Part shown: positions 1-64,000 of the stretch, in pieces | Numbering within the stretch: the stretch's first letter is position 1 | How the letters are laid out: each line of letters opens with the position of its first letter | From: Acidobacteriota bacterium | Lineage (GTDB): Bacteria > Acidobacteriota > Terriglobia > Terriglobales > Acidobacteriaceae | DNA: 64,000 nucleotides | Reading direction: 5' to 3' | NCBI GenBank assembly: GCA_013289685.1 | Contig: JABCZL010000002.1 | Span: forward strand, 62,001-126,000 | Notes under the pieces: model-generated | Told to the model about the DNA's origin: nothing | The model's database searches: none | The model's input: only the letters and a program-made list of their open reading frames with translations | Made by a program: the position numbers and the translations under genes

Positions 1-241
1 TTCCCACCGCCAACGCGAGGACGACCTTCCGGCGGACTGTTCCATTTTTCATGTGGAGCAGTCCGGCCGGGATTTTGGTGAAGAACTGGAATAGCGCGTC
101 GGAACCGACCGCCACGATCGGCGAATAACCCAAGCCGAAGATCAGAACGGGGAGCATGAGAACGCCGCCCCCCACGCCGGTCATGCCGATGAGGACGCCC
201 ACGACAAAGCCAACCAGAATTTTGGCCGCTAGCACTGGCAT
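1..241 (-). CDS. TauE/SafE family sulfite/sulfur-anion permease (partial, N-terminal 80 residues)
   Basis: The gene starts at the ATG at 241 (minus strand) and runs off the window edge, so only about 80 residues are visible. The N-terminus is hydrophobic and carries the glycine-rich stretch GMTGVGGGVLMLPVL, characteristic of the first half-repeat of TauE/SafE membrane permeases, which move sulfite, sulfoacetate or related anions across the inner membrane. An AAAAGGGAT ribosome-binding site lies just upstream of the ATG. It begins 18 bp after the sulfate-activating gene on the same strand, so the two are probably one sulfur-assimilation operon. The family is well supported; the substrate is inferred from the neighbour. 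Confidence 0.8.
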   Translation of the reverse strand, partial: MPVLAAKILVGFVVGVLIGMTGVGGGVLMLPVLIFGLGYSPIVAVGSDALFQFFTKIPAGLLHMKNGTVRRKVVLALAVG

Positions 242-259
242 AGTCGATCCCTTTTCGCC

Positions 260-2008
260 CTACCCTCTTCCATTTACTCCGATGAAGCCTTCGCGCTCCA
301 GGTGCAAAATGATTTCCTGGGCAGCTTCTTCGGCGGACAGTTCGCCGGTGTTAATCGTTACGTCGGCATCCGCTGGATCTTCGTAGGGATCGGAGATCCC
401 GGTGAATTCCTTCAGAATGCCGGCCCGCGCCTTGGCATAAAGACCCTTACGGTCGCGCTGCTCGCAGACTTCGACCGTAGTGGCGATGTGTACCAGGATG
501 AAGCCACCGTAGGGCTCGATCATCTGGCGCACGTGTTTTCGGGTCGCGTCATAGGGCGCGATCGGCGCGCAAATCGCGATGCCACCATTCTTCGTGATTT
601 CCGAAGCGACGTAGCCGATGCGGCGGATGTTGATGTCACGATGTTCTTTCGAGAATCCAAGTTCCGACGAAAGGTGCTTGCGCACCAGGTCGCCGTCGAG
701 CAGGGTCACCGGGCGTCCGCCGACTTCCAGAAACTTTGTCATCAGGACGTTGGCGATGGTGGACTTGCCCGAACCCGAAAGTCCAGTGAAGAAGATGGTC
801 ACACCCTGCTTGGCGCGAGGCGGAAAGCTGCGCCGCAGTTCCTGGACGACTTCCGGATAGGTGAACCAGGCGGGAATGTCGCGGCCCTCGTTCAGCCGGT
901 CGCGCAGCTCGGTGCCGGAGATGTTCAGAACCTTGTCGCCTTTTTTGACTTCATCATCGGGGACGTAGCGGTCCTCTTTCTCGAGGTACACCATCATGCT
1001 GAAGGGCACCATGGTGACGCCGATATCGGCTTCGTGCTTCTTGAAAGTTTCCTGCGCCTCATAGGGACCGTAGAAAGGCTTGCCATCTCCGGCTGTGTCT
1101 TTGCCCGGACCAGCGTGGTCTCGACCCACGATGAGGTGGGTGCAGCCGTGGTTCTTTCGAATCAGAGCGTGCCAGATGGCCTCGCGCGGACCGCCCATGC
1201 GCATGGCAAGAGGCAGCAGCGAAAGCTTCTGAGTGCCCTGCGGATACTTCGAACTCAGCAACTGGTAGCAGCGCACGCGGGTGTAGTAGTCGACGTCTCC
1301 AGGCTTCGTCATTCCGACGACAGGATGGATCAAAAGGTTGGCTTCAACTTGCTTCGCCGCGCGGAAAGTGAGTTCCACGTGGGCGCGGTGCATGGGATTG
1401 CGGGTCTGAAAGGCAACTACGCGCCGCCATCCGAGCCGCACGAACTCGGCGCGCAGTTCCGCCGGAGTGAAGCGCAGGGTGCGGAAATCATAATGCGATG
1501 GAGATTGCAGACCTTCGATGCGCCCGCCGACATACCAGGGATTCGATTTGTTCATCGTGTAATCGGCGCCGGGATGAGCCTTGCTGGTGCTGTTAAATAC
1601 CGCCTTGGCTTCAGCCGCGCGGTCGGCTTGCCAGACTTCTTCCACATGCAACACCGCCAGCATCACGCCCTCGGCATCGCGCAGCGCGACTTTGCTGCTG
1701 CCGGGCGTGAGCTTCTTGGCGAATTCTTCGGTGACATCGAGCGTGATCGGCATGGGCCAGAGGATTCCGCTGGCCAGGCGCATGTTGTGGCAGACGCCTT
1801 CGTAGTCGGCTTTGGTCATAAAGCCGCGCAGCGGAGAGAAACCTCCGCTCATGAGCAATTCGAGATCGCAGATTTGCCGGGCAGTAAGGTCCCAGGATGG
1901 CCACTCGCGGGAGTGGGCTTTCAGTTCTGCGGCTTTTTCCGGTGCTGCCAGCAGATCGATGAGTTCGCCGCCGTGCGGAGCAATCAAATGACTAGTCGAA
2001 GCAGACAA
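260..2008 (-). CDS. sat/cysC: Bifunctional sulfate adenylyltransferase / adenylylsulfate kinase
   Basis: This 582-aa fusion converts sulfate plus ATP to APS and then phosphorylates APS to PAPS in the cytoplasm. Residues ~1-165 form the PUA-like N-domain. Residues ~170-390 form the Sat catalytic domain, with QTRNPMHRAH at 201-210 and GRDHAGPG further on. From ~400 the APS kinase domain shows the P-loop GLSGSGKST and LDGDLVRKH. The start is a TTG at 2008, chosen because a GGAGG box (2018-2022) sits 9 nt upstream and no better start exists. PAPS is the donor for the two sulfotransferases at 5.5-6.4 and 10.4-11.4 kb, so this gene could feed them as well as reductive assimilation. Function is clear from motifs; the link to the sulfotransferases is inference. 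Confidence 0.95.
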   Translation of the reverse strand: MSASTSHLIAPHGGELIDLLAAPEKAAELKAHSREWPSWDLTARQICDLELLMSGGFSPLRGFMTKADYEGVCHNMRLASGILWPMPITLDVTEEFAKKLTPGSSKVALRDAEGVMLAVLHVEEVWQADRAAEAKAVFNSTSKAHPGADYTMNKSNPWYVGGRIEGLQSPSHYDFRTLRFTPAELRAEFVRLGWRRVVAFQTRNPMHRAHVELTFRAAKQVEANLLIHPVVGMTKPGDVDYYTRVRCYQLLSSKYPQGTQKLSLLPLAMRMGGPREAIWHALIRKNHGCTHLIVGRDHAGPGKDTAGDGKPFYGPYEAQETFKKHEADIGVTMVPFSMMVYLEKEDRYVPDDEVKKGDKVLNISGTELRDRLNEGRDIPAWFTYPEVVQELRRSFPPRAKQGVTIFFTGLSGSGKSTIANVLMTKFLEVGGRPVTLLDGDLVRKHLSSELGFSKEHRDINIRRIGYVASEITKNGGIAICAPIAPYDATRKHVRQMIEPYGGFILVHIATTVEVCEQRDRKGLYAKARAGILKEFTGISDPYEDPADADVTINTGELSAEEAAQEIILHLEREGFIGVNGRG

Positions 2009-2475
2009 GTGCGTGAACCTCCAAGGTTCGATGATTTGGGATGAAATGCATGTAACTTTTAGCGATTCGCAGAAAAATCAATGATGACTTCCGGACATGC
2101 TAATCGGGGAGGACATACGAACGAGACTGCAAAGCAGTTGCGGGTCAGTGACCCAGATTAGCCCCAGTTTACACCAAAGAGATTGCACTCCAGAATTACA
2201 CGCAAGTGCCATGCCGGAGCGGCTTTAGCGATTGTACTGTAAATTGATAAGGATAAAGGGAAAGCCTCGAAATTTTCTGGCGTCGGCTCGGTTTTACCCC
2301 TTCTCATGTGCAAAAGATTGCGCAGGAAAGGGAACTAATTTTGCTGCTGATTGAACCGCTAGAGATGCTTGCGCGCGGTTCTGGCGTAACCAATCTGGGC
2401 ACCGTCTGCCGCTCGACGAAGGCGCGCCTCGTTTAAACTGCAGAGAGGCTCCGCGGGTGGCGTGCCTCGACAGCA
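2009..2475. other. Divergent intergenic region with a GGGTCA-G-TGACCC palindrome
   Basis: 467 bp lie between the divergent sulfate-activation and deacetylase genes. No coding frame is convincing. A perfect 6+1+6 palindrome, GGGTCA-G-TGACCC, sits at 2142-2154, about 135 bp upstream of the sat/cysC start, and could be an operator. I cannot assign a regulator. Confidence 0.3.
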
Positions 2476-2478
2476 TTG

Positions 2479-3495
2479 ATGCGAGATTGGGCAAAAAAAA
2501 CGATTCTAGCCAGCGGAGCGTTGCGGTTTGCTGGAAATCTGCACGGTCCCAGCGCAGCCATTCTGATGTACCACTCCGTCTTGCCCGATCCCAGCCAGCA
2601 GGCCGACTCTCTCGGAGGCATTGTTCACTCGGAGGCCGCATTCCGCGCGCAAATGGAGCTGCTGGCGCGGGATTACCATCCCATCAGTCTGGATCAAACA
2701 GTCAAGCACCTGCGCGACGGGGACGATTTTCCAAAACGCTCTGTGATCGTTACGTTCGATGATGGCTACACGGACAACTACGAAGTCGCGTTGCCGATTC
2801 TGAATCAATTCGCGGTGCCCGCGACATTCTACGTAACCGTGGATTGCGTCGAAAACAAAAGGCTGCCGTGGCCGAGCCGGTTACGTTGTGCATTCCGAAG
2901 AACGAAGCAGACTTCATGGACCGATGCGAAGATCGATGCGAAGATCGAGTCGAATGCCCAGTCATGGAATCTCAGTTCTCCGCTGAATCGCGAGGAGGCA
3001 TTTCTGGCGGCTTGCGATGCCTGTTGCCAACTGAGCGGTACGGCTCAGGAAGAGTTCGTCCGGCGCATCGAGCAGGAACTGCAGACCAGCCTGCCCGCGG
3101 AATCGGGCTCGCTGATGATGAGTTACGACCAACTTCGGGAACTTGCTGGTCATGGTCACATCGTCGGCTCTCACACTATGACCCACCCGAATATGGCGCA
3201 GTTGAAAGCGGACGACGCTCAACGCGAGTTCGCCGAATCGAAACAACGGCTGGAATCCAGGCTCGGTGCGCCGATCAAACACTTTTCCTATCCCTGTCCG
3301 GCGCTTGAACCGCATTGGAGCGAACGGACCGTCGAGCAGAGCCTCGCCCTGGGCTACGAAACTGCAGTCACCACCAACAGCGGGCTGACCCACAGAGGGG
3401 ATGAGTTGCTTTGCTTGAAGCGGTTGCATCCCACCAAGACGCTGGAAGGCCTGCGATGGAACCTGGAAAGCGCTTTTGCTGGTCGAACAGTTTAG
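2479..3495 (+). CDS. Polysaccharide deacetylase (NodB-type, carbohydrate esterase 4)
   Basis: The predicted 338-aa enzyme removes acyl groups from N-acetylated glycans. The NodB motifs are in order: TFDDG with its metal-site aspartates near residue 92, the H-x3-H metal site in GSHTMTHPN near 230, and the FSYPC segment near 270. The ATG at 2479 is preferred; a TTG one codon upstream is also possible. No signal peptide is evident. A 12-bp tandem duplication (2923-2946) adds the repeated residues DAKIDAKI. The stop codon falls inside a 14-bp tandem repeat (3481-3522). It precedes the ATP-grasp gene by about 55 bp, and neighbouring genes are glycan-related, so a role in surface polysaccharide modification is inferred. 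Confidence 0.85.
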   Translation: MRDWAKKTILASGALRFAGNLHGPSAAILMYHSVLPDPSQQADSLGGIVHSEAAFRAQMELLARDYHPISLDQTVKHLRDGDDFPKRSVIVTFDDGYTDNYEVALPILNQFAVPATFYVTVDCVENKRLPWPSRLRCAFRRTKQTSWTDAKIDAKIESNAQSWNLSSPLNREEAFLAACDACCQLSGTAQEEFVRRIEQELQTSLPAESGSLMMSYDQLRELAGHGHIVGSHTMTHPNMAQLKADDAQREFAESKQRLESRLGAPIKHFSYPCPALEPHWSERTVEQSLALGYETAVTTNSGLTHRGDELLCLKRLHPTKTLEGLRWNLESAFAGRTV

Positions 3496-3522
3496 GTCGA
3501 ACAGTTTAAGACGAGCAGTTTA
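3481..3522. repeat. 14-bp tandem repeat (three copies) spanning the stop codon
   Basis: GGTCGAACAGTTTA occurs at 3481-3494 and 3495-3508, followed by a diverged copy at 3509-3522. The TAG stop of the deacetylase gene (3493-3495) is formed across the first repeat junction, so the repeat defines this protein's C-terminus. Confidence 0.75.
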
Positions 3523-3550
3523 ATTAGACTCGAAACGGGGCGATCACGGA

Positions 3551-4753
3551 TTGGCCAGAATCCTGGTTTTGGATGGGCACAGCGCGGCGGCTCTCGCGGT
3601 AACGCGTTCCGCCGGACAGGCCGGACATTGGGTAGGCGTGGGTGCGAACCGGGGCTTGTTTGCTGCGGCCGCGGTGTCCCGTTACTGCCGCGCGAAACTC
3701 GACTATCCTGTTTCTACCAGCGAGCCGGATGCCTTTGCGGACTCAGTCCTCGAGTTTGCTCGCGCCCAGGCGATTGACCTCGTCATCCCCATCACCGATT
3801 GGACTCTCGGGCCGCTCTCGGCGCAGCGGGAAAAATTTGGCGGGATCTGCCGGGTTGCGATGCCGTCCCCGGCGGCGGTGGAATTTGCGTCCGACAAATA
3901 TCGCACCATCAAGCTGGCAGAATCGATCGGCATCAGCGTTCCCCGCACGCTGCTCGTTGAATCGATCGGCGACCTTGCTCAGTGCAAGGCAGGGCCTTTC
4001 CCTCTCGTTGTGAAGGATCGCTTTTCCGTACGCTGGACCGGGGGCAAGGCCGTGTTCGGATCGGTAGCCTACGCTTACTCGGCTCAAGAACTGGAAAGCA
4101 ATGTGGCGGAGCGCTTAGGAACCGCGGGCGATGTTCTCGTCCAGGAATTTACCTCAGGCGTCGGGATCGGGTTCTCCTGTTTCGTGTTTGGAGGGAAAGC
4201 GTTCCTGCCCTTCCAGTGGCAGAGAATCAGGGAAGTGGACCCGCGCGGATCGGCCAGCAGCGCGAGAAAATCCATTCCCCTCGACGCTTCCCTAGTCTCC
4301 CTCAGTGTACGGCTGATTCGTGAAATGGGGTTTGAAGGAATTGCGATGGTGGAGTACAAGAAGACCGCCGACGGGCGTCTCGTATTGATGGAGATCAATG
4401 GACGTCCCTGGGGATCGATCGGCCTGCCGGTGGCTTGCGGGATCGACTACCCGCGGCATCTCATCGACTGGTGGCTGCAAGGCACGCTCCCGCCATCGGA
4501 GATTTCCTATCGGAACAACGTAATTTGCCGTCGCGTCGTCGGCGAGTTAACTCATCTGAGCAATCTTCGCGCGGGGCGTCCGCCGCAATGGCCGGAGGCT
4601 TACCCCAGTTTCTGGACGAGCTTCTTCACGATGGCCGTGCCCTGGCTGCCGGGAATGTGCTACGACGATCTGTGGCTGTCGGACCTGCGTCCGGGAATCG
4701 GTGGGATTCGGCAGTGGTTCCAGTCGCGCTCGAAAACAAAGACAAGAAGTTAG
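3551..4753 (+). CDS. ATP-grasp domain protein (carboxylate-amine/thiol ligase-like)
   Basis: A 400-aa protein with an N-terminal Rossmann-like segment (residues 1-~110, beginning ARILVLDGH), a central ATP-grasp fold (~115-300) with the lysine-containing PLVVKDR strand, and the metal-binding LMEINGRPWGS near residue 280. ATP-grasp enzymes form an acyl phosphate and transfer it to an amine or thiol. Similar proteins occur in cell-surface glycan and peptide loci, but the substrate cannot be read from sequence. The start is a TTG at 3551, since no in-frame ATG precedes the conserved N-terminal strand. It ends 30 bp before the convergent phosphatase gene. Confidence 0.75.
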   Translation: MARILVLDGHSAAALAVTRSAGQAGHWVGVGANRGLFAAAAVSRYCRAKLDYPVSTSEPDAFADSVLEFARAQAIDLVIPITDWTLGPLSAQREKFGGICRVAMPSPAAVEFASDKYRTIKLAESIGISVPRTLLVESIGDLAQCKAGPFPLVVKDRFSVRWTGGKAVFGSVAYAYSAQELESNVAERLGTAGDVLVQEFTSGVGIGFSCFVFGGKAFLPFQWQRIREVDPRGSASSARKSIPLDASLVSLSVRLIREMGFEGIAMVEYKKTADGRLVLMEINGRPWGSIGLPVACGIDYPRHLIDWWLQGTLPPSEISYRNNVICRRVVGELTHLSNLRAGRPPQWPEAYPSFWTSFFTMAVPWLPGMCYDDLWLSDLRPGIGGIRQWFQSRSKTKTRS

Positions 4754-4783
4754 GGTTTCGCAAGTCGTGTCGCCAAGTGACGA

Positions 4784-5509
4784 TCAGCGACTGGAGACGG
4801 GTTGCTCTTTGGCCGCGGGAGCGGACAGAAGGGTTGAGCTGATCAGGTTCCGAACGCAGATCCGCAATTGCCGGCCGCAGAATCGCGTACCCTCAAGATC
4901 CGCGAGGTAGGGATCTGGGATCTCGCGATATTGCCACGGACCTTCGGCGTAGGCGCTGAGCATGTAGATCTTTTCCTTCGCTTCCGGATAGAGCGTGAGC
5001 AACTCAGCCTTGTTCTGAAAATCCATGGCGAGAACACAATCCGCCTGCTCAACCATCTCGCGCGTGAGCGGCTTAGCTCGGTGGTTCGCCAGAGAAACGC
5101 CGAGATCTGCAGCAGCCTGTTGCGCCCAGGGATGGCCTTCACGGCCGGCGGAAGCGTGCAGACCGGCGGACACAATCCGGACTTGCTCGGGCTTTGCGTT
5201 GGGTGGCTCCAAGCCCGCCTCGTTCAACGCTTGCCTCATGAGGAATTCCGCCATGGCACTGCGCATGATGTTGCCGTAGCAGACAAAAACAAACGACCGC
5301 GCAGAGGGCGGCACCAGGCGCTGATTTGCGGTGCGAACTCCGAGCCTGTCGCGCATCCATAAGTCTCCATAAATCCGGCCAGCCTGAGGTCCAAGCCGCA
5401 GTTTGATGCCGCTGTATTGCAGGAAGGAATTCGGCACAAATTTCCGCGCGACGTCTTTCAACACTGTCTTCAAACTTCGCGGCAAGGTCTGCGGCGTTTC
5501 CTCGGTCAC
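4784..5509 (-). CDS. Low-molecular-weight protein-tyrosine-phosphatase family protein
   Basis: 241 aa. Residues ~70-215 carry the LMW-PTP fold with the C-x5-R-S phosphate loop CYGNIMRS (nucleophile Cys77) and the general-acid aspartate in IPDPY (Asp199). The family is normally about 150 aa; here a ~70-residue N-terminal extension of unknown role precedes it. Such phosphatases pair with tyrosine kinases to control polysaccharide export, though no BY-kinase is visible here. The GTG start at 5509 overlaps the stop of the upstream sulfotransferase by 4 nt (GTGA), so the two are translationally coupled and this is the last gene of the glycan operon. Confidence 0.85.
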   Translation of the reverse strand: MTEETPQTLPRSLKTVLKDVARKFVPNSFLQYSGIKLRLGPQAGRIYGDLWMRDRLGVRTANQRLVPPSARSFVFVCYGNIMRSAMAEFLMRQALNEAGLEPPNAKPEQVRIVSAGLHASAGREGHPWAQQAAADLGVSLANHRAKPLTREMVEQADCVLAMDFQNKAELLTLYPEAKEKIYMLSAYAEGPWQYREIPDPYLADLEGTRFCGRQLRICVRNLISSTLLSAPAAKEQPVSSR

Positions 5510-6414
5510 GACCGTACTCCCTGGTCATGGACAGCTGGCGCTAGCGGGCGATTCTGTTCTGAAACCAGTTCGTATCCGAAGGTCTGCATCAAGGGGCCCC
5601 ATGCCGATTCGATCGCCGCCACTGACTCGGGAGAGAGTTGAGACTTCCAGCCTCCAGAAGTCGCCGAGCGAACAAACGGCTTTTCGCTGCGAGTTCCCTT
5701 GGTAAGCACCCAACTTCCGGCTTCCTGCTTCTCAAGCGCGCGCATTCGTTCGGGAGAACTCAGTTCAATGGCCCGTCGCAAGGCCTGCGGGCTGGAATCA
5801 ATCTCGCGAAACGAACAGCGATCTAGGAACGCGACGACGTTCACGAGGACGTTGGCCGTATCGCGCTTCAAATCTTCATAGCGAAGCATCAGGAACCATG
5901 GATCGTCTTTCCGGAGCACCGTCCAGCTCAGCACGTTATCGCGCCAGGAGCCGAACTTGCGATCAAACTCGCCCGCGATGAAACGGGGCACAAAACTCGC
6001 GATGGGATAATCGTCGGGAATGTTTCGCGCCTTTACATTGTGGTGATAGAAGGAAACCGCCACATCGCGCGGATCGCGCACAATGTAGATCACCCGCGGA
6101 TAATGCGGCTGGAAGCTTTCGTGACTCTTCAGCATGCGCGGGCGCGGGAGTTGCCGCAGGAAGCGATCGCGATTGAAATAGATTTCCGGAATCCTCGACT
6201 CGATGTTGGAAAACGTGACCGCGGCATCCTGGTAAATTAAATTCCCCAACAGAAAACGTGTCCAGGTATTGCCGGACCTGGGATAAGAAACGAGAAAAAC
6301 ATCATCGGGGAAGACCGTCAGCCCCCGGCCGGCGATCTGCCGTCCCGTGAGCACACGCCCTGCCTGGGTCAGGGCGCCGAACAGCCTTTGTATTGTTCCC
6401 TGGGCCGTCGGCAT
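5506..6414 (-). CDS. PAPS-dependent sulfotransferase (copy 1)
   Basis: A 302-aa cytosolic-type sulfotransferase that moves sulfate from PAPS to a hydroxyl or amine acceptor. The 5'-phosphosulfate loop YPRSGNTW lies at residues 44-51, and the 3'-phosphate-binding IVRDPRDVAVS lies around 111-121. The ATG at 6414 follows a TGAGGA box. It is a diverged paralogue of the gene at 10440-11405 in the same operon; both share the N-terminal pattern FPDD/LPDD-x-FLVSYP and the KSHE segment. Context (flippase, glycosyltransferase, PAPS synthesis nearby) suggests sulfation of a glycan or lipid precursor, but the acceptor is unknown. Confidence 0.88.
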   Translation of the reverse strand: MPTAQGTIQRLFGALTQAGRVLTGRQIAGRGLTVFPDDVFLVSYPRSGNTWTRFLLGNLIYQDAAVTFSNIESRIPEIYFNRDRFLRQLPRPRMLKSHESFQPHYPRVIYIVRDPRDVAVSFYHHNVKARNIPDDYPIASFVPRFIAGEFDRKFGSWRDNVLSWTVLRKDDPWFLMLRYEDLKRDTANVLVNVVAFLDRCSFREIDSSPQALRRAIELSSPERMRALEKQEAGSWVLTKGTRSEKPFVRSATSGGWKSQLSPESVAAIESAWGPLMQTFGYELVSEQNRPLAPAVHDQGVRS

Positions 6415-6494
6415 TGGTCCTCAGCCTTTCACCGTTTCACGTGCGGCATTCGCTGCCATGACCCGATTGCTCCCTGCAGAAATGAACACTCGCT

Positions 6495-8042
6495 TTACGC
6501 TTCTTCCTGGTATGTTTCGACCAGGGCGAGCGTCACTTCATCTTCTTGATTCGAGCCCAACGGTCCCACTTCCCAGGCGCGATGCGTCCAGAACGCCCAA
6601 GCCAATCCTGAGCCGTAGACCAGGCCCGCAATCACCAGTTGTATCAGAAGCGGGCCCAGGCGATGAGGAATGAACCAGCGCCGCATCAACAGAAGAACGG
6701 CCACCAGCGGCACACACAGCGCGAGCGGAAACACAAACGCGCGATAAAGATAGGTTTTGAGTTTGATCCCTAACAGGCGGCAGAGATGATGGGGCAGGAA
6801 CAGAATCATCGAACAGGTGAGAGGAATGGCGGTGCCGATCGCGTCTCCCATGATGCCGTATGGTCGTACCAGGATGACGCTCAGAATCAGGTTGGCAGCA
6901 CCCTCGGCCAGCACGACCCAAGCCCAGGTCCGATGCTTGGCCATGCCCCAAAGCGTGCGCCCGGAGGCGGACTGGGCCAGCATCAGCGTCATGGGATACA
7001 GCAGAACGAGCATGACAGGATAGCTTGTGGCCACGTATTTCGGACCGACCCAGGCCTCAATGACGGACTTGCCCAGGACCGTGAGGATGGCCGTGATGGG
7101 AAAGATAATGAAAGCGCAGGCCCGGTTGCCAACGACCAGAATCTTCCGCAGACCATCCATGTCGCCTTTGGCCTGAGACTGGCTCGACATGGGGACAAAG
7201 AGCTGAGCCAGGCTGCTCACCACTTCGGAGGAGTAGTCCACCAGCCGCGAGCCGATGGTGAAGTAGGTTACGGCGGCGGCTGACACAAACGTGCCAATCA
7301 CCAGTGCGTCCGACTTGAAACGCAAGCGCCCCGCCACGATGATCAAAAACGTAGTTCCGCTGTAGCTGGCGATCCGGCGCAAACTCGACCGGTTCACGTA
7401 TTGGGTTCCGAGTCGCAGAGGCAAATGGCGAAAGACCGCCGCGGCATTGACGAACTGGTTCAGCAGCGGCAGGCTGACGGTGACCAAAGCCACGGTTAAC
7501 AGGCCGCGTCCATGCCGCAGGGCGACGACAATGAGCAAAGCCCGGATGAGAGTGGAACTGATGCTGGTGAAATTCAGCAGGTAAAAACGCTGCAGCCCTT
7601 CCAGAATCCCGCTAAACACTCCCAGTGGAAATCCCAGCGACACCGAGGTTCCCACCATCAAAAGCAGCCAGCGTGCCGTAACCACAAAGTCGGCAGGAAT
7701 GCGGAAGATCGAGTCCACGTAGTAGGCGGCGATAAGGGTAATGCACATCGCCACGACTCCAATGCCGCTATAACTGAACATAGCAGTGTTCACCAGCCGG
7801 TTCAGTTCGTCGTATTCTTCGGTGGCGGAATACTTCGCGATATAGCGAACAATGGAGGAGCGAATGCCCAGGTCGAAAAGCCCGTAGTATCCAGTCGCGG
7901 AAAAGATCAGAATCCAGAGACCGAAAGCCTCATCTCCCAGGCGGTGAAGAATGTACGGGGAAAGAAAAATTCCCACCACGACGTTGACGCCCAGGGCGAA
8001 CCAACTGGAACCAACATTCTTGATGATTTCGCTTTTCCGCAT
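6495..8042 (-). CDS. Wzx-like polysaccharide/oligosaccharide flippase
   Basis: A 515-aa integral membrane protein with about 12-14 hydrophobic segments. It starts MRKSEIIKNVGSSWFALGV, typical of polysaccharide-synthesis (MATE/MVF superfamily) flippases that turn undecaprenyl-linked repeat units to the periplasmic face. The open frame extends upstream to 8165, but the added residues are charged and overlap the preceding glycosyltransferase, so the ATG at 8042 (17 bp after the glycosyltransferase stop) is chosen. It is followed 80 bp later by sulfotransferase copy 1. Its substrate is presumably the glycan built by this operon. Confidence 0.85.
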   Translation of the reverse strand: MRKSEIIKNVGSSWFALGVNVVVGIFLSPYILHRLGDEAFGLWILIFSATGYYGLFDLGIRSSIVRYIAKYSATEEYDELNRLVNTAMFSYSGIGVVAMCITLIAAYYVDSIFRIPADFVVTARWLLLMVGTSVSLGFPLGVFSGILEGLQRFYLLNFTSISSTLIRALLIVVALRHGRGLLTVALVTVSLPLLNQFVNAAAVFRHLPLRLGTQYVNRSSLRRIASYSGTTFLIIVAGRLRFKSDALVIGTFVSAAAVTYFTIGSRLVDYSSEVVSSLAQLFVPMSSQSQAKGDMDGLRKILVVGNRACAFIIFPITAILTVLGKSVIEAWVGPKYVATSYPVMLVLLYPMTLMLAQSASGRTLWGMAKHRTWAWVVLAEGAANLILSVILVRPYGIMGDAIGTAIPLTCSMILFLPHHLCRLLGIKLKTYLYRAFVFPLALCVPLVAVLLLMRRWFIPHRLGPLLIQLVIAGLVYGSGLAWAFWTHRAWEVGPLGSNQEDEVTLALVETYQEEA

Positions 8043-8058
8043 CGGCTGCGCCCTGGAA

Positions 8059-9066
8059 CTACTGTTGGCCCGGCAGGTATCGCGCTTTCCAGGAATAAAC
8101 CCCTTCCACCATCGAAGCCAGCTTCCCGGTTGCTCTAGGCGCAATCGCCAGCCCGAACAACACAAGACTCACCTTGGACCGGCGAAGATGGGAGTTGGCT
8201 TCTTTGAAAAAGGTGCGGGCCTGATCAAATTCATTTTGTTGGAGACGGTATTTGCCCTCTTCCAGGAGATAGCGGGCGTGGGCCTCCGTGGCTCGACTCT
8301 GAACCAGAGCGCGATCGGATTGGGAAAGCGGCAGGGTTTTCACCGCTTTCTCCAGGATTTGCCAGTAGGCCTCCATCATCCGGGCTCGGGAAGCTCCCAG
8401 AGATCCAGGGCGGCCTCCATTCAGCCGGGCCTGCACTTTGGTCGTGTAAGAAATTTTGGCGCCATGGAACGCCGCTCGGAGCCACATATCGTAGTCGTCG
8501 CAGCGTTGCAGAGTCTCGTCGAAAAGTCCCGCACGGACCAGCGCACTCTTACGGGCAACGACGGTAGAGACGGGAATCTGACAGCGTTCCACGGCCAGAG
8601 CCTGAAAATCCGCCGGGCCATACGAAGGGCAACGCTTCATAAATTCGCTGGGTCGCTTCGGATCGCCCACAGACAGACCGTTGCTATACACCAGGTCCAA
8701 ACTTGGATCCTGTTCGAAAAGCTTCATCTGGGCAGACAGGTGATCGGGAAGCCAAACGTCATCGGAGTCGAGAAAGGCCAGGAATTCTCCGCGGGCCTGA
8801 CCGATCGCAGTATTTCTCGCTCCCGCACAGCGCTTGTTTTCTTGCCGGATGTAGTTGATCTGGTCGGCATGCTTATGCAGGAAGGGTGCCAGCACGCGCT
8901 CGAGTTCAGGAGTGTCCGGCGACCCGTCGTTGACCAGGACGACCTCGAAATCCTGGAAGGTCTGTTCAAAGACGGAGCCCAGCGAGCCCGCGATTAAGGT
9001 CGCGGTGTTATACGACGGCATGATCACGCTGACGCGAGGACTCAGGTTTGGCAATGGTGGCCTCAT
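8059..9066 (-). CDS. Family 2 glycosyltransferase
   Basis: 335 aa with the GT-A fold: VSVIMPSYN at residues 12-20, LVNDGS near 44-49, and the metal-binding acidic motif FLDSDDVW around 98-105. The C-terminal ~100 residues are helical and charged, with no membrane span. It transfers a sugar from a nucleotide donor onto a growing surface glycan at the cytoplasmic face. The ATG at 9066 lies only 4 bp after the stop of the flavoenzyme gene, which marks it as a mid-operon gene. Donor and acceptor cannot be predicted. Confidence 0.88.
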   Translation of the reverse strand: MRPPLPNLSPRVSVIMPSYNTATLIAGSLGSVFEQTFQDFEVVLVNDGSPDTPELERVLAPFLHKHADQINYIRQENKRCAGARNTAIGQARGEFLAFLDSDDVWLPDHLSAQMKLFEQDPSLDLVYSNGLSVGDPKRPSEFMKRCPSYGPADFQALAVERCQIPVSTVVARKSALVRAGLFDETLQRCDDYDMWLRAAFHGAKISYTTKVQARLNGGRPGSLGASRARMMEAYWQILEKAVKTLPLSQSDRALVQSRATEAHARYLLEEGKYRLQQNEFDQARTFFKEANSHLRRSKVSLVLFGLAIAPRATGKLASMVEGVYSWKARYLPGQQ

Positions 9067-9070
9067 TCGC

Positions 9071-10435
9071 TTACGAACCGTAAAAAACTGTTTCTTTGTC
9101 TCCTGCCAGAATGTGGTTGGCCGCTTCCACTCCCATCATGACGGAGTGGTCCATGTTGCCAATTTCGTAGCGCCACGCTCCAAAGCGACCGCGAGAGTAA
9201 ATCCCTTTCTCCATCATTGCCGGTTGAAGAATCGAAAGCGCCCGGTCGCGCGCGAGAGTTGGGATGGGATAAGAGTACGGCACGCTGCGGTGATAGCGAG
9301 AGACAATGCGGTCACGATCGGTCTCCGCCAGCATACCCGCTCGAATCAAACCGGCGATCACCTGCTCCGTAACTCTTGACGGATCGGGGGATTCACCAAC
9401 TTTGTACGACACTTCACACATCAGAGAGCTGTAGCGCTCGGTGTCGCCGCCCGGAACGTTAAAAGGGGAGTAATGCGAAAAGTAGGTGGCGCGGTAGCAG
9501 GGAACCTCCGGATCGGCAAAATAGATCCAGCATTTGCCGGTTTCGATTTTCTTTTCCAGCCCCAAGCCAATCACCAGCAGGTTGTTGTGGCGGAGATCCC
9601 CGGCGGCGTCGACCAACCGGCCGTCTCTTGACTTGAGCATGCCCGCCAGCAGATCAAGAGGCGTCGTGGAGATCAGCACGTCGTAACTGTCGCCGCCGCC
9701 GTCAGAAAACGACACGCGCCGCTGCCCGTCATCTACGGCCGCCAGTTGTTTGCCGGTCTTTATCTTCTCCGGGAAACGCTTCACCATGCGGCGATAAATC
9801 TCGCCTGTCCCGCCATACATCGGGAATCGAAATTTATTGTTCGGTCCCCAGGCCACATCGTCGCGCTCGTGGAGCACGTTCTCCAGCAGGCGGCGAAAAT
9901 CCACGGTTGCCACTCGCTCGGCCATCCACGATTTCGACATTTCTTCCAGCGGAGTGGTCCACACTTTCGAGTTGTAGGGAAACATGAAAGCCTCGGCGAT
10001 TCCTTCGCCGAAGTTGGCCAGAATCCAATCCCGAAAGTTGGTTGCGTCCCGAGACTTTCCGTTTGCGGCTGCGTGGGCCGCCCCCATCAGGCAACTCACC
10101 TGCACCGGTTTTGGGAGATATCGCAGGTTGTTCTGGAAGGGATATGGAATCCACGAATCGCCCTTCACAATCCAGCTCTCGCGAACCAGTTGGTTCTCCT
10201 CTCGTCCCAGCATGTCGTCGACGAGTTTGTCGAAGTAGGGATAGTGGGAGAAGATGACGTGACCGCCCTCATCCCATACAAAACCATGGTCGTCCACGTG
10301 GGAGCAGGAGTGGCCGCCGACGTAGTCGGCCTTTTCGTAGAGCACCCAGTTCTGATAACCGAGTTCGTGTAAACGATAGGCAGCACCCAGACCCGTGGGG
10401 CCTCCCCCGATGATGACGATTCTTTTTTCGCTCAT
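9071..10435 (-). CDS. FAD-dependent oxidoreductase, UDP-galactopyranose mutase/amine oxidase-like
   Basis: 454 aa with an N-terminal dinucleotide-binding fold (IVIIGGGPTGLGAAYRL, residues ~6-22), followed by the acidic strand end LYEKADYVGG and a histidine/aromatic segment (GGHVIFSHYPYF, about 57-68) of the kind found in UDP-galactopyranose mutase and protoporphyrinogen-oxidase-like proteins. In surface-glycan operons these flavoenzymes rearrange or oxidise nucleotide sugars or lipid-linked sugars. It sits 4 bp after sulfotransferase copy 2 and 4 bp before the glycosyltransferase, so all three are probably co-translated. The exact reaction is not determined. Confidence 0.8.
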   Translation of the reverse strand: MSEKRIVIIGGGPTGLGAAYRLHELGYQNWVLYEKADYVGGHSCSHVDDHGFVWDEGGHVIFSHYPYFDKLVDDMLGREENQLVRESWIVKGDSWIPYPFQNNLRYLPKPVQVSCLMGAAHAAANGKSRDATNFRDWILANFGEGIAEAFMFPYNSKVWTTPLEEMSKSWMAERVATVDFRRLLENVLHERDDVAWGPNNKFRFPMYGGTGEIYRRMVKRFPEKIKTGKQLAAVDDGQRRVSFSDGGGDSYDVLISTTPLDLLAGMLKSRDGRLVDAAGDLRHNNLLVIGLGLEKKIETGKCWIYFADPEVPCYRATYFSHYSPFNVPGGDTERYSSLMCEVSYKVGESPDPSRVTEQVIAGLIRAGMLAETDRDRIVSRYHRSVPYSYPIPTLARDRALSILQPAMMEKGIYSRGRFGAWRYEIGNMDHSVMMGVEAANHILAGDKETVFYGS

Positions 10436-10439
10436 GGCT

Positions 10440-11405
10440 TCAATGGCCCCGGAAAGGTAAGGATTGTTCGGTCAGGAGTTCGCCGCTCCCCTGCGATTCT
10501 TGACTCACGGGATAGCCCAGGAGTCTCATGACTGGTCCCCAAGCCCCTTCGATCACGGCCACCGATTCAGGGGGCAGGGTCTGCCGCCACTGGCCGGACT
10601 TGGCGGCCCGTACAAAAGGGATGTCTTTGCGGCTCTCTTTGGTCGTGACCCATTCCTTATTTTGCTGAGCCTCGAGCTTTCGCATGTTGTCGGCCGAGCT
10701 GAGCTCGACGGCCTTGGCGATCCTGTCGGCGGAGGCGTTCAGATTCAGGAAGTCGGCAATTCTTGTCATCTCCCTATGAGTGTCGTCCAGAAGGTCTTCG
10801 TATCTGACGAGCAGGAACTGACGATCGTGTCCGCGGGCTCCCAGCCAGCTCATGACATTCTCGCCCCAAGAGGCAGGGGTCCCAAGAAAGCCGTTCTTGA
10901 GCCGGGCGAATTGGAAGATGTTCTTAGAATTCACCAGCCAACTGCCGGCGTGCTCGCCCCAGGTGCCGAAGTATTCGTCGGTCTTCATGAAGCGGGTCGT
11001 GACGTAGGTGTGGACGGGAAAGTCGTCGGGGATATTTTTCCCCTTCCGGTCGTAGTGATAGGCGGAAACCGCTACGTCCCGGGGATCGCGCACGATGTAG
11101 ATGACACGCCGATAGCGAGGGTCAAAACATTCGTGACTCTTGATGACGCGCGGGCTGGGAATCTTCTTGAGAGCCTTTTTGGACTTCGCATAGATGTCGG
11201 GAACTTTGCGCTCTACGTTCACGAAAGTGACCCGTTCGTCTGGACTCATCAGGTTTCCGAGGAGAAATCGGGTCCAGGTGTTGCCGGACTTGGGATAAGA
11301 AACCAGGAAAATGTCGTCGGGCAAGACGTGAAACGCCCGCCCAGAGATGTCTTTCTCCAGAACGTAATTGGCCGCGTAGAGAATCTTGACCAGGACGTCA
11401 TTCAT
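10440..11405 (-). CDS. PAPS-dependent sulfotransferase (copy 2)
   Basis: A 321-aa sulfotransferase with the PAPS 5'-phosphosulfate loop YPKSGNTW at residues 37-44 and the 3'-phosphate loop IVRDPRDVAVS around 104-114. It is the first gene of the six-gene minus-strand operon (sulfotransferase, flavoenzyme, GT2, flippase, sulfotransferase, phosphatase). It is paralogous to the copy at 5506-6414 but differs over much of its length and has a longer central region, so it may act on a different position or acceptor. The ATG at 11405 is the only sensible start. Confidence 0.88.
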   Translation of the reverse strand: MNDVLVKILYAANYVLEKDISGRAFHVLPDDIFLVSYPKSGNTWTRFLLGNLMSPDERVTFVNVERKVPDIYAKSKKALKKIPSPRVIKSHECFDPRYRRVIYIVRDPRDVAVSAYHYDRKGKNIPDDFPVHTYVTTRFMKTDEYFGTWGEHAGSWLVNSKNIFQFARLKNGFLGTPASWGENVMSWLGARGHDRQFLLVRYEDLLDDTHREMTRIADFLNLNASADRIAKAVELSSADNMRKLEAQQNKEWVTTKESRKDIPFVRAAKSGQWRQTLPPESVAVIEGAWGPVMRLLGYPVSQESQGSGELLTEQSLPFRGH

Positions 11406-11543
11406 AAGTATCAGATAGAGTTACGATCCTGCTTTCTTTCAAGACTATACCGCGCTTTCCTGGCTTTGCCAGCCTGCTTTGGTGACGAGCGTAACCAGGG
11501 GGGCACCATCCGCGGGCAACAGCCCGATCCGGTCCTTCCGGGA

Positions 11544-12365
11544 TCATTCCACCTGCACCAAGGAACTCGTGTTTCCTTGGCCGGCTTTCCCGTCGCCAAC
11601 TGCCGCCACTGCCAGGGCCGCCTCATATCCAGGGCCTGTGGGCAGGTCGCGCAGGATCCAGCGGCTTGCCTCGGATGGATCGGGTCTGGTCGCCAACAGA
11701 GCTTGAGATTCGTCCGCGGCGACGGAGACGTCAAACTGTTGCAGCGGCAGCGACAGTCCCTCTCCACGGGCCTTGACGTAGGCCTCTTTGCGAGTCCAGC
11801 AACGGAAGAAAGCCGCTTGAAGCTCATCGCCGGACAGTCTTTCCAGAGAGTGACGCTCGTGGAGAGAAAAGAAGCGCTCCGCCAGTTTCCGTACGTCCGG
11901 CTGTGGACGGATCCTCTCGACGTCGATACCGATCTCATGAGTTCTCACGAACGCGATCAGCGCCAGACCTTCCGTGTGCGACACATTGAAGCGCAGGTCA
12001 TTGAAGCGCAGATCATTGAAGCCCAGATCAAGGGAGCGCAAGTCAAATGCCCCATCCAGAATCGGTTTACCGTACTTCGAATACCGGAACGATAGCTGCA
12101 GCGGCGTTGTCCCAAGGTAGGCGGCGGCCAGAGAGCGCAGCGTGGCGCGAGTGACGATGAAGTCTTTGCGGGGCCTCTCCACCCGATAGCGTGCCGCGCG
12201 CTCATGTTCCTCCATAGACAGCAATTCGCAACAGGCTTTCTCGACGGAAGCCGGGACGTCCAGCGAACGGGCCCACACGTTCACGACATCAGACGGCAGC
12301 TCGGGAACAGCACAATCATCCGGCGGTCGGCACTCCCGCACTTCGATTTTCACGCTGGTGAGCAT
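11544..12365 (-). CDS. Sfp-type 4'-phosphopantetheinyl transferase
   Basis: A 273-aa enzyme that attaches the CoA phosphopantetheine arm to carrier-protein serines. The family signatures are FNVSH (residues 126-130), GIDVERI (146-152) with its metal-binding Asp/Glu pair, and WTRKEAYVKARGEGL (190-204). It probably activates the PCP domains of the NRPS genes at 26-39 kb, the only obvious clients in the window. An oddity is the 15-bp tandem repeat at 11984-12043, which places extra LRFND-like pentapeptides directly before the FNVSH motif and lengthens the loop that normally joins GKP to FNxSH. Whether the enzyme remains active is unknown, although all catalytic signatures are intact. Confidence 0.9.
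   Translation of the reverse strand: MLTSVKIEVRECRPPDDCAVPELPSDVVNVWARSLDVPASVEKACCELLSMEEHERAARYRVERPRKDFIVTRATLRSLAAAYLGTTPLQLSFRYSKYGKPILDGAFDLRSLDLGFNDLRFNDLRFNVSHTEGLALIAFVRTHEIGIDVERIRPQPDVRKLAERFFSLHERHSLERLSGDELQAAFFRCWTRKEAYVKARGEGLSLPLQQFDVSVAADESQALLATRPDPSEASRWILRDLPTGPGYEAALAVAAVGDGKAGQGNTSSLVQVE
11984..12043. repeat. 15-bp tandem repeat inside the Sfp gene
   Basis: Units based on CATTGAAGCGCAGAT occur at 11984-11998, 11999-12013 and 12014-12028, with a diverged fourth unit at 12029-12043. Read on the minus strand they encode repeated LRFND/LGFND pentapeptides that duplicate the first two residues of the FNVSH motif. Confidence 0.85.
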
Positions 12366-12582
12366 ACTGCAGCCTGCAACGGAAACTCCTCCGCTTCGAT
12401 TTTACGCTGCCAGGATTACAGGAAAGTTTCAATACTTTTGTCGACTTATCTGGCGTTCGTAATCGTTAGCGCCAGGAGACCGCAGTGGGGTCCAACAGGG
12501 TCAGTTTGCTGGTCAGGCAAGGGCACATGATCTTTCCCCGGTCGCGAAATTGAGACGTCCGATACGCCGGCAGCGATTTGGG

Positions 12583-12611
12583 TTGACTAACGAAGCGGGT
12601 TAGCGTAAATG
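12583..12611 (+). promoter_or_regulatory. Candidate promoter of the TonB-dependent receptor gene
   Basis: TTGACT at 12583-12588 and TAAATG at 12606-12611 are separated by 17 bp, about 92 bp upstream of the receptor start and just before the long inverted repeat. The -35 box is good and the -10 box mediocre, so this is tentative. The rest of the 337-bp gap upstream (12366-12582) holds nothing recognisable. Confidence 0.35.
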
Positions 12612-12614
12612 ATT

Positions 12615-12674
12615 AAGACCCGAGCAGGGGTGTCTCTCAGCACGCCCTGAGCGACACCTCCCTGCCTCGGTCTT
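12615..12674 (+). promoter_or_regulatory. Long imperfect inverted repeat (5' leader hairpin) before the TonB receptor
   Basis: Two arms of about 27 nt (12615-12640 and 12647-12674) are near-perfect reverse complements around the loop CACGCC. The inner 12 pairs, GGTGTC-x-CTCAG against CTGAG-x-GACACC, have one mismatch; the outer arm AAGACC..CAGGG pairs with CCCTG..GGTCTT with small bulges. In RNA this would fold into one strong stem-loop ending 16 nt before the AGGAGA ribosome-binding site. No U-tract follows, so it is more like a leader or stability element than a terminator. Confidence 0.6.
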
Positions 12675-12702
12675 CCCCCGACACAATTCAGGAGAACGAG
12701 AT

Positions 12703-15700
12703 ATGCGTGTCCAACGTATGTTGTTCGTCGCTATTTTTCTCAGCGTGATTTGCGTTTTCAGCCAGATCGCCATCGCCCAATCGGTCTATGGCAACATCAA
12801 GGGGACACTCACCGATATTGCCGGCAAACCGATCGCCGGCGCCAAGGTGACGGTCTCTTCTGTGGGCAAGGGAACAAAATACCGGACCGCCACCGACGGT
12901 ACGGGTTTCTACGCTGTCAATGACCTCTCTCCTGATGATTACAGCCTGCGCATTGAGGCCGACGGGTTCAAGACCTACCAAAATCCTCTGGTGATCGTAT
13001 ACGCCGACAATCCCACCATGGTGAACCCCAAGTTGGTGAAAGGGAGCACAGCGGAAGTGGTCAATGGCAGCGCTGCCGATGTCAGCGTGCTGAAAATTGA
13101 TCGCACCGACATCGCCACCATTCTTTCGCAACGGCAGATCGCCGATTTGCCCTTGCAGCAGCAGAATGTGTCGGACCTTGGAATCCTCGCTCCCGGCGCC
13201 ATACCGCGAAAGCCGACTCTCGCGCCAGTCCAGAACCCGCAACAGGGCGTTTACATTAACGTGAATGGCCAGATCTTCAGTGGAACCGCATATCAACTGG
13301 ATGGCACCGACAACCGGGACCCGATCGAAGGCCTGGTGATTGTTAACCCCAATCAAGATGCCATCAGCGAGATGAAAATCACCACGCAGAACTATGGATC
13401 GGAGTTCGGCGAAGCCACCGCCGGAGTAGTCACCTCGCAAACCAAGTCTGGAAGCAACACTTTGCACGGTAGCGTTTTTGGGTATCGGCAGAGCGGTTGG
13501 GGACAGGCATCCGATCCCAACCTTTTCACGAATGTCGTTTTGACGAACGCGAATACGAATCCGGTGACTACGAGCACTTCCTTGGTCCCCCCGGAGATCA
13601 ATAATCGGACGTACAAGAAGAACCAGTTCGGAGGTTCGATTGGCGGCGCGATTATTAAAAATCGCTTGTTCTACTTTGCCGATTACCGGGGAACCCGGGA
13701 TACTTCGGGAGCGACCCTGACCTTGACTGTGCCGACGGACCAAGTGCGCCAAACCTGCCTCGCGTCATTCACCGGCGCACCAAAGGATTGCGATCTGTCG
13801 CAGTACGGGGTCGGTCTGAACCTGAAAAACACGGCGGTGGACCCATCCAATCCCATGATGCTATTGAACAGTGCGGTTTCTCCTCAAATGGTCTATTTGC
13901 TGAGTCTGCTGCCCTCACCCACGATCACCAGCACCAACCCCCTGAATGCACCCGTCACGAACAACTATCTGGCAACCGGCGCGGAACCGTTCAACAGCGA
14001 CAATTCCGATCTCCGCTTGGACTACGACGCTTCCCAACGGCTAAGGGTGTTTGCCCGCTACAGCTATGACCTATTCCGGCAGGATGGTTCTCCCGCGTTC
14101 GGGGTAGGCGGCGGGCCCGGAACCAACCCCGACCTCTTTGCGGGCCACGCCCGAACGGCCAACCAGAGCGCGTCCAGCGGTTTTTCGTATTCGTTCGGCA
14201 GCAACTTGCTGACAGACTTCCGTTTCGGTTACTTGCGCTACCACCTAGATTTGAACGCGGCGGATTTTGGAACATATCCTTTGCTCAATCCGCCTTCCAT
14301 GTACCCCGGCAGCGCTATCCCCGGGCTCAACAACACGTCGGACATCTTTACCTCGGGCTTGCCGGACATTCAAATCACAAACTCGATTGCGTTCTACCCA
14401 CCCGGCTCGAACACGCCCGCGCCGCCTCCGACGACTGGCGACTTTGTGCACTACGGCTCTTCCTCGCAAGTGAACAATTGTAATTGTCCGCTCCGCGAGC
14501 ACGAGCAGCAGTTCCAGTTCGTGAACAACTGGACCAGGCTGGCCGGGCATCATGCTCTCCGATGGGGCGCAGATTTTCGTTACATTCAAAACTTCAGACT
14601 CAGCAGTTCCGAGGGCGCCTCGGACAGCCGGGCCGGGCACCTGCAGTTCAGCGACCAGACTTACACCGGCCTCGGTCTGGGCGATTTTCTGATCGGGCAG
14701 CTGGCCTATTTCGATCGCACCTACAGCGATCCCACACAAGAGCCGTCGGCTTACGACGCCAGCGAGCACCAGAAAAGGGCGTTCTTTTACGGCGAAGACA
14801 ATTGGCGTCTGTCTCCCCGGTTGACCATCAACTATGGCCTGCGATGGGAACTGTACTTCCCGCAGACACTCAATGCCGGAGGCTTCCTGCTGATCCAGAA
14901 CGACACGCTTCCGGCCTACACCCCAATAACGCCTGAGATTAAGGTGGTGGGAAGTTCCGGAGTGAATCAGCAGGGCAACGTGCAGAACACGTACAAGAAC
15001 TTCGGACCCCGCATCGGATTTGCCTACTTGGTGGGGTCCAAAACAGTGATCCGAGCTGGCTTCGGCCGCAGTTTCGACGTAGGGTACGGGGGATCGATAT
15101 TCGGTATCGCCGCCACCCAGAACCCGCCGATTGCAGGGCAATTTGAGATCCGTAATGGATCGGCAGATCCGGGCTTTGTCATCAACTCCGCGACTAATCC
15201 GCTTAACCTGACTAACCTGCCCGCCTACACCAACTTTGCGATAAATCCCAGCCCTCTGACTGTGGAGGGTCTCTGCTCAGCGCAGCTAAAGAGTAATTCA
15301 GGAAAGTGCGATCCGGGCCTGAATATGCTTGCGACTGAGGGTGCGCCGCAAGCCGGCGCAGCCCTTTATGCCCTTCCGTCAAAGCTGAGACTTCCCACCG
15401 TCGACGCCTGGAACCTAACCGTTCAGCACGAAATCACACCGAACGCATATTTCGAACTGGCCTACGTTGGCAACAAAGGCACGCATGTCCTGACGGACTC
15501 TACCCCATACTACGACCTGAACGCCCCCAGCCCTCCGCTCCCGTCGCAGATCACGCAGATTACCGCGACAAGCCCGAAGACGAAGGCCTGCAACAATCTC
15601 TATAGCTATGATCCGAGCTTTGGCGGTCCTGAGCCGAATTATTGCGTGCCCACCACAACCGCACAAAGCCCGCTCATTCCTTGGTTTTACCCTGTTTACT

Positions 15701-16542
15701 ATTTCGGTAACAATGCCTCCGACAACTACCACTCTCTGCAAGCCAAGTTCAGCAAGCGATTCAGCGGGGGCTATAGTGTCCTCGCCAACTACATCTATTC
15801 CAAGGTTCTTGACTATGACAGCAGCTACTATGCCGTGAAGCCGAGCATCGGCTATGGCCCTGGCGGCTTCGACCGACGGCACAACTTCACAATGGCGAAT
15901 ATATGGGCGTTGCCCTTGGGGCGCGGTCGAGCGCTGCTGAGCAATATCAGCAACCCGGCTGATAAAGTCATCGGTGGGTGGTCGCTCAACGCCATCACGA
16001 GTTGGTATAGCGGTTTGCCTTTTAGCCCGACCTACGGTGATTGCAACTCCGATATCGCCGGGAATCCTCTGGCGTCATCTCCCTGCCGTCCCAATGTGGT
16101 AGGAAGCGTATCCGTCACGAAAAACCGGAGTGAATACTTCACCACTACCGGAGGAGCGCCTCTGGCTGCATTTGGGACAATACAAAATCAGGTAACGGCG
16201 CTTTGCGGCTATGACCCTGGCTCGGGGACCTCTCATGTAGGTCCCACTTCAGCTCTTGGAAACTGGCAGCGCCCAGGCTGTGGACAGTTCGGAAACGTGG
16301 GCCGCAACACGCTTCGCGGGCCGCAGTTTTTTCAAAGCGACATCGCGCTCATGAAGGAGATCGCGATCACCGAACGCGTCAACGTTCGGTTCCGCGCCGA
16401 TGCCTTCAACGTTTTCAACAACGTGAATCTTGGCCTCCCCAATACCCAGGTCGATGCCCCCACCCAAGCCGGTGCGATCACCAATATCGCCCCGGGGGCC
16501 GTTCAGCGGCAATGGGAGTTCTCGGCCAGATTGCAATTCTGA
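12703..16542 (+). CDS. Oar-like TonB-dependent outer-membrane receptor
   Basis: 1279 aa with a signal peptide (residues 1-26, cleavage after IAIAQ), a carboxypeptidase-regulatory beta-sandwich (~30-115; SVYGNIKGTLTDIAGKPIAGA), a plug domain (~120-300; QLDGTDNRDP and GSEFGEATAGVV), and a long C-terminal beta-barrel ending in the aromatic WEFSARLQF. This architecture belongs to the large Acidobacteriota Oar/TonB-receptor family thought to import glycans or other large substrates using TonB energy. An AGGAGA box lies 6 nt upstream of the ATG. It is preceded by a strong inverted repeat and stands alone, with no TonB/ExbBD nearby. Substrate unknown. Confidence 0.92.
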   Translation: MRVQRMLFVAIFLSVICVFSQIAIAQSVYGNIKGTLTDIAGKPIAGAKVTVSSVGKGTKYRTATDGTGFYAVNDLSPDDYSLRIEADGFKTYQNPLVIVYADNPTMVNPKLVKGSTAEVVNGSAADVSVLKIDRTDIATILSQRQIADLPLQQQNVSDLGILAPGAIPRKPTLAPVQNPQQGVYINVNGQIFSGTAYQLDGTDNRDPIEGLVIVNPNQDAISEMKITTQNYGSEFGEATAGVVTSQTKSGSNTLHGSVFGYRQSGWGQASDPNLFTNVVLTNANTNPVTTSTSLVPPEINNRTYKKNQFGGSIGGAIIKNRLFYFADYRGTRDTSGATLTLTVPTDQVRQTCLASFTGAPKDCDLSQYGVGLNLKNTAVDPSNPMMLLNSAVSPQMVYLLSLLPSPTITSTNPLNAPVTNNYLATGAEPFNSDNSDLRLDYDASQRLRVFARYSYDLFRQDGSPAFGVGGGPGTNPDLFAGHARTANQSASSGFSYSFGSNLLTDFRFGYLRYHLDLNAADFGTYPLLNPPSMYPGSAIPGLNNTSDIFTSGLPDIQITNSIAFYPPGSNTPAPPPTTGDFVHYGSSSQVNNCNCPLREHEQQFQFVNNWTRLAGHHALRWGADFRYIQNFRLSSSEGASDSRAGHLQFSDQTYTGLGLGDFLIGQLAYFDRTYSDPTQEPSAYDASEHQKRAFFYGEDNWRLSPRLTINYGLRWELYFPQTLNAGGFLLIQNDTLPAYTPITPEIKVVGSSGVNQQGNVQNTYKNFGPRIGFAYLVGSKTVIRAGFGRSFDVGYGGSIFGIAATQNPPIAGQFEIRNGSADPGFVINSATNPLNLTNLPAYTNFAINPSPLTVEGLCSAQLKSNSGKCDPGLNMLATEGAPQAGAALYALPSKLRLPTVDAWNLTVQHEITPNAYFELAYVGNKGTHVLTDSTPYYDLNAPSPPLPSQITQITATSPKTKACNNLYSYDPSFGGPEPNYCVPTTTAQSPLIPWFYPVYYFGNNASDNYHSLQAKFSKRFSGGYSVLANYIYSKVLDYDSSYYAVKPSIGYGPGGFDRRHNFTMANIWALPLGRGRALLSNISNPADKVIGGWSLNAITSWYSGLPFSPTYGDCNSDIAGNPLASSPCRPNVVGSVSVTKNRSEYFTTTGGAPLAAFGTIQNQVTALCGYDPGSGTSHVGPTSALGNWQRPGCGQFGNVGRNTLRGPQFFQSDIALMKEIAITERVNVRFRADAFNVFNNVNLGLPNTQVDAPTQAGAITNIAPGAVQRQWEFSARLQF

Positions 16543-16603
16543 TTTGCAGGCGACAAGGGGAAGGTAACTTCCGGACAAGGAGAATGGGATCCTGGTCGCG
16601 TTG

Positions 16604-16625
16604 GGGGGATGCGCTCGCATCCCCC
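16604..16625 (+). terminator. Strong hairpin downstream of the TonB receptor, possible terminator
   Basis: GGGGGATGCG-CT-CGCATCCCCC is a perfect 10-bp inverted repeat 62 bp after the receptor stop codon. No T-run follows, so it may be an RNA-stabilising hairpin or a factor-assisted terminator. The rest of the 304-bp gap to the next gene contains nothing else recognisable. Confidence 0.45.
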
Positions 16626-16846
16626 GTCATCCTTGCATCACCGCAGATTTAGCCAAGAAGGCCTCCGTCACAAACTCGGGCCCGACGCAATTACTTCTCC
16701 CGGCTTGCCTAAGATTGCTGACTCAGTCCTTTCAGCTCTCTACCCTTTCCGATTCGTTGTTTGTTCCGATTGGTTGTTATGGGAGTATGATGAGTTCCAC
16801 CCAACCTTTGAACCGAAAGCGTTATCAAACGTCGCAGGTGTAGAGC

Positions 16847-19336
16847 ATGACTGGAGTAATTGGTTTGCAGGCTGCATCACTGGGTTTCCGCCGGGTTTCA
16901 GAGTCTCGCGTGATCGCCCCGATTTTTGTTTTGCTGCTCGCATTGTCCTTTGCCCACGTGCCCCTGCTAGCGCAGACGCCCGTTACCACATGGCACTATG
17001 ACAATGCGCGAACCAGCGCCAACACTAGCGAGTTCCTCCTCACTCCGTCCAATGTAAACACCCGAACCTTCGGAAAATTGTTCACCCAACCGGTCGACGG
17101 TTACATCGTCGGTCAGCCACTTTATCTTCCCGGAGTCAGTATTTCCGGCCAGGGGACTCACGATGTTGTGTACGTTGCGACGATGCACGACAGTGTCTAC
17201 GCCTTCGATGCGGACAGCGACAGTCCTGCGCCCCTGTGGATGGCGAGCATCTTTACCTACAGCCCCGCGGGAGCCACAACCGTTCCCGCAACGGTGAAAA
17301 AAAATGCGACAGCCACCGGATGGACCGAGGTCGGCATCGTTTCTACTCCGGTAATCGATCCTGCCACGGGCACACTTTACCTGGTCGCGGAAACCTACGA
17401 GAGCGGACAGGTGGTGCATCGCCTCCATGCCCTGGACGTGAGCAGTGGACAGGAGAAATTCGGAGGGCCCACCACCATAGCTGCGACCTACACGGTGAAC
17501 GGCAGCACTTCGACCTTCCGTGACTTCTATCAGTTGAACCGCCCGGGCCTGCTTTTGACCAATGGCCATATCTACGTTGCCTTCGGTTCTAACTGCTGTA
17601 ACAATTACAGTCAGGGTTGGGTTATGTCCTACAATGCCTCCACCTTGCAGCTGGAGGGCGCCTTTGATGTCGAACCGGGCAAGATTCTGGCTTCGATATG
17701 GCAGAAGGGCGCAGGCCTTTCCGCTGATAGCAACGGCAATGTCTACGCGGAGACGGGAGAAGGGTTTTATGCGCCCGGCAGCAACTTGTCCACAAGTGTG
17801 CTCAAACTCAGTCAGATTGGCACGACTCTTTCCCTAACAGACTGGTTCACGCCTCTGAATTATCAGTATCTCTCGGCCCACGATTTGGATCTGGCCGAGG
17901 GGGTGTTGGTCTTACCGGACCAGCCGGGACCGTTTCCTCATGAACTAATTGCCGTTGGTAAGGAGGGAACCGTATATCTTCTGAATCGTGACAATTTGGG
18001 CCAGTTGTGCTCCAGTTGCACCACCAGCGATACCCAAATCGTGCAGGAACTTCTTAAGGCAGTTGGGTATGAGAGTGGGACCCCCGTCTTTTGGAATAAC
18101 AGAGTTTATTTCACCGGCTCTGGCGCTCCGGCGGTGGCCTACACTTTGAGCAATGGTTCCTTGCTTGTCCCGCCGTCCGCCCAGTCGGTGAGAATGAACG
18201 GAAGCTGGCACGCTCTAGTCACCGCAAACGGAAATAGCAATGGCCTTGTGTGGTTTTGCGGAAACGCCTTGGTGGCTCTCGACGCAGGCTCACTCAAAAC
18301 TCTTTATACCAGCGCCCAGGCGGCAAACGGTCGCGATACCCTTCCACCCCTAGCTCATTTCGCGACACCGATCGTCGCCGACGGAAAGGTTTTTGTCGGA
18401 ACGCAGAACAGCCTTGTCGTGTATGGATTACTCCCGGCCTTGTCGGCGATTGGGGGCAACGGCCAGGCGTCCAGTGTCGCATCAACGCTTCCCGTTCCTT
18501 TGATGGTTCAAGCCGCCGATCCCTACACTCACAATGTTTTCCCCGGATTGACGGTGACTTTCACGGACGGTGGCAAAGGTGGCATCTTCAATCCTTCCAC
18601 GGTTGTGACCGACCAGACCGGCTCTGCTTCGACCTCGTATAGCTTGCCAACCAAATCGGGCTCTTACGCGCTGACGGCCTCAACGCCTGGCTATGGGGCA
18701 GGCACTTTCACGGTAACGGCGCTTCCCGGTCCAGCCAAAGCGTTGTTTCGCCGCAGTCCTAACAGTCAGTCCGCGCCCGTAACCACACTACTGCCGGCTC
18801 CAATCATCACGCGGGCTCAAGATAGTTACGGCAACGGAGTAGCTGGCGTAATCGTAAGCTATAGCGATTCGGGTGCAGGCGGGACCTTCTCCAACAACCC
18901 TGTGACGACGGACAGCAATGGGCTGGCGCCGGTGAACTACACGACGTCGACGACCGCGGCTGTTCTGAGCGCCAAGATCGTTGCCACGGCTGTTGGAGTT
19001 CCACGCATGACATTTTCCGTGACGGTTACGCCCGGACCGGCTGTCAACATCGCTGCAGCTTCAGGGGATGGTCAGACCGCCTCACCCAATACTCAACTGA
19101 CACAGCAGCTGGTGGTGATGGTCACCGACCAGTACGGCAATGCGGTTTCGGGGATACCCGTCACCTTCGATGACGCGGGTGCCGGAGGCAGTTTCTCGTC
19201 GGATCCCGTGTCCACGAGTTCGAGCGGTTCCGCCAGCGTTATTTACACGACCTCGGCCAACACCGGAACCGGAACGATCCGGGCTATAGCCCCTGGAATT
19301 TCCGGTCAGGCAACTTTTACGTTCGACGTGCAGTAA
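16847..19336 (+). CDS. Secreted beta-propeller protein with three bacterial Ig-like (Big_1) domains
   Basis: 829 aa. A long n-region precedes a hydrophobic signal segment (residues ~22-42) ending in LLAQ. Residues ~45-535 form a PQQ-enzyme-like beta-propeller (VVYVATMHDSVYAFDAD, TLYLVAETYESG, GTVYLLNRDNLG). Residues ~540-829 hold three Big_1/invasin-like Ig repeats, each with a GLTVTFTDGGKGGIF- or IPVTFDDAGAGGSF-like core. No quinoprotein active-site motif is evident, so this is likely an adhesive or binding surface protein rather than a dehydrogenase. It follows the TonB receptor on the same strand by 304 bp with an intervening hairpin, so it is probably a separate transcript. Confidence 0.8.
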   Translation: MTGVIGLQAASLGFRRVSESRVIAPIFVLLLALSFAHVPLLAQTPVTTWHYDNARTSANTSEFLLTPSNVNTRTFGKLFTQPVDGYIVGQPLYLPGVSISGQGTHDVVYVATMHDSVYAFDADSDSPAPLWMASIFTYSPAGATTVPATVKKNATATGWTEVGIVSTPVIDPATGTLYLVAETYESGQVVHRLHALDVSSGQEKFGGPTTIAATYTVNGSTSTFRDFYQLNRPGLLLTNGHIYVAFGSNCCNNYSQGWVMSYNASTLQLEGAFDVEPGKILASIWQKGAGLSADSNGNVYAETGEGFYAPGSNLSTSVLKLSQIGTTLSLTDWFTPLNYQYLSAHDLDLAEGVLVLPDQPGPFPHELIAVGKEGTVYLLNRDNLGQLCSSCTTSDTQIVQELLKAVGYESGTPVFWNNRVYFTGSGAPAVAYTLSNGSLLVPPSAQSVRMNGSWHALVTANGNSNGLVWFCGNALVALDAGSLKTLYTSAQAANGRDTLPPLAHFATPIVADGKVFVGTQNSLVVYGLLPALSAIGGNGQASSVASTLPVPLMVQAADPYTHNVFPGLTVTFTDGGKGGIFNPSTVVTDQTGSASTSYSLPTKSGSYALTASTPGYGAGTFTVTALPGPAKALFRRSPNSQSAPVTTLLPAPIITRAQDSYGNGVAGVIVSYSDSGAGGTFSNNPVTTDSNGLAPVNYTTSTTAAVLSAKIVATAVGVPRMTFSVTVTPGPAVNIAAASGDGQTASPNTQLTQQLVVMVTDQYGNAVSGIPVTFDDAGAGGSFSSDPVSTSSSGSASVIYTTSANTGTGTIRAIAPGISGQATFTFDVQ

Positions 19337-19423
19337 CTGTCGAACAAGGCACCTTTACGGACGAGGGATCCCAGTCGAAAAGATCCCAGCCGAAAAGGCT
19401 CGACAATCCACCGCTGTTGCTCT

Positions 19424-19490
19424 CGCAACTATTTTCCAATGCTATGAACTCGACCGTGCTATCGCTCGCGAAGCGTAATCAGGTTTCCGG
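19424..19490 (-). pseudogene. HNH-nuclease 3'-tail relic (copy C) at the end of the OpgC-type gene
   Basis: This stretch matches the 3' end of the intact HNH gene at 46 kb: both share GCAACTATT, ACCGTG, ATCGCTCGC and AAGCGTAATCAGGTT in the same order. In the HNH frame the minus strand reads GNLITLRER-stop-HGRVHS, a decayed version of ENLITLCERCHGLVHD. The relic supplies, in another frame, the last residues (PDYASRAIARSSS) of the OpgC-type protein. A second relic in the same orientation lies at about 21.15 kb. Confidence 0.7.
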
Positions 19491-20722
19491 ATTTCCGTTG
19501 TCCGCGCTGGCGCGGAGCGCCGCCATCGCTCGTGGATCCTGGCCGGAAGCATAAGACTCAAGGCTGCCGCCACGGCGAGAAGTGTTCGCCATGCCGGGGC
19601 GAGCGAGACCCAGGAATCCCTGAAGCTGAACGCAATGCTAGAAACAAAAATCGACCACGCGAACACCTGGAGAGAATGTGCGCCCAGATAACGCAGCCAG
19701 CGTGATACGAGCGTCCCATGTGCCCTCTCGTCAACCGAACGCGGCAAGTACCAAAGGATATAGGCGTACGCCGCGAAATTGAGCATGCGCACGGGGTGGT
19801 TGATCGACCTCCATGCCCCCAGCGCGGCTTTGGTGTCGACGATTGAGAGATTCCCGAAAAACAGGGTTTGATGGCGGACGAGGAAGAGCACCGTCACCAG
19901 AGCAACGCTGGAGACAAACAGCAGGCGCGATGCTGGGATCGGTGAACCGTGTATGGCGGCCTGCCGATGGCCAAAGTAGGCTCCGGTGACGAACAACAGC
20001 TGCCACGCCAGGAAGTTGAAGGCGCCGAGTTGAAGCCATGCCGGGTTGTGCGCCGGGCTTCCGATGCCCCACTGCGCAACCAGCCACAGTGCGATGCTGG
20101 CCGCCCAGATCAGCCGGGCGCGACCCCTCGCCATCTGCTGCAACAGCAACGGGGTCAGGAGCAAGAAGGCCACGTACATCGGCAGGATGCCGAAAAGCGG
20201 GGGCTGATAGATTAGCAACGCGCCGTGCCACCAGGCTCCCCAGAAATTTGCAAACTGACTGGCGATCTGCCAGCCGCCCATCAGGCCGCCCACCAGAGCC
20301 ACGGTGTAAAGCAAAAGGTGAGTGAGATAGATGTCGCGTGCTCTCTGCCAGGCGCGGTGGCGGAGGGCCGCCTCCCCCTGCTTGGCCAAGATCTGTCCGT
20401 ACACCCAGGCGCTCACCATCCCCGAGAGAAACACGAAGCCCTCGGCGGCAGAGACAAATCCGAAACTCTGGCGGCTGAAACCAAGCAGCGGATGGTTGGG
20501 CAGGTGATCGACCATCATGATGGTCAAGAAGAGGCCGCGCAGGGTGTCGACCCGGGAGTCGCGCTCTCCAGATAGCTTCCTGACCGTGATCGCGCCTGGT
20601 GCAGCGCCCGCGACAACCGCGCCTGCAGCACCCGTCCAAAGCGAGGCGTTTAACGGGCTGATTGTCGCATCCAGGTCAGCCAGATCGGGTTCGGGAGCAG
20701 CCTTTCCGGTCGTTTCGAACAT
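19442..20722 (-). CDS. OpgC domain membrane protein (acyltransferase-like)
   Basis: About 426 aa from the ATG at 20722; an in-frame TTG at 20830 would add 36 residues without conservation. After a variable alanine-rich N-terminus, the conserved RDSRVDTLRGLFLTIMMVDH opens a multi-spanning membrane domain of about 10 segments. OpgC proteins succinylate periplasmic glucans in proteobacteria; in Acidobacteriota such proteins are probably surface-glycan acyl modifiers. The C-terminal tail is encoded by the decayed HNH relic, so the original C-terminus has been replaced. The gene is flanked by two HNH-tail relics in direct orientation. Confidence 0.75.
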   Translation of the reverse strand: MFETTGKAAPEPDLADLDATISPLNASLWTGAAGAVVAGAAPGAITVRKLSGERDSRVDTLRGLFLTIMMVDHLPNHPLLGFSRQSFGFVSAAEGFVFLSGMVSAWVYGQILAKQGEAALRHRAWQRARDIYLTHLLLYTVALVGGLMGGWQIASQFANFWGAWWHGALLIYQPPLFGILPMYVAFLLLTPLLLQQMARGRARLIWAASIALWLVAQWGIGSPAHNPAWLQLGAFNFLAWQLLFVTGAYFGHRQAAIHGSPIPASRLLFVSSVALVTVLFLVRHQTLFFGNLSIVDTKAALGAWRSINHPVRMLNFAAYAYILWYLPRSVDERAHGTLVSRWLRYLGAHSLQVFAWSIFVSSIAFSFRDSWVSLAPAWRTLLAVAAALSLMLPARIHERWRRSAPARTTEIRKPDYASRAIARSSS

Positions 20723-20830
20723 ATCCTGACTCGAACTTCGTGAACCAGCACAGATCGCGTCCAAGCTATCGCTGAGAACGCAGGACAGAAAAGGCGGTTG
20801 GCCCGGAAGCAACGGAATGGGGAGGGCCAA

Positions 20831-21389
20831 TCAATTCCGTAAGGTCTGTCTCAGGCAGTTTGTCTGGACGCCACCGCCCGCGCGCAGGCCCTCGCTCTGC
20901 TGAGCGCGATTCCATTTGCCCGGGGGGATGCAAGTACCCAGCCAAATGCAAGTGCCTGATTCCTGATCAGTTCCAGGATATTGACGGTAGCCTGCCGGTC
21001 GGTGAACGGCAAAAGTTTTCACATCTGGAAAGTCGATTGGTCCGGCATAGCTTACGCGCCTCAATTGTCGAGCTGCCTATCACAAGGGACGAGAGGCTCC
21101 CGCCGAAAAGGGTTCGTCAGTGCAATAGTTCTGCTCTAGCAACTTATTCCAAATTGTCATGGACTGACCGTGACATCGCTCGCAAAGCGCAATCTTCGCG
21201 TAAGCACAGCCTCCCGCCTGCTACATTCTCAATTACGTTCACGCGTTGGAACTCTTTCTGACTTATCGTCACTATCCTTAGAGAGTGACAAAGTCTCGTT
21301 GCAGTTAGGGTGAGATTAGCTTGGAGCATTTGCCATAATGACGCCTCGCAGTTGACAAATTCGGCCTAATTGGGGATAATCCCCGACCG
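20831..21389. other. Intergenic region upstream of the acyltransferase-3 gene
   Basis: Between the divergent OpgC-type and acyltransferase-3 genes there is about 560-700 bp, depending on the starts used. No gene is supported. Its right half holds the second HNH-tail relic. Confidence 0.5.
21133..21200 (-). pseudogene. HNH-nuclease 3'-tail relic (copy B)
   Basis: The minus strand encodes KIALCERCHGQSM, matching ITLCERCHGLVHD of the intact HNH protein at 46 kb. The nucleotides TTGTCATGGACT and CCGTGACATCGCTCGCAAAGCG are nearly unchanged between the two sites. No upstream part of the gene (start, HH motif) remains. It lies in the same orientation as copy C, about 1.7 kb away on the other side of the OpgC-type gene. 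Confidence 0.75.
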
Positions 21390-21422
21390 TTGCGTACTTT
21401 CGCGTGGGTTCTTGTGTCCACA

Positions 21423-22616
21423 ATGCCCCAGGGGATGCCCGGCAGTCCAGCAATCAGATTGATTCCGGATCATTTAGAATCAGCCGTGGGCTCCGCGCTT
21501 AGGGTATCTGCAGGCTCGCGAGCCAACTCCGTACCGACACGAGTGCTGGAACTGGATGGGTTTCGCGCTATCGCGGTTTTGATGGTCTTGGTGCTCCACC
21601 TGTTTTACGGCTGGCCAACGCCGGCTCTGTCATCAATTCCGCACCCGATTCTTCTTGCGATAGGACAAGGCTGGCGTGGCGTCGATCTTTTCTTCGTTCT
21701 TTCCGGGTTCCTGATAACCGGAATTTTGATTGACTCGAAAGAAAATGAGCATTTCTTTCGCAATTTTTATTCTCGGCGAATCCTCCGGATAGTGCCACTT
21801 TACCTCGCCTGCATTCTGGTAATGTATTTTGCCTATTCCGGCGCTGGTGCATACTTTCGATTATCCCTCTTGTATCTCGCCAACTTTGCTTCTGCTTTTC
21901 GGATAAAAATACCGCATGGCCCTGGCGTATTCTGGTCCCTCGCAATCGAGGAGCATTTTTATCTTCTATGGCCGCTATTAGTACGCTTCTTGAATAAGCG
22001 TTGGCTGCTCGGGTTTTCTTTGTTGGTCGTACTAGGCACTCCCATTCTCCGAGGCATTGGTGCACACGCAGGTATGGATCCTGAGAATCAGATATATCGA
22101 TATTCGTTCTTCCGATTCGATGGACTCGCTATGGGAGCTCTGCTGGCCATGTGGGTGAGATCGCGTTATTACTCTCGATGGTCGGCTTGGAGACTAGCAG
22201 GTGCGTTGATCGGAGCGTCATGCCTAATCCTTCTCGTTGGCCTTCCATATGACATCATGGGTTCAAAGACGGTGGTCGGCACTGCGGTTCACTACAGCCA
22301 AGCAGCGTTCGTCTTCGCGGCGCTGATGTCGTTAGCGTTAGCTTATCGTGGGAGCACCTTTACTGCTTTTCTGCGATGTCGTCCGGCCAGAATTACTGCA
22401 GATCTAAGCTACTGTATCTACTTGATCCATCTTTTTATTGGCGACATGTATTATCGAGTTCTTAAGTTTTTGAAGTTCGACGATTTAGCTCGTCTAGGCC
22501 CGGCAGGTTCGCTGGGTCTTCGAATCCTGGTGGTTGTAACGGTTACTTTCGGGCTCGCGGCACTATCAAAAAGATTCTTAGAAGATCCGTTTCTTCGCCT
22601 CAAACGGTATTTCTAA
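21423..22616 (+). CDS. Acyltransferase family 3 (OafA/YrhL-like) membrane protein
   Basis: About 397 aa from the ATG at 21423; a TTG at 21390 and an ATG at 21435 are alternatives. The conserved opening LELDGFRAIAVLMVLVLHL and GWRGVDLFFVLSGFLITGIL, followed by FYSRRILRIVPLYL, define the acyltransferase-3 family: 10 membrane spans with a catalytic histidine in the first loop. These enzymes O-acetylate or otherwise acylate surface sugars. The coding sequence is visibly richer in A+T than its neighbours, hinting at a different origin. No ribosome-binding site decides between starts. Confidence 0.85.
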   Translation: MPQGMPGSPAIRLIPDHLESAVGSALRVSAGSRANSVPTRVLELDGFRAIAVLMVLVLHLFYGWPTPALSSIPHPILLAIGQGWRGVDLFFVLSGFLITGILIDSKENEHFFRNFYSRRILRIVPLYLACILVMYFAYSGAGAYFRLSLLYLANFASAFRIKIPHGPGVFWSLAIEEHFYLLWPLLVRFLNKRWLLGFSLLVVLGTPILRGIGAHAGMDPENQIYRYSFFRFDGLAMGALLAMWVRSRYYSRWSAWRLAGALIGASCLILLVGLPYDIMGSKTVVGTAVHYSQAAFVFAALMSLALAYRGSTFTAFLRCRPARITADLSYCIYLIHLFIGDMYYRVLKFLKFDDLARLGPAGSLGLRILVVVTVTFGLAALSKRFLEDPFLRLKRYF

Positions 22617-23048
22617 GCTCCCGTTTACTGCCCGGCTCTAATCCAGTTTACTCATAGGCTGATCCCCGATGTCCACGCTTCGCTGACCTGCCCCATGCTT
22701 TCGTTCACGTAAGATTTACGACAACTCTGTTCGTCTCCATCTCGGGGCTGGACCGGCATGGGAGCGCGAGGGTCAAGGGACGGAGTACCGTTCTACTCGT
22801 ATTTCACCGTTCCTACCGTTCTAAACGATAGTGGGAGCACCCCGAGAACCATAGGACTCATGTACCCCCTGTACTTTCGCGTCCTTGCCCATGTACTACT
22901 GTGACTTTCCTTTTTTTCCCGCCTCCATAAAATGGGAGAAACTCGGGCGAAGTTTCTTTGTTTTTATCTGAGTTCAGTGGAAGTCCCAGTAGTCTTTGCT
23001 GACCCATGGTTGCTCGTTAGCGCTGAAGACCGGCTACGAGGAGGTGTC
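22617..23048. other. Intergenic region before the BPL_N lipoprotein gene
   Basis: About 430 bp without a convincing gene. It ends in CGAGGAGG, the ribosome-binding site of the next gene. Nothing else is recognisable. Confidence 0.4.
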
Positions 23049-23861
23049 GTGCTCTCAGTTATCAATAATGTTAATAGACTGCAGCGAGGGATAATCTTTG
23101 CGTTAATATCCCTTATTCCGATCGCTTTTACCGCGTGCGGAACCCCAGGCTCCACGATTGGGACGCCTGCGGCGGCTGTGCCGCTGAACACGGCGAAGAT
23201 ACCGCCTATCCTTCTTTTCAACGGGACGGGCACGTCCTCGTCCGACGTTGCGGCTGTCGAAGCGATCCTTTCTGCAAACGAGCTGACTTATTCCACAGCG
23301 AATTCATCGCAGCTCGACGCCATGACCGAGGCCCAGTTGAAGGCCTATAAGCTGCTGATTGTGCCAGGCGGCAACTCGATCACGATTGGCGACAATCTGA
23401 AGTCAAGTACTACAACCAACATTCACAACGCTGTCATCAACGACGGCCTACACTACCTGGGAATTTGTGCGGGCGGGTTCTTTGGCGGCTATTCAATCTA
23501 CAACGGGCTCAATCTCACGTCGGGGGTCTGGTTCAACTTCTACGCAGACTACTACAAAGGGATTAACAAGGCGGCGGTCGAGATTTCCAGTCCAGACTCC
23601 GGCGCTCTGGATCAGTATTGGCAGGATGGCCCCCAGCTTTCCGGATGGGGCAGCATTGTGGGCAAGTACCCGGATGGCACCCCGGCGATCGTAGAGGGCA
23701 AGTCCGGAAATGGATGGGTCATTCTCTCAGGCGTTCACCCCGAGGCCCCTTCCAGCTGGAGGGCGGGAATGAAGTTCACGACTTCAGTAGCCGTGGATAA
23801 CGCCTACGCTGGAACACTGGTGACTGCGGCATTGAGCGGCACTTCGTTGCCACACTACTGA
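23049..23861 (+). CDS. Lipoprotein with BPL_N (glutamine-amidotransferase-like) domain
   Basis: 270 aa from the GTG at 23049, chosen because a GAGGAGG box lies about 6 nt upstream and a lipoprotein signal (IIFALISLIPIAFTAC) follows at once. The frame is open further upstream but without a signal. Residues ~50-265 resemble the N-terminal biotin-protein-ligase-like (BPL_N) class I amidotransferase fold: ILLFNGTGTSSSD, LLIVPGGNS, and the nucleophile elbow GICAGGFFGG with its cysteine. A histidine in SGVHPEAPSSW fits the catalytic histidine. Exported members of this family have no settled function. It stands alone between the acyltransferase and the ABC exporter. Confidence 0.7.
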   Translation: MLSVINNVNRLQRGIIFALISLIPIAFTACGTPGSTIGTPAAAVPLNTAKIPPILLFNGTGTSSSDVAAVEAILSANELTYSTANSSQLDAMTEAQLKAYKLLIVPGGNSITIGDNLKSSTTTNIHNAVINDGLHYLGICAGGFFGGYSIYNGLNLTSGVWFNFYADYYKGINKAAVEISSPDSGALDQYWQDGPQLSGWGSIVGKYPDGTPAIVEGKSGNGWVILSGVHPEAPSSWRAGMKFTTSVAVDNAYAGTLVTAALSGTSLPHY

Positions 23862-23944
23862 GTTGGAACGGCGACGGACAGAAAATAGCCGTATCTGACT
23901 TCCGACCCTTTCCCAAGGCTGCAGTCTCTTTCGCTCGAGAACCG

Positions 23945-25135
23945 CTAGTGGAAGCTCTTCTCCTCGGGCGAGGCTCCCTCCACCAATTTCCATGAGTTTT
24001 CGATGTAGAAGTCGCCTGCAACAAATTTCCCCGGTCCCACATTAAGCGTTGCACAGCGCTGCCGTGCCTCGATCTCCTGCCCGTTAGACTCGATAGAAAG
24101 ATCTACCCGGTAAAGTCCCGGCACAACCGGTAGCACAGGGCAGTGGAACTCGACTCTGCCCTCGCCCGACCCCAGCTTAAGTCCTCCCTGCGAAGAGTCG
24201 GTGGTGAGTTGAGCACATAAATAACCGCTGGGCCAATAGAATGAGATTCGAAACACCACCGCAGGAATGGTCTGCCGGGTGCGATAGCCGAGGCGAGCCA
24301 CCATCGGGTGGCCGGTTCGAATGCCGTCTGTAGAGTCGGGGGCCGAGAAGGAAATGCTTGTGCATTGCGCCAGTGATTCTGGTTCCGCCAACCCGACCGG
24401 TCCCGCGTCGTTACTAAAAGTCATCTGCTGATATTCGTCGATGATTTGTCTTGGCGGCCCGTCGGCAACCACCCGGCCATGGTCCAGCAGAAGAGCCCGA
24501 TCGCAGAGACGATACACGGCAGCGAGATCGTGCGAAATAAAGACGATCGTGCGGCCCGCTCGTCTCAGTTCGGCAATGCGGTCGAGGCATTTCGCCTGAA
24601 ATGCAGCGTCTCCGACGGCCAGGACTTCGTCGAGTAACAGAATGTCGGGGTCTAGGTGTGCCGCGATCGAAAACCCCAACCGTACATACATCCCTGAGGA
24701 GTACCGCTTAACCGGCACATCAATGTACTGGCCGACCCCCGAAAACTCGACAATGCTGTCAAGCTTCCGGCGTATTTCCGAGCTCCGCATCCCGAGCATC
24801 GCGCCGTTCAAATCGATGTTCTCCCGTCCGGTGAGCTCCGGATGAAATCCAGAACCTACTTCAACCAACGCAGCCAATCTTCCTCGAACCGTGATCTCGC
24901 CTCTTGTCGGAGTGGTGATGCCGGAGAGAATCCTAAGGATGGTTGTCTTGCCCGCACCGTTGTGTCCCACGATTCCGAGAGCCTCTCCCTGTTCAACCTG
25001 AAAACTGATGTCGCTGAGTGCCCACATCGGGGTCGATCGCGTCCTAAAAGGAGCCGAATACCAGCGTTTCGGTGAGTCGCCAGACGTTCGGAGTCTGTAT
25101 TGTTTCGACACTCGATCGAGCCTTATGTCAATCAT
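23945..25135 (-). CDS. wzt: ABC-transporter ATP-binding protein of O-antigen/teichoic type with substrate-binding C-domain
   Basis: 396 aa. The nucleotide-binding domain (1-~245) has Walker A GHNGAGKTT (57-65), signature YSSGMYVRLGFSIA and Walker B ILLLDEVLAVGD. The C-terminal ~140 residues form a Wzt-C-like beta-sandwich that in known systems recognises the end of the exported polysaccharide. The ATG at 25135 lies 4 bp after the permease stop. It pairs with the permease upstream and, with it, follows the C-PCP-TE NRPS gene in one operon, so it may export a glycan or the NRPS product. Confidence 0.88.
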   Translation of the reverse strand: MIDIRLDRVSKQYRLRTSGDSPKRWYSAPFRTRSTPMWALSDISFQVEQGEALGIVGHNGAGKTTILRILSGITTPTRGEITVRGRLAALVEVGSGFHPELTGRENIDLNGAMLGMRSSEIRRKLDSIVEFSGVGQYIDVPVKRYSSGMYVRLGFSIAAHLDPDILLLDEVLAVGDAAFQAKCLDRIAELRRAGRTIVFISHDLAAVYRLCDRALLLDHGRVVADGPPRQIIDEYQQMTFSNDAGPVGLAEPESLAQCTSISFSAPDSTDGIRTGHPMVARLGYRTRQTIPAVVFRISFYWPSGYLCAQLTTDSSQGGLKLGSGEGRVEFHCPVLPVVPGLYRVDLSIESNGQEIEARQRCATLNVGPGKFVAGDFYIENSWKLVEGASPEEKSFH

Positions 25136-25139
25136 GAGT

Positions 25140-26075
25140 TCAGATTATGTCGGCCATAGTGGCTTCGGAAGACTTGAAGTATGCGTAGGCGATTGCAAGA
25201 CAAGCGAACGCGATTGCGGCAGAGAGCGCTAGACTGGTTGCGTCAGGTCTGCCGCCGCGGAGTAATACAGTACGAAAATTCTCAATCAGACCCGCGATGG
25301 GATCGAGCAAATACAGTTTGCGAAAGCGCACCGGCACCGACTGAAGCGAATAGACGACGGGAATGGTAAACATCCATACTTGCAGCAAGAGCGGAATGGC
25401 GAGCCCGATATCGCGGAAGCGAACGTGTATTGCCGAGAACAACAGGGCAATAGCGGCGGCAAAGCCGGCCAGCACCATCACGATCGGAATCACATACAGC
25501 ACATTCCAAGTAGGTAAGACCCTGTAGTGAGCCATGAACCCAGCCAGGATCGCGCAACCGATGAGAAAGTCGGCAAAGCCTGCCGCCAGGTAAGACAGTG
25601 GGATGATCTCGCGAGGGAAATACATCTTGGTGAGCAGATTCGGATACAAGACCAATCCGTGCACGGCGTTTAAAATCGAACTGGAAAAGAATATCCACGG
25701 CAGAAGGGCACATAACACGAACAGAGGATACGGAATGCCGCCTGTAGCCACTGTGGTTACGCGGGTAAACACAATGGTGTAGATGGTCATAAGCGCGAGA
25801 GGCTGAAGCGCAGCCCAAGTCCAGCCAAGAGCCGATTGCTTATAGCGAACCTTGAGCCGAAACCGGCTCAGTATCCAGAGAAGATCCGAATACCGAGCGA
25901 GCGTCTGCAGACCGCTGAAGATCGTGCCAACCGAGAACGCGGGCGGACGAATTACTTTCACGGGGCGCACTTGGCTGCGTCCCGTGGTTACCGATTGCCG
26001 GACAGCCGCCGATGACGCCAGCGTCTCGCCCGGGCGCGCAATAGACGAAGCCGCCGCCTCCGGACGCTCGGTCAT
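25140..26075 (-). CDS. wzm: ABC-2 type polysaccharide export permease
   Basis: 311 aa with an ABC2_membrane fold: six membrane spans following a ~70-residue N-terminal segment, with the conserved YKQSALGWTWAALQPL preceding the first span. The ATG at 26075 is preferred because AAGGGGA lies 8 nt upstream; the frame also opens at a TTG at 26096 that would overlap the NRPS stop by 4 nt. It forms the membrane channel with the Wzt-like ATPase encoded 4 bp downstream. Being embedded behind an NRPS gene rather than glycosyltransferases is unusual for this transporter class. Confidence 0.87.
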   Translation of the reverse strand: MTERPEAAASSIARPGETLASSAAVRQSVTTGRSQVRPVKVIRPPAFSVGTIFSGLQTLARYSDLLWILSRFRLKVRYKQSALGWTWAALQPLALMTIYTIVFTRVTTVATGGIPYPLFVLCALLPWIFFSSSILNAVHGLVLYPNLLTKMYFPREIIPLSYLAAGFADFLIGCAILAGFMAHYRVLPTWNVLYVIPIVMVLAGFAAAIALLFSAIHVRFRDIGLAIPLLLQVWMFTIPVVYSLQSVPVRFRKLYLLDPIAGLIENFRTVLLRGGRPDATSLALSAAIAFACLAIAYAYFKSSEATMADII

Positions 26076-26092
26076 CCCTAATTCCCCTTTAT

Positions 26093-28693
26093 TCAATGTG
26101 CTTCCAAGGTCCTGGGCTTGGATTCCAACGAATAGCTACTGTGCGGAGAGAACACATGCGCTCGGTGTATCTCGACCTCTCTAATTCCCTGCAGCCTGCC
26201 TGCGAGGATTTCGCCGACGATCCCGACTTGGGGTTGCCGTAAGAAGTCAACATGCCCGCAATTCAGCTCGCAGATTTCGACTCCACCCCTTGACCGAGCT
26301 CCCCAGCCCATTTGACGGTCCCGCACATAGTAATAAGGCTGCCGCGCTCTCTTGTACAACAATACGGGAGCTTGAAACCGCGGCGCAAGGAACGTGCGTC
26401 CCGGCCAATATGCCCGATCCCAGCCACTGGCAAGACCGTTCCCATGCTTCCGATTCTTGTAAGATAAGCGTTTGACAAATCTTTTCGTAGTGGCAAGCTT
26501 CTCCTGCAGTGGAAGGCTGCGGAAAATCTGATATCTCTGACGGTAATAGTCGATGGCCCACAGTGCGCGTACCTGAGAGTTCTCCAGCACCCAGGTATCG
26601 AATATTACGAACAGGCCCACCTCCTCATGCAGGGACTCGAGTTGGAGCACGATCTCCTGGGCGATAAGAACACCTTCACACATGCCCCCAAGGCAGTAAG
26701 GGCCGTGCGGTTGCACCGATCGCACCGCAGCAATGTATTCCCGGGCGAGGGCCCCCAACTCATTCTTCGTGAATGGGCGGCCCTGCACAATTGGCGTGGC
26801 TGCCTGCACTTTGTACACTGACTGATTTCTTCCCAAGTGGTGCGCCAGCTGCGCCAGGCCAAAAGTATCGGCTCCCGGCGCAGCCACTGCGAAAAAGGGA
26901 ACAATTCCGTCCCCGGCTTGCAGTTTCATGAGGACCGGATCAGGTTGAGGGACTAGATCTTCACGCAACAGTGGCGCGAAGGTTTCAATCGTCGGCGCGC
27001 GAAAGATCGCCGACACAGGAACCCGCCGGCCTGTGACCTCGTGTATTTGCGCGATCAGGCGGGCAGCGATCAGTGAGTGCCCCCCGATCTCGAAAAAGCT
27101 GTCACGAATCCCAATTTCTCGAACGCCCAGAACCTGTTTCCAGATTTCGACCAGCAATTTCTGTTCCTGGTCAATTGGATCGAGTCGGCGTTCAGAAACT
27201 CTGCGACTAGAAGCAAGGGAGAATCCTCTTTTCGTGATTTCGTTACTACTTTGCTTGTCCGGGGAGGACACATTCAATATGTCTGCAGACTCTGGCAGGC
27301 TGGGCAGGGGCAATGCGAGGATGCGGCCCTCAGGACCAGATATCACGCCTTCAAGAACCGATGTGTAATCGCTCAGCATACGGCTAATGCGCTCCTGCTT
27401 GAACAGGTTTGTGTTGTACTCGATCTGGGCCCACCATTTCTGGTCGATGTCCTCGATCAGAGTAAGGCTGAGATCGAAGATTGAAGTTTCTGGGCTGACC
27501 ACATACGGAAACGCCGTCAGGTCACCGAATTGGTGCGAGCGGACGGCGGACTTGAGGGTCGCGAACATGACCTGAAACAGCGGGTTGAAACTGAGATTAC
27601 GTTCAGGCTGAAGAACCTCGACTATTTTTTCAAAGGGAACGTCCACATTGGAGAATGCACCCATAAGTGTCTCGCGCACCTGAGTCACCAAGTCCGTGAA
27701 CCGCGGATTGCCTGACAGATCATCGCGCAAGACTAGCGTATTGACGAAGAATCCGATCAGCCCCTCAGTTTCCACGTGGTTACGGCCGGCGACCGGAATC
27801 CCCACCAATACGTCATCTTGTCTAGCGTAGCGATAAAGTAAGACTTTGAACGCAGCCAACTGCACCATGAAAGGCGTGGCTTGGCAACGAGTTGCTACGT
27901 TTTTAATTCCCTCAATGATGTCGCTCGAGATGGGTGCAAACTCAATCGCGCCTTCGAACGTTTGCTCTGGAGGCCGAGGAATATCGGTTGGCAGCTCCAG
28001 GAGAGCGGGCGCTCCTTCAAGTTTGTTCTTCCAATAAGCCAGCTGCTGCTGCACCTTATCCGTATGGAACCACTCCAGTTGCCACTCGGCGAAGTCGCCA
28101 TACCGGATTGGAAGGGACGGCAGGGACGGCGCTTGACCCTGCGAAAAGGCACTATAGAGCCGCGCCAATTCTTTCGCGAAGATCTGCAGAGACCAGGCAT
28201 CCGTAATAATATGATGCATCGTACAAAGAAAAACATGATCGAGCGCAGTAGCCCGGAATAGACGCACGCGAAACAACGGCGCCCTGCTCAGGTCGAACGG
28301 CTTCTCAACTTCACGGCTGGCAAGCTGGTAGGCCTCCGCAGTAGGGTCGGCGACACTCGTCAGATCTGTGAGAAGGATCTCCGGATTGTAGTTTTCCGTT
28401 ATAACCTGCTGCAGGTTTCCTCTCTCAAGCCGGAATGCCGTGCGGAGACTGTCGTGCCGGTTTACCATCTCCCGGAAGGCGGACTGAAGCGCGGTCAGAT
28501 TGAGCGAACCTCTCAGCCAGAGTCCCAGATGCACGTTGTAAGCGGTGCTTCTCCCTTGTAGCTGGTGCAGAAACCACAGACGTTGCTGCGCCAAGGATGC
28601 GGAATAAACAGCCGGACTGGCCTGGAGAAGCAAATCGGCAAGGCGTCCGGTCTGCGCATAGCCGGTCACGATGTTTTGGCTTCCATCCAGCAT
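26093..28693 (-). CDS. NRPS protein C-PCP-TE lacking an adenylation domain
   Basis: 866 aa. Condensation domain ~30-450 with the catalytic motif HHIITDAW (160-167, Ala replacing the usual Gly after Asp). A ~60-residue linker takes the place of the A domain. The PCP (~508-580) has the phosphopantetheine serine in GGHSL (Ser540). A C-terminal thioesterase (~595-850) has the elbow GGMCEG with Cys672 instead of the usual serine, Asp699 in IFDTW, and a histidine in CGHVDF. It must receive its aminoacyl group in trans. It starts at the ATG at 28693, divergent to the other NRPS genes, and is followed closely by wzm/wzt. Release of the product by the TE is inferred. Confidence 0.9.
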   Translation of the reverse strand: MLDGSQNIVTGYAQTGRLADLLLQASPAVYSASLAQQRLWFLHQLQGRSTAYNVHLGLWLRGSLNLTALQSAFREMVNRHDSLRTAFRLERGNLQQVITENYNPEILLTDLTSVADPTAEAYQLASREVEKPFDLSRAPLFRVRLFRATALDHVFLCTMHHIITDAWSLQIFAKELARLYSAFSQGQAPSLPSLPIRYGDFAEWQLEWFHTDKVQQQLAYWKNKLEGAPALLELPTDIPRPPEQTFEGAIEFAPISSDIIEGIKNVATRCQATPFMVQLAAFKVLLYRYARQDDVLVGIPVAGRNHVETEGLIGFFVNTLVLRDDLSGNPRFTDLVTQVRETLMGAFSNVDVPFEKIVEVLQPERNLSFNPLFQVMFATLKSAVRSHQFGDLTAFPYVVSPETSIFDLSLTLIEDIDQKWWAQIEYNTNLFKQERISRMLSDYTSVLEGVISGPEGRILALPLPSLPESADILNVSSPDKQSSNEITKRGFSLASSRRVSERRLDPIDQEQKLLVEIWKQVLGVREIGIRDSFFEIGGHSLIAARLIAQIHEVTGRRVPVSAIFRAPTIETFAPLLREDLVPQPDPVLMKLQAGDGIVPFFAVAAPGADTFGLAQLAHHLGRNQSVYKVQAATPIVQGRPFTKNELGALAREYIAAVRSVQPHGPYCLGGMCEGVLIAQEIVLQLESLHEEVGLFVIFDTWVLENSQVRALWAIDYYRQRYQIFRSLPLQEKLATTKRFVKRLSYKNRKHGNGLASGWDRAYWPGRTFLAPRFQAPVLLYKRARQPYYYVRDRQMGWGARSRGGVEICELNCGHVDFLRQPQVGIVGEILAGRLQGIREVEIHRAHVFSPHSSYSLESKPRTLEAH

Positions 28694-28794
28694 GTGTCAA
28701 GTCCTTTGCCGCTCATGGGCCGCCGTGTCGGCAGACACGAGACCGCCTTGAGCAGACGAGAGAATGCAGAATTTTGACTTTCTGCAATATGTGG

Positions 28795-29062
28795 CGATCT
28801 CGACATGAAACCTGGAAAGCCTGCTCCGGAGCGAGCAGCCCTCATTTGGACCAAGTGACGATAGCGCCATCTTCAATCCTGACCTATCCCCACATCTCGA
28901 GGAAAGGAACGACCTGGAAACCACACGCCACATAACGATAGGGCTGGCGCCCTTGGAGAAGCTGTTCAAAATTGAACACTTTTCACCAATTAAAATACGG
29001 CTACCGCGACTGATTTCGCCAATTATTTTGTGGAGCCGACTGGTCCGGCACATATAATTGAC
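28795..29062 (-). pseudogene. Frameshifted relic of a hexapeptide-repeat acyltransferase
   Basis: On the minus strand, SRGSRILIGEKCSILNS resembles the start of left-handed beta-helix acyltransferases. Further matches occur only after frame changes: RIEDGAIVT in one frame and GPNEGCS in another, in the order expected for that family (RI-x-IG ... GISG). Stops and shifts between the segments mean it cannot be expressed intact. It fills much of the 548-bp divergent region between the NRPS genes (28694-29241), the rest of which must hold both promoters although I could not identify them. Family assignment is tentative. Confidence 0.4.
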
Positions 29063-29241
29063 CAGTTCGACCGCCGCCCATTCATTACTCCCTAACGATG
29101 CGGCCGAAGATAGGATGCCAAAACCAGCATAAAGCGGTATACAGCGAAATACGGATTATCGACTCGCGCCTTTTGGCGCATAGTCTTGACGCTGGCCTCT
29201 GGCCATTTGGTATGTCAAGTTTAGATTGAGGAACTAACGCG

Positions 29242-32200
29242 ATGACCCAGGCGGCGTTCCCAGCTTCGTTCGCCCAGCAGAGACTATGGTTCCTCGATCA
29301 ACTTGAGCCCGGAAATGCCGCCTATAACCTTCCTCGCGCCTTCCGGATCACGGGTCCGCTGAACGTTAATGTCTTGACTCAGGCGTTCCAAATAGTCATA
29401 CAGCGCCACGCCTCGCTGCGCACTGTCTTTGATTCGGTTGAGGGCGAAGCCCGACAAATCGTGTTGTCCGATCTTGATGTGAATATCCCCGTCGTCGATC
29501 TGGCCGCATTCCGAGAGAGTGAGCGCGAGACCGAGGCCCTACGCATTGCGAGTGAGGAAGGGAAGAAGCCCTTTGACCTGACCGAAGGGCCATTACTTCG
29601 ACCAATCCTAGTCCGATTGTTGCCGGAAACACATTTCCTCGTCTTGGTGATGCATCACATTGTCACCGATGGGTGGTCTATTGCGCTTCTCTTCCGCGAA
29701 GTGACGAAGTGCTACGCGGCCCTCACAAAGAACGAGACGCCTGAGCTTCCCGATCTGCCTCTCCAATACACCGAGTACGCGCAATGGCAACAGGAGTACA
29801 TGAGCGGCAAGGTGCTCGCGCGGGAGATAGAACACTGGAAAAACACGTTGGCCGGTGCACAAACGTTGCTCGATCTACCAACCGACCATCCGCGTCCCAG
29901 CGCACATAGTTGGCACGGCGCCACGGAGGAAATCAGCCTGAATAGCGCCACCCTGGCGAAACTGAAGGCGCTCGCGCAGGCCGAGAGTTCTACTCTGTTC
30001 ATGGTTGCCATGGCTGCATTTCAGTCATTGCTCTGGCGGTACACCAACCAGGAAAGCATTCTGATCGGCACTCCCATCGCGGGGCGTAACGAAGTCGAAA
30101 TTGAAAACATGATCGGTCTGTTCGTAAATACATTGGTCTTCCGGACTGATTTTTCGACCAACATGAGCTTCCGCGATCTGATTCGGCAGGTTCGATCATT
30201 CGCTCTTGAAGCTTACACGCATCAGGATGTTCCCTTTGAGAAGGTCGTCGAGGGATTGGTCCCACAGCGTTCGTTGGACACGCATCCGCTGTTCCAGGTC
30301 ATGTTCACCTTCCAGAACATTCCCAAGCAGGTTTTTGAGATTCCAGGACTCAGAATCAAGGAGATGCCCTTCGAAGCCGGGATCGCCAAGTTCGACCTGT
30401 CGGTTGAAGTGTGGGAGAACAGCGAGTTCCACTGTCAGTTCGAATACAACACAGATCTGTTTGAGTCGGCGACGATTCGCCGGATGTTGGGACATTTCGA
30501 AAACCTGTTGAGCGCCGTGGTAGTGAATCCGGATCTGGATCTGGCTAAAATCGTGATCATGAGCGTCCAAGAGCGCCAGCAGGTGCTGATGGACTGGAAT
30601 CAGACCGCGACCGACTATTCGAGGGACGTACCCCTTCACCGAACATTCGAAAGTCAGGTGAATCGCTCTCCTGAAGGGACCGCGTTTCTTTCGGCTGGAA
30701 GAAAATGGAGCTATCGGCAGCTCAACGACGAAGCCAACCGACTTGCGGATTTGCTGGTCGAGAAAGGCGTCAGGCCGGGCTCTCTGGTCGGAGTTTTTCT
30801 GGAACGTTCAGCGGAAATGGTGGCGGCCCTTCTGAGTGTACTCAAGGCCGGCGCTGCCTATGTTCCGCTCGATCCAGCGTATCCCCTCGAACGCCTGAGG
30901 TTCTTGATTGACGATGCTTCGCTGTGCTGCATCGTTACTCACTCCTCGATTAAGAATCGTTTGCCGGACAACGCGCGCAACGTAGTGGCATTCGATACGG
31001 AGGGCGATGGTCTTAGCGGCGAGCCCACGACCAATCCTTCAATATTCGTTTCCAGCGATCAACGCGCTTACGTAATCTACACCTCGGGTTCCACGGGAAA
31101 GCCCAAAGGGGTGGAAGGAACGCATCGGGGGGCGATGAATCGGTTCTCGTGGATGTGGCGGAGCTATCCGTTCCAGGCGGGGGAGGTTTGCTGTCAGAAG
31201 ACGAACCTGGGATTCGTGGATTCCATCTGGGAGATCTTTGGACCTCTGTTGGCAGGGATTCCGAACGTGATTATTGGGCAAGAGGCGGTGCGCGATCCCG
31301 AGGAGATGCTGCAGGTGCTGGCGCGGGAGCATGTGACTCGGATGGTTCTGGTTCCATCGTTGTTGCGCACGCTGCTGGATTACGCTCCGCATCTGCAGCG
31401 CCGGGTGCCGGAACTGAGGCTATGGTCGTGCAGCGGCGAGGTTCTGCCGGCGGATCTGGCCAAACGTTTTCGCGAGGCGTTTGCGGAAGCCACCTTGCTG
31501 AATATCTATGGCTCGTCGGAAGTGGCTGCCGATGTAACTTGCCACGAGGTCGGAGAGCGGGACCTGGCTTCCTGCGTAGCCATTGGCAAGCCCATCAGCA
31601 ACACGCAGATCTACCTGGTGGATGAGAATGGCGAACCGGTGCCGGTTGGCATTCGCGGGCAGATTTTTGTGGGTGGGGACGGGCTGGCACGGGGATATCT
31701 GAACCGGCCGGAGTTGACGTCCGAACGCTTTGTCCGAAACTGGCTGGCGCCGGAGCAGTCGCCGCGGTTGTATCGCACGGGAGACTTGGGGCGCTTCCGC
31801 GCGAACGGGGAAATCGAGTATCTGGGCCGGGTCGACAGCCAGGTGAAGCTTCGTGGGCTGCGCATCGAGTTAGGGGAAATCGAGTCGGTGCTGGCGGGGC
31901 ATGCGGGAGTAGGGGAAGCGGTGGTGGTGGTGAGCGGGGAAGGGGAGCAGGAGAAGCTGGTGGCGTACGTGGTGATGAAGGAGGAGGGGAAGGCCGGGCC
32001 ATCGGGGGGAGAGCTGCGGCGCTATCTGCGGACAAAACTGCCGGAACACATGGTGCCGGCGAGTTACTGGCGGGTGGAAGGGTTGCCGTTGTTGGCGAGT
32101 GGGAAGGTGAATCGGGGAGCGCTGGCGGGGTGTGGAGGGAAACCGCTGGTGGACAAGGAAGAGCTGGCGGGTCCGAGGAATGAGGTAGAAGCGAAGCTGG

Positions 32201-32553
32201 CGGAGATGTGGCGGGAGTTGCTGGAAGTGGAGCAGGTGGGGAGGGAGCAGAACTTTTTCGAGCTGGGAGGACATTCGTTGCTGGTGCTGCAGGTGACGGC
32301 CCGAATCCGGCGGATGTTTGAAGTGGAGTTGGCGGTGCGGACTGTATTTGAGGCGCCGACGATTGCGGGACTGGCAAAGGAAGTGGAGAAGGCACAGGCG
32401 ATGGGCCTGAAGGCTCGCACCCCAATTCTGCAACGCCGCCCGGGCAACGGCGGCGTAAGCCGCGAGGCTTTGCTGGCGCAACTGGACAATCTGTCTTCCG
32501 CAGAACTGCAGAGTTTGCTCCAGCGGGTACTCGATGGAAAGCAGCCTGCATAG
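29242..32553 (+). CDS. NRPS module C-A-PCP (1)
   Basis: 1103 aa. Condensation domain 5-~440 with intact HHIVTDGWS (138-146). Adenylation domain ~455-965 with A3 YTSGSTGKPKG near 613 and A5 NIYGSSE. The PCP is ~975-1055 with serine in GGHSLLVLQ near 1010. A-domain pocket residues read by eye from FVDSIWE, MVLVP, LWSCS, NIYG and VAAD give V-D-W-L-W-C-I-A-D. Asp at the second rather than first position is a pattern known from beta-amino-acid (for example beta-alanine) activators, so a beta-amino acid is inferred. A GAGGA box lies 12 nt before the ATG. Residues ~609-1065 are duplicated exactly in the NRPS at 35.8 kb. Confidence 0.93.
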   Translation: MTQAAFPASFAQQRLWFLDQLEPGNAAYNLPRAFRITGPLNVNVLTQAFQIVIQRHASLRTVFDSVEGEARQIVLSDLDVNIPVVDLAAFRESERETEALRIASEEGKKPFDLTEGPLLRPILVRLLPETHFLVLVMHHIVTDGWSIALLFREVTKCYAALTKNETPELPDLPLQYTEYAQWQQEYMSGKVLAREIEHWKNTLAGAQTLLDLPTDHPRPSAHSWHGATEEISLNSATLAKLKALAQAESSTLFMVAMAAFQSLLWRYTNQESILIGTPIAGRNEVEIENMIGLFVNTLVFRTDFSTNMSFRDLIRQVRSFALEAYTHQDVPFEKVVEGLVPQRSLDTHPLFQVMFTFQNIPKQVFEIPGLRIKEMPFEAGIAKFDLSVEVWENSEFHCQFEYNTDLFESATIRRMLGHFENLLSAVVVNPDLDLAKIVIMSVQERQQVLMDWNQTATDYSRDVPLHRTFESQVNRSPEGTAFLSAGRKWSYRQLNDEANRLADLLVEKGVRPGSLVGVFLERSAEMVAALLSVLKAGAAYVPLDPAYPLERLRFLIDDASLCCIVTHSSIKNRLPDNARNVVAFDTEGDGLSGEPTTNPSIFVSSDQRAYVIYTSGSTGKPKGVEGTHRGAMNRFSWMWRSYPFQAGEVCCQKTNLGFVDSIWEIFGPLLAGIPNVIIGQEAVRDPEEMLQVLAREHVTRMVLVPSLLRTLLDYAPHLQRRVPELRLWSCSGEVLPADLAKRFREAFAEATLLNIYGSSEVAADVTCHEVGERDLASCVAIGKPISNTQIYLVDENGEPVPVGIRGQIFVGGDGLARGYLNRPELTSERFVRNWLAPEQSPRLYRTGDLGRFRANGEIEYLGRVDSQVKLRGLRIELGEIESVLAGHAGVGEAVVVVSGEGEQEKLVAYVVMKEEGKAGPSGGELRRYLRTKLPEHMVPASYWRVEGLPLLASGKVNRGALAGCGGKPLVDKEELAGPRNEVEAKLAEMWRELLEVEQVGREQNFFELGGHSLLVLQVTARIRRMFEVELAVRTVFEAPTIAGLAKEVEKAQAMGLKARTPILQRRPGNGGVSREALLAQLDNLSSAELQSLLQRVLDGKQPA
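31066..32437 (+). repeat. 1372-bp direct repeat, copy 1 (A-domain core to PCP)
   Basis: This stretch recurs at 37695-39066 at a constant offset of 6629 bp without indels. I found no mismatch in the lines compared, and translations in the other frames also agree. It starts five codons before the A3 motif and ends just after the PCP. The sense strand is strikingly G-rich compared with the sequence outside the repeat. Confidence 0.93.
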
Positions 32554-32664
32554 ACGGGCATGTTCCCGCAGGACTCGTACAATACGTTGATCTTCAGCAA
32601 TTGATGTTCAGCAAATTAGTATGATTTCTTTCGAGTTGCGATAGTTACGCCATTTGGTCGGAAT

Positions 32665-34485
32665 ATGCTTGTCCATGAATTGGTAGCAATGCAGGCCAAT
32701 GCAGTACCTGATGCGGTCGCCATTGTAGCTGGCGACAAGGAGCTCACTTACGGGGAGCTGAATGCACGCGCGAATCAGCTGGCTTACCGTCTACGTTCCC
32801 TCGGGATCAGAGGCGAGGTTCCGGTTGCTCTTTTTCTGGAACGCTCTCCCGAGTTGGCAATTGCCGCGCTGGCTGTGCTGAAAGCTGGCGGACCCTATGT
32901 GCCGTTGGATCCAAGTTATCCAACAGCCCGAGTTGCGATGCTGTTGGAGGATTCTGCCGCTCCGGTGGTCCTGACCCATTCTTCGGTGGCAAAGAAACTC
33001 CCGCCAGGAATGTGGAATACAACTGTTGTCGATGCCGAGGAAGCCGATACTGCTGAGCGTTCGTTCGTTGCGCCAAGCAACCAGACCAGTCCTGAGGACT
33101 CGGCCTACATAATTTTCACATCGGGTTCAACGGGTCGGCCCAAAGGTGTGGAAATTACCCACGCCAACTTGCTGAATCTGGTGCGTTGGCACCAGCGTGC
33201 GTTTAACATTACGCCGGCTGACCGGTCCACCCTGCAAGCCAGCCCGGGTTTTGATGCGGCGGTTTGGGAGTTGTGGCCCTACCTGACGCTTGGGGCGAGC
33301 GTCCATATTGTGGACGACTCAATTCGCACGGCACCAGACCACCTTCGCGACTGGATGGTCGCAAAGGGCATAACTGTTAGCTTCCTTCCCACTGCCGTTG
33401 CCGAGTGCATGATGAATCTGTCGTGGCCACCCCAAACCGCTCTTCGCGTCTTACTGACGGGTGCCGATACGCTCCGTCGGTATCCCCCGCCCTGTCTGCC
33501 TTTTGCTCTGGTTAACAATTACGGCCCAACGGAGTGTACGGTGGTTACGACTTCTGGAGAGATTCGTCCCGATGGCGAGTCCGAAGGGCTCCCCTCCATC
33601 GGACGGCCTGTCGACAACGTTGAGATCCATATCGTCGACGAGCACTTGAAGCCCGTCCCTGATGGCGCTCCCGGAGAACTACTCATCGGAGGCGCCGGCG
33701 TGGGGCGCGGATATCTGAATCTCCCCGAACTGACGGCTCGGAAATTTATAGCTGCTCCCTTCAGCGGGACCGCAGGCACGCGTCTTTACCGCTCGGGCGA
33801 TCTGGCTCGCACGCTTCCCGACGGCCAAATTGAATTTATGGGACGTATGGACGAGCAGCTCAAGATCCGAGGTTATCGCATTGAACCGGGGGAAATCACC
33901 GCGGTGCTGGACCGGCATCCCTCAATAAGATCGAGCTACGTTACAGCTTACTCGAATGATTCGGGAGAGAGACGCCTCGCCGCATATATCGTGCCGGCAT
34001 CGAACGCCAAATTGAATGCCGCCGAGTTGCGCGCATTTCTCAGTGACTATCTTCCCGACTACATGGTGCCTTCGACGTTTGTAAAACTTGCAAGCACTCC
34101 GATCTCCGCGCATGGAAAAGTTGATCCGGCTGCACTTCCGAAACCGACAGAGGAGAACAAACTGAACGAAGACCCCTTCGAATCTCCACGATCAGCAATC
34201 GAGCAATGGCTGGCCAGTTTCTTGACTGGTCTGCTGGGAGTGGCTCGTGTGGGTAGAAGCGACAACTTTTTCAATCTGGGTGGGCATTCGTTAATGGGGG
34301 CTCAACTGATTGCAAAGGTGCACCAGAGGTACGCAGTGGAACTCTCGCTCAGAAGCCTTTTTGACCATCCCACAATTGCTGAAATCTCCTCCGAGATCGA
34401 GCGTTTACTTTACGCGAAGCTGCACGAGATGACCGACGAGGAAGCACAGCGCCTCCTCGAATCTTTCCCTGGAATCCCCGCATGA
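32665..34485 (+). CDS. NRPS A-PCP didomain, predicted leucine-activating
   Basis: 606 aa with an adenylation domain (~1-500) and a PCP (~510-590, serine in GGHSLMG near 540), and no condensation domain. A3 is FTSGSTGRPKG near 150. Pocket residues read from FDAAVWE, SFLPT, LLTGA, VNNYG and TVVTT give D-A-W-F-L-G-N-V-V, with the A10 lysine in HGKVD. This is the textbook leucine code. Its stop overlaps the P450 start by 4 nt (ATGA). Stand-alone A-PCP proteins coupled to a P450 usually load an amino acid for hydroxylation on the carrier, so it may supply a hydroxylated leucine to a module in trans. It follows the first C-A-PCP gene by 111 bp. Confidence 0.93.
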   Translation: MLVHELVAMQANAVPDAVAIVAGDKELTYGELNARANQLAYRLRSLGIRGEVPVALFLERSPELAIAALAVLKAGGPYVPLDPSYPTARVAMLLEDSAAPVVLTHSSVAKKLPPGMWNTTVVDAEEADTAERSFVAPSNQTSPEDSAYIIFTSGSTGRPKGVEITHANLLNLVRWHQRAFNITPADRSTLQASPGFDAAVWELWPYLTLGASVHIVDDSIRTAPDHLRDWMVAKGITVSFLPTAVAECMMNLSWPPQTALRVLLTGADTLRRYPPPCLPFALVNNYGPTECTVVTTSGEIRPDGESEGLPSIGRPVDNVEIHIVDEHLKPVPDGAPGELLIGGAGVGRGYLNLPELTARKFIAAPFSGTAGTRLYRSGDLARTLPDGQIEFMGRMDEQLKIRGYRIEPGEITAVLDRHPSIRSSYVTAYSNDSGERRLAAYIVPASNAKLNAAELRAFLSDYLPDYMVPSTFVKLASTPISAHGKVDPAALPKPTEENKLNEDPFESPRSAIEQWLASFLTGLLGVARVGRSDNFFNLGGHSLMGAQLIAKVHQRYAVELSLRSLFDHPTIAEISSEIERLLYAKLHEMTDEEAQRLLESFPGIPA

Positions 34486-35768
34486 CCGCGGCCAGCGCGT
34501 CACCCTCCGTCCAGCCCCCCGAAGATCGCGTGCTCAGTCTTTACCAGTTGCTCGATCCTGAGGTGCTCGCAAATCCCTACCCGCTCTACCATAAACTGCG
34601 GAGCCAGGACCCGGTGCATTGGGATCCTTTTCTGCACGCCTGGATAGTGACCCGGTATTCAGACGTAATCCATGTACTGCACCACTTCTCGGCTAATCGT
34701 ACACCGACGCCAGAGCAATTGAGTGCATTGAACCTGTCGGCGCTCAACCCGATTGCCGCGGTCATGGTGCGGCAGATGTTATTCCTGGATCCTCCGGATC
34801 ATACTCGTCTACGCGCTCTCGCCTCTGCCGCCTTCACCCCGCGCCGCGTGGAACAGCTGCGCTCGCACATCCACGACGTGATGGACACTCTGCTGGATGC
34901 AGTCGTTTCCAACGGAGGTATGGATGTTATTGCCGACCTCGCGGGTCCGGCCCCGGCGATTGTCACCGCCGAATTACTGGGCGTGCCGGCCGGCGACCAT
35001 GCCCTGCTCAAGGAGTGGTCCCAGGATTTTGCCGAGATGCTTGGCAACTTCCAGCATAATCCGGATCGGTTTCCGCGCGTACTGCGGAGCGTCGAAAACC
35101 TGTGCTCTTACTTCCGCTCGGCCATGCAGGAACAGTACCTGAACAAGCGCGAAGGATTGGTCCAGGCCATGATGACAGCTGAGATAGAAGGTGTCCGGCT
35201 CACCGAAGAAGAAGTCATCGCCAACCTGATCGTTACTTTGGTCGGAGGTCAGGAAACCACCACGAACTTGATTGGCAATGGCGTACTGACTCTGCTGCGC
35301 CATCCGGCGGAATTGGATCGTATGCGCGCAGATTCATCTCTGATTCCTTCTGCGGTGGAAGAGCTGCTCCGGTATGAGAGCCCCAGTCAGCACACCGCGA
35401 GACTAGCTCCCGCCGATGTTGAACTCGGAGGAAAGCGCATCCAAAAGCGTCAGGCTGTAATCGCGGTAATGGGCGCTGGCAACCGCGACCCCGAACGATT
35501 TCCAGAGCCCGATCTCCTGGATATCGCGCGCAAAAACAATCAGCACCTTGCATTCGGGTGGGCCGCGCATTTTTGCTTCGGCGCGGCTTTGGCTCGCCTG
35601 GAGGGCCAGATCGCCTTCGATACGATTTTGCGGCGGCTGCCTCAACTGAGGCTGAATACGCAAGGTCCGCTAGTGTGGCGGCATAATCTCGGCTTGCGGG
35701 GACTAACTTCACTGCCAGTTGCGTTCGGTGCGAGCGACCCAAAGAGAAACCTCGGTGTTGCGACGTAA
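34482..35768 (+). CDS. Cytochrome P450
   Basis: 428 aa, full-length for a bacterial soluble P450. The I-helix oxygen-activating region is VGGQETTTNL (near 248-257), the K-helix ExxR is EELLR near 291, and the heme loop FGWAAHFCFGAALAR has its cysteine ligand near 364. It needs electrons from a ferredoxin not encoded here. The start overlaps the end of the leucine A-PCP gene by 4 nt, so the two are translationally coupled. By analogy with the NovH/NovI and NikP1/NikQ pairs it may hydroxylate the PCP-bound amino acid, probably at the beta carbon. Acting on the finished product is the alternative. Confidence 0.92.
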   Translation: MTAASASPSVQPPEDRVLSLYQLLDPEVLANPYPLYHKLRSQDPVHWDPFLHAWIVTRYSDVIHVLHHFSANRTPTPEQLSALNLSALNPIAAVMVRQMLFLDPPDHTRLRALASAAFTPRRVEQLRSHIHDVMDTLLDAVVSNGGMDVIADLAGPAPAIVTAELLGVPAGDHALLKEWSQDFAEMLGNFQHNPDRFPRVLRSVENLCSYFRSAMQEQYLNKREGLVQAMMTAEIEGVRLTEEEVIANLIVTLVGGQETTTNLIGNGVLTLLRHPAELDRMRADSSLIPSAVEELLRYESPSQHTARLAPADVELGGKRIQKRQAVIAVMGAGNRDPERFPEPDLLDIARKNNQHLAFGWAAHFCFGAALARLEGQIAFDTILRRLPQLRLNTQGPLVWRHNLGLRGLTSLPVAFGASDPKRNLGVAT

Positions 35769-35780
35769 GGACGAGACGAA

Positions 35781-38700
35781 ATGCGCTCTGAATACTCCGA
35801 CGCAAAACGGAAGTTACTGGAGAAGTATCTCCGTGGTGAATTGGGCCTTCGGTACGCCGCTCAGGAGATTCCCCGACGACAGCCTGGGGAAATCGTTCCT
35901 TTGTCGTACGCGCAGGAACAGGTGTGGCTCCACGCCCAGGTTGTCCCCGAAATTCCGCTCTATAACGAACCGGTTACGATTCACTACTCGGGCCCGTTGA
36001 ATGTCAGAACACTCGAACAGAGCTTCAACGAGATTCTCCGCCGGCACGAAGCCTGGCGAACCTGTTTCGCGGTGGTTGATGGTCAGCCGGTTCAGGAAGT
36101 CAAACAGAGTCTTTGCGTCTCGCTTCCTGTTATCGACCTTCGCACTCTTGCGCGAGAACAGCGAGCCACTGCGGCATTAGCGATCGCTACCGCGGATGCT
36201 AGAGTTCCCCTCGATCTCGGGCGTGTCCCACTTTTTCGGACTAGGCTATTCCGTCTCGAAGACGAAGAACACCGCCTCTATCTCACTCTCAGCCACATCA
36301 TTTTCGACGGAGTGGCGATTTACCGCGTCTTTCTCCCGGAACTGACGACGCTTTACAAGGCTTACGCCGCTGGCTTGCCGTCTCCGCTGCCGGAGCTCTC
36401 CATCCAATATCCCGATTATGCCTGCTGGCAACGCCGGTCCATCACGCGCGAAGTCCTATCCGGCGACACCGAATACTGGCGCGAAAAGCTTCGCGGGCCG
36501 TTACCCGAAATCTGCTTGCCTACTGACCGCCCGCATGGACGATCGCAGTCTTTTCGCGGCTCGATGTATCCCTTTCGACTGGGCAGCGCACTGACGGCAG
36601 CATTGCGGAAATTCTGCCACGTCGAGGGTGTCTCCTCTTTTCACACATTACTGGCGAGTTTCGCCGCATTGCTCTACCGCTACTCCGGGGAGGAGCGCAT
36701 CCCGATTGGAAGTGTCACCGCCGGCCGCAACCGCCTGGAAACATTGCCACTCCTCGGATATTTTCTCAATACCGTAGTTCTTCCCGCCGACTTGTCGGGC
36801 AACCCTGGTTTCCGCATCCTGGTCCATCGCGCGCGCAATTTGACCATCGATGTACTGGATCATGACCGTGTCCCTTTTAGACATCTTGTTCACGATCTGC
36901 GCGTGCAGCGAGATCCAGGCCGTAATCCATTATTCCAGGCATTGTTCTCGCTCGAGCCGCCCCTACCTGAAGTCGATCCCGCTTGGCGCCTGACCCAGAT
37001 GGATGTCGACACTGGAGCGTCGAAGTACGACCTCTACCTGGAATTGGACGAGCGCGCCAATGAGGTGTTGGCTCGCTTTCACTACAGCACCGACCTATTC
37101 GATGTTAAGACGATTGCTCGCATGGCCGCCCACTGGCAAGTCTTGCTCGAGGGTGCCCTTACCAACTCGGATCAGCGGCTCGCCGAGTTGCCGGTTTTAA
37201 CGTCGGAAGAGCGAGAGCAAATTCTCATGCAGTGGAACCATACTGAAGGCGCCTATCCGCAGGCGTGCATCCACGAATTATTCGAGACCCAAGTTGAGCG
37301 ATCTCCAGACGCCATCGCCGTCATATTTGAAGAGTCTCGCCTGACCTACCGAGAGCTGAACCAACATGCGAATCAGCTTGCCCGGTATCTGCGAAAGAGA
37401 GGCGTGGGACCAGACGTGCCTGTTGGCCTCTGCATCGATCGAGGACTGGAAATGCTGATTGCTCTCCTGGGCATCTTGAAGGCCGGAGGCGCGTACTTAC
37501 CTCTGGATCCAGGGCTGCCAGACGAACGGTTGAGCTTCATGCTCGACGATGCCCAACCGCGGGTGGTTCTCACGAAAGAGAGCTTGCGACGCGAGCTTTT
37601 CGGAAACGATGCGGTCCTTCTTGATGCAGGTTCCGACGTAATCACACAAGAGAGAAAAGCGAATCCCGAAAACGTCTCTAATCTGCAAGATCTTGCTTAC
37701 GTAATCTACACCTCGGGTTCCACGGGAAAGCCCAAAGGGGTGGAAGGAACGCATCGGGGGGCGATGAATCGGTTCTCGTGGATGTGGCGGAGCTATCCGT
37801 TCCAGGCGGGGGAGGTTTGCTGTCAGAAGACGAACCTGGGATTCGTGGATTCCATCTGGGAGATCTTTGGACCTCTGTTGGCAGGGATTCCGAACGTGAT
37901 TATTGGGCAAGAGGCGGTGCGCGATCCCGAGGAGATGCTGCAGGTGCTGGCGCGGGAGCATGTGACTCGGATGGTTCTGGTTCCATCGTTGTTGCGCACG
38001 CTGCTGGATTACGCTCCGCATCTGCAGCGCCGGGTGCCGGAACTGAGGCTATGGTCGTGCAGCGGCGAGGTTCTGCCGGCGGATCTGGCCAAACGTTTTC
38101 GCGAGGCGTTTGCGGAAGCCACCTTGCTGAATATCTATGGCTCGTCGGAAGTGGCTGCCGATGTAACTTGCCACGAGGTCGGAGAGCGGGACCTGGCTTC
38201 CTGCGTAGCCATTGGCAAGCCCATCAGCAACACGCAGATCTACCTGGTGGATGAGAATGGCGAACCGGTGCCGGTTGGCATTCGCGGGCAGATTTTTGTG
38301 GGTGGGGACGGGCTGGCACGGGGATATCTGAACCGGCCGGAGTTGACGTCCGAACGCTTTGTCCGAAACTGGCTGGCGCCGGAGCAGTCGCCGCGGTTGT
38401 ATCGCACGGGAGACTTGGGGCGCTTCCGCGCGAACGGGGAAATCGAGTATCTGGGCCGGGTCGACAGCCAGGTGAAGCTTCGTGGGCTGCGCATCGAGTT
38501 AGGGGAAATCGAGTCGGTGCTGGCGGGGCATGCGGGAGTAGGGGAAGCGGTGGTGGTGGTGAGCGGGGAAGGGGAGCAGGAGAAGCTGGTGGCGTACGTG
38601 GTGATGAAGGAGGAGGGGAAGGCCGGGCCATCGGGGGGAGAGCTGCGGCGCTATCTGCGGACAAAACTGCCGGAACACATGGTGCCGGCGAGTTACTGGC

Positions 38701-39200
38701 GGGTGGAAGGGTTGCCGTTGTTGGCGAGTGGGAAGGTGAATCGGGGAGCGCTGGCGGGGTGTGGAGGGAAACCGCTGGTGGACAAGGAAGAGCTGGCGGG
38801 TCCGAGGAATGAGGTAGAAGCGAAGCTGGCGGAGATGTGGCGGGAGTTGCTGGAAGTGGAGCAGGTGGGGAGGGAGCAGAACTTTTTCGAGCTGGGAGGA
38901 CATTCGTTGCTGGTGCTGCAGGTGACGGCCCGAATCCGGCGGATGTTTGAAGTGGAGTTGGCGGTGCGGACTGTATTTGAGGCGCCGACGATTGCGGGAC
39001 TGGCAAAGGAAGTGGAGAAGGCACAGGCGATGGGCCTGAAGGCTCGCACCCCAATTCTGCAACGCCACCCAGGTGCGGCACCGGCTAACGTGAGTCAGGA
39101 GGTGCTGCTAAATCAATTGCAGACGCTTTCGCCTCAGGAGGTGCGGAATCTGTTGAAAAACTTGCTGAATGGAAAACAAGGCTATGAATTTCGATCTTGA
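35781..39200 (+). CDS. NRPS module C-A-PCP (2)
   Basis: 1139 aa. A short helical N-terminus (SDAKRKLLEKYLRGEL) precedes a condensation domain (~30-470) whose catalytic motif is SHIIFDG near 170: the first histidine is replaced by serine, the second, catalytic one is kept. The A domain (~480-1000) changes at residue ~638 into the sequence shared exactly with NRPS module 1, so both have the same pocket code V-D-W-L-W-C-I-A-D. The PCP serine is near 1040. It begins 12 bp after the P450 stop. The last residues GYEFRS and the stop are encoded in sequence that belongs to the convergent ADOP permease relic, so the natural C-terminus was altered by the junction. Confidence 0.93.
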   Translation: MRSEYSDAKRKLLEKYLRGELGLRYAAQEIPRRQPGEIVPLSYAQEQVWLHAQVVPEIPLYNEPVTIHYSGPLNVRTLEQSFNEILRRHEAWRTCFAVVDGQPVQEVKQSLCVSLPVIDLRTLAREQRATAALAIATADARVPLDLGRVPLFRTRLFRLEDEEHRLYLTLSHIIFDGVAIYRVFLPELTTLYKAYAAGLPSPLPELSIQYPDYACWQRRSITREVLSGDTEYWREKLRGPLPEICLPTDRPHGRSQSFRGSMYPFRLGSALTAALRKFCHVEGVSSFHTLLASFAALLYRYSGEERIPIGSVTAGRNRLETLPLLGYFLNTVVLPADLSGNPGFRILVHRARNLTIDVLDHDRVPFRHLVHDLRVQRDPGRNPLFQALFSLEPPLPEVDPAWRLTQMDVDTGASKYDLYLELDERANEVLARFHYSTDLFDVKTIARMAAHWQVLLEGALTNSDQRLAELPVLTSEEREQILMQWNHTEGAYPQACIHELFETQVERSPDAIAVIFEESRLTYRELNQHANQLARYLRKRGVGPDVPVGLCIDRGLEMLIALLGILKAGGAYLPLDPGLPDERLSFMLDDAQPRVVLTKESLRRELFGNDAVLLDAGSDVITQERKANPENVSNLQDLAYVIYTSGSTGKPKGVEGTHRGAMNRFSWMWRSYPFQAGEVCCQKTNLGFVDSIWEIFGPLLAGIPNVIIGQEAVRDPEEMLQVLAREHVTRMVLVPSLLRTLLDYAPHLQRRVPELRLWSCSGEVLPADLAKRFREAFAEATLLNIYGSSEVAADVTCHEVGERDLASCVAIGKPISNTQIYLVDENGEPVPVGIRGQIFVGGDGLARGYLNRPELTSERFVRNWLAPEQSPRLYRTGDLGRFRANGEIEYLGRVDSQVKLRGLRIELGEIESVLAGHAGVGEAVVVVSGEGEQEKLVAYVVMKEEGKAGPSGGELRRYLRTKLPEHMVPASYWRVEGLPLLASGKVNRGALAGCGGKPLVDKEELAGPRNEVEAKLAEMWRELLEVEQVGREQNFFELGGHSLLVLQVTARIRRMFEVELAVRTVFEAPTIAGLAKEVEKAQAMGLKARTPILQRHPGAAPANVSQEVLLNQLQTLSPQEVRNLLKNLLNGKQGYEFRS
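37695..39066 (+). repeat. 1372-bp direct repeat, copy 2 (A-domain core to PCP)
   Basis: Second copy of the repeat at 31066-32437. Both boundaries are sharp: upstream the two A domains share only family-level similarity, and downstream they diverge at once after CAACGCC. Confidence 0.93.
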
Positions 39201-39201
39201 T

Positions 39202-39989
39202 CTATTTGAGCTCCACCTGCAACTGTGCCTCAATGCGCTTTGGATCAGCGCCCGGCGCGATCCGACCGATCAGGTCAAGCCAGTCCTGTTGAGGAAATTG
39301 CAGAAAATTGCCGGGGCCATCGATCAGCGCTTCGGCATTCAGCGGCACCCAGAAAGCGGGCATGCTCTCCATTCGATCCCCGTAGAATTTCGGGGGCGCA
39401 ACGCCGATCACGGTAAACGGCAGCCCGTTAAGCGTGAAGCTTGCCCCTATTACCGATGGATCCTGCCCGTACTTCTGTTGCCAGCTCGCATAACTCATCA
39501 CAACGACTGGCTCCGCTCCCGTTCGGTCATCCTCCTGGGTAAACATCCCCCTACATATGCGCGAATCCCAAACATCGAAAAGTAGTTTCCCGAAACGTAC
39601 TGGCTCCGCAGGGACTCGGCGGTTTGGTTGCGCCCGCTGCGCCGAACGCCCATCAAACTCCGTCCGGCCGAAGGCGGCCAGTTCTGTGAAGCCGGGGGTC
39701 TGGTCGCGGTACGTTTTGTACTTGTCATAGGAAAAGAGCGACCAATCATCTTCCAGACCCCCATTAACGCAGCAGTTCTCAATATCGCCGACGCGATATA
39801 GTTTACTGGGTCTGGCTACGGGCAAGGATTTCAACAACACGGCGTGCACTAACGTAAAAATCGCCGTAGTCGCACCAGTCCCCAAGGCTAGCGTCAACAC
39901 GGCCGTACCCGTGAAACCGAGAGCCCGAGCAAACTGCCACATCGCGTATCGGACATCGTCTACTATCGGACATCGTCTACGAATTGCAT
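39202..39989 (-). pseudogene. Pseudogene of an ADOP/MacB-like ABC-transporter permease
   Basis: The minus strand encodes the N-terminal part of an acidobacterial duplicated orphan permease: DVRYAMWQFARALGFTG, LTLALGTGATTAIFTL, NCCVNGG and VVVMSYASWQQKYG. Full-length members exceed 800 aa; here about 260 residues remain. Three lesions are visible. A 17-bp tandem duplication (39947-39980) turns the original start MQFVDDVRYAM (ATG at 39989) into a TAG stop after eight codons. A frameshift near 39628, restored near 39548, moves the conserved QYVSGNYFSMFGIRAYVGG segment into another frame. The 3' end is cut off at the NRPS gene end (39200). Confidence 0.85.
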
Positions 39990-41076
39990 GGCGCCTCCGA
40001 CCGTCTATGCGGATAGATCTTAGTCTCTCTTCCGATTCAGCACTAGCGGATGGAATTTTTCCGGTGGTCCATGGGAGTTGGACGCTCATCATAAGTCGTT
40101 CGTGAGCAATCGAAAAACCCGAAAGGTCGCCCGATTCAGGCACTTGCAAGCTCATGGCCTCGATTCCAGTCGGATGGTTTGGGGAGTGCGGAAGTAACGG
40201 AGCCGCGAGAACCAGCCTGAACAGAAACAACACCCTAATTGGTCGATCACCGCGGCACGAACTCAGTCGTGATATCTCTGGATTTCGCTCGGCCGAGGTC
40301 GTTCGCATACTTAAGTTCCCACGCCGTGTTGTACTTATCCAGGTAGACGCGATCAATCGAGTCTCTGAGACTCTCGCTCTTGATGGGTATGGCGCGGACT
40401 GCAATTTTTGCGGTCGTTCACGTGGATAGTGCCGCGAGGTTCGTCTAGAAACGTTCGGTACCAACTGTTCGGCTTCACGCTAATGACCTGACGAAGACGC
40501 GGTCTCGTACCACCACGACCCAGATGCCGATGAAGCGGTGCCGGCCGGTGCCAGCCCAAATGCGCAGACCTTTGCTCTCCCGGAGGGCAATCAAGGTGTC
40601 ATCGGGAAAAATTGTCGCTTCGCTGTCATGCGTGTACGTCCCTTAAAACTGGCGATAGTCGCTCCGTTTCTGAGCCGCGCGAATTGCTCGCCACGTTTCG
40701 GGATTCCGTGCACGCCGCTCGCGGCTTTGGGAAGGGTAGCTCCAACGGCTCGTCGCGCGCAATGCCTGCTGCTGCTCGTCGGAGAATCAGCCTTGGCGAA
40801 GAAGGGCGCGACGGGCAAAAGCAAAGGCACCGAGACCCAAGAGAAACATCTCAGCAGCTAGCCGGAAGAGAATCGCAGCCGCTCAGCGTGCGCGCTGGGC
40901 CAAAGTGTAGGGCGACAGAACGGGCCGAGACCCGACCGACTGTCCCTCGAGTGCGGGCGTGGGTGAATCTTACAGGTGCAAATAAAACTGCTGTCTTGCC
41001 GACGCGCCGTGCAGGGCTGAGTAGACCTTCGTGAACAACGATCTCAGAGCTTAAATGGGGGAGGGCCGGGCAACTC
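39990..41076. other. Non-coding stretch of about 1.1 kb
   Basis: Several short open frames exist on both strands, but none shows a recognisable domain, a ribosome-binding site or conserved motifs. Probably degraded sequence next to the ADOP relic. Confidence 0.4.
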
Positions 41077-41499
41077 TTATCCCTGATCTTCGTGCTGAAC
41101 GCCTTGTTTCTTATGTTGTGCGTCCCGACTCCGGCTGCAAAGCTCCGCAATCATTGGAAGCAACTGTCGACTTGCTTCAAGTTTAGGTACAAAAGCATCG
41201 ACCAGAGGTAACGCCTGCGTTGGTACCTCGCTACCGGAAAGCATGATTACCACCAGTTCCGGTCTTATGAGTCTTATTTCGGAAGCAAGGTCATGTCCGT
41301 TCATCCCAGGCATCTCGTAGTCGAGGATCACTGCGTCGCACTTACACATCGTCAAGAGTCTAAGTGCTTGTTGCGCTGACATCGCTGTGAGAACAACGTA
41401 TCCAGACCGTTCGAGCAGCGCCTTCTCGTAGCGCAAGAGTGAGTCATCGTCATCAACGCAAAGAATGGTCCTTTTCGAGGGTGGATAAGTCGAGATCAT
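41077..41499 (-). CDS. Single-domain response regulator (CheY-like receiver)
   Basis: 140 aa made of a receiver domain only. The acidic pocket is DDDD at 16-19, the phosphoacceptor is Asp60 in VILDYEMPGMNG, and the conserved lysine is K106 in VPKLEA. There is no output domain, so it likely relays phosphate or acts by protein contact. No histidine kinase is encoded nearby. The tail (residues ~125-140) is polar and glutamine-rich. The ATG at 41499 is unambiguous. Confidence 0.88.
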   Translation of the reverse strand: MISTYPPSKRTILCVDDDDSLLRYEKALLERSGYVVLTAMSAQQALRLLTMCKCDAVILDYEMPGMNGHDLASEIRLIRPELVVIMLSGSEVPTQALPLVDAFVPKLEASRQLLPMIAELCSRSRDAQHKKQGVQHEDQG

Positions 41500-41762
41500 T
41501 GTGGCCTCCCGCCAACCTCAGGCCGAACTTATGACTGCCTTATCTAGCTCGTAAGTCGTATGCTACGCGCTGACGATTAACGCAATCCACAGAGGATGGT
41601 GGATCTGTGAGAAGGATGCTCGACCGCATACAACTCTGTCTGTTCAAAAGTGAACATTGTGGTGGTTTGCCCTCGTTCGTGTTACGGAATCCAAACTAAA
41701 AGGTTAGAACGCGCACATGCCTAAATTCGTGCCGCGTTAAGCCCCAATGAGGGCGGGCGCTT

Positions 41763-42014
41763 TCACTCCGAGCAGCCGTCGTCCGTACGAGTGAAATTGC
41801 CGGATTGCGACAACGATCCCGACAGCTCAGTAAACTTACCTAACTTGGATGCTACGTGCCCCTTTAGTCGCTTAGCAGCCGTGGGGGCCGGCTTCGCACC
41901 GATCCTGACAAAGAGGAGGACGAAGGAGCTCAGTATTCCCCAAACCACGCACGACCATAAAGTAGCCATCAGCATGATGCTTCGCAAACCCTTTTCTCGA
42001 ATCACGCTTGCCAA
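41763..42014 (-). CDS. Possible small single-span membrane protein
   Basis: An 83-aa frame starting at a TTG (42014), or 70 aa from an ATG at 41975. It contains one strong hydrophobic stretch (IMLMATLWSCVVWGILSSFVLLFV, about residues 13-36) followed by a basic, serine/threonine-rich tail. No family is recognised and no clear ribosome-binding site is present, so it may be spurious. Confidence 0.3.
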   Translation of the reverse strand: MASVIREKGLRSIMLMATLWSCVVWGILSSFVLLFVRIGAKPAPTAAKRLKGHVASKLGKFTELSGSLSQSGNFTRTDDGCSE

Positions 42015-42330
42015 ACGATTGCCAATTACGCGTCACCCTCAAATATCTTGCCGCTACTCTCTGCGCTTGCCTGTTCAAAAGTGCTCACTTTCGCTAGTTT
42101 CTTATTTGGCAGGGACGAGGGGTCCCGAAGCGCTAGTTTCTCCTGCCCCACCTGCCAGAAACTTACAGCCGGGTAAGCCCGACCTGCTGAAATGTCGCCT
42201 CTCTTTCACTGGCGACTTCGTTAGAGAGTTAGAGAGGCGATATTACGACTGGTCATTCTTAACGCAGGAGATCCTTTCCTTGCCCCCCAAGCGCCGCAAA
42301 TAATACAGTTGTCCCGAACAGACACGACGG

Positions 42331-42363
42331 CAAAAAAGAGGTCGGACTCAGAGATTGAGTCCG
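42331..42363 (-). terminator. Rho-independent terminator-like hairpin
   Basis: On the minus strand CGGACTCA-ATCTC-TGAGTCCG forms a perfect 8-bp stem followed by ACCTCTTTTTT. It lies about 310 bp downstream of the EAL fragment on that strand and may have ended the transcript of the former gene. Confidence 0.6.
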
Positions 42364-42677
42364 GCCGGAGTTTGAACCGGTCGTGGGTCGAATGACGTAC
42401 AGTCGCTACTCATGACCGTGTTCCGTTCGTTAAATAGATAAGAACACGTTACCCGCTGCGGGTCCGAGGAGCTGGTCCAATAGAGCACACTTTCGGGATT
42501 AGAGGGGTCAACGAGCGTAACAGAGATTATTCACCACTTGAGACTTCGGCACACACAAAAACAAATGGGTAACGGGACATTTGCGAGAACGGTTGCTGGC
42601 TCCCGATGAACAACGTGCCGTCTAGATGGCGAGGCTGAGGGTTTCGAAGTGCCTTCAGCGGCACCAGACCTTACGAA

Positions 42678-43049
42678 TTAGGATCTGCAGAGATTGGAAC
42701 TCGCTGCTCTTATTGTTGGCGGCTTCCTTCTTGTTTGTCCGGAGTTTCGCCGGTTGGACTCAATAAAATTGCCAACACTCTTCGCCGGCATGGCTTCCGC
42801 GAACAAGTATCCTTGGGCTGACCCACAACCAGCCAACGCCAACAGTTGGTGTTGGCTGGTTGTTTCGACCCCTTCAGCAACCACTTTAAGATCTAGACTG
42901 CGTGCCAGCCCGACGATTGTTTTAACGATGGCATAGTTTTCGGCATCCATCGTCTTAACGAACGACTGATCGATTTTGAGGGTATCGACTGGAAAACGAC
43001 GGAGATAGCTCAGAGAGGAATATCCGGTGCCAAAATCGTCGATACTCCT
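42678..43049 (-). pseudogene. C-terminal fragment of an EAL (c-di-GMP phosphodiesterase) domain
   Basis: From about 43046 the minus strand encodes [28 protein letters not shown], then [11 protein letters not shown] and [11 protein letters not shown], the second half of an EAL domain. The EAL signature, the first metal-binding residues and any sensory domain are missing, so only about 90 of ~240 domain residues remain. The sequence before 43049 is unrelated. It cannot be a working phosphodiesterase. Confidence 0.8.
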
Positions 43050-43337
43050 CTCTCGCTGAAACACCTGAGGGGGAGAACTTTGGATGGACCGATGGACCTG
43101 GCTTAGGTCAGAAGACCTGAAAGAGGAGAAGGTGGTAAGCACCCCGCGGCCACTATAACACGCCAGAACGAACCTTGTTTGTTTTGGTCCACATTGAACT
43201 GTGATCGGCTCGTGGCCGTGGCATTTGTTGGGCTCAGGGTGAAGCGGGCCAGAGACATCCTTGCCGAACTCGTCAAGGAAATCTGAAGCCGACAGTGACT
43301 GAATGAGGTTAACGGCACACTTCGCAGAGTGGAGTCT

Positions 43338-44009
43338 CTAGTCGTGAAGAATAATGTTGAGAAGTGAACTGTGAATCTGCAAGTCATCCCCCCCGCGATA
43401 GTCAATGAACCCCATTTTCCTAAACCTGTTCATGAAAAAGCTCACCCGCGAGCGAGTCGTGCCGATCATCTCCGCGAGGGTTTCCTGACTGATCTTGGGG
43501 ATTGGAGTATCGTGCACGCCGTCCTTGCCGAAGTGGGCCAGCAACAGCAATATTCGAGCTAGTCTCTTTTCGCTGGAATTGAAGAGTTGGTCAACCAAAT
43601 CCTCTTCGTATCGGATGTTCCGTGCCAGCAAATATGCCACGAACATCTCGGAAAATGCTGGTTCCCGGTGTAGCACTTCCACCATGGACTTCTTGTCGAT
43701 TCTCATCACTGAGCAATCGGTCATTGCGGTTGCGGAGCAGAGGCGAAGAAGCTGCCCTGCAAGGCAACCTTCGCCGAAGAAATCGCCCTCGTTCAGAATG
43801 CCGATTGTGGCTTCCTTCCCGATCTTCGATACAACGGTGAGTTTTACTTTTCCCTTCTGTACATAAAAAACAGCATCGGACGAGTTGCCCTGAACGAAGA
43901 TCGTCTGCTTTTTGGGAAAAACTGCGATCTTCCTACCGCCGTCTATGGTAGCGAGAAATGTCTTGGGATCAAATTTGCTGGGATTCTTGGCCGCTGCCAT
44001 GGGTTTCAT
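43338..44009 (-). CDS. Crp/Fnr-family transcriptional regulator
   Basis: 223 aa with a cyclic-nucleotide-binding-type beta-roll (~20-140; GNSSDAVFYVQKGKVKLTV and GDFFGEGCLAG) and a winged helix-turn-helix (~150-215; ISQETLAEMIGTTRSRVSFFMNRF). There is no N-terminal cysteine cluster, so it is not an iron-sulfur Fnr; the effector may be a nucleotide or another ligand. An AAAGGGACGAG ribosome-binding site precedes the ATG at 44009. It stands alone, and its targets cannot be inferred. Confidence 0.9.
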   Translation of the reverse strand: MKPMAAAKNPSKFDPKTFLATIDGGRKIAVFPKKQTIFVQGNSSDAVFYVQKGKVKLTVVSKIGKEATIGILNEGDFFGEGCLAGQLLRLCSATAMTDCSVMRIDKKSMVEVLHREPAFSEMFVAYLLARNIRYEEDLVDQLFNSSEKRLARILLLLAHFGKDGVHDTPIPKISQETLAEMIGTTRSRVSFFMNRFRKMGFIDYRGGDDLQIHSSLLNIILHD

Positions 44010-44552
44010 AATCTCGTCCCTTTCAAGCCTCCGAATGAGCAGGAGGCAACGCCCTACGATGAAGGATGAATGGATGCGTAAGAAGGCGAGAACAACTTTT
44101 GCGGGGGAAGACCTACCGCACTTGACAGAACAATGATTTCACCGCAGGTGTCGAAAGTCAAACATTCCCGGTGCTGACCGTTTCAAGAGAAACGCTGGGA
44201 ACTGTGGCCGCAATCACAAAGATTGTTGGCGCACGCACGCGTTCACCAGACTCGCAGGGGTAGCCAAGCCATCCCGCCTGTGGGAAACTTGGGACATGAA
44301 AAAACCAGAGTTTACCGACGCGGGTTGGCTTGGGCCGAGGGACGAAATGGATCTCGCCAGTCATCGCTTCGGCAGATGCTCTGAGTGCCGTGAGAACATC
44401 TGTGTCGAAAAAGCGGTGACGGATACACAGAATACGCGATCGGAAACCAATGAACTGCTCGATCACACGTTTCGCGTGCACATCAAGCTGAAGCACTCTT
44501 AGGACTTCAGCCAAACCGCTTCCCGGATCGTGGATCGAAGACTGCGACTCTT
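44010..44552. other. Intergenic region
   Basis: About 540 bp between the Crp/Fnr gene and the secreted-protein gene. An open frame exists on the minus strand, but it has no recognisable domain and overlaps the end of the next gene, so I do not call it. Confidence 0.35.
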
Positions 44553-44948
44553 CTAGGCGCTCTTCTTGAGCGTGAGACTGAGCGCCGCCCCGCCTTGCTT
44601 CCAAGTTCCCGCAATCTCCGAGTTCTCTTTGTTCATCGTGCCATCGTACGAAACCTGACCGGAAGTGTTTTCGAAATGGAGGACCGGTGCGTTATAGTTT
44701 ATGGCTGTGATCAACGCCCCCGAAGCGCTCTCGTCAGGGAAGTCGATCGTTCCGCTTAGGCTTCCGTCTGGAGCTGCGGTAATGTGGACGACAATTCGCT
44801 TCTTAGGCCGAGCGCCCGGATCCAGAGTCCCTTCCCAATTTCCAACGATCGGCGACGGGGCCGCTGCCATCATTGTTGGCACCATTCGCAATCCGAGGAC
44901 CAGCACAAAACACACGCCAATGCCGAACAACGTCCGCTGTCTTTTCAT
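44553..44948 (-). CDS. Small secreted beta-rich protein of unknown function
   Basis: 131 aa from the ATG at 44948, with an AAGGGGAT box upstream; the longer frame adds a non-signal N-terminus. Residues 1-~30 are a signal peptide (MKRQRTLFGIGVCFVLVLG...MAAAP). The mature part, IVGNWEGTLDPGA, GSLSGTIDFPDESA, and AGTWKQGGAALSLTLKK, forms a lipocalin-like beta pattern. The same repeat-like domain is often fused to secreted hydrolases in Acidobacteriota (recalled, not checked); here it stands alone. Probably periplasmic; role unknown. Confidence 0.7.
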   Translation of the reverse strand: MKRQRTLFGIGVCFVLVLGLRMVPTMMAAAPSPIVGNWEGTLDPGARPKKRIVVHITAAPDGSLSGTIDFPDESASGALITAINYNAPVLHFENTSGQVSYDGTMNKENSEIAGTWKQGGAALSLTLKKSA

Positions 44949-45071
44949 CGCGGATCCCCTTGTTTCACCAGCACGAAGCGCCCTCGTTTTTGCCGATAAA
45001 CTTAGATGCATTGGCCCAAGGTTTACCAGCATGTCTTAACCAGCGCACACACTCAAACAAAAAACAAGAAT

Positions 45072-45095
45072 GCCCCGGTGGCTTAAAGCCGGGGC
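45072..45095. repeat. REP-like palindrome
   Basis: GCCCCGG (45072-45078) pairs with CCGGGGC (45089-45095) around a loop that itself contains the palindrome GGCTTAAAGCC (45080-45090). Hairpins of this kind are widespread intergenic repeats in Acidobacteriota (from memory); related ones occur at 60973-61025. Confidence 0.5.
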
Positions 45096-45132
45096 GCGTC
45101 ATCCCTACACTGCTGTCCCCAAAACAAATTAC

Positions 45133-45354
45133 TCAGGAAGCACGCCGCTTCTCGTCTCCTGGTTTCTCTTGACCTTGGTGCTGAGAATCGCTGCCCTGCG
45201 ATGGATTCTTCTTGGAAATGTCCCGTGGAGGGTCGCTCTGGCTCTGATTCCCCGGTGAAGGGTTAGTTTTCCTATCCGAGGGGTTGACCGATCCGGCTGG
45301 GTCTTGCTGGCTTGGCTTCTGGTGCGTTGGATCTCTTTCAGCTTCGCTACTCAT
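45133..45354 (-). CDS. Small disordered hydrophilic protein with NPSQG-type motifs
   Basis: 73 aa, almost entirely Ser, Pro, Gln, Asp, Lys and Gly, with no hydrophobic core: DPTHQKPSQQDP, NPSDRKTNPSPGN, and KKNPSQGSDSQHQGQ. A good AGAGGAG box precedes the ATG at 45354. Short NPSQ-rich proteins of this style recur in Acidobacteriota and may act in stress or desiccation, but this is recollection, not evidence. It would be unstructured in the cytoplasm. Confidence 0.6.
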   Translation of the reverse strand: MSSEAERDPTHQKPSQQDPAGSVNPSDRKTNPSPGNQSQSDPPRDISKKNPSQGSDSQHQGQEKPGDEKRRAS

Positions 45355-46023
45355 ATCGCTCCTCTTAACCCGTCAGTGATTTAGGTGTCTCCAGGGAGGG
45401 TCATCCCAAAATGCATCCCGAGAATCGTTAAATGTTGATGGGGGGCGGTCGTGAGGGTCCGAATGTCAGCCGCCTGACGCTAACCCATGACCGCCTTCAC
45501 TAGTTCCAGCGTCGAAGATAATACCTGTTGACATTCTCAACGGCCGTTCAATTTTATACACTTTCGATAATAAACCTACCCGCCGCAGTCGGCTTCCGCC
45601 TCGGTGCGAACCGACCATTTTCCCACCACAGGAGCCTGCTCAAAGAAGTAATCACGGGCCGTATTTTAAGGTGTATGCCCGCATCATTGTTGATAAATCC
45701 CGTGGCTGTTGAAAAAGTCCATTTTTCTCAAGACGGCGGAAATTTGGGGGACAGAAAATGTCTAGGAAAACCGAAACAGTCGTTTGTAGGGCTTCCAAGC
45801 GTAAAGTTTCTTCGGCCGTTTTCTGGTGAGTGAGTTTTTCAACGGCTACTCCCATTACGCTCAAAACCCCAGACTGACGGCGCGAACACACCGCGCAAGC
45901 TTGTGACATGGGTCAGCCAATGATTCCCTGAGATTATCAAGCCTTTTGTTCCTGATTCCGTTCCTGCTGTCAGAGGACAGTATCCTAGAAGAGTGCAAGT
46001 AGTCTCTCAGTCCACGGTTCTCG
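45355..46023. other. Intergenic region with a MITE-like element
   Basis: 669 bp between the small disordered protein and the HNH gene. It contains the terminal-inverted-repeat element described separately and no supported gene. Confidence 0.5.
45704..45847. mobile_element. MITE-like element with GTTGAAAAA terminal inverted repeats
   Basis: The left end GGCTGTTGAAAAAGTC (from 45704) and the right end, which reads GCCGTTGAAAAACTC on the opposite strand (ending about 45847), are inverted copies with three differences. They bound ~144 bp with no transposase. GTTGAAAAA-type ends are typical of several IS families, so this looks like a non-autonomous derivative. No clear target duplication could be fixed by eye. 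Confidence 0.5.
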
Positions 46024-46269
46024 CTAGTTTTTGCAACTATTCCCCTTGTCATGGACTAAACCGTGACATCGCTCGCAAAGCGTAATCAGGTTCTCTTCCG
46101 AATCGTCGCCTGAGTGACTACGGAATTCCTCGTGGTGGACCTGCAGTTGTTGCATTGATCCGCAGGCTTGGCACCTCCATCCATCCCGGTTAAGGACCTG
46201 CCGACACAGTTGCTGGTAGGCGTCGGCGTCCAGTCGCAGGCGAGGTTGCTTCGGCCGAATCGGTTTCAT
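46024..46269 (-). CDS. HNH endonuclease
   Basis: 81 aa. A zinc-ribbon/HNH core: CQACGS, the catalytic LQVHHEEF histidine pair (residues ~45-46), NLITLCERCH with the HNH asparagine and zinc cysteines, and a final histidine in LVHD. These small nucleases cut double-stranded DNA in phage packaging, homing or defence. The ATG at 46269 overlaps the stop of the preceding gene by 4 nt, so it is the last gene of a five-gene operon. Decayed copies of its 3' end are found at 19.4 and 21.15 kb. Confidence 0.88.
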   Translation of the reverse strand: MKPIRPKQPRLRLDADAYQQLCRQVLNRDGWRCQACGSMQQLQVHHEEFRSHSGDDSEENLITLCERCHGLVHDKGNSCKN

Positions 46270-46964
46270 GACGCCTGAGGCAGGATCTTCTCCACGAAAT
46301 CATGTTGCTGCTGGCGTGGTAGAAACTTGAAGAACCTCGTCATCGAGAACAGCAGCGTTTCTGGATCTCCGTTGTCCAGGTTGACTCCCGCCAGGAAGTC
46401 CGCGCAGATCATCTCCAGACAGTAGCCGCGGGATCGATCGCTGCCCAGCATCAGTGCTGCCGTTTCGATCGCTTTCTCAATGACCGGCATCTGGCTCTGA
46501 TACAGCTTGAAGTAGACAATCTCCCACGGTTCCGTTTCCCGACCCGTCAGTTCCTTCTCAACCTCCTTCTTGAACTCTTCTTTCGGCATCTGACGGGCTT
46601 TGTGCAACCAGGTTGCACAATCGAACTGCTGCCTGTCCCGCCTCGCCAGCTTGGCTAGTTCCAGCCCCTTTGCCCAGCCCACTTCCTTCAGTTGCTTTCT
46701 CGCCTGCGGCGGCAGATACTCGTGGATCGACATCAGGTAGTACGCCTTCCTCCGCGATTCCGGGAAACGCCTCTCCAGAAATTCGTCGAAACACTTCAAA
46801 CTCTCCAGCCTCCAGTATTGTCCCGCCCGCACCTCGCATAGATAGCGTCCCAGTTCGACGAACTTGGTATCGCGCTCCGTCTCCTTCAGCTGCTCCCAGG
46901 CCAGAATCTCGTCGATCTTGCCCAGTACGAATACGGCGCGGCGACGATTGAACTTCGGGGGCAT
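46266..46964 (-). CDS. Unknown helical protein in the recombination cassette
   Basis: 232 aa from the ATG at 46964; the frame extends to 47003 but would overlap the nuclease gene. It is rich in charged helices with no membrane segment (KFNRRRAVFVLGKIDEILAWEQL, FDEFLERRFPESRRKAYYLMSI). I do not recognise the family. It lies 10 bp after the RecB-like nuclease and overlaps the HNH gene by 4 nt, so its expression is tied to both. A structural, DNA-binding or regulatory role in the cassette is possible but unproven. Confidence 0.75.
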   Translation of the reverse strand: MPPKFNRRRAVFVLGKIDEILAWEQLKETERDTKFVELGRYLCEVRAGQYWRLESLKCFDEFLERRFPESRRKAYYLMSIHEYLPPQARKQLKEVGWAKGLELAKLARRDRQQFDCATWLHKARQMPKEEFKKEVEKELTGRETEPWEIVYFKLYQSQMPVIEKAIETAALMLGSDRSRGYCLEMICADFLAGVNLDNGDPETLLFSMTRFFKFLPRQQQHDFVEKILPQAS

Positions 46965-46974
46965 GGGCGGATAC

Positions 46975-47778
46975 TCAGTAATTAAGCTCGTCAAGCCAAT
47001 CAAGACTGTCGGCTCCTGGACGCCGCACCACCGCGGCGTCGATCATCTCCTGCTTGCCAAGACAGAGGCCCACGTAGGGGCAGGTGCTGCATGGGTTTTG
47101 TGGGAAACGGATGCCGCTGTGTGGAGGAAAGTCCGCTGACTCGATCCGACGCATCGTGTCATCCACGAGACGGCCAAACTCCTGGCGTTGTTCATCGGTA
47201 ATAGTAGTGCGTAGGTACTGCACCTCGACCAGGCTCTTGCGGACGAATACGACCTGGGCGACCTCCGCAATGCCCGTGATCCAGGAGTAGCAAACCAGCT
47301 GCGGATCCAGAGACAGCAGTCCGTCCGGTTCTTCCGGGTATCGGCCGGAAGAGGTCTTCCACTCCAGCAGGCAGCGTGTGCCGTCCAGTCTTCCGATGGC
47401 ATCGATATAGGCAACGAAGTCGTTCTTCTCGCCGACGGGCCGAGTGAACTTGATCTGCAGATTCCGTCGAGGCTGGAGGACCCGGACCCGATCGTCCTGG
47501 CAGAACCGGGTTAACAGCATGATGCCTTGCCGGAGCATGCGGTCCCAGGAGTCTCGGTTGGAGTAGTGCAGGTCTTGGCTTTGGCATGCAGACCACTCAG
47601 CGAACAGAACTGCTCCGGGATCTTCCTGGCGAAACAGCGCACCCAGGGCTCGTTCGAAGGCACGGCCAAAGAGCATCGCCGCCCGGGTGTCCTTCTCCTT
47701 CCAGCCATCGAGATAACGGTGCCGATACCGGCGCGGGCAGGTGAGGTAGTGGCTGATTTGGGTGTAGCTGTAGGTCAT
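46975..47778 (-). CDS. PD-(D/E)XK nuclease, RecB/Cas4-like with Fe-S cysteines
   Basis: 267 aa from the ATG at 47778, which shares one base with the stop of the previous gene (TGATG); an upstream extension to 47826 is unlikely. The catalytic core follows the RecB family: GRAFERAL, then DAIGRLDGTRCLLEWKTSSG with the Asp and the Glu-x-Lys pair. One N-terminal cysteine (LTCPRRYRHRY) and three C-terminal ones (CSTCPYVGLC) match the iron-sulfur clasp of AddB and Cas4. It probably degrades DNA ends to single strands, making substrate for the annealing-type protein encoded two genes upstream. No other cas gene or repeat array is present, so a CRISPR role is unlikely. Confidence 0.88.
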   Translation of the reverse strand: MTYSYTQISHYLTCPRRYRHRYLDGWKEKDTRAAMLFGRAFERALGALFRQEDPGAVLFAEWSACQSQDLHYSNRDSWDRMLRQGIMLLTRFCQDDRVRVLQPRRNLQIKFTRPVGEKNDFVAYIDAIGRLDGTRCLLEWKTSSGRYPEEPDGLLSLDPQLVCYSWITGIAEVAQVVFVRKSLVEVQYLRTTITDEQRQEFGRLVDDTMRRIESADFPPHSGIRFPQNPCSTCPYVGLCLGKQEMIDAAVVRRPGADSLDWLDELNY

Positions 47779-48206
47779 CAGGCCACCTGCGGATTGTCCA
47801 GGTTTGCTGGGGAAAGCTCTTCCCAACGGCCGGCAGGAGCAAAGCCGTCGAGCCGGAGCAGGGAAGCGCCGTTAAAGTCGATGTGACTGATCTTGACCAC
47901 GCCCTTGAGACCTACGAGCTGCCGCTCATCGACTTCGTCGCGCCCCAGGAGTTCAGTGTCATAGCCGAAGTCGCGGAGGAACCAGTTCAGCTTCCACAGC
48001 GCTTTCGGAGTGCAATAGAGCCGGCTCGAAAGGATGTGGCCGGAGAAACGGCTGGGCTCAAGAACGCCCAGGGCCAGGGTGTAATAGGGCTTCTGTGCCT
48101 GACGCTGAAACCTGACTCGCTGTACCCGAACGAGGAAGACCCCGTTGGGGATCTGGTCCGAGGCACCGCGATCGGAGGCGTGCAGGCCGGAGATCTGGCG
48201 TTTCAA
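47778..48206 (-). CDS. Probable OB-fold single-strand-DNA-binding-like protein
   Basis: 142 aa starting at a TTG (48206) that overlaps the upstream stop by 4 nt. The pattern IPNGVFLVRVQRVRFQ, YYTLALGVLEP, GHILSSRLYCTPKALWKLNWFLRDFGYD, then VGLKGVVKISHI is reminiscent of phage DUF669/SSB-like OB-fold proteins found next to recombinases and Cas4-like nucleases. The similarity is weak and by eye only. Its place between the candidate annealing protein and the nuclease supports a DNA-binding role. Confidence 0.6.
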   Translation of the reverse strand: MKRQISGLHASDRGASDQIPNGVFLVRVQRVRFQRQAQKPYYTLALGVLEPSRFSGHILSSRLYCTPKALWKLNWFLRDFGYDTELLGRDEVDERQLVGLKGVVKISHIDFNGASLLRLDGFAPAGRWEELSPANLDNPQVA

Positions 48207-48964
48207 GCGGCACCTTCTTTCTGGCCGAGATAGCTGTTGAGCTGGCAGAGCAGGGCATTGCGGTCTTTTTCAGCCCAGTCGGCCAGGTGCGCGACGAAGG
48301 TCTCGACCTGATCACGGGTAGCGTCACGAAGCGCCTTGACACTGCAGAAGTCGGTCGCATAGGACTTGACCAGGTTGGGATCGAGTTGATGCTGGCGAAT
48401 GAGCTGGCAGAGGCGATCGCGCACCTTCGGGCTGCCGTGACCATTTCCGTTGGCAGGTTGGGGCGGGAGTTTCCTCGACTCCCGTGAAGACTGCGGCGGT
48501 TCGGCGACGGCCCCGATCTCCTCCACTGAGCAGATGCCAATGCCGTAGGCCTTGCGCAGGGCGCGGTTCACGGCGCGTGTCTCCGCTACGCGCATCTCGG
48601 CGCCGTGGACCACGAACGAAACGTTCGAGGGATCGGCGTCGCCAAAGCCTGCAAAGCCGGTGCAGGTCTTGGAGCTATAGACGGTGGCCTTGCACACATA
48701 TCGGCCAGCCGTCGGATCACACAGGGCAGCGACAGCTTCGACATTTATTCCAGAGCATCTCTTCCGTCGAGCCACACGCAGCAATCCGGAATGGGTGACG
48801 TACCAGTGATTGTTGATCAAGAGTAGGTCCCCGGAAGCGATCTCCACGCGCAAATCGTCCGAGAGGGACTTTAGCGCTCTTGCAGAGGACTTTTCCAAGT
48901 GCGAGCCCCACATTTTCTTCGCTGTCCGCAAATTTCGCTTATACAAGTCAAGTATTCTCTTCAC
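48203..48964 (-). CDS. Candidate single-strand-annealing recombinase (Rad52/ERF-like)
   Basis: 253 aa, first gene of the cassette, starting at a GTG (48964) preceded by GGGGTG. Residues ~25-170 contain LRVEIASGDLLLINNHWYVTHSG, then CKATVYSSK and FVVHGAEMRVAETRAVNRALRKAYGIGI, a helix like the ETRA-x-x-RAL motif of phage Rad52/ERF/Sak-type annealing proteins. A proline/glycine-rich linker (~175-190) leads to a C-terminal helical domain. The assignment is by motif and context (OB-fold protein, exonuclease and HNH in the same operon), so it is moderate. It would anneal single strands during recombination. Confidence 0.6.
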   Translation of the reverse strand: MKRILDLYKRNLRTAKKMWGSHLEKSSARALKSLSDDLRVEIASGDLLLINNHWYVTHSGLLRVARRKRCSGINVEAVAALCDPTAGRYVCKATVYSSKTCTGFAGFGDADPSNVSFVVHGAEMRVAETRAVNRALRKAYGIGICSVEEIGAVAEPPQSSRESRKLPPQPANGNGHGSPKVRDRLCQLIRQHQLDPNLVKSYATDFCSVKALRDATRDQVETFVAHLADWAEKDRNALLCQLNSYLGQKEGAA

Positions 48965-48982
48965 AATGCACCCCGATCAATT

Positions 48983-49020
48983 GTAACGCTATTGTACAGC
49001 ATTTAGCGTTACTAATGCAA
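48983..49020 (-). promoter_or_regulatory. Promoter with palindromic operator of the recombination cassette
   Basis: GTAACGCTA (48983-48991) and TAGCGTTAC (49004-49012) form a perfect 9-bp inverted repeat with a 12-bp spacer. On the minus strand it overlaps a promoter: TTGCAT (49015-49020), 18 bp, then TACAAT (48991-48996), placed 27 bp before the GTG of the first cassette gene. The divergent ribbon-helix-helix protein is the obvious candidate repressor. Binding is inferred. Confidence 0.65.
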
Positions 49021-49074
49021 ATTGAATTCGCCTCTGGGGTGTTTGGTCATACAATCCTGTTCGGTGACCTCGGA

Positions 49075-49272
49075 ATGCTTAAGACAGAAACCCTTAACCT
49101 GCGTGTATCGGCCGATTTCAAGAAACGCCTCACCGAAGAGGCCGCTAAAGAGAGACGCTCAGTGACGAACTACTTGGAAACGACGCTGCTCGCACATTGG
49201 GAAGGAGCGGATGCATTAAACGGCAAGGAGAAGGGAAAGAGAAAGGGTCTTGATGCCACCCAGGGCCGGTGA
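49075..49272 (+). CDS. Ribbon-helix-helix (Arc/CopG-type) DNA-binding protein
   Basis: 65 aa from the ATG at 49075 (the frame is open upstream, but into the operator). The beta-strand TETLNLRVSADFKKRL and helix SVTNYLETTLLAHW match the Arc/CopG fold, in which a dimer reads palindromic DNA through the paired strands. The tail is lysine/glycine-rich. It is divergent from the five-gene cassette and separated from it by a perfect palindrome, so it probably represses the cassette. No partner toxin is adjacent. Confidence 0.75.
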   Translation: MLKTETLNLRVSADFKKRLTEEAAKERRSVTNYLETTLLAHWEGADALNGKEKGKRKGLDATQGR

Positions 49273-49547
49273 CCCCTTGGGCGCGGTCCGTTGGTGGCTT
49301 ACGGCACCCCCGTGCAAATGGTTGATGTGGTGCTCCCATTTTGGTTAGAATCAAAATGGCGGCCGACTCAACGCTGGCTGTTCTGTTGTTGGTTACCTCA
49401 AGAATGAGTATGCGACGTCGAAGAAGGTGTATGGAACGCGGGACTCGTTTCGATGGATCGGACTACGATTGTACGTAGCGAGAGCGCGCATTCACTCTGC
49501 TCAGCGCATCTGCGGGTGATTTACATCCTGCAGCGACCGAGGGAACC

Positions 49548-50828
49548 GTGGCGGACCGTCCGCTTCAATCTTATCCCAGAATCTTGGCGACCGCTGGCGA
49601 GACGTTCGCTGACGGGTCGGTTTTGGAACTCGTCATGTCGGCGACTCCCGGTCGACTTGCTCTCCTCTTCCTTCGCGCGGGCCAGAAACAAGTCGCCGCG
49701 CAGATCGAGCATTCCGGCTGTCTCTACAGGCCGCCCAACTTAGATGAAGCAATGGTTCGCGCGATGCGCCTCCCGCATAACGCGAAGCCCTATGGCTCGA
49801 TTGGGAAACTTCTTCACCGAATCAGCGAGATTTTCGAACTCCACGCAGGTCTGCCCCAACCGGAATCCGCATTGTTGACTGCATGGACCGCGAGTTCATG
49901 GTTCGCGGACTGCATCACGAGTCCGCCTACTCTGTTGGTTTTCGGACTGGACATGGGCTGCGCCGTCAGACTCTTTCGCTTGTTGCATTGCGTTTGTCGG
50001 CACCCAGTGTTGCTCGGCGATCTTAGTCGCTCGGCTTTTTTGACGCTTGCGCCATTGGGCGCCACTCTGCTTATAAACCAGCCTGATCTGTCGCCTAGCG
50101 TTCGCGCTCTGTGGAGCACTTCGAACTATCGCGGGGTCCACGTCTTCGGAAACGGAAGACTCAAATCCGTCGCTAGCTCCAAAGCTATTTTTGCGGGCAT
50201 GCTGCACGAGCGCCAAGACGAAGGCTTGCGCCTCGCACTTCCGCCAACAAATCACGATATGCCTCCGTTGGACGACAGTCATCTAGCGGCGATTGCGCAA
50301 GAAATGCAGCCGAAGTTGCTCGATTTCCGCTTGCGCAACCTAGACAAAGTGCGCACGTACTCCACCCGCGATCACGGTTCGAATTACCCGGAAACTGAAG
50401 TCGCGCGAAACCTCGCGGCCAGTGTCCTTGGAGAACCTGAGATCATGGAATCGATCGCTCCGCTCCTGCGAGCCTTAGAACAGGACAACATCGCGCAGCG
50501 CGGCTGCAATGTTCATGTGGCTATTCTCGAAGTCGCATGGGCCCCATCCCACACAGATCGGGAAGTCAGCGTCTCCCGACTGACAGATCTCACGAATGCG
50601 CTCCTGCGCTCACGCGGCGAAATTTTCGAGTACAGCGCTGCCGAGTTGGGTTGGAAGCTGAGGAATTTCGGCTTCCGACACCATCGGAATGGGCGGGGAA
50701 TGGTGCTGCAGTTCTTGCAAGAGAACCGGGTTCTTCTTCATCAGTTGGCTTCACGACTGGGTTTGAATTTGCCTTCGGTTTCCGCATGCGGGCTTTGTTG
50801 CCCAACCAAAACTGTTGATTCCAGGTAG
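49548..50828 (+). CDS. Unknown protein resembling a primase/helicase-type ATPase with degenerate nucleotide-binding motifs
   Basis: 426 aa from a GTG at 49548 with GAGGGA upstream. Residues ~108-200 (LLTAWTASSWFADCITSPPTLLVFG, then LFRLLHCVCRHPVLLGD, TLLINQPDLS, GVHVFGNG) follow the order of phage/plasmid DUF3631-like ATPases. However, the P-loop position reads GLDMGCAVRL with no GKS/T, and the Walker B site reads LLINQPDL instead of LLIDEAD. It may be a non-catalytic remnant domain with a structural role. The C-terminus has another helical domain. It lies downstream of the ribbon-helix-helix gene on the same strand. Family not confirmed. Confidence 0.6.
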   Translation: MADRPLQSYPRILATAGETFADGSVLELVMSATPGRLALLFLRAGQKQVAAQIEHSGCLYRPPNLDEAMVRAMRLPHNAKPYGSIGKLLHRISEIFELHAGLPQPESALLTAWTASSWFADCITSPPTLLVFGLDMGCAVRLFRLLHCVCRHPVLLGDLSRSAFLTLAPLGATLLINQPDLSPSVRALWSTSNYRGVHVFGNGRLKSVASSKAIFAGMLHERQDEGLRLALPPTNHDMPPLDDSHLAAIAQEMQPKLLDFRLRNLDKVRTYSTRDHGSNYPETEVARNLAASVLGEPEIMESIAPLLRALEQDNIAQRGCNVHVAILEVAWAPSHTDREVSVSRLTDLTNALLRSRGEIFEYSAAELGWKLRNFGFRHHRNGRGMVLQFLQENRVLLHQLASRLGLNLPSVSACGLCCPTKTVDSR

Positions 50829-50880
50829 CTTGTGTGGGTCGTGTATGATTTGTAGCTTTCTCTATACTTTGGAGGTCGAA

Positions 50881-51621
50881 ATGCCCGTCAAAAGAGCTCA
50901 ACTGAACCGACAGCAAAAAGCAAAGTACATGGCGCTGGTACAGGACCTACAAGCGGTGCAACTAATCTGTGCAATCCCCGGCGAGAGGGAAGACGAAGAA
51001 AAAGTACATGAGCTCGACATCTTCGCTGCTCCGCCCGAGGGCAACATCCTTTGCGAGCTTTCCTCCGGAGTGACCGCATACGCGATCTGGGTGCGACTGA
51101 TTGCTCTGGGCAGTAATTTGATGCTGGAGAATTGTGAGATCGTGTCTGACTGGGACTCGGAATCGATTGTGTTGTGGCAGAGCCAGAGAGGACTGTATCG
51201 CGTCGAGAGTGCCATCAACCTCACTGACGCGGAAGTTCTCAACCACCGGATTGAAAGCGGACTACGCTTTCATCACCGAGGGGACGTCGAGGAGGGTTGG
51301 CTGGTCGCGAGCGGTCTCAAGTCAATTCCGGAGAGGTACGGAGACCAGACGGTCACGAACCTTAGAGTCACTTTCACCGACCAGTTCGGGCGCGATCACT
51401 CCACGCATACGCAAGCTTTGCTTCAGAGACCTGCGCCCTTGAAGAACTCCCTCTCCCGAGTGCGCAACTCGCTGTTTGAGACTGAGGGCTCCGAGATGAA
51501 GGTTTGGCCTGAAGTGCCTGGGATCACGCCCAGAAGGCAACCTGAATGCAGTGGAGGGGATGAGCATCAATGGCGAGGACGCCAGAAGAACGATGGATCT
51601 GTGGCCGGTCATATCGGGTGA
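50881..51621 (+). CDS. Protein of unknown function
   Basis: 246 aa from the ATG at 50881, chosen for the GGAGG box at 50871-50875; the open frame extends to 50815. The N-terminus is basic (MPVKRAQLNRQQKAKYMALVQDLQ), the middle is beta-rich (ILCELSSGVTAYAIWVRLIALGSNLMLENCEIVSDW), and the C-terminal ~50 residues are polar and low in order. No membrane segment or catalytic motif is seen. It follows the ATPase-like gene by 52 bp and probably shares its transcript. I do not recognise a family. Confidence 0.6.
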   Translation: MPVKRAQLNRQQKAKYMALVQDLQAVQLICAIPGEREDEEKVHELDIFAAPPEGNILCELSSGVTAYAIWVRLIALGSNLMLENCEIVSDWDSESIVLWQSQRGLYRVESAINLTDAEVLNHRIESGLRFHHRGDVEEGWLVASGLKSIPERYGDQTVTNLRVTFTDQFGRDHSTHTQALLQRPAPLKNSLSRVRNSLFETEGSEMKVWPEVPGITPRRQPECSGGDEHQWRGRQKNDGSVAGHIG

Positions 51622-52202
51622 TTTTACCAAACGAACGCAGTAAGTATCTTTGTTTGCAACGGCACGCTCCCGGACGAGGTCTGCTAGATATGGTTGGCTG
51701 AGACCGGACTGCGACATGCATTTGGCCGCAGCCCCAAGTCTTCCACAATCTGGTCGATCATGTAATTTGTACCAAGGTTTTTCCCTAGGGCGGGAACTTT
51801 CGTCTAAGGTATTCACCTGATCACGCTGCTGGAGGCTCTTCCATTCCAAGGAGTAGGCGAGGTTCACCGGTTCCGCCCGAACGGGGCCTGGAGCTGCTGG
51901 ATCAGCATCAATCCGACGTTCGTCGGCCGCCACTGCCGACGGGTGTTCCCGATTTGGGCGAGTCTTTACGCGCTGCAGAGGGGAAAAATCCGTCGAACGC
52001 AGCTGCCTAACTGTTCTCCAGAGGGACCTTTCAGTTTCCAGGGAAGCGATCCCTCTGCCCGCAACCGCTTGTGGAAAATGCTGTTCGGGCGTCACAGTGG
52101 ATAACCGTCTCAAAATGGCAACGTGGGTGCTATGGGATTTGGTAAGGTTGAGCCGCGCACCAACTGTGGGCGTGGGGCGATGCAAGAAGGAGGGGGGATC
52201 GG
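51622..52202. other. Intergenic region
   Basis: 580 bp without a supported gene. The minus strand is open over most of it but shows no domain. It ends with the strong AAGGAGGGGGG ribosome-binding site of the next gene. Confidence 0.4.
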
Positions 52203-52493
52203 ATGAAGGATCAGACTGTTCGGCTGGGTCCACGCGAACAGCAAATTGTCGAATTGCTTTTGCAGGGTTGTGACAACGCCGAGATTGCGTCTCAACTCAA
52301 CATGGCGCGACGCACTGTGAAAGCGCATTTCAACCGGTTATTTCTGAGGTTCGGAATTAACGGCGGTATCAAGCGAGTGAAACTCGCGACCCTGTTGTAC
52401 CGGAGGCAAGCATGTCTGCAACTGAACGCTATGGCACCCGTGTCCCCAGTGAACGTGAACAGCGGGTTATCCAACTCGTTGCCGAAGGCCTGA
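52203..52493 (+). CDS. Stand-alone LuxR-type HTH protein (pair 1, first member, extended tail)
   Basis: 96 aa. Residues 8-65 are a GerE/LuxR helix-turn-helix: LGPREQQIVELLLQGCDNAEIASQLNMARRTVKAHFNRLF. No receiver or ligand domain precedes it. The paralogue at 62866 stops in an ATGA overlap with its partner; here the equivalent site reads GCATGT, so the stop is lost and translation continues 27 residues into the next gene in another frame (RQACLQLNAM...). Overlap with the second member is 82 bp. A strong AAGGAGG box precedes the ATG. Confidence 0.8.
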   Translation: MKDQTVRLGPREQQIVELLLQGCDNAEIASQLNMARRTVKAHFNRLFLRFGINGGIKRVKLATLLYRRQACLQLNAMAPVSPVNVNSGLSNSLPKA

Positions 52494-52648
52494 AGAACCG
52501 CGAAGTCGCGGAGGCCATCGGGACGACCGAGCACGTCGTGAAGAATTATCTGCGTGTGATTTACGACAAACTAGGACTGTGGAACCGCGTCGAACTCGCG
52601 CTGTGGTATGAGTCGCGTCGGAATCCGTCGGTGCTGGTAACGCAGTAG
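52412..52648 (+). CDS. Stand-alone LuxR-type HTH protein (pair 1, second member)
   Basis: 78 aa consisting of a LuxR-type helix-turn-helix: VPSEREQRVIQLVAEGLKNREVAEAIGTTEHVVKNYLRVIYDKLGLWNRVELALW. It starts inside the preceding HTH gene, so its translation probably depends on that gene. Its closest relative in the window is the second member of pair 2 (63087-63350), with the same KN-x-LR-x-x-x-DKLG-x-W core. The pair may form a heterodimer. Targets unknown. Confidence 0.8.
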   Translation: MSATERYGTRVPSEREQRVIQLVAEGLKNREVAEAIGTTEHVVKNYLRVIYDKLGLWNRVELALWYESRRNPSVLVTQ

Positions 52649-52716
52649 ATTTTCGACCAGGTCCGCTAGGACCATTGTGCGAAACGCGGCAGTGCGTCCG
52701 CTGAGGGCACGCTGAA

Positions 52717-53991
52717 TCAGTTGCAGCCAAAAGCCTGAAGATGTCGCAGCCGCTCGCCGGCGTCTTTTGTTCCGCGGAGGGCCGCTGAATCGAGCAGGAT
52801 GCGCGCCTGGTCGCAATTCTTCGGAACTCCATCGCCTTTCAGATACAAGTCCGCTAGAAGAACGCTCGCACTGCCATTGTGCTTGCCCATGGCTTTCCAG
52901 AGCCACTTGGCCGCCTCGGCGCTGTTGCGCGGCTCGCCATTGGCTCCGTGAAGGTAACGCTGCGCCATAGCGAGTTCTTCGGCGCCGTTTCCCGCAAGAC
53001 TTTCCGCCGTCGGATTCTTCTCGGTGATTAGAGTCGAGGGTGGGGCAGCCTTAGCGGTCGTGTCCCTGCCGCTTTTCGGGGTAGCGTCCTCACTCGCCGG
53101 ATCGGCCGCCGCAGCACGGGAAGGGACACCGGCTGGCTGGTTCGATGCGGGAGGTTGTTCCGGAGCATCCGCTTTCGATGTGCTCGGCGCAGCCGGAGCC
53201 GGTGTCGCGGGCAGCGTCGTCGCAGCAGCGGTCGAATCCTGCAATGCAGCGTGCGAATTCCCGGAGGTGGTTTGCGAACTGCGCCAGGCCATGTAACCCA
53301 GCGCGAAAATCAACGTCGCCAGCGCGATCCCCACATAGACGCGGTAGGAGCGTGAAGTCGGCGGATCGCTGAAGATATCGTCGCGGTAGCCAGTGTCGCG
53401 GGCGCTCCGAAACAACGACAATTCATTGGCAAGCAATGCCGGTTCGTACACAGCTCCTGCAGACGGAGCAGGTCGATCCTGAAGCCGGTCTTCGATAGGC
53501 CGATCCTCGATAGGCCAATCTTCGATACGCTGATCTTTCGGGCCGGCGACCTGAGGATCCTCGACGTGAAGATCCGCAACATGCAAATCTGCCACATGAA
53601 TGCCGGTGGCCGTGGGTTGTTCCGCCAGAGCAATGCCACAGATACCGCAAAACCGGTGAGATGCAGGATTCTCGCGGCCGCACCTGTGACAGCGAACGCC
53701 GGCCGGTTGTGCTTCCGCAAACGATGGAGCGGCTGCGATCGCACGCTGTGGGGCTGAGCGTTCCAAGTCCGAGGATGCATGCGCGGCGTTGGTGACATCG
53801 TGCTGCGGATTCTCCGTCCGCAACTCCCGCAGCAACTCCAGCACAGCCTGCTCGCGTTTTTCCGGCGGGCTGGTGAAATAAACCTCGGCCCAGCGACCCA
53901 TGTTTTGGGCCAGGAGGGGATTCAGAAGAGGGTTCAACTCAGGCGACGGCAAGGTGCCGGCACCGTCGGAATGGTCGGTTTGATGCGGCAA
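52717..53991 (-). CDS. Zinc-ribbon, single-span membrane protein with Sel1-type repeats
   Basis: 424 aa starting at a TTG with GGAGA upstream. Residues ~98-120 form a zinc ribbon (CHRCGRENPASHRFCGICG). Residues ~130-180 are a pentapeptide-repeat linker (HVADLHVADLHVEDP, then IEDWPIEDRPIEDR) encoded by 15-bp tandem units. One membrane span follows (VYVGIALATLIFALGYMAW, ~220-238). After an Ala/Pro/Ser-rich stretch come Sel1-like helical repeats (~345-424; AMAQRYLHGANGEPRNSAEAAKWLWKA). The architecture suggests a membrane-anchored scaffold. It follows the GAF protein gene on the same strand by 135 bp, and both have a zinc ribbon and one span. Confidence 0.75.
   Translation of the reverse strand: MPHQTDHSDGAGTLPSPELNPLLNPLLAQNMGRWAEVYFTSPPEKREQAVLELLRELRTENPQHDVTNAAHASSDLERSAPQRAIAAAPSFAEAQPAGVRCHRCGRENPASHRFCGICGIALAEQPTATGIHVADLHVADLHVEDPQVAGPKDQRIEDWPIEDRPIEDRLQDRPAPSAGAVYEPALLANELSLFRSARDTGYRDDIFSDPPTSRSYRVYVGIALATLIFALGYMAWRSSQTTSGNSHAALQDSTAAATTLPATPAPAAPSTSKADAPEQPPASNQPAGVPSRAAAADPASEDATPKSGRDTTAKAAPPSTLITEKNPTAESLAGNGAEELAMAQRYLHGANGEPRNSAEAAKWLWKAMGKHNGSASVLLADLYLKGDGVPKNCDQARILLDSAALRGTKDAGERLRHLQAFGCN
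53475..53595. repeat. 15-bp tandem units in the zinc-ribbon protein gene
   Basis: Units such as CTTCGATAGGCCGAT, CCTCGATAGGCCAAT and CTTCGATACGCTGAT repeat with 15-bp spacing, followed by a second related block. On the minus strand they encode imperfect pentapeptides (PIEDR, HVADL) in the linker between the zinc ribbon and the membrane span. Confidence 0.7.
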
Positions 53992-54126
53992 ATAGCGTTC
54001 TCCGGTTTAACCAAAAACTTGAAGAGAATTTGTGGGCGAACCCTATCTTTTAGATTGCACTCTGGAGGCCGGGAGTTGTCAACTGAAACCACGAGGTAAC
54101 CGCAAGTGGCGGCCTGGCAAGGACTT

Positions 54127-56061
54127 TCAGTCGCAGGCCTTTCGGGAGGCGGGCTCGAACTGGTCCAGTTGCGCGTCCCGCTGTGAAGTAAATTTCCCCT
54201 TCGGCGTCTTCCCGTACAGGTCGGCTCCGGGGCAATAGTAAAGCGCGGTGTGGAGATCGACCCAGACCTGTGTCTCAGGATTTCCCTTGGATTCCGGCGT
54301 CGGTGGCGCCTCCGCCAGACCCATGCTGATGAGCATCCGGTCGAACAGCGAAAGATCAGCCTCAGGCGAGGGTTTGCGATGAGCCGCCGCTGCGGCGGCC
54401 GGACTCCCCGTGGGTCTGAAGGAATGCTTGGGCAAGGTTACCCAGCGAATGACACCGGCAATCAGCAGGACGGCAATCGCCAGGTAGATATCGCCTCGGT
54501 GAGAATTCCAGAACCGGGCCACTCCCCCAGGACCGTGTGTAGAGGCCAGTTGCTCCAGGAAATCGCGGGCGCTGGCCGCAGAACTCCACGCGGCGGTAGT
54601 TTCCGTTTTTGCAAGCGCCGTGGATTGTGGGGCCTCGACCTCGTCTTCTTCGCCGGTCTCCAGAGGGCCGGTTTCCAAAGGAACTTCAATATCCGACAGT
54701 ACGGGCTCCTCGAACTCTGCATGGATCGTCGATGGATGGATCGTCGATTGAGCGCTGGTTGATGGATAACTCGTCGATTGACGGGTCGGTAATTGGTGGC
54801 TCAGCGCATCGCTGAATTCGGTAGACTCGGCCTCACCAACCGGTAGCTTGACCGCTGCAAAAAGCGCGCGCGTTTGACCTGCGAGCGGATCGGTCAGAGA
54901 TTTCTCCGAGGGGATTCGATCCGAGGGGATACGATCAAGGTTCACTTGCGATACCAGCGGAGCGGGTGCGCGATCGACAGAATCCAGCGCGGAACTCTTC
55001 CTCATCGCTTCCTGCATATGCCACATAGACGCCACTTTGCTCTGCATGCTGGGCGGCTCGTAGTCGCTGCTGCGCGGCGTTCCGCAATTTCCGCAGAACT
55101 GTTCCTCTCCTACGAGTTGGTGCGCGCATTTCCGGCAAAAGAAATCAGACGCGGTCGCTGCTGCGGCCGGAGCGATGGGCCGAATCTTCGTTTCTTCAGC
55201 TGGAGGCTTGTCGACCAGAGTCGCGAGATTCGGCGTCAGCTTTTCCAGTGCTTCCAGCATGGCGGCACGTTCGTTCGCGCGCGATTTCATCCGGGTGACT
55301 TCTTCGTCGCGCACCAGCGCTTCGGTTACTAATCCGGCCATGAGTTGGCAGGTGTGAACATCCTGATCGGTAAAGGCCTGCGTGGTGGCGTAGTAAAGCT
55401 CCAGGCCGCCTGCGACTTTGCCATTGTGAAAAACTGGAACCGCGATCAGCGACTCGATGCCCCGACGGCGGCACTGTTCCGCATCCACCAGCAATTCGAG
55501 ATTGACATCAGCACAGCGGAAGACGTCCCCGGTCTCAAGGCACGAGGCGCAGAGCGCTTTTTCCACGGGAACATCGGTGCCCATAGCCGGCGTCAGTGTT
55601 CCGGCACTTGCCCGGTAGCGCAGGTTCTCGCCATCTTCTTTGTCATCGAGGATGCCAATCGCAGCACCGCTCGCGCGAGCGATCTGGATCAGTTGCTCGG
55701 CGACCAACGACAGCGCGCTCCCCAATTCCAGATGACGAAGTTGAATCAGGTGCTGGGTTCCGACGATCTTGGCCAGAGTGGAGGTGTAATCGGCGTTGGG
55801 CGCGGCCGGCTCTGGTTCCTGGATTTGCGGCGCGCCCTGGGCAAGGGTGGAACGCAGTTCCGCCTCGAGCTGTTCGGGCTTCAGTTCGGGCAGCAGTTCG
55901 GACTTCAGCTCGAAGGCGAGTTCCATCTCCTGCCGTTTGCGGTTGTGTTCCTGCAGCACATAGGCCGCTTCCAGCAGCTTTGCGAGGGTCTGCTCGTCGA
56001 CAACTGGTTTGTCTTTTTCCTCAGCCACGATTTCTTTTTCCACCAGTGGAAACCGTCCCAT
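54127..56061 (-). CDS. GAF-domain protein with zinc ribbon and a membrane span
   Basis: 644 aa. Residues ~10-80 are acidic and helical. A GAF domain lies at ~110-260 (SGAAIGILDDKEDGENLRYRASAG, then IESLIAVPVFHNGKVAGGLELYYA), and a zinc ribbon at ~315-335 (CRKCAHQLVGEEQFCGNCG). A long disordered segment contains tandem pentapeptides (STIHP-like, and DRIPS twice). One span follows near 540 (LAIAVLLIAGVIRWVTL), then a short C-terminal domain. GAF domains sense small ligands or partner proteins, but no output domain is present. It begins at the ATG at 56061 and is probably co-transcribed with the zinc-ribbon/Sel1 gene downstream. Confidence 0.8.
   Translation of the reverse strand: MGRFPLVEKEIVAEEKDKPVVDEQTLAKLLEAAYVLQEHNRKRQEMELAFELKSELLPELKPEQLEAELRSTLAQGAPQIQEPEPAAPNADYTSTLAKIVGTQHLIQLRHLELGSALSLVAEQLIQIARASGAAIGILDDKEDGENLRYRASAGTLTPAMGTDVPVEKALCASCLETGDVFRCADVNLELLVDAEQCRRRGIESLIAVPVFHNGKVAGGLELYYATTQAFTDQDVHTCQLMAGLVTEALVRDEEVTRMKSRANERAAMLEALEKLTPNLATLVDKPPAEETKIRPIAPAAAATASDFFCRKCAHQLVGEEQFCGNCGTPRSSDYEPPSMQSKVASMWHMQEAMRKSSALDSVDRAPAPLVSQVNLDRIPSDRIPSEKSLTDPLAGQTRALFAAVKLPVGEAESTEFSDALSHQLPTRQSTSYPSTSAQSTIHPSTIHAEFEEPVLSDIEVPLETGPLETGEEDEVEAPQSTALAKTETTAAWSSAASARDFLEQLASTHGPGGVARFWNSHRGDIYLAIAVLLIAGVIRWVTLPKHSFRPTGSPAAAAAAHRKPSPEADLSLFDRMLISMGLAEAPPTPESKGNPETQVWVDLHTALYYCPGADLYGKTPKGKFTSQRDAQLDQFEPASRKACD
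54718..54792. repeat. 15-bp tandem units in the GAF protein gene (block 1)
   Basis: About five imperfect 15-bp units around GATGGATCGTCGATT encode repeated STIHP/STSAQ-like pentapeptides in the disordered region. Confidence 0.7.
54906..54935. repeat. 15-bp tandem duplication in the GAF protein gene (block 2)
   Basis: CCGAGGGGATTCGAT and CCGAGGGGATACGAT are adjacent, encoding DRIPSDRIPS. Confidence 0.8.
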
Positions 56062-56348
56062 GACGCAGCCCGGTATCCGGCAGGAATGCGCCTATTCTAG
56101 TGCAATAGCCGCGCCGGCACAGAGTGGCCAAAGGTGCAGCTAGCGGGGCGGGGGATGAGATTCAGGGGGGAGCGAACTTGGGCTTCCTCTGGCAGGCGGA
56201 GCCCCTTCGGCCCTGCCGATAGTCTACCGCTAGACGCGGCGGGTTGCGAGTAGTTCTTCAAGCGGGACGGGTGAGGGCAGAGTCTGGTAATCACACTCCA
56301 GTAACCACAGCAGGTTGCAACGATCTGCAACCTTCACCGCAGATCTCC

Positions 56349-59300
56349 TCATTCGGATGCGGGAGAGATCTCGGTCGGGGATTCGCTCTTACCGCTCAGA
56401 TAAAAGTGCACCGCCGGAGTGATGATGAGCGAGAGCACCATGGAAATGAGAACGCCGCCAATGACTGCGATGGCGAGCGGCTGCAACATTTGCGATCCGG
56501 CGCCGATGGCGAAGGCCAGCGGCAGCATGCCCGCGACTGTAGCCAGGGCCGTCATGACGATGGGACGCAACCGCCGGCGTCCGGCTTGCAGCATCGCATT
56601 TTCGGCGGGCAGGCCCAGAGCGCGCATCTTCTGATCGGCGTCGAGCAGCAGGATGCCGTTCTTGGCCACGATGCCGATCACCATGATCATCCCCATGAAC
56701 GATGAGATGTTGAACGTCGTGCGCGTGATCAGCAGGGCAATGAAGACGCCCGATGTGGAGAGCAAAGCCGACGACAGAATGGCGACCGGTGCCGCGAACG
56801 TTCCAAACTCAAACAGCAACACAATGAAAAGCAGCAGGACGGCAAGGATCAGCACGATTACCAGATCGTGGAACGAGCGTTGTTGCTCCGCGTAAGTTCC
56901 GCCATACACCACGCGAATGCTGGACGGAATGTGCATCCCGGCCACGACCTTTTGCACATCCGCCATGCCGCTGCCCAGGCTTCGGCCCTCCAGGCGCGCG
57001 GTGACCGCGACGTCGCGTTGCAGGTTTTCGCGGCGAACCTCAGTCTGGCCCGGATTCTCCACCACCGTCGACAGCGCGCCCAACGTCGCCGTGTGTCCCG
57101 TGCTGCTGACCAGCAGCGTGTCGCGCATGGCCTCGAGCGAGGCGCGGTTGGCAGCGGGAAAACGCACCCGCAGTGTGTAGGCACGATCATTCGTGACGAC
57201 CGGCGTAGGCGCCGGTTCGCCCTCCAGAATCGCCGAGGCGTCGAGCGCGACTTCTTCCGCGGTAAACCCGGCTCGGGCCGCCACGCTGGGATCAACCTGG
57301 AAAGTGACGGCGGGCCCGCTGATGGTGTTGTCGATCCCGTTCAGCAGGTCCACCACTCCGTCGATCTTTCCAATGGCTTCCGCCACTTTGGGTGCCCACT
57401 CTTCCAACTGCTTGGGATCCTGCGAAAACAGTTTGATCTCGATCGGCTGCGGCGCGGAGGTGAGATCGCCGATCATGTCCTGCAGAACTTGGATGAAATC
57501 GACATCCAGGGCCGGTTCCTCTTTCTTGATGTCGGCGCGCACGTCGGCCATGATCTCATCAATGTCGCGGTCGCGCTTAGCCTTCAGCTTGACCAGGATG
57601 TCGCCGCTATTGGCTTCCGTCACGGCGGCGAGCCCGAGTTGCAAACCTGTGCGTCGCGAGGTGCTCTCCACTTCAGGAAGTTCACGGAGCATCTGTTCGA
57701 CGTGATTCACGACGCGGTTGGTTTCCGCCAGCGAGCTGCCTGCCGGCATGATGTAGTCGATGACGAATCCGCCCTCGTCCATCTCCGGCAGTAAATCCGA
57801 GCCGGAGAAGGTGTAGCAGAGGTAGGAAACGAGAACTAGGCCGGCGCTGAAGAGAACCAGTAGCCGGGGCCGTTCGAGAGCTCGGCGCAGCCAGCGTTCG
57901 TGGAAGTTCACCACGCGCAGGAAGAAGCCGCTCAGGTGTTTCTCCTCGGCCGCAAGCAACTTCATCGCGTCGTCATCTTCGGCTGGGGCCTCGGCACCAT
58001 TCAGCGCCGGAGAATCGGCGGCGTCAGAACCTTCAGATTCCGGTTGCGCCCCTTTTTTCTCGTGCCGTCCCTTGATGAAATATTGGCTCAGAGTCGGCGT
58101 CCACGTTACCGCCAACACCAACGAAGTCAGCAGCGATGCCGTCATGGTCACTGCCAGCGCGCGGAAAAAGACCCCCGTAACACCGGTGATCACAATCAGC
58201 GGGATGAAGACGACCACCGGAGTGATAGTCGATCCGATCAGCGGAACCGTGATTTCTTTCAGCGCGCTGCGAATGGCTTGCCGCCGACCTTGCCCCGCGT
58301 CGCGGTGCAGGACGATGTTCTCGACCACGACGATGGCGTCATCGATGACTAGTCCCACGGCCGCTGCCAGACCACCGAGGGTCATCAGGTTGAAGCTCTC
58401 TCCCATCACCTTGAGGGCGATGAACGTTACTAGGACCGTCACCGGAATCACCAGACCCGCAACCAGCGAGGTTCCCCAATCGCGCAGAAACACCACGAGA
58501 ATGATCGACGCGAGAATCAGGCCCAGCAGGATGGCATCGCGGACGCTCTTGATCGAGTCGCCCACGATGATCGACTGATCGTAAAAAGTGTCGATGTGAA
58601 CGCCGGGGGGAAGCGTTTTGCGAAGGCGTTCGATTTCGTCGTGCACTTCCTGCGCGACCTGCACCGTGTTTCCGTCGGGCTGGCGATTAATGTTGAGCAG
58701 TACCGCTGGCTTCCCGTTCGCTGTGACCACGGTGTAGACGGGCTTCACGCCCGGCGCCACGCTGGCGACATCGCCGATCCTTACGGGAATTCCTGCCGGC
58801 GTGTTCTTGATCACCGCGTTCGCGATTTCTTCGGGCGTGCGCACCTGTCCGTCGACCAGGCCGAGATAGAGTTGGTGATTGCGCTCCAGCAGTCCCGGGG
58901 AGTCGATCAGATTGGTGCGCCGCACCGCGTCCAGAATGTCGGACACGGTGATGCTCGATGCCAGCAGCTTGGCGGGATCGGGCGTGATGTGGAATTCAGG
59001 TTCTTGCCCGCCCTGTACGATCACCGTGGACACACCTTCCAGACGGTTCAGGCGCGGCTTCATTTCGTAGGTGGCCATCTCCCACAGCTTGGTTTGCGGC
59101 ATGCTGTCGGAAGTCAGGCTGTAGCCAATGACGGGAAAGGCGGCGAAGGTCAGGCGGTGAGCTTCAATCTTCGCGGTGGCGGGCAGTTCCGGCTGCACCC
59201 GTGAAATGGCGGCGTTGACATATTGCAGCGTCTGAAACATGTCGACGTCCCAGCGGAAATAGAGATCCACTTCCGCCGATCCCCGGCTGGTGATGGAGCG

Positions 59301-59591
59301 CACGGTGAGCAGTCCGGGCACGCTGTTGACGGCTTCTTCAATGGGCCGGGTCACGGTGACCGTCATCTGGTCGATCGGCATGACGCCGTTATCGACGGCG
59401 ATCAGCACGCGAGGGAAATCCGTGGAGGGGAACACCGAAACTGGAATCGTGAAGGCGAGATAAGCGCCCAGCAGCCCGAGCGTCAGGATAAGAAAAATGA
59501 CCGGCCGGGAGTGCTGGGCAATCCAGTGCTGGCCCGACTTTTGGTCGGCTGAATCTTGATCGATCGAGCGCCCGGCCTTCGATGAGTTCAC
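56349..59591 (-). CDS. RND-family efflux pump inner-membrane transporter (HAE1/AcrB type)
   Basis: 1080 aa with the 12-span RND layout: span 1 (PVIFLILTLGLLGAYLAF), a first periplasmic loop (~60-340), spans 2-6 with GLAAAVGLVIDDAIVVVENI containing the proton-relay aspartate pair, a second periplasmic loop, and C-terminal spans with GIVAKNGILLLDADQ. It exports hydrophobic compounds by proton antiport with the adaptor and TolC encoded just upstream (18-bp gap). The GTG start at 59591 fits the spacing. The acid/Gln-rich insertion near residue 510 (EKKGAQPESEGSD) is cytoplasmic. Substrate class cannot be fixed from sequence; the asymmetric loops fit hydrophobic drugs rather than metals. Confidence 0.92.
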   Translation of the reverse strand: MNSSKAGRSIDQDSADQKSGQHWIAQHSRPVIFLILTLGLLGAYLAFTIPVSVFPSTDFPRVLIAVDNGVMPIDQMTVTVTRPIEEAVNSVPGLLTVRSITSRGSAEVDLYFRWDVDMFQTLQYVNAAISRVQPELPATAKIEAHRLTFAAFPVIGYSLTSDSMPQTKLWEMATYEMKPRLNRLEGVSTVIVQGGQEPEFHITPDPAKLLASSITVSDILDAVRRTNLIDSPGLLERNHQLYLGLVDGQVRTPEEIANAVIKNTPAGIPVRIGDVASVAPGVKPVYTVVTANGKPAVLLNINRQPDGNTVQVAQEVHDEIERLRKTLPPGVHIDTFYDQSIIVGDSIKSVRDAILLGLILASIILVVFLRDWGTSLVAGLVIPVTVLVTFIALKVMGESFNLMTLGGLAAAVGLVIDDAIVVVENIVLHRDAGQGRRQAIRSALKEITVPLIGSTITPVVVFIPLIVITGVTGVFFRALAVTMTASLLTSLVLAVTWTPTLSQYFIKGRHEKKGAQPESEGSDAADSPALNGAEAPAEDDDAMKLLAAEEKHLSGFFLRVVNFHERWLRRALERPRLLVLFSAGLVLVSYLCYTFSGSDLLPEMDEGGFVIDYIMPAGSSLAETNRVVNHVEQMLRELPEVESTSRRTGLQLGLAAVTEANSGDILVKLKAKRDRDIDEIMADVRADIKKEEPALDVDFIQVLQDMIGDLTSAPQPIEIKLFSQDPKQLEEWAPKVAEAIGKIDGVVDLLNGIDNTISGPAVTFQVDPSVAARAGFTAEEVALDASAILEGEPAPTPVVTNDRAYTLRVRFPAANRASLEAMRDTLLVSSTGHTATLGALSTVVENPGQTEVRRENLQRDVAVTARLEGRSLGSGMADVQKVVAGMHIPSSIRVVYGGTYAEQQRSFHDLVIVLILAVLLLFIVLLFEFGTFAAPVAILSSALLSTSGVFIALLITRTTFNISSFMGMIMVIGIVAKNGILLLDADQKMRALGLPAENAMLQAGRRRLRPIVMTALATVAGMLPLAFAIGAGSQMLQPLAIAVIGGVLISMVLSLIITPAVHFYLSGKSESPTEISPASE

Positions 59592-59609
59592 GCCGATGCT
59601 CCGCAGCGG

Positions 59610-61055
59610 TTATTTTTCATCGGGCGCCTTCGCGTCGGGTTTTGCGTCTTCTTTCGCGCCTTCTTTCGATCCCTCCGGAGCCTCGGCAGCTTCGATCTTG
59701 ATCTTGGTCTTGTCGGGCAGTCCGTACACGCCCGTGGCCACTACTTTGTCGCTGGCGGTGACTCCGTCGAGAATCTGCACGTCGTCGTCATTGCGGATGC
59801 CGAGTTTCACCGTCCTCTGATGGGCCCGGCCATCGGCGCCTGCGAGCATGACTGCGGTGGCGCCATCTGGCGTCGTGATGACGGAACTGGCCGGGACGAC
59901 CAGCGCGTCTTTCACGGTTTGCGCGGTCAGGGAGAGTTGCACGCTGGTCCCCGGCTTCAACGCTTGCTTCGGATTCTTCGCCTCGAGCCAGACTTCGACC
60001 GTCGTGCTGTTGGGATCAAGCGCGGGACTGACGACCGTGACCTTGCCCTCGATCGGTTGCTCGATGCCGGGCACGGTCATCGTTCCCTGGTCTCCGACTT
60101 TCAGGACCGCCGCCTCGCTCTGCGGGATGTGCGCCTTGGCGATGACCGAGGAAATATCCATCACCGTCAGCAGGGCCGTGCCGGCGGCCGCCATTTCGCC
60201 GGGATAGAGGGGACGATCCGTGACAACGCCGTTGATCGGACTGCGAATCTCTGAGTAGCTGAGTTGCGCTTGCGCTCCCAGATACTTGCCCTTGGCCGAC
60301 TCCAGCTGTCCCTCGGCAGACTTGAGCGCCTGTTCCTTGCCTTTGGCAACCAGGTAGTCGACGTGCTTCTTCGCGATCGCGTACTGGTTGCGGGCCTGCG
60401 TGATGTCGACGCGGGATTGATCGAGTTCCTTGCGGGGCAACGCACCCTGATCGAAGAGTTGCTGGCGGCTCTGAAAGATCTTTTCCTGCGCATCGAGCAC
60501 TTGTTTGGCTTGCTGCTCGTCGGCTTCCGCCTTCTGGATTTCCTGCGGCAGGCTGGCGCCCGTCGTCGTCTCATAGGCAGCCTGAGCCTGATCGTAGGAG
60601 CCTTTCGTGTCTTGGGCCGCGGCGCTCAGATCGCGATTCTCGAGAACCGCCAGCAATTCTCCCTCGTGAACCGGGCTGCCGCGCTTCACCAGGAACTTCT
60701 GCACCGGAGCACTAATCTTGGGAACGATGGCGGCCTGCTGCCGGGGAAACAGAATCGCCTGCGTGGTGATAGTGTGCTCGATGGTCGTCTTCTCGACCGC
60801 CGCGACTTGCACACTGACCGTGGGTTCTTCCTTGCTTTCGTTTTTCGAGCAACTGGCCAGCAGCAAGAGTGAGACGAGCGCGGCAAGAGCCGACGCCGCG
60901 CCGAGCCAAGCGCGTGTTCTGCTTCGGCGGTTCGCTCTAGCCAGCGGCTGATGAGGCTTGCTTTGAAAGGGTGCGGCTTTCAGCCGCGCCGCAAGTGCAG
61001 CCCCATCAATCGCGGCTTTAGCCGCTGAGGGAACTAGAGTACTGGGATGATTCAT
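59610..61055 (-). CDS. Periplasmic adaptor (membrane-fusion) lipoprotein of the RND pump
   Basis: 481 aa from the ATG at 61055, which follows the TolC stop by 2 nt. A 50-residue basic N-terminus precedes the lipoprotein signal AALVSLLLLASC. The mature protein has the lipoyl half-motif (VPKISAPVQKFLVKRGSPVHEGELLAVL), a long coiled-coil hairpin (~185-270), the second lipoyl half (YSEIRSPINGVVTDRPLYPGE), and a beta-barrel/membrane-proximal domain. It bridges pump and TolC. The unusually long n-region is encoded by a REP-like palindrome pair (60973-61025), which appears to have been inserted into the start of the gene. The C-terminus is a Lys/Glu/Asp-rich tail. Confidence 0.9.
   Translation of the reverse strand: MNHPSTLVPSAAKAAIDGAALAARLKAAPFQSKPHQPLARANRRSRTRAWLGAASALAALVSLLLLASCSKNESKEEPTVSVQVAAVEKTTIEHTITTQAILFPRQQAAIVPKISAPVQKFLVKRGSPVHEGELLAVLENRDLSAAAQDTKGSYDQAQAAYETTTGASLPQEIQKAEADEQQAKQVLDAQEKIFQSRQQLFDQGALPRKELDQSRVDITQARNQYAIAKKHVDYLVAKGKEQALKSAEGQLESAKGKYLGAQAQLSYSEIRSPINGVVTDRPLYPGEMAAAGTALLTVMDISSVIAKAHIPQSEAAVLKVGDQGTMTVPGIEQPIEGKVTVVSPALDPNSTTVEVWLEAKNPKQALKPGTSVQLSLTAQTVKDALVVPASSVITTPDGATAVMLAGADGRAHQRTVKLGIRNDDDVQILDGVTASDKVVATGVYGLPDKTKIKIEAAEAPEGSKEGAKEDAKPDAKAPDEK
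60973..61025. repeat. REP-like palindrome pair inside the adaptor gene
   Basis: GCGGCT-TTC-AGCCGC (60973-60987) and GCGGCT-TT-AGCCGC (61012-61025) form two hairpins separated by 24 bp. The layout resembles intergenic REP/BIME pairs of Acidobacteriota (from memory), but here it encodes part of the pre-signal N-terminus (AAKAAIDGAALAARLKAA). Confidence 0.65.
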
Positions 61056-61057
61056 TC

Positions 61058-62503
61058 TTAGAAAGTTCCTGTCAGAGTTTGTAGATTGGCTACGGCGACG
61101 CGGTACCGCGACTGGCCATCGTCGTACGCGTTGCGCGCCTGTGTCCAAGTGTTCTGCGCGTCGACCACTTCCAATACCGTGGATTCTCCTGCCTGGTAGC
61201 GCAGCGTGGTCAGCCGCAGACTATCGGCAGCCAGCTCCGCGGAGGTCGCCAGAGTCTCCATTTCAGAGCGGGCGGTTTTGGCTTCAAGGTAAAACTGCCG
61301 CAGATGGCTGAGCAGCTGTTTCTGCGCGTAGTTCAGTTCCACGTGCGCTTGATCCCGCCGCAATTCCGCCTGCTTGAGCTTGCTGCGATCCGCTCCCCAG
61401 CTGAAAATCGGAATCTGCAACGTGGCCACCGTCGAGTATCCCAGATTCCGTATGCCATTGGTGCGAATGGCAAACTGGTTAGAGTCAATCCCGTAAAAAT
61501 AGTCGATACTCAGCGCGGGCAGCAGCCCTCCCCACGCCGCAGTGACCTCGTGATTGGCGACCTCATAAGCAGCTAGCGCCGCCCGCAGGTCCGGGTTGTT
61601 CTTCTGGCCCGCCACCGCAACTTCCTCAAAGGTGGGGAGCGGCTCGAGTGTCTGCAGATCGTCGACGACGGCAAAATCCTGGTTGAAATCCGGGAACAGC
61701 AGCACGGCGAGATCCAGCCGAGCGCGCTCCATGGTCAACTGCGCTTCCTGCAGATCGCGTTGTTGCTGCTGCGCCTGAATGCGTGCTTTGATCGCGTCAG
61801 CATGGGCTACTTCGCCGCCGTTTTCCAGTTTCACGCTGATGTCGAGGAATCGGGCTGCTTCTGCGTCCGCCCGTTGCGCAGTCCCGTACCTGCGCTGGGC
61901 CACCACGAACCCGTAATACGCCTGGGTGACGGTTACGACCAGTCCGCGGGTCGCGATTTCGGCCTTGGCACGAGCCTGGGCCAGCGCGGCGGCGGAGCGG
62001 CGATAGTCCGCAAGATTGGTGAGGGAGAGTGACTGGTGCACGTCCGCCTGGCTGATGTATTCATGCACCCCATTGTTGGCGATGAACTTGGTCGGGGGAC
62101 ATCCCGCAGCCGTCGTGGTGCAGTTCGCCGGGAGCGGGCCTGAGCCCTGAGTGTAGATGAAGGAATTGTTGTAGCTCAGGTTCGGTAAAACTCCCGCGCG
62201 GGCCTGCACCCGATCTTCGCGTGCCAGTCCGAAATCGGTGATCGCCGAGCGGTACTGGGGATCGTTCTGGCGAGCCCGCTGCAGGGCGTCCTGTAGAGTG
62301 ATTGTCATCGGCGCCCCTGAGGTGGGTGTGGCGCCGCCTTCCTGAGTTTGTGCCGTTAACGTTTGTGCCGTTAACGCCACCTGTGCAAAACCCAAGCTGC
62401 CAGCTGCCCACAGAACCAAAATGGGAAGCCAATGATTCGGCCCTCGCCCGATACGGGAGGGACGAATCTTCCCCGTCTTACGGTAGTTCGGATGTGTCTT
62501 CAT
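61058..62503 (-). CDS. TolC-family outer-membrane efflux protein
   Basis: 481 aa from the ATG at 62503, with GAGGTA about 10 nt upstream; the frame opens at 62560 but adds no signal. The signal region ends near LGFAQ. Two outer-membrane-efflux-protein repeats follow (~70-260 and ~290-475), rich in long amphipathic helices (AALAQARAKAEIATRGLVVTVTQAYY, and QLLSHLRQFYLEAKTARSEM). It forms the trimeric outer-membrane tunnel of the pump. A perfect 15-bp duplication (62346-62375) repeats LTAQT after the signal. It is the first gene of the three-gene efflux operon. Confidence 0.9.
   Translation of the reverse strand: MKTHPNYRKTGKIRPSRIGRGPNHWLPILVLWAAGSLGFAQVALTAQTLTAQTQEGGATPTSGAPMTITLQDALQRARQNDPQYRSAITDFGLAREDRVQARAGVLPNLSYNNSFIYTQGSGPLPANCTTTAAGCPPTKFIANNGVHEYISQADVHQSLSLTNLADYRRSAAALAQARAKAEIATRGLVVTVTQAYYGFVVAQRRYGTAQRADAEAARFLDISVKLENGGEVAHADAIKARIQAQQQQRDLQEAQLTMERARLDLAVLLFPDFNQDFAVVDDLQTLEPLPTFEEVAVAGQKNNPDLRAALAAYEVANHEVTAAWGGLLPALSIDYFYGIDSNQFAIRTNGIRNLGYSTVATLQIPIFSWGADRSKLKQAELRRDQAHVELNYAQKQLLSHLRQFYLEAKTARSEMETLATSAELAADSLRLTTLRYQAGESTVLEVVDAQNTWTQARNAYDDGQSRYRVAVANLQTLTGTF
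62346..62375. repeat. 15-bp tandem duplication in the TolC gene
   Basis: GTTTGTGCCGTTAAC occurs twice in a row (62346-62360 and 62361-62375), giving repeated LTAQT residues just after the signal peptide. Confidence 0.85.
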
Positions 62504-62865
62504 CGGGTACCTCGATGGGAAGGCCTGCGCCTCGTAAGGGTGAAACTCCGGGAGTGCCAAGGAGATCGCCAGTAAAGGCGAACCCGCGACGGAGCCCGGC
62601 GTTGACTGTGGCGATCTACCGGAAGGACTGCGGCGTCAAGAATCGTGGTGCGAACACTCATGATTGGTTCACGTGGTTGGACCAATTTGGAACACGTAGC
62701 CTACCACGGACTCCCTGAAACTCACATGAAAACGGCGGTTGCCGTCCCCAAGTGCAACTGAACTAAAGTACTTAGCTCATAGGGGTTGGCAATGCGAAGA
62801 ATTGGCGAAAGCCGTGCTATGGGAAAAGACGAGTGTGATCCCCAAGGTGGTAGGAGAAAAACAAC
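62504..62865. other. Divergent intergenic region
   Basis: About 360 bp between the efflux operon and HTH pair 2. It must hold both promoters, but I could not identify either; no gene is supported. Confidence 0.4.
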
Positions 62866-63090
62866 GTGATTAGCCTGAATCAAGTCAAAGTAACACCCCG
62901 CGACCAGCAGGTCTTGAACCTGCTGGTGCAGGGCTGCAGCAACAAAGAGATTGCGGGCCAGCTCAACATCAGCCCCCGTACCGTAAAACAACACCTGCGC
63001 ACATTGTTCCTGCGCGCCGGAATCCGCGAGGGCCGCAAGCGCGTAAAGCTGGCGATCGCGATGTTCACCAAAGACGAGGCCCAGTCATGA
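62866..63090 (+). CDS. Stand-alone LuxR-type HTH protein (pair 2, first member)
   Basis: 74 aa from a GTG with TAGGAGA upstream. A lone LuxR/GerE helix-turn-helix: VTPRDQQVLNLLVQGCSNKEIAGQLNISPRTVKQHLRTLFLRAGI. It is paralogous to the protein at 52203 (both continue GI-x-x-G-x-KRVKLA). The stop overlaps the start of the second member by 4 nt (ATGA), the ancestral arrangement lost in pair 1. It is divergent from the efflux operon and could regulate it; this is inference. Confidence 0.85.
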   Translation: MISLNQVKVTPRDQQVLNLLVQGCSNKEIAGQLNISPRTVKQHLRTLFLRAGIREGRKRVKLAIAMFTKDEAQS

Positions 63091-63350
63091 CCCCCCGCGA
63101 ACGCCTCACTCCAAAGGAAATTCAGATCGCGATTCTGGTCTGGGAAGGCCTGACCAACCGCGAAATCGGCAAAATCGTCGGCACCAGCGAGCAGGTCATC
63201 AAAAACCATTTGCGCAGCGCGTTCGACAAACTCGGGGTCTGGAGCCGGCTGGAAATGGCGATGTACGTGGCCAGTCACGGTGGGAAAGACTGGCCTCCAG
63301 AGGCTGAGCGTCCGGGCACGCCGTATACCCAGGCGATCGGGGCCGACTAG
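63087..63350 (+). CDS. Stand-alone LuxR-type HTH protein (pair 2, second member)
   Basis: 87 aa. LuxR-type helix-turn-helix (LTPKEIQIAILVWEGLTNREIGKIVGTSEQVIKNHLRSAFDKLGVWSRLEMAMY, residues ~7-62) followed by a short polar tail. Translationally coupled to the first member through ATGA. Paralogous to 52412-52648. Together the pair probably binds DNA as a dimer; no sensory partner is encoded beside it. Confidence 0.85.
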   Translation: MTPRERLTPKEIQIAILVWEGLTNREIGKIVGTSEQVIKNHLRSAFDKLGVWSRLEMAMYVASHGGKDWPPEAERPGTPYTQAIGAD

Positions 63351-63664
63351 GCTCCGATCCGAACCCGTACAGATGTGGCGGGCTTCATCGTTCACAGTTC
63401 ACTTTTCTTCGAGTCACTTTTCCCTAGCAGAGGGTGCCACTGGCCTCTGTCGTCTCAAAAGTTTGCACATCCCAAGTCCAAACTCTGCAAAACCTTTCAC
63501 GAACGCGCCCCTTCAACAGAGCCGGCAATCTGCTAAACCTAGGTCCGACAATCGATTGCGCGAGTCGGAGCAACGGTATCCGAATTGCCTTATGAGGGAG
63601 GATTAGCACGAGCGGCTCAATAGCAGCCACGAGCCGGCTTCGCAACCCCAGGGGCGAAACCGCG
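63351..63664. other. Intergenic region
   Basis: 314 bp between HTH pair 2 and the final partial gene. Nothing recognisable. Confidence 0.4.
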
Positions 63665-64000
63665 ATGGCCTACAAAGAGACTTTCTGGATGGCATGTGAC
63701 TCCACCGAACAACTGCGGGCGGAGTACGGACCTTTTCACACGCGGGTGGAGGCCGAGTCGGAAGCCAAGAAGCTCGGTTTCGGATATCTTCTGCGCTACG
63801 AGCACATTCTCGGCGAGGACGAAGAGATTCAGGACGTCCGCTGCATCTTCGTGGAACTCCCGGGCGCCACTCCGGTTGGAGTCGAGGCGGTCCCCGTAAC
63901 TTTGCATACCCGTTGCGCCACCTGCGGCGAATCCTCCGCCCACGAAAAAGGCTGGCAGGCCGAGGTGTGGGCCGACATCCACGAATTTGAACACTCCCGC
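63665..64000 (+). CDS. Unknown protein with a possible zinc-binding CATCG motif (partial, N-terminal 112 residues)
   Basis: The frame starts at the ATG at 63665 and is open to the window end, 112 codons. It begins MAYKETFWMACDSTEQLRAE, has a central GFGYLLRYEHILGEDEEIQDVRCIFVEL, and near residue 93 shows the pair C-x2-C (RCATCGE) that could start a zinc ribbon. No family is recognised. It is on the same strand as HTH pair 2, 314 bp downstream. Confidence 0.6.
   Translation, partial: MAYKETFWMACDSTEQLRAEYGPFHTRVEAESEAKKLGFGYLLRYEHILGEDEEIQDVRCIFVELPGATPVGVEAVPVTLHTRCATCGESSAHEKGWQAEVWADIHEFEHSR

Follow-up and report, generated by a model that had tools for sequence, protein, structure and literature searches.

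A candidate stand-alone Red-type recombination element, probably mobile, in Acidobacteriaceae

Five overlapping minus-strand genes behind a palindrome and a divergent ribbon-helix-helix (RHH) gene occupy positions 46024-49272 of the 64,000-nt window (the whole stretch of DNA that was analysed), and this cassette raises the question of what kind of unit it forms. The first-pass annotation considered a stand-alone recombination, mobility or defence system. On the evidence below, we consider it, with a probability of roughly 55%, to be a stand-alone, repressor-controlled Red-type recombination element of ~3.3 kb that is probably mobile. Its multi-copy state, the exchange of its regulators, the homogenisation of its core and the gene-4/HNH tails described here all lay beyond the view of that first annotation.

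Composition and conservation of the cassette

The coordinates confirmed the tightly packed five-gene layout reported earlier, in which adjacent genes overlap by 4, 1 and 4 nt or, in one case, leave a 10-bp gap. Gene 1 (48203-48964, minus strand) encodes a 253-aa protein whose structure model has a RAD52/Red-beta-type fold with a Red-beta-like C-terminal domain, moderately supporting a single-strand annealing protein, as first proposed. Scanning phages and plasmids with gene 1 gave distant partial matches only, and a public protein search returned at least 8000 matches, with every scored candidate matched. Gene 3 (46975-47778, minus strand) encodes a 267-aa RecB/AddB/Cas4-type PD-(D/E)XK nuclease that matches PF12705 (E 9e-19) and a phage exonuclease PHROG (E 6e-12). 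Its residues D126, E139-x-K141, Q160 and Y164 and the cysteines C14, C230, C233 and C239 were at least 95% conserved in 57 copies, upholding the nuclease assignment and the four cysteines of the RecB/Cas4-like Fe-S enzyme suggested before. By its sequence, gene 3 is the predicted exonuclease partner of the modelled annealase in one operon, and the pair bears out the proposed likeness to a Red-type module.

Gene 2 (47778-48206, minus strand; 142 aa) remained without an assigned family: profile and PDB searches gave no Pfam family and no PDB match, its matches to NCBIfam and PHROG reached nothing better than E 0.03 and 0.11, and no match was found in phages. The OB fold once attributed to it gained no support from these searches; its position suggests an SSB-like or loader protein. 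Its dN/dS was 0.05-0.08 in the three computable pairs of the window's own genome.

Gene 4 (46266-46964, minus strand; 232 aa, mostly helical) matches phrog_17202 (E 7e-12); its AF2 model is unreliable (pLDDT 50), and its phage homologues are weak (best E 2e-5), one of them close to RecA and RuvC genes. Gene 5 (46024-46269, minus strand; 81 aa) is an HNH nuclease by its match to PF01844 (E 3e-10), as annotated. Across 44 copies, the domain's CxxC pairs, histidines and asparagine show conservation of at least 95%, and the domain matches the HNH parts of IscB and of a maturase reverse transcriptase. Both genes had been regarded as unusual additions and instead proved regular members, gene 4 being present in 56/61 and gene 5 in 47/53 copies with room for them. 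On a 47-kb IMG/VR contig (L226:5725-7164), an HNH gene comes after the gene for a 305-aa gene-4-like protein that contains the SRGYCLEMICADF motif, which suggests that gene 4 and the HNH gene belong together, perhaps as a long-standing phage pair. Genus genomes usually also carry one copy of a different HNH protein, mostly ~200-230 aa (for example G000:C10:101028-101201), that matches the gene-5 profile weakly (E ~1e-7).

The host genome holds four gene-1 copies, each with genes 2-5 behind it. A neighbourhood check upheld the five-gene order more widely: genes 2-3-4-5 followed gene 1 in 45 of 51 testable copies, the four own copies included, and the remaining six were broken, duplicated or partial. 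Testable copies were those with at least 2.45 kb downstream among 82 gene-1 C-terminal ends, taken from 79 GTDB loci (found via gene 1, so that its presence there reflects selection), the four own and two viral loci. One copy (L042:10001-13122) has the end of gene 1 and the start of gene 2 duplicated internally. Another, from the host genome (L009, G000:C6), shows apparent frameshifts in genes 2 and 3, which could be decay or assembly error, and an HNH remnant ~4 kb downstream.

Annealase modules are known mainly within phages and large conjugative elements; here such a module stands alone and in many copies, with gene 1 detected in 56/398 genomes and 17/79 sampled genera of one acidobacterial family. 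Across the phylum, it was found in 2/396 genomes, one of these being a weak match with internal stops. The 44 genomes chosen as positive had 1-7 gene-1 matches each, fragments included, and none was found in several MAGs from the same genus, G084 and G481 among them. Module sequence also occurred on four IMG/VR contigs of <10 kb, of which one carries just gene 1 and another genes 1-3. Two short IMG/VR contigs (L089 and L225) are perhaps bacterial, their viral label being due to the complete module that each contains. A literature search of PMC, outside which most subscription papers lie, found no description of such an element.

Exchanged heads and homogenised cores

The presumed operator at 48983-49012 is a perfect 9-12-9 palindrome, GTAACGCTA-12-TAGCGTTAC, and the RHH gene lies beyond it at 49075-49272 on the plus strand. 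This confirmed the self-regulated layout with a divergent regulator, whose class recurs among copies as one of several that are exchanged; the HicB/RHH profile matches of its product fall below curated cut-offs. The promoter was said to overlap the palindrome: the palindrome is present, but a consensus scan found no sigma-70 match at it, and a TACAAT -10-like box inside it was seen by eye only. Perfect inverted repeats with arms of at least 8 nt occurred in 31/78 promoters of the cassette family, compared with 2.9 expected from dinucleotide shuffles, and together with the gene order shared by 45/51 copies this argues that the layout is more than chance. The repeats vary between copies and, judged by eye, often agree inside one regulator class.

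Among the 80 copies having the gene-1 start plus >250 bp upstream, a small recurring gene adjoins gene 1 in 78 (71 divergent, 7 co-directional). Most of these head genes resemble DNA-binding regulators, classed by eye as several RHH kinds, an XRE-like HTH and a short LGRLGAK protein, and the 80 regulators formed 9 clusters at a normalised score of 0.4. Comparing the window with an orthologous site in another species (G443), we found that the host flank at 49398-51603, common to G443 and G460, aligned at 72% and the module at 46019-48805 at 84%. The 592 bp between them (48806-49397), comprising the gene-1 start, palindrome and RHH gene, did not align with the corresponding 627 bp of G443, which carry another regulator class. 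These alignments indicate that copies swap their heads (regulator, operator and gene-1 start), and at this one site the swap can be seen in place. At L071 and L131, a complete gene 1 and its regulator come directly after the remains of an older head, whose regulator and gene-1 start are truncated at one and the same conserved motif. Two tests of whether equal regulators are avoided within a genome were not significant (all regulators distinct in 9/18 multi-copy genomes vs 9.6 expected; within-genome regulator pairs, P 0.2), and immunity between copies is thus without statistical support.

The remainder of the module behaved differently from its regulator: pairs within one genome were more alike in genes 1-4 than in nearly all of 20,000 label shuffles (reached by at most ~1 in 20,000), whereas the regulators were not elevated (mean similarity 0.103 vs 0.125 expected). 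Within-genome means were 0.888 for gene 2 (0.653 expected) and 0.696 for gene 1 (0.621 expected), on the basis of 63 pairs for gene 1 and the regulators and 52, 41 and 35 for genes 2, 3 and 4. Along 36 complete modules from 20 genomes, third-position divergence within genomes followed a U-shaped profile of 0.66 at the gene-1 start, 0.26-0.36 in genes 2-4 and 0.52 at the gene-5 end (26 pairs), against 0.70, 0.41-0.57 and 0.58 between genomes (604 pairs). Among the own-genome copies, dS was ~1.0-1.4 in gene 1, 0.3-0.5 in genes 2-3, 0.15-1.0 in gene 4 and from 0.6 to saturated in gene 5, and dN/dS in computable pairs was 0.05-0.25, indicating purifying selection; the L009 copy was unusable for dN/dS of genes 2 and 3. 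Judged by these comparisons, the core of genes 2-4 is homogenised among the copies of one genome. The U-shaped profile is what gene conversion among resident copies gives; it points to no particular recombinase, and host RecA alone could be the cause.

Ends, tails and neighbouring genes

Homology between differently placed copies mostly ends, on one side, near the regulator 3' end and, on the other, 17-155 bp beyond the final conserved HNH codon; in one case it runs ~320-350 bp past that codon, and a few copy pairs share more sequence outside the element. No target-site duplication or conserved terminal sequence was found, and by eye no end motif was shared by 33 5' and 16 3' borders, where short repeats may escape. 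Around three of the own-genome copies (L008, L007 and L006), comparison with 45 genus genomes matched the flanks and gave no clean empty site. G481 shares window positions 52032-58442, has no blastn match to the 2.6 kb adjoining the module and is unmatched on the other side, and the G460 contig ends at the module site. Many insertions may be old, since one module site is occupied in two species (the window and G443) and another shows only tails in a relative. Among the matches listed, no PF00589 tyrosine integrase lay within ~67 kb of 21 modules in five genomes, several on contigs short enough for a distant integrase to be missed.

The loci read contained 39 tails, that is, 5'-truncated gene-4 pieces with gene 5, both beside modules and alone. 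They lay on the strand of the same-locus module in 15/16 cases, and wherever a locus had two or three tails (nine loci), all of them shared one strand. L023 and L195 each hold a gene-4 fragment on the opposite strand. The 5' borders of the tails were spread across codons 1-289 of the gene 4-5 reference, and site-specific truncation was rejected: codon 109 was common to three tails, two of them apparently one unit in two genomes. Tails were defined by part of gene 5, which fixes their 3' end partly by definition and excludes gene-4-only fragments. Among the matches listed, a hand count of gene-4 fragments that left out contig-edge and frameshift-split rows gave 32 C-terminal-only vs 8 N-terminal-only pieces. 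A readable full HNH is kept by 15 tails, with nearest-neighbour dN/dS of 0.12-0.37; this range spans the module HNH median of 0.20 and so does not decide whether the tails work. In the host genome, a tail accompanies one of the four copies, the window copy having none. Scattered LINE-like truncated copies were rejected for this genome, in which searches with genes 4 and 5 yielded nothing beyond the four modules, a single HNH remnant next to one of them and a weak, unrelated HNH protein.

Two loci carry arrays. At L021, cargo units alternate with two gene-4 pieces and four copies of gene 5, of which one belongs to the module. The units are AbiEii, an Rv0078B-type antitoxin with DUF6036, DUF433 with DUF5615, and one unit without a Pfam match. 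At L071, tails alternate with Phd-PIN and Phd-Zeta pairs. Toxin-antitoxin families accounted for 17 of 85 ORFs upstream of tails (a hand count from the best 25 of 37 families, overlaps between families not shown), compared with one PIN in 99 control ORFs (Fisher P 1.5e-5). Without L021 and L071, which had suggested the idea, ~9 of 72 ORFs remained (Fisher P 0.002; the test used 74). The 85 ORFs comprise 80 of 101 upstream ORFs plus five known array ORFs of L021 and L071; the 21 left out were module or tail ORFs together with some that overlapped or lay on the opposite strand, many in these two loci. Control windows (39 of 133 possible) lay at least 5 kb from modules and are perhaps more core-like; for one control half, the best 25 of 29 families were tallied. 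Such an excess might be a general property of genomic islands. For intact modules lacking tails, the best 25 of 67 families downstream gave mixed content (PIN 2, PIN_3 1, otherwise polysaccharide and other genes), so that arrays are an accompaniment and not the rule. That set covered 91 of 109 ORFs, 18 from L021, L071, L077, L083, L201 and L209 being omitted; some of these are toxin-antitoxin or Fic genes, and the set therefore understates such genes. A 1.1-kb cargo segment located downstream of an intact module in the host genome (L008:12580-13671) recurs in G443 (L148:10562-11653), where a truncated gene 4-5 tail follows it.

Explanations and known systems

We infer both movement of the module and array-building. 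In a stand-alone Red-type element, the head regulator would silence the operon until entry into a cell without that repressor, or until repression fails. At the 3' end, DNA might then be cut or marked by the gene 4 and HNH proteins; the gene 3 nuclease would resect, and the gene 1 annealase would join single strands. Annealing with a sister copy would convert the core, and an incoming copy could anneal one-sidedly at gene 4/HNH while its other side is joined illegitimately, without homology, inserting foreign DNA. The product of such one-sided capture, [new DNA][truncated gene 4-HNH] following the module, would match the arrangement at L021. Tails could also arise by simple decay or nested insertion.

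A different account, which we regard as possible yet unlikely, takes the genes for old phage recombination genes retained by the host for repair or recombination, spread via duplication, homologous recombination and neighbouring mobile elements, with tails as decayed copies. Purifying selection on the cassette genes and the orthologous site occupied in two species agree with it, as does a 16-kb stretch read in G439, beside a match to the right flank of the own copy L008, that holds tails without a module; distant homologues of genes 1 and 4, moreover, sit among phage replication or recombination genes. Against this stand the patchy presence within one genus, the defined ends, and near-identical cores that carry different regulators and have far more diverged ends inside one genome, a pattern that simple duplication does not give. 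A satellite mobilised by a helper phage or conjugative element would account for phage-type genes with a repressor and operator and for module sequence on the four short IMG/VR contigs, but whole units are short and without a packaging or transfer gene, and the 21 modules had no listed integrase near them; we hold it improbable. Slightly more improbable still is a defence or anti-plasmid system with its own repressor, to which the two nucleases, the regulator and the toxin-antitoxin genes near tails might point. In PADLOC, Cas4 models match part of gene 3, and HNH-containing models (DpdF, ZorE and others) match only the HNH domain of gene 5; genes 1, 2 and 4 and the RHH gene had no match, and the cassette as a whole matched no catalogued system. 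An annealase is moreover a recombination protein, and regulator exchange and core conversion have no ready meaning for defence. Of the three roles first considered, recombination was supported, mobility has indirect evidence, and defence was not supported.

Beyond the stand-alone Red-type element, we tentatively entertain a stronger version, which we would not expect to hold: an integrase-free mobile element whose annealase, through one-sided recombination at the gene-4/HNH tail, would drive both its movement and the building of same-strand toxin-antitoxin arrays. Exchangeable repressor/operator heads would set the control of each copy, and the element would be a functional integron analogue of different chemistry. 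Integrons can hold toxin-antitoxin cassettes, and in L021 and L071 small addictive cassettes likewise lie in one orientation behind a recombination module. Unlike in an integron, the contigs of the L021 array (G439) and the L071 array (G578:C24) had no tyrosine recombinase among the matches listed, nor did the surroundings of modules in three other genomes, and many modules have no array; the repeated part is a variable gene-4/HNH tail without fixed 5' borders, where an integron has a fixed attC site. With this cassette one can test whether, in the absence of integrases and transposases, an annealase and an HNH protein can move DNA and assemble arrays of genes; new recombineering tools for poorly tractable soil bacteria may also come from it.

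Lambda Red and RecET resemble the cassette in having annealase and exonuclease in one operon, and the gene-1 model resembles both N- and C-terminal domains of Red-beta. The cassette differs in its RecB/AddB/Cas4-like nuclease with four cysteines, in the regular presence of gene 4 and the HNH gene, and in occurring in several chromosomal copies with exchanged regulators. SXT-type conjugative elements reportedly carry a Red-type annealase and exonuclease pair outside phage, there inside an element of ca. 100 kb (PMC3118119), whereas the cassette is a 3.3-kb unit without transfer genes. In contrast to HNH homing endonucleases and IscB, gene 5 encodes an HNH domain (~73-81 aa) that stands free and follows gene 4. 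Elsewhere in the window, a gene labelled by eye as a CRP/FNR-like regulator lies at 43338-44184, and most of the 45 genus genomes contain many diverged matches to its DNA.
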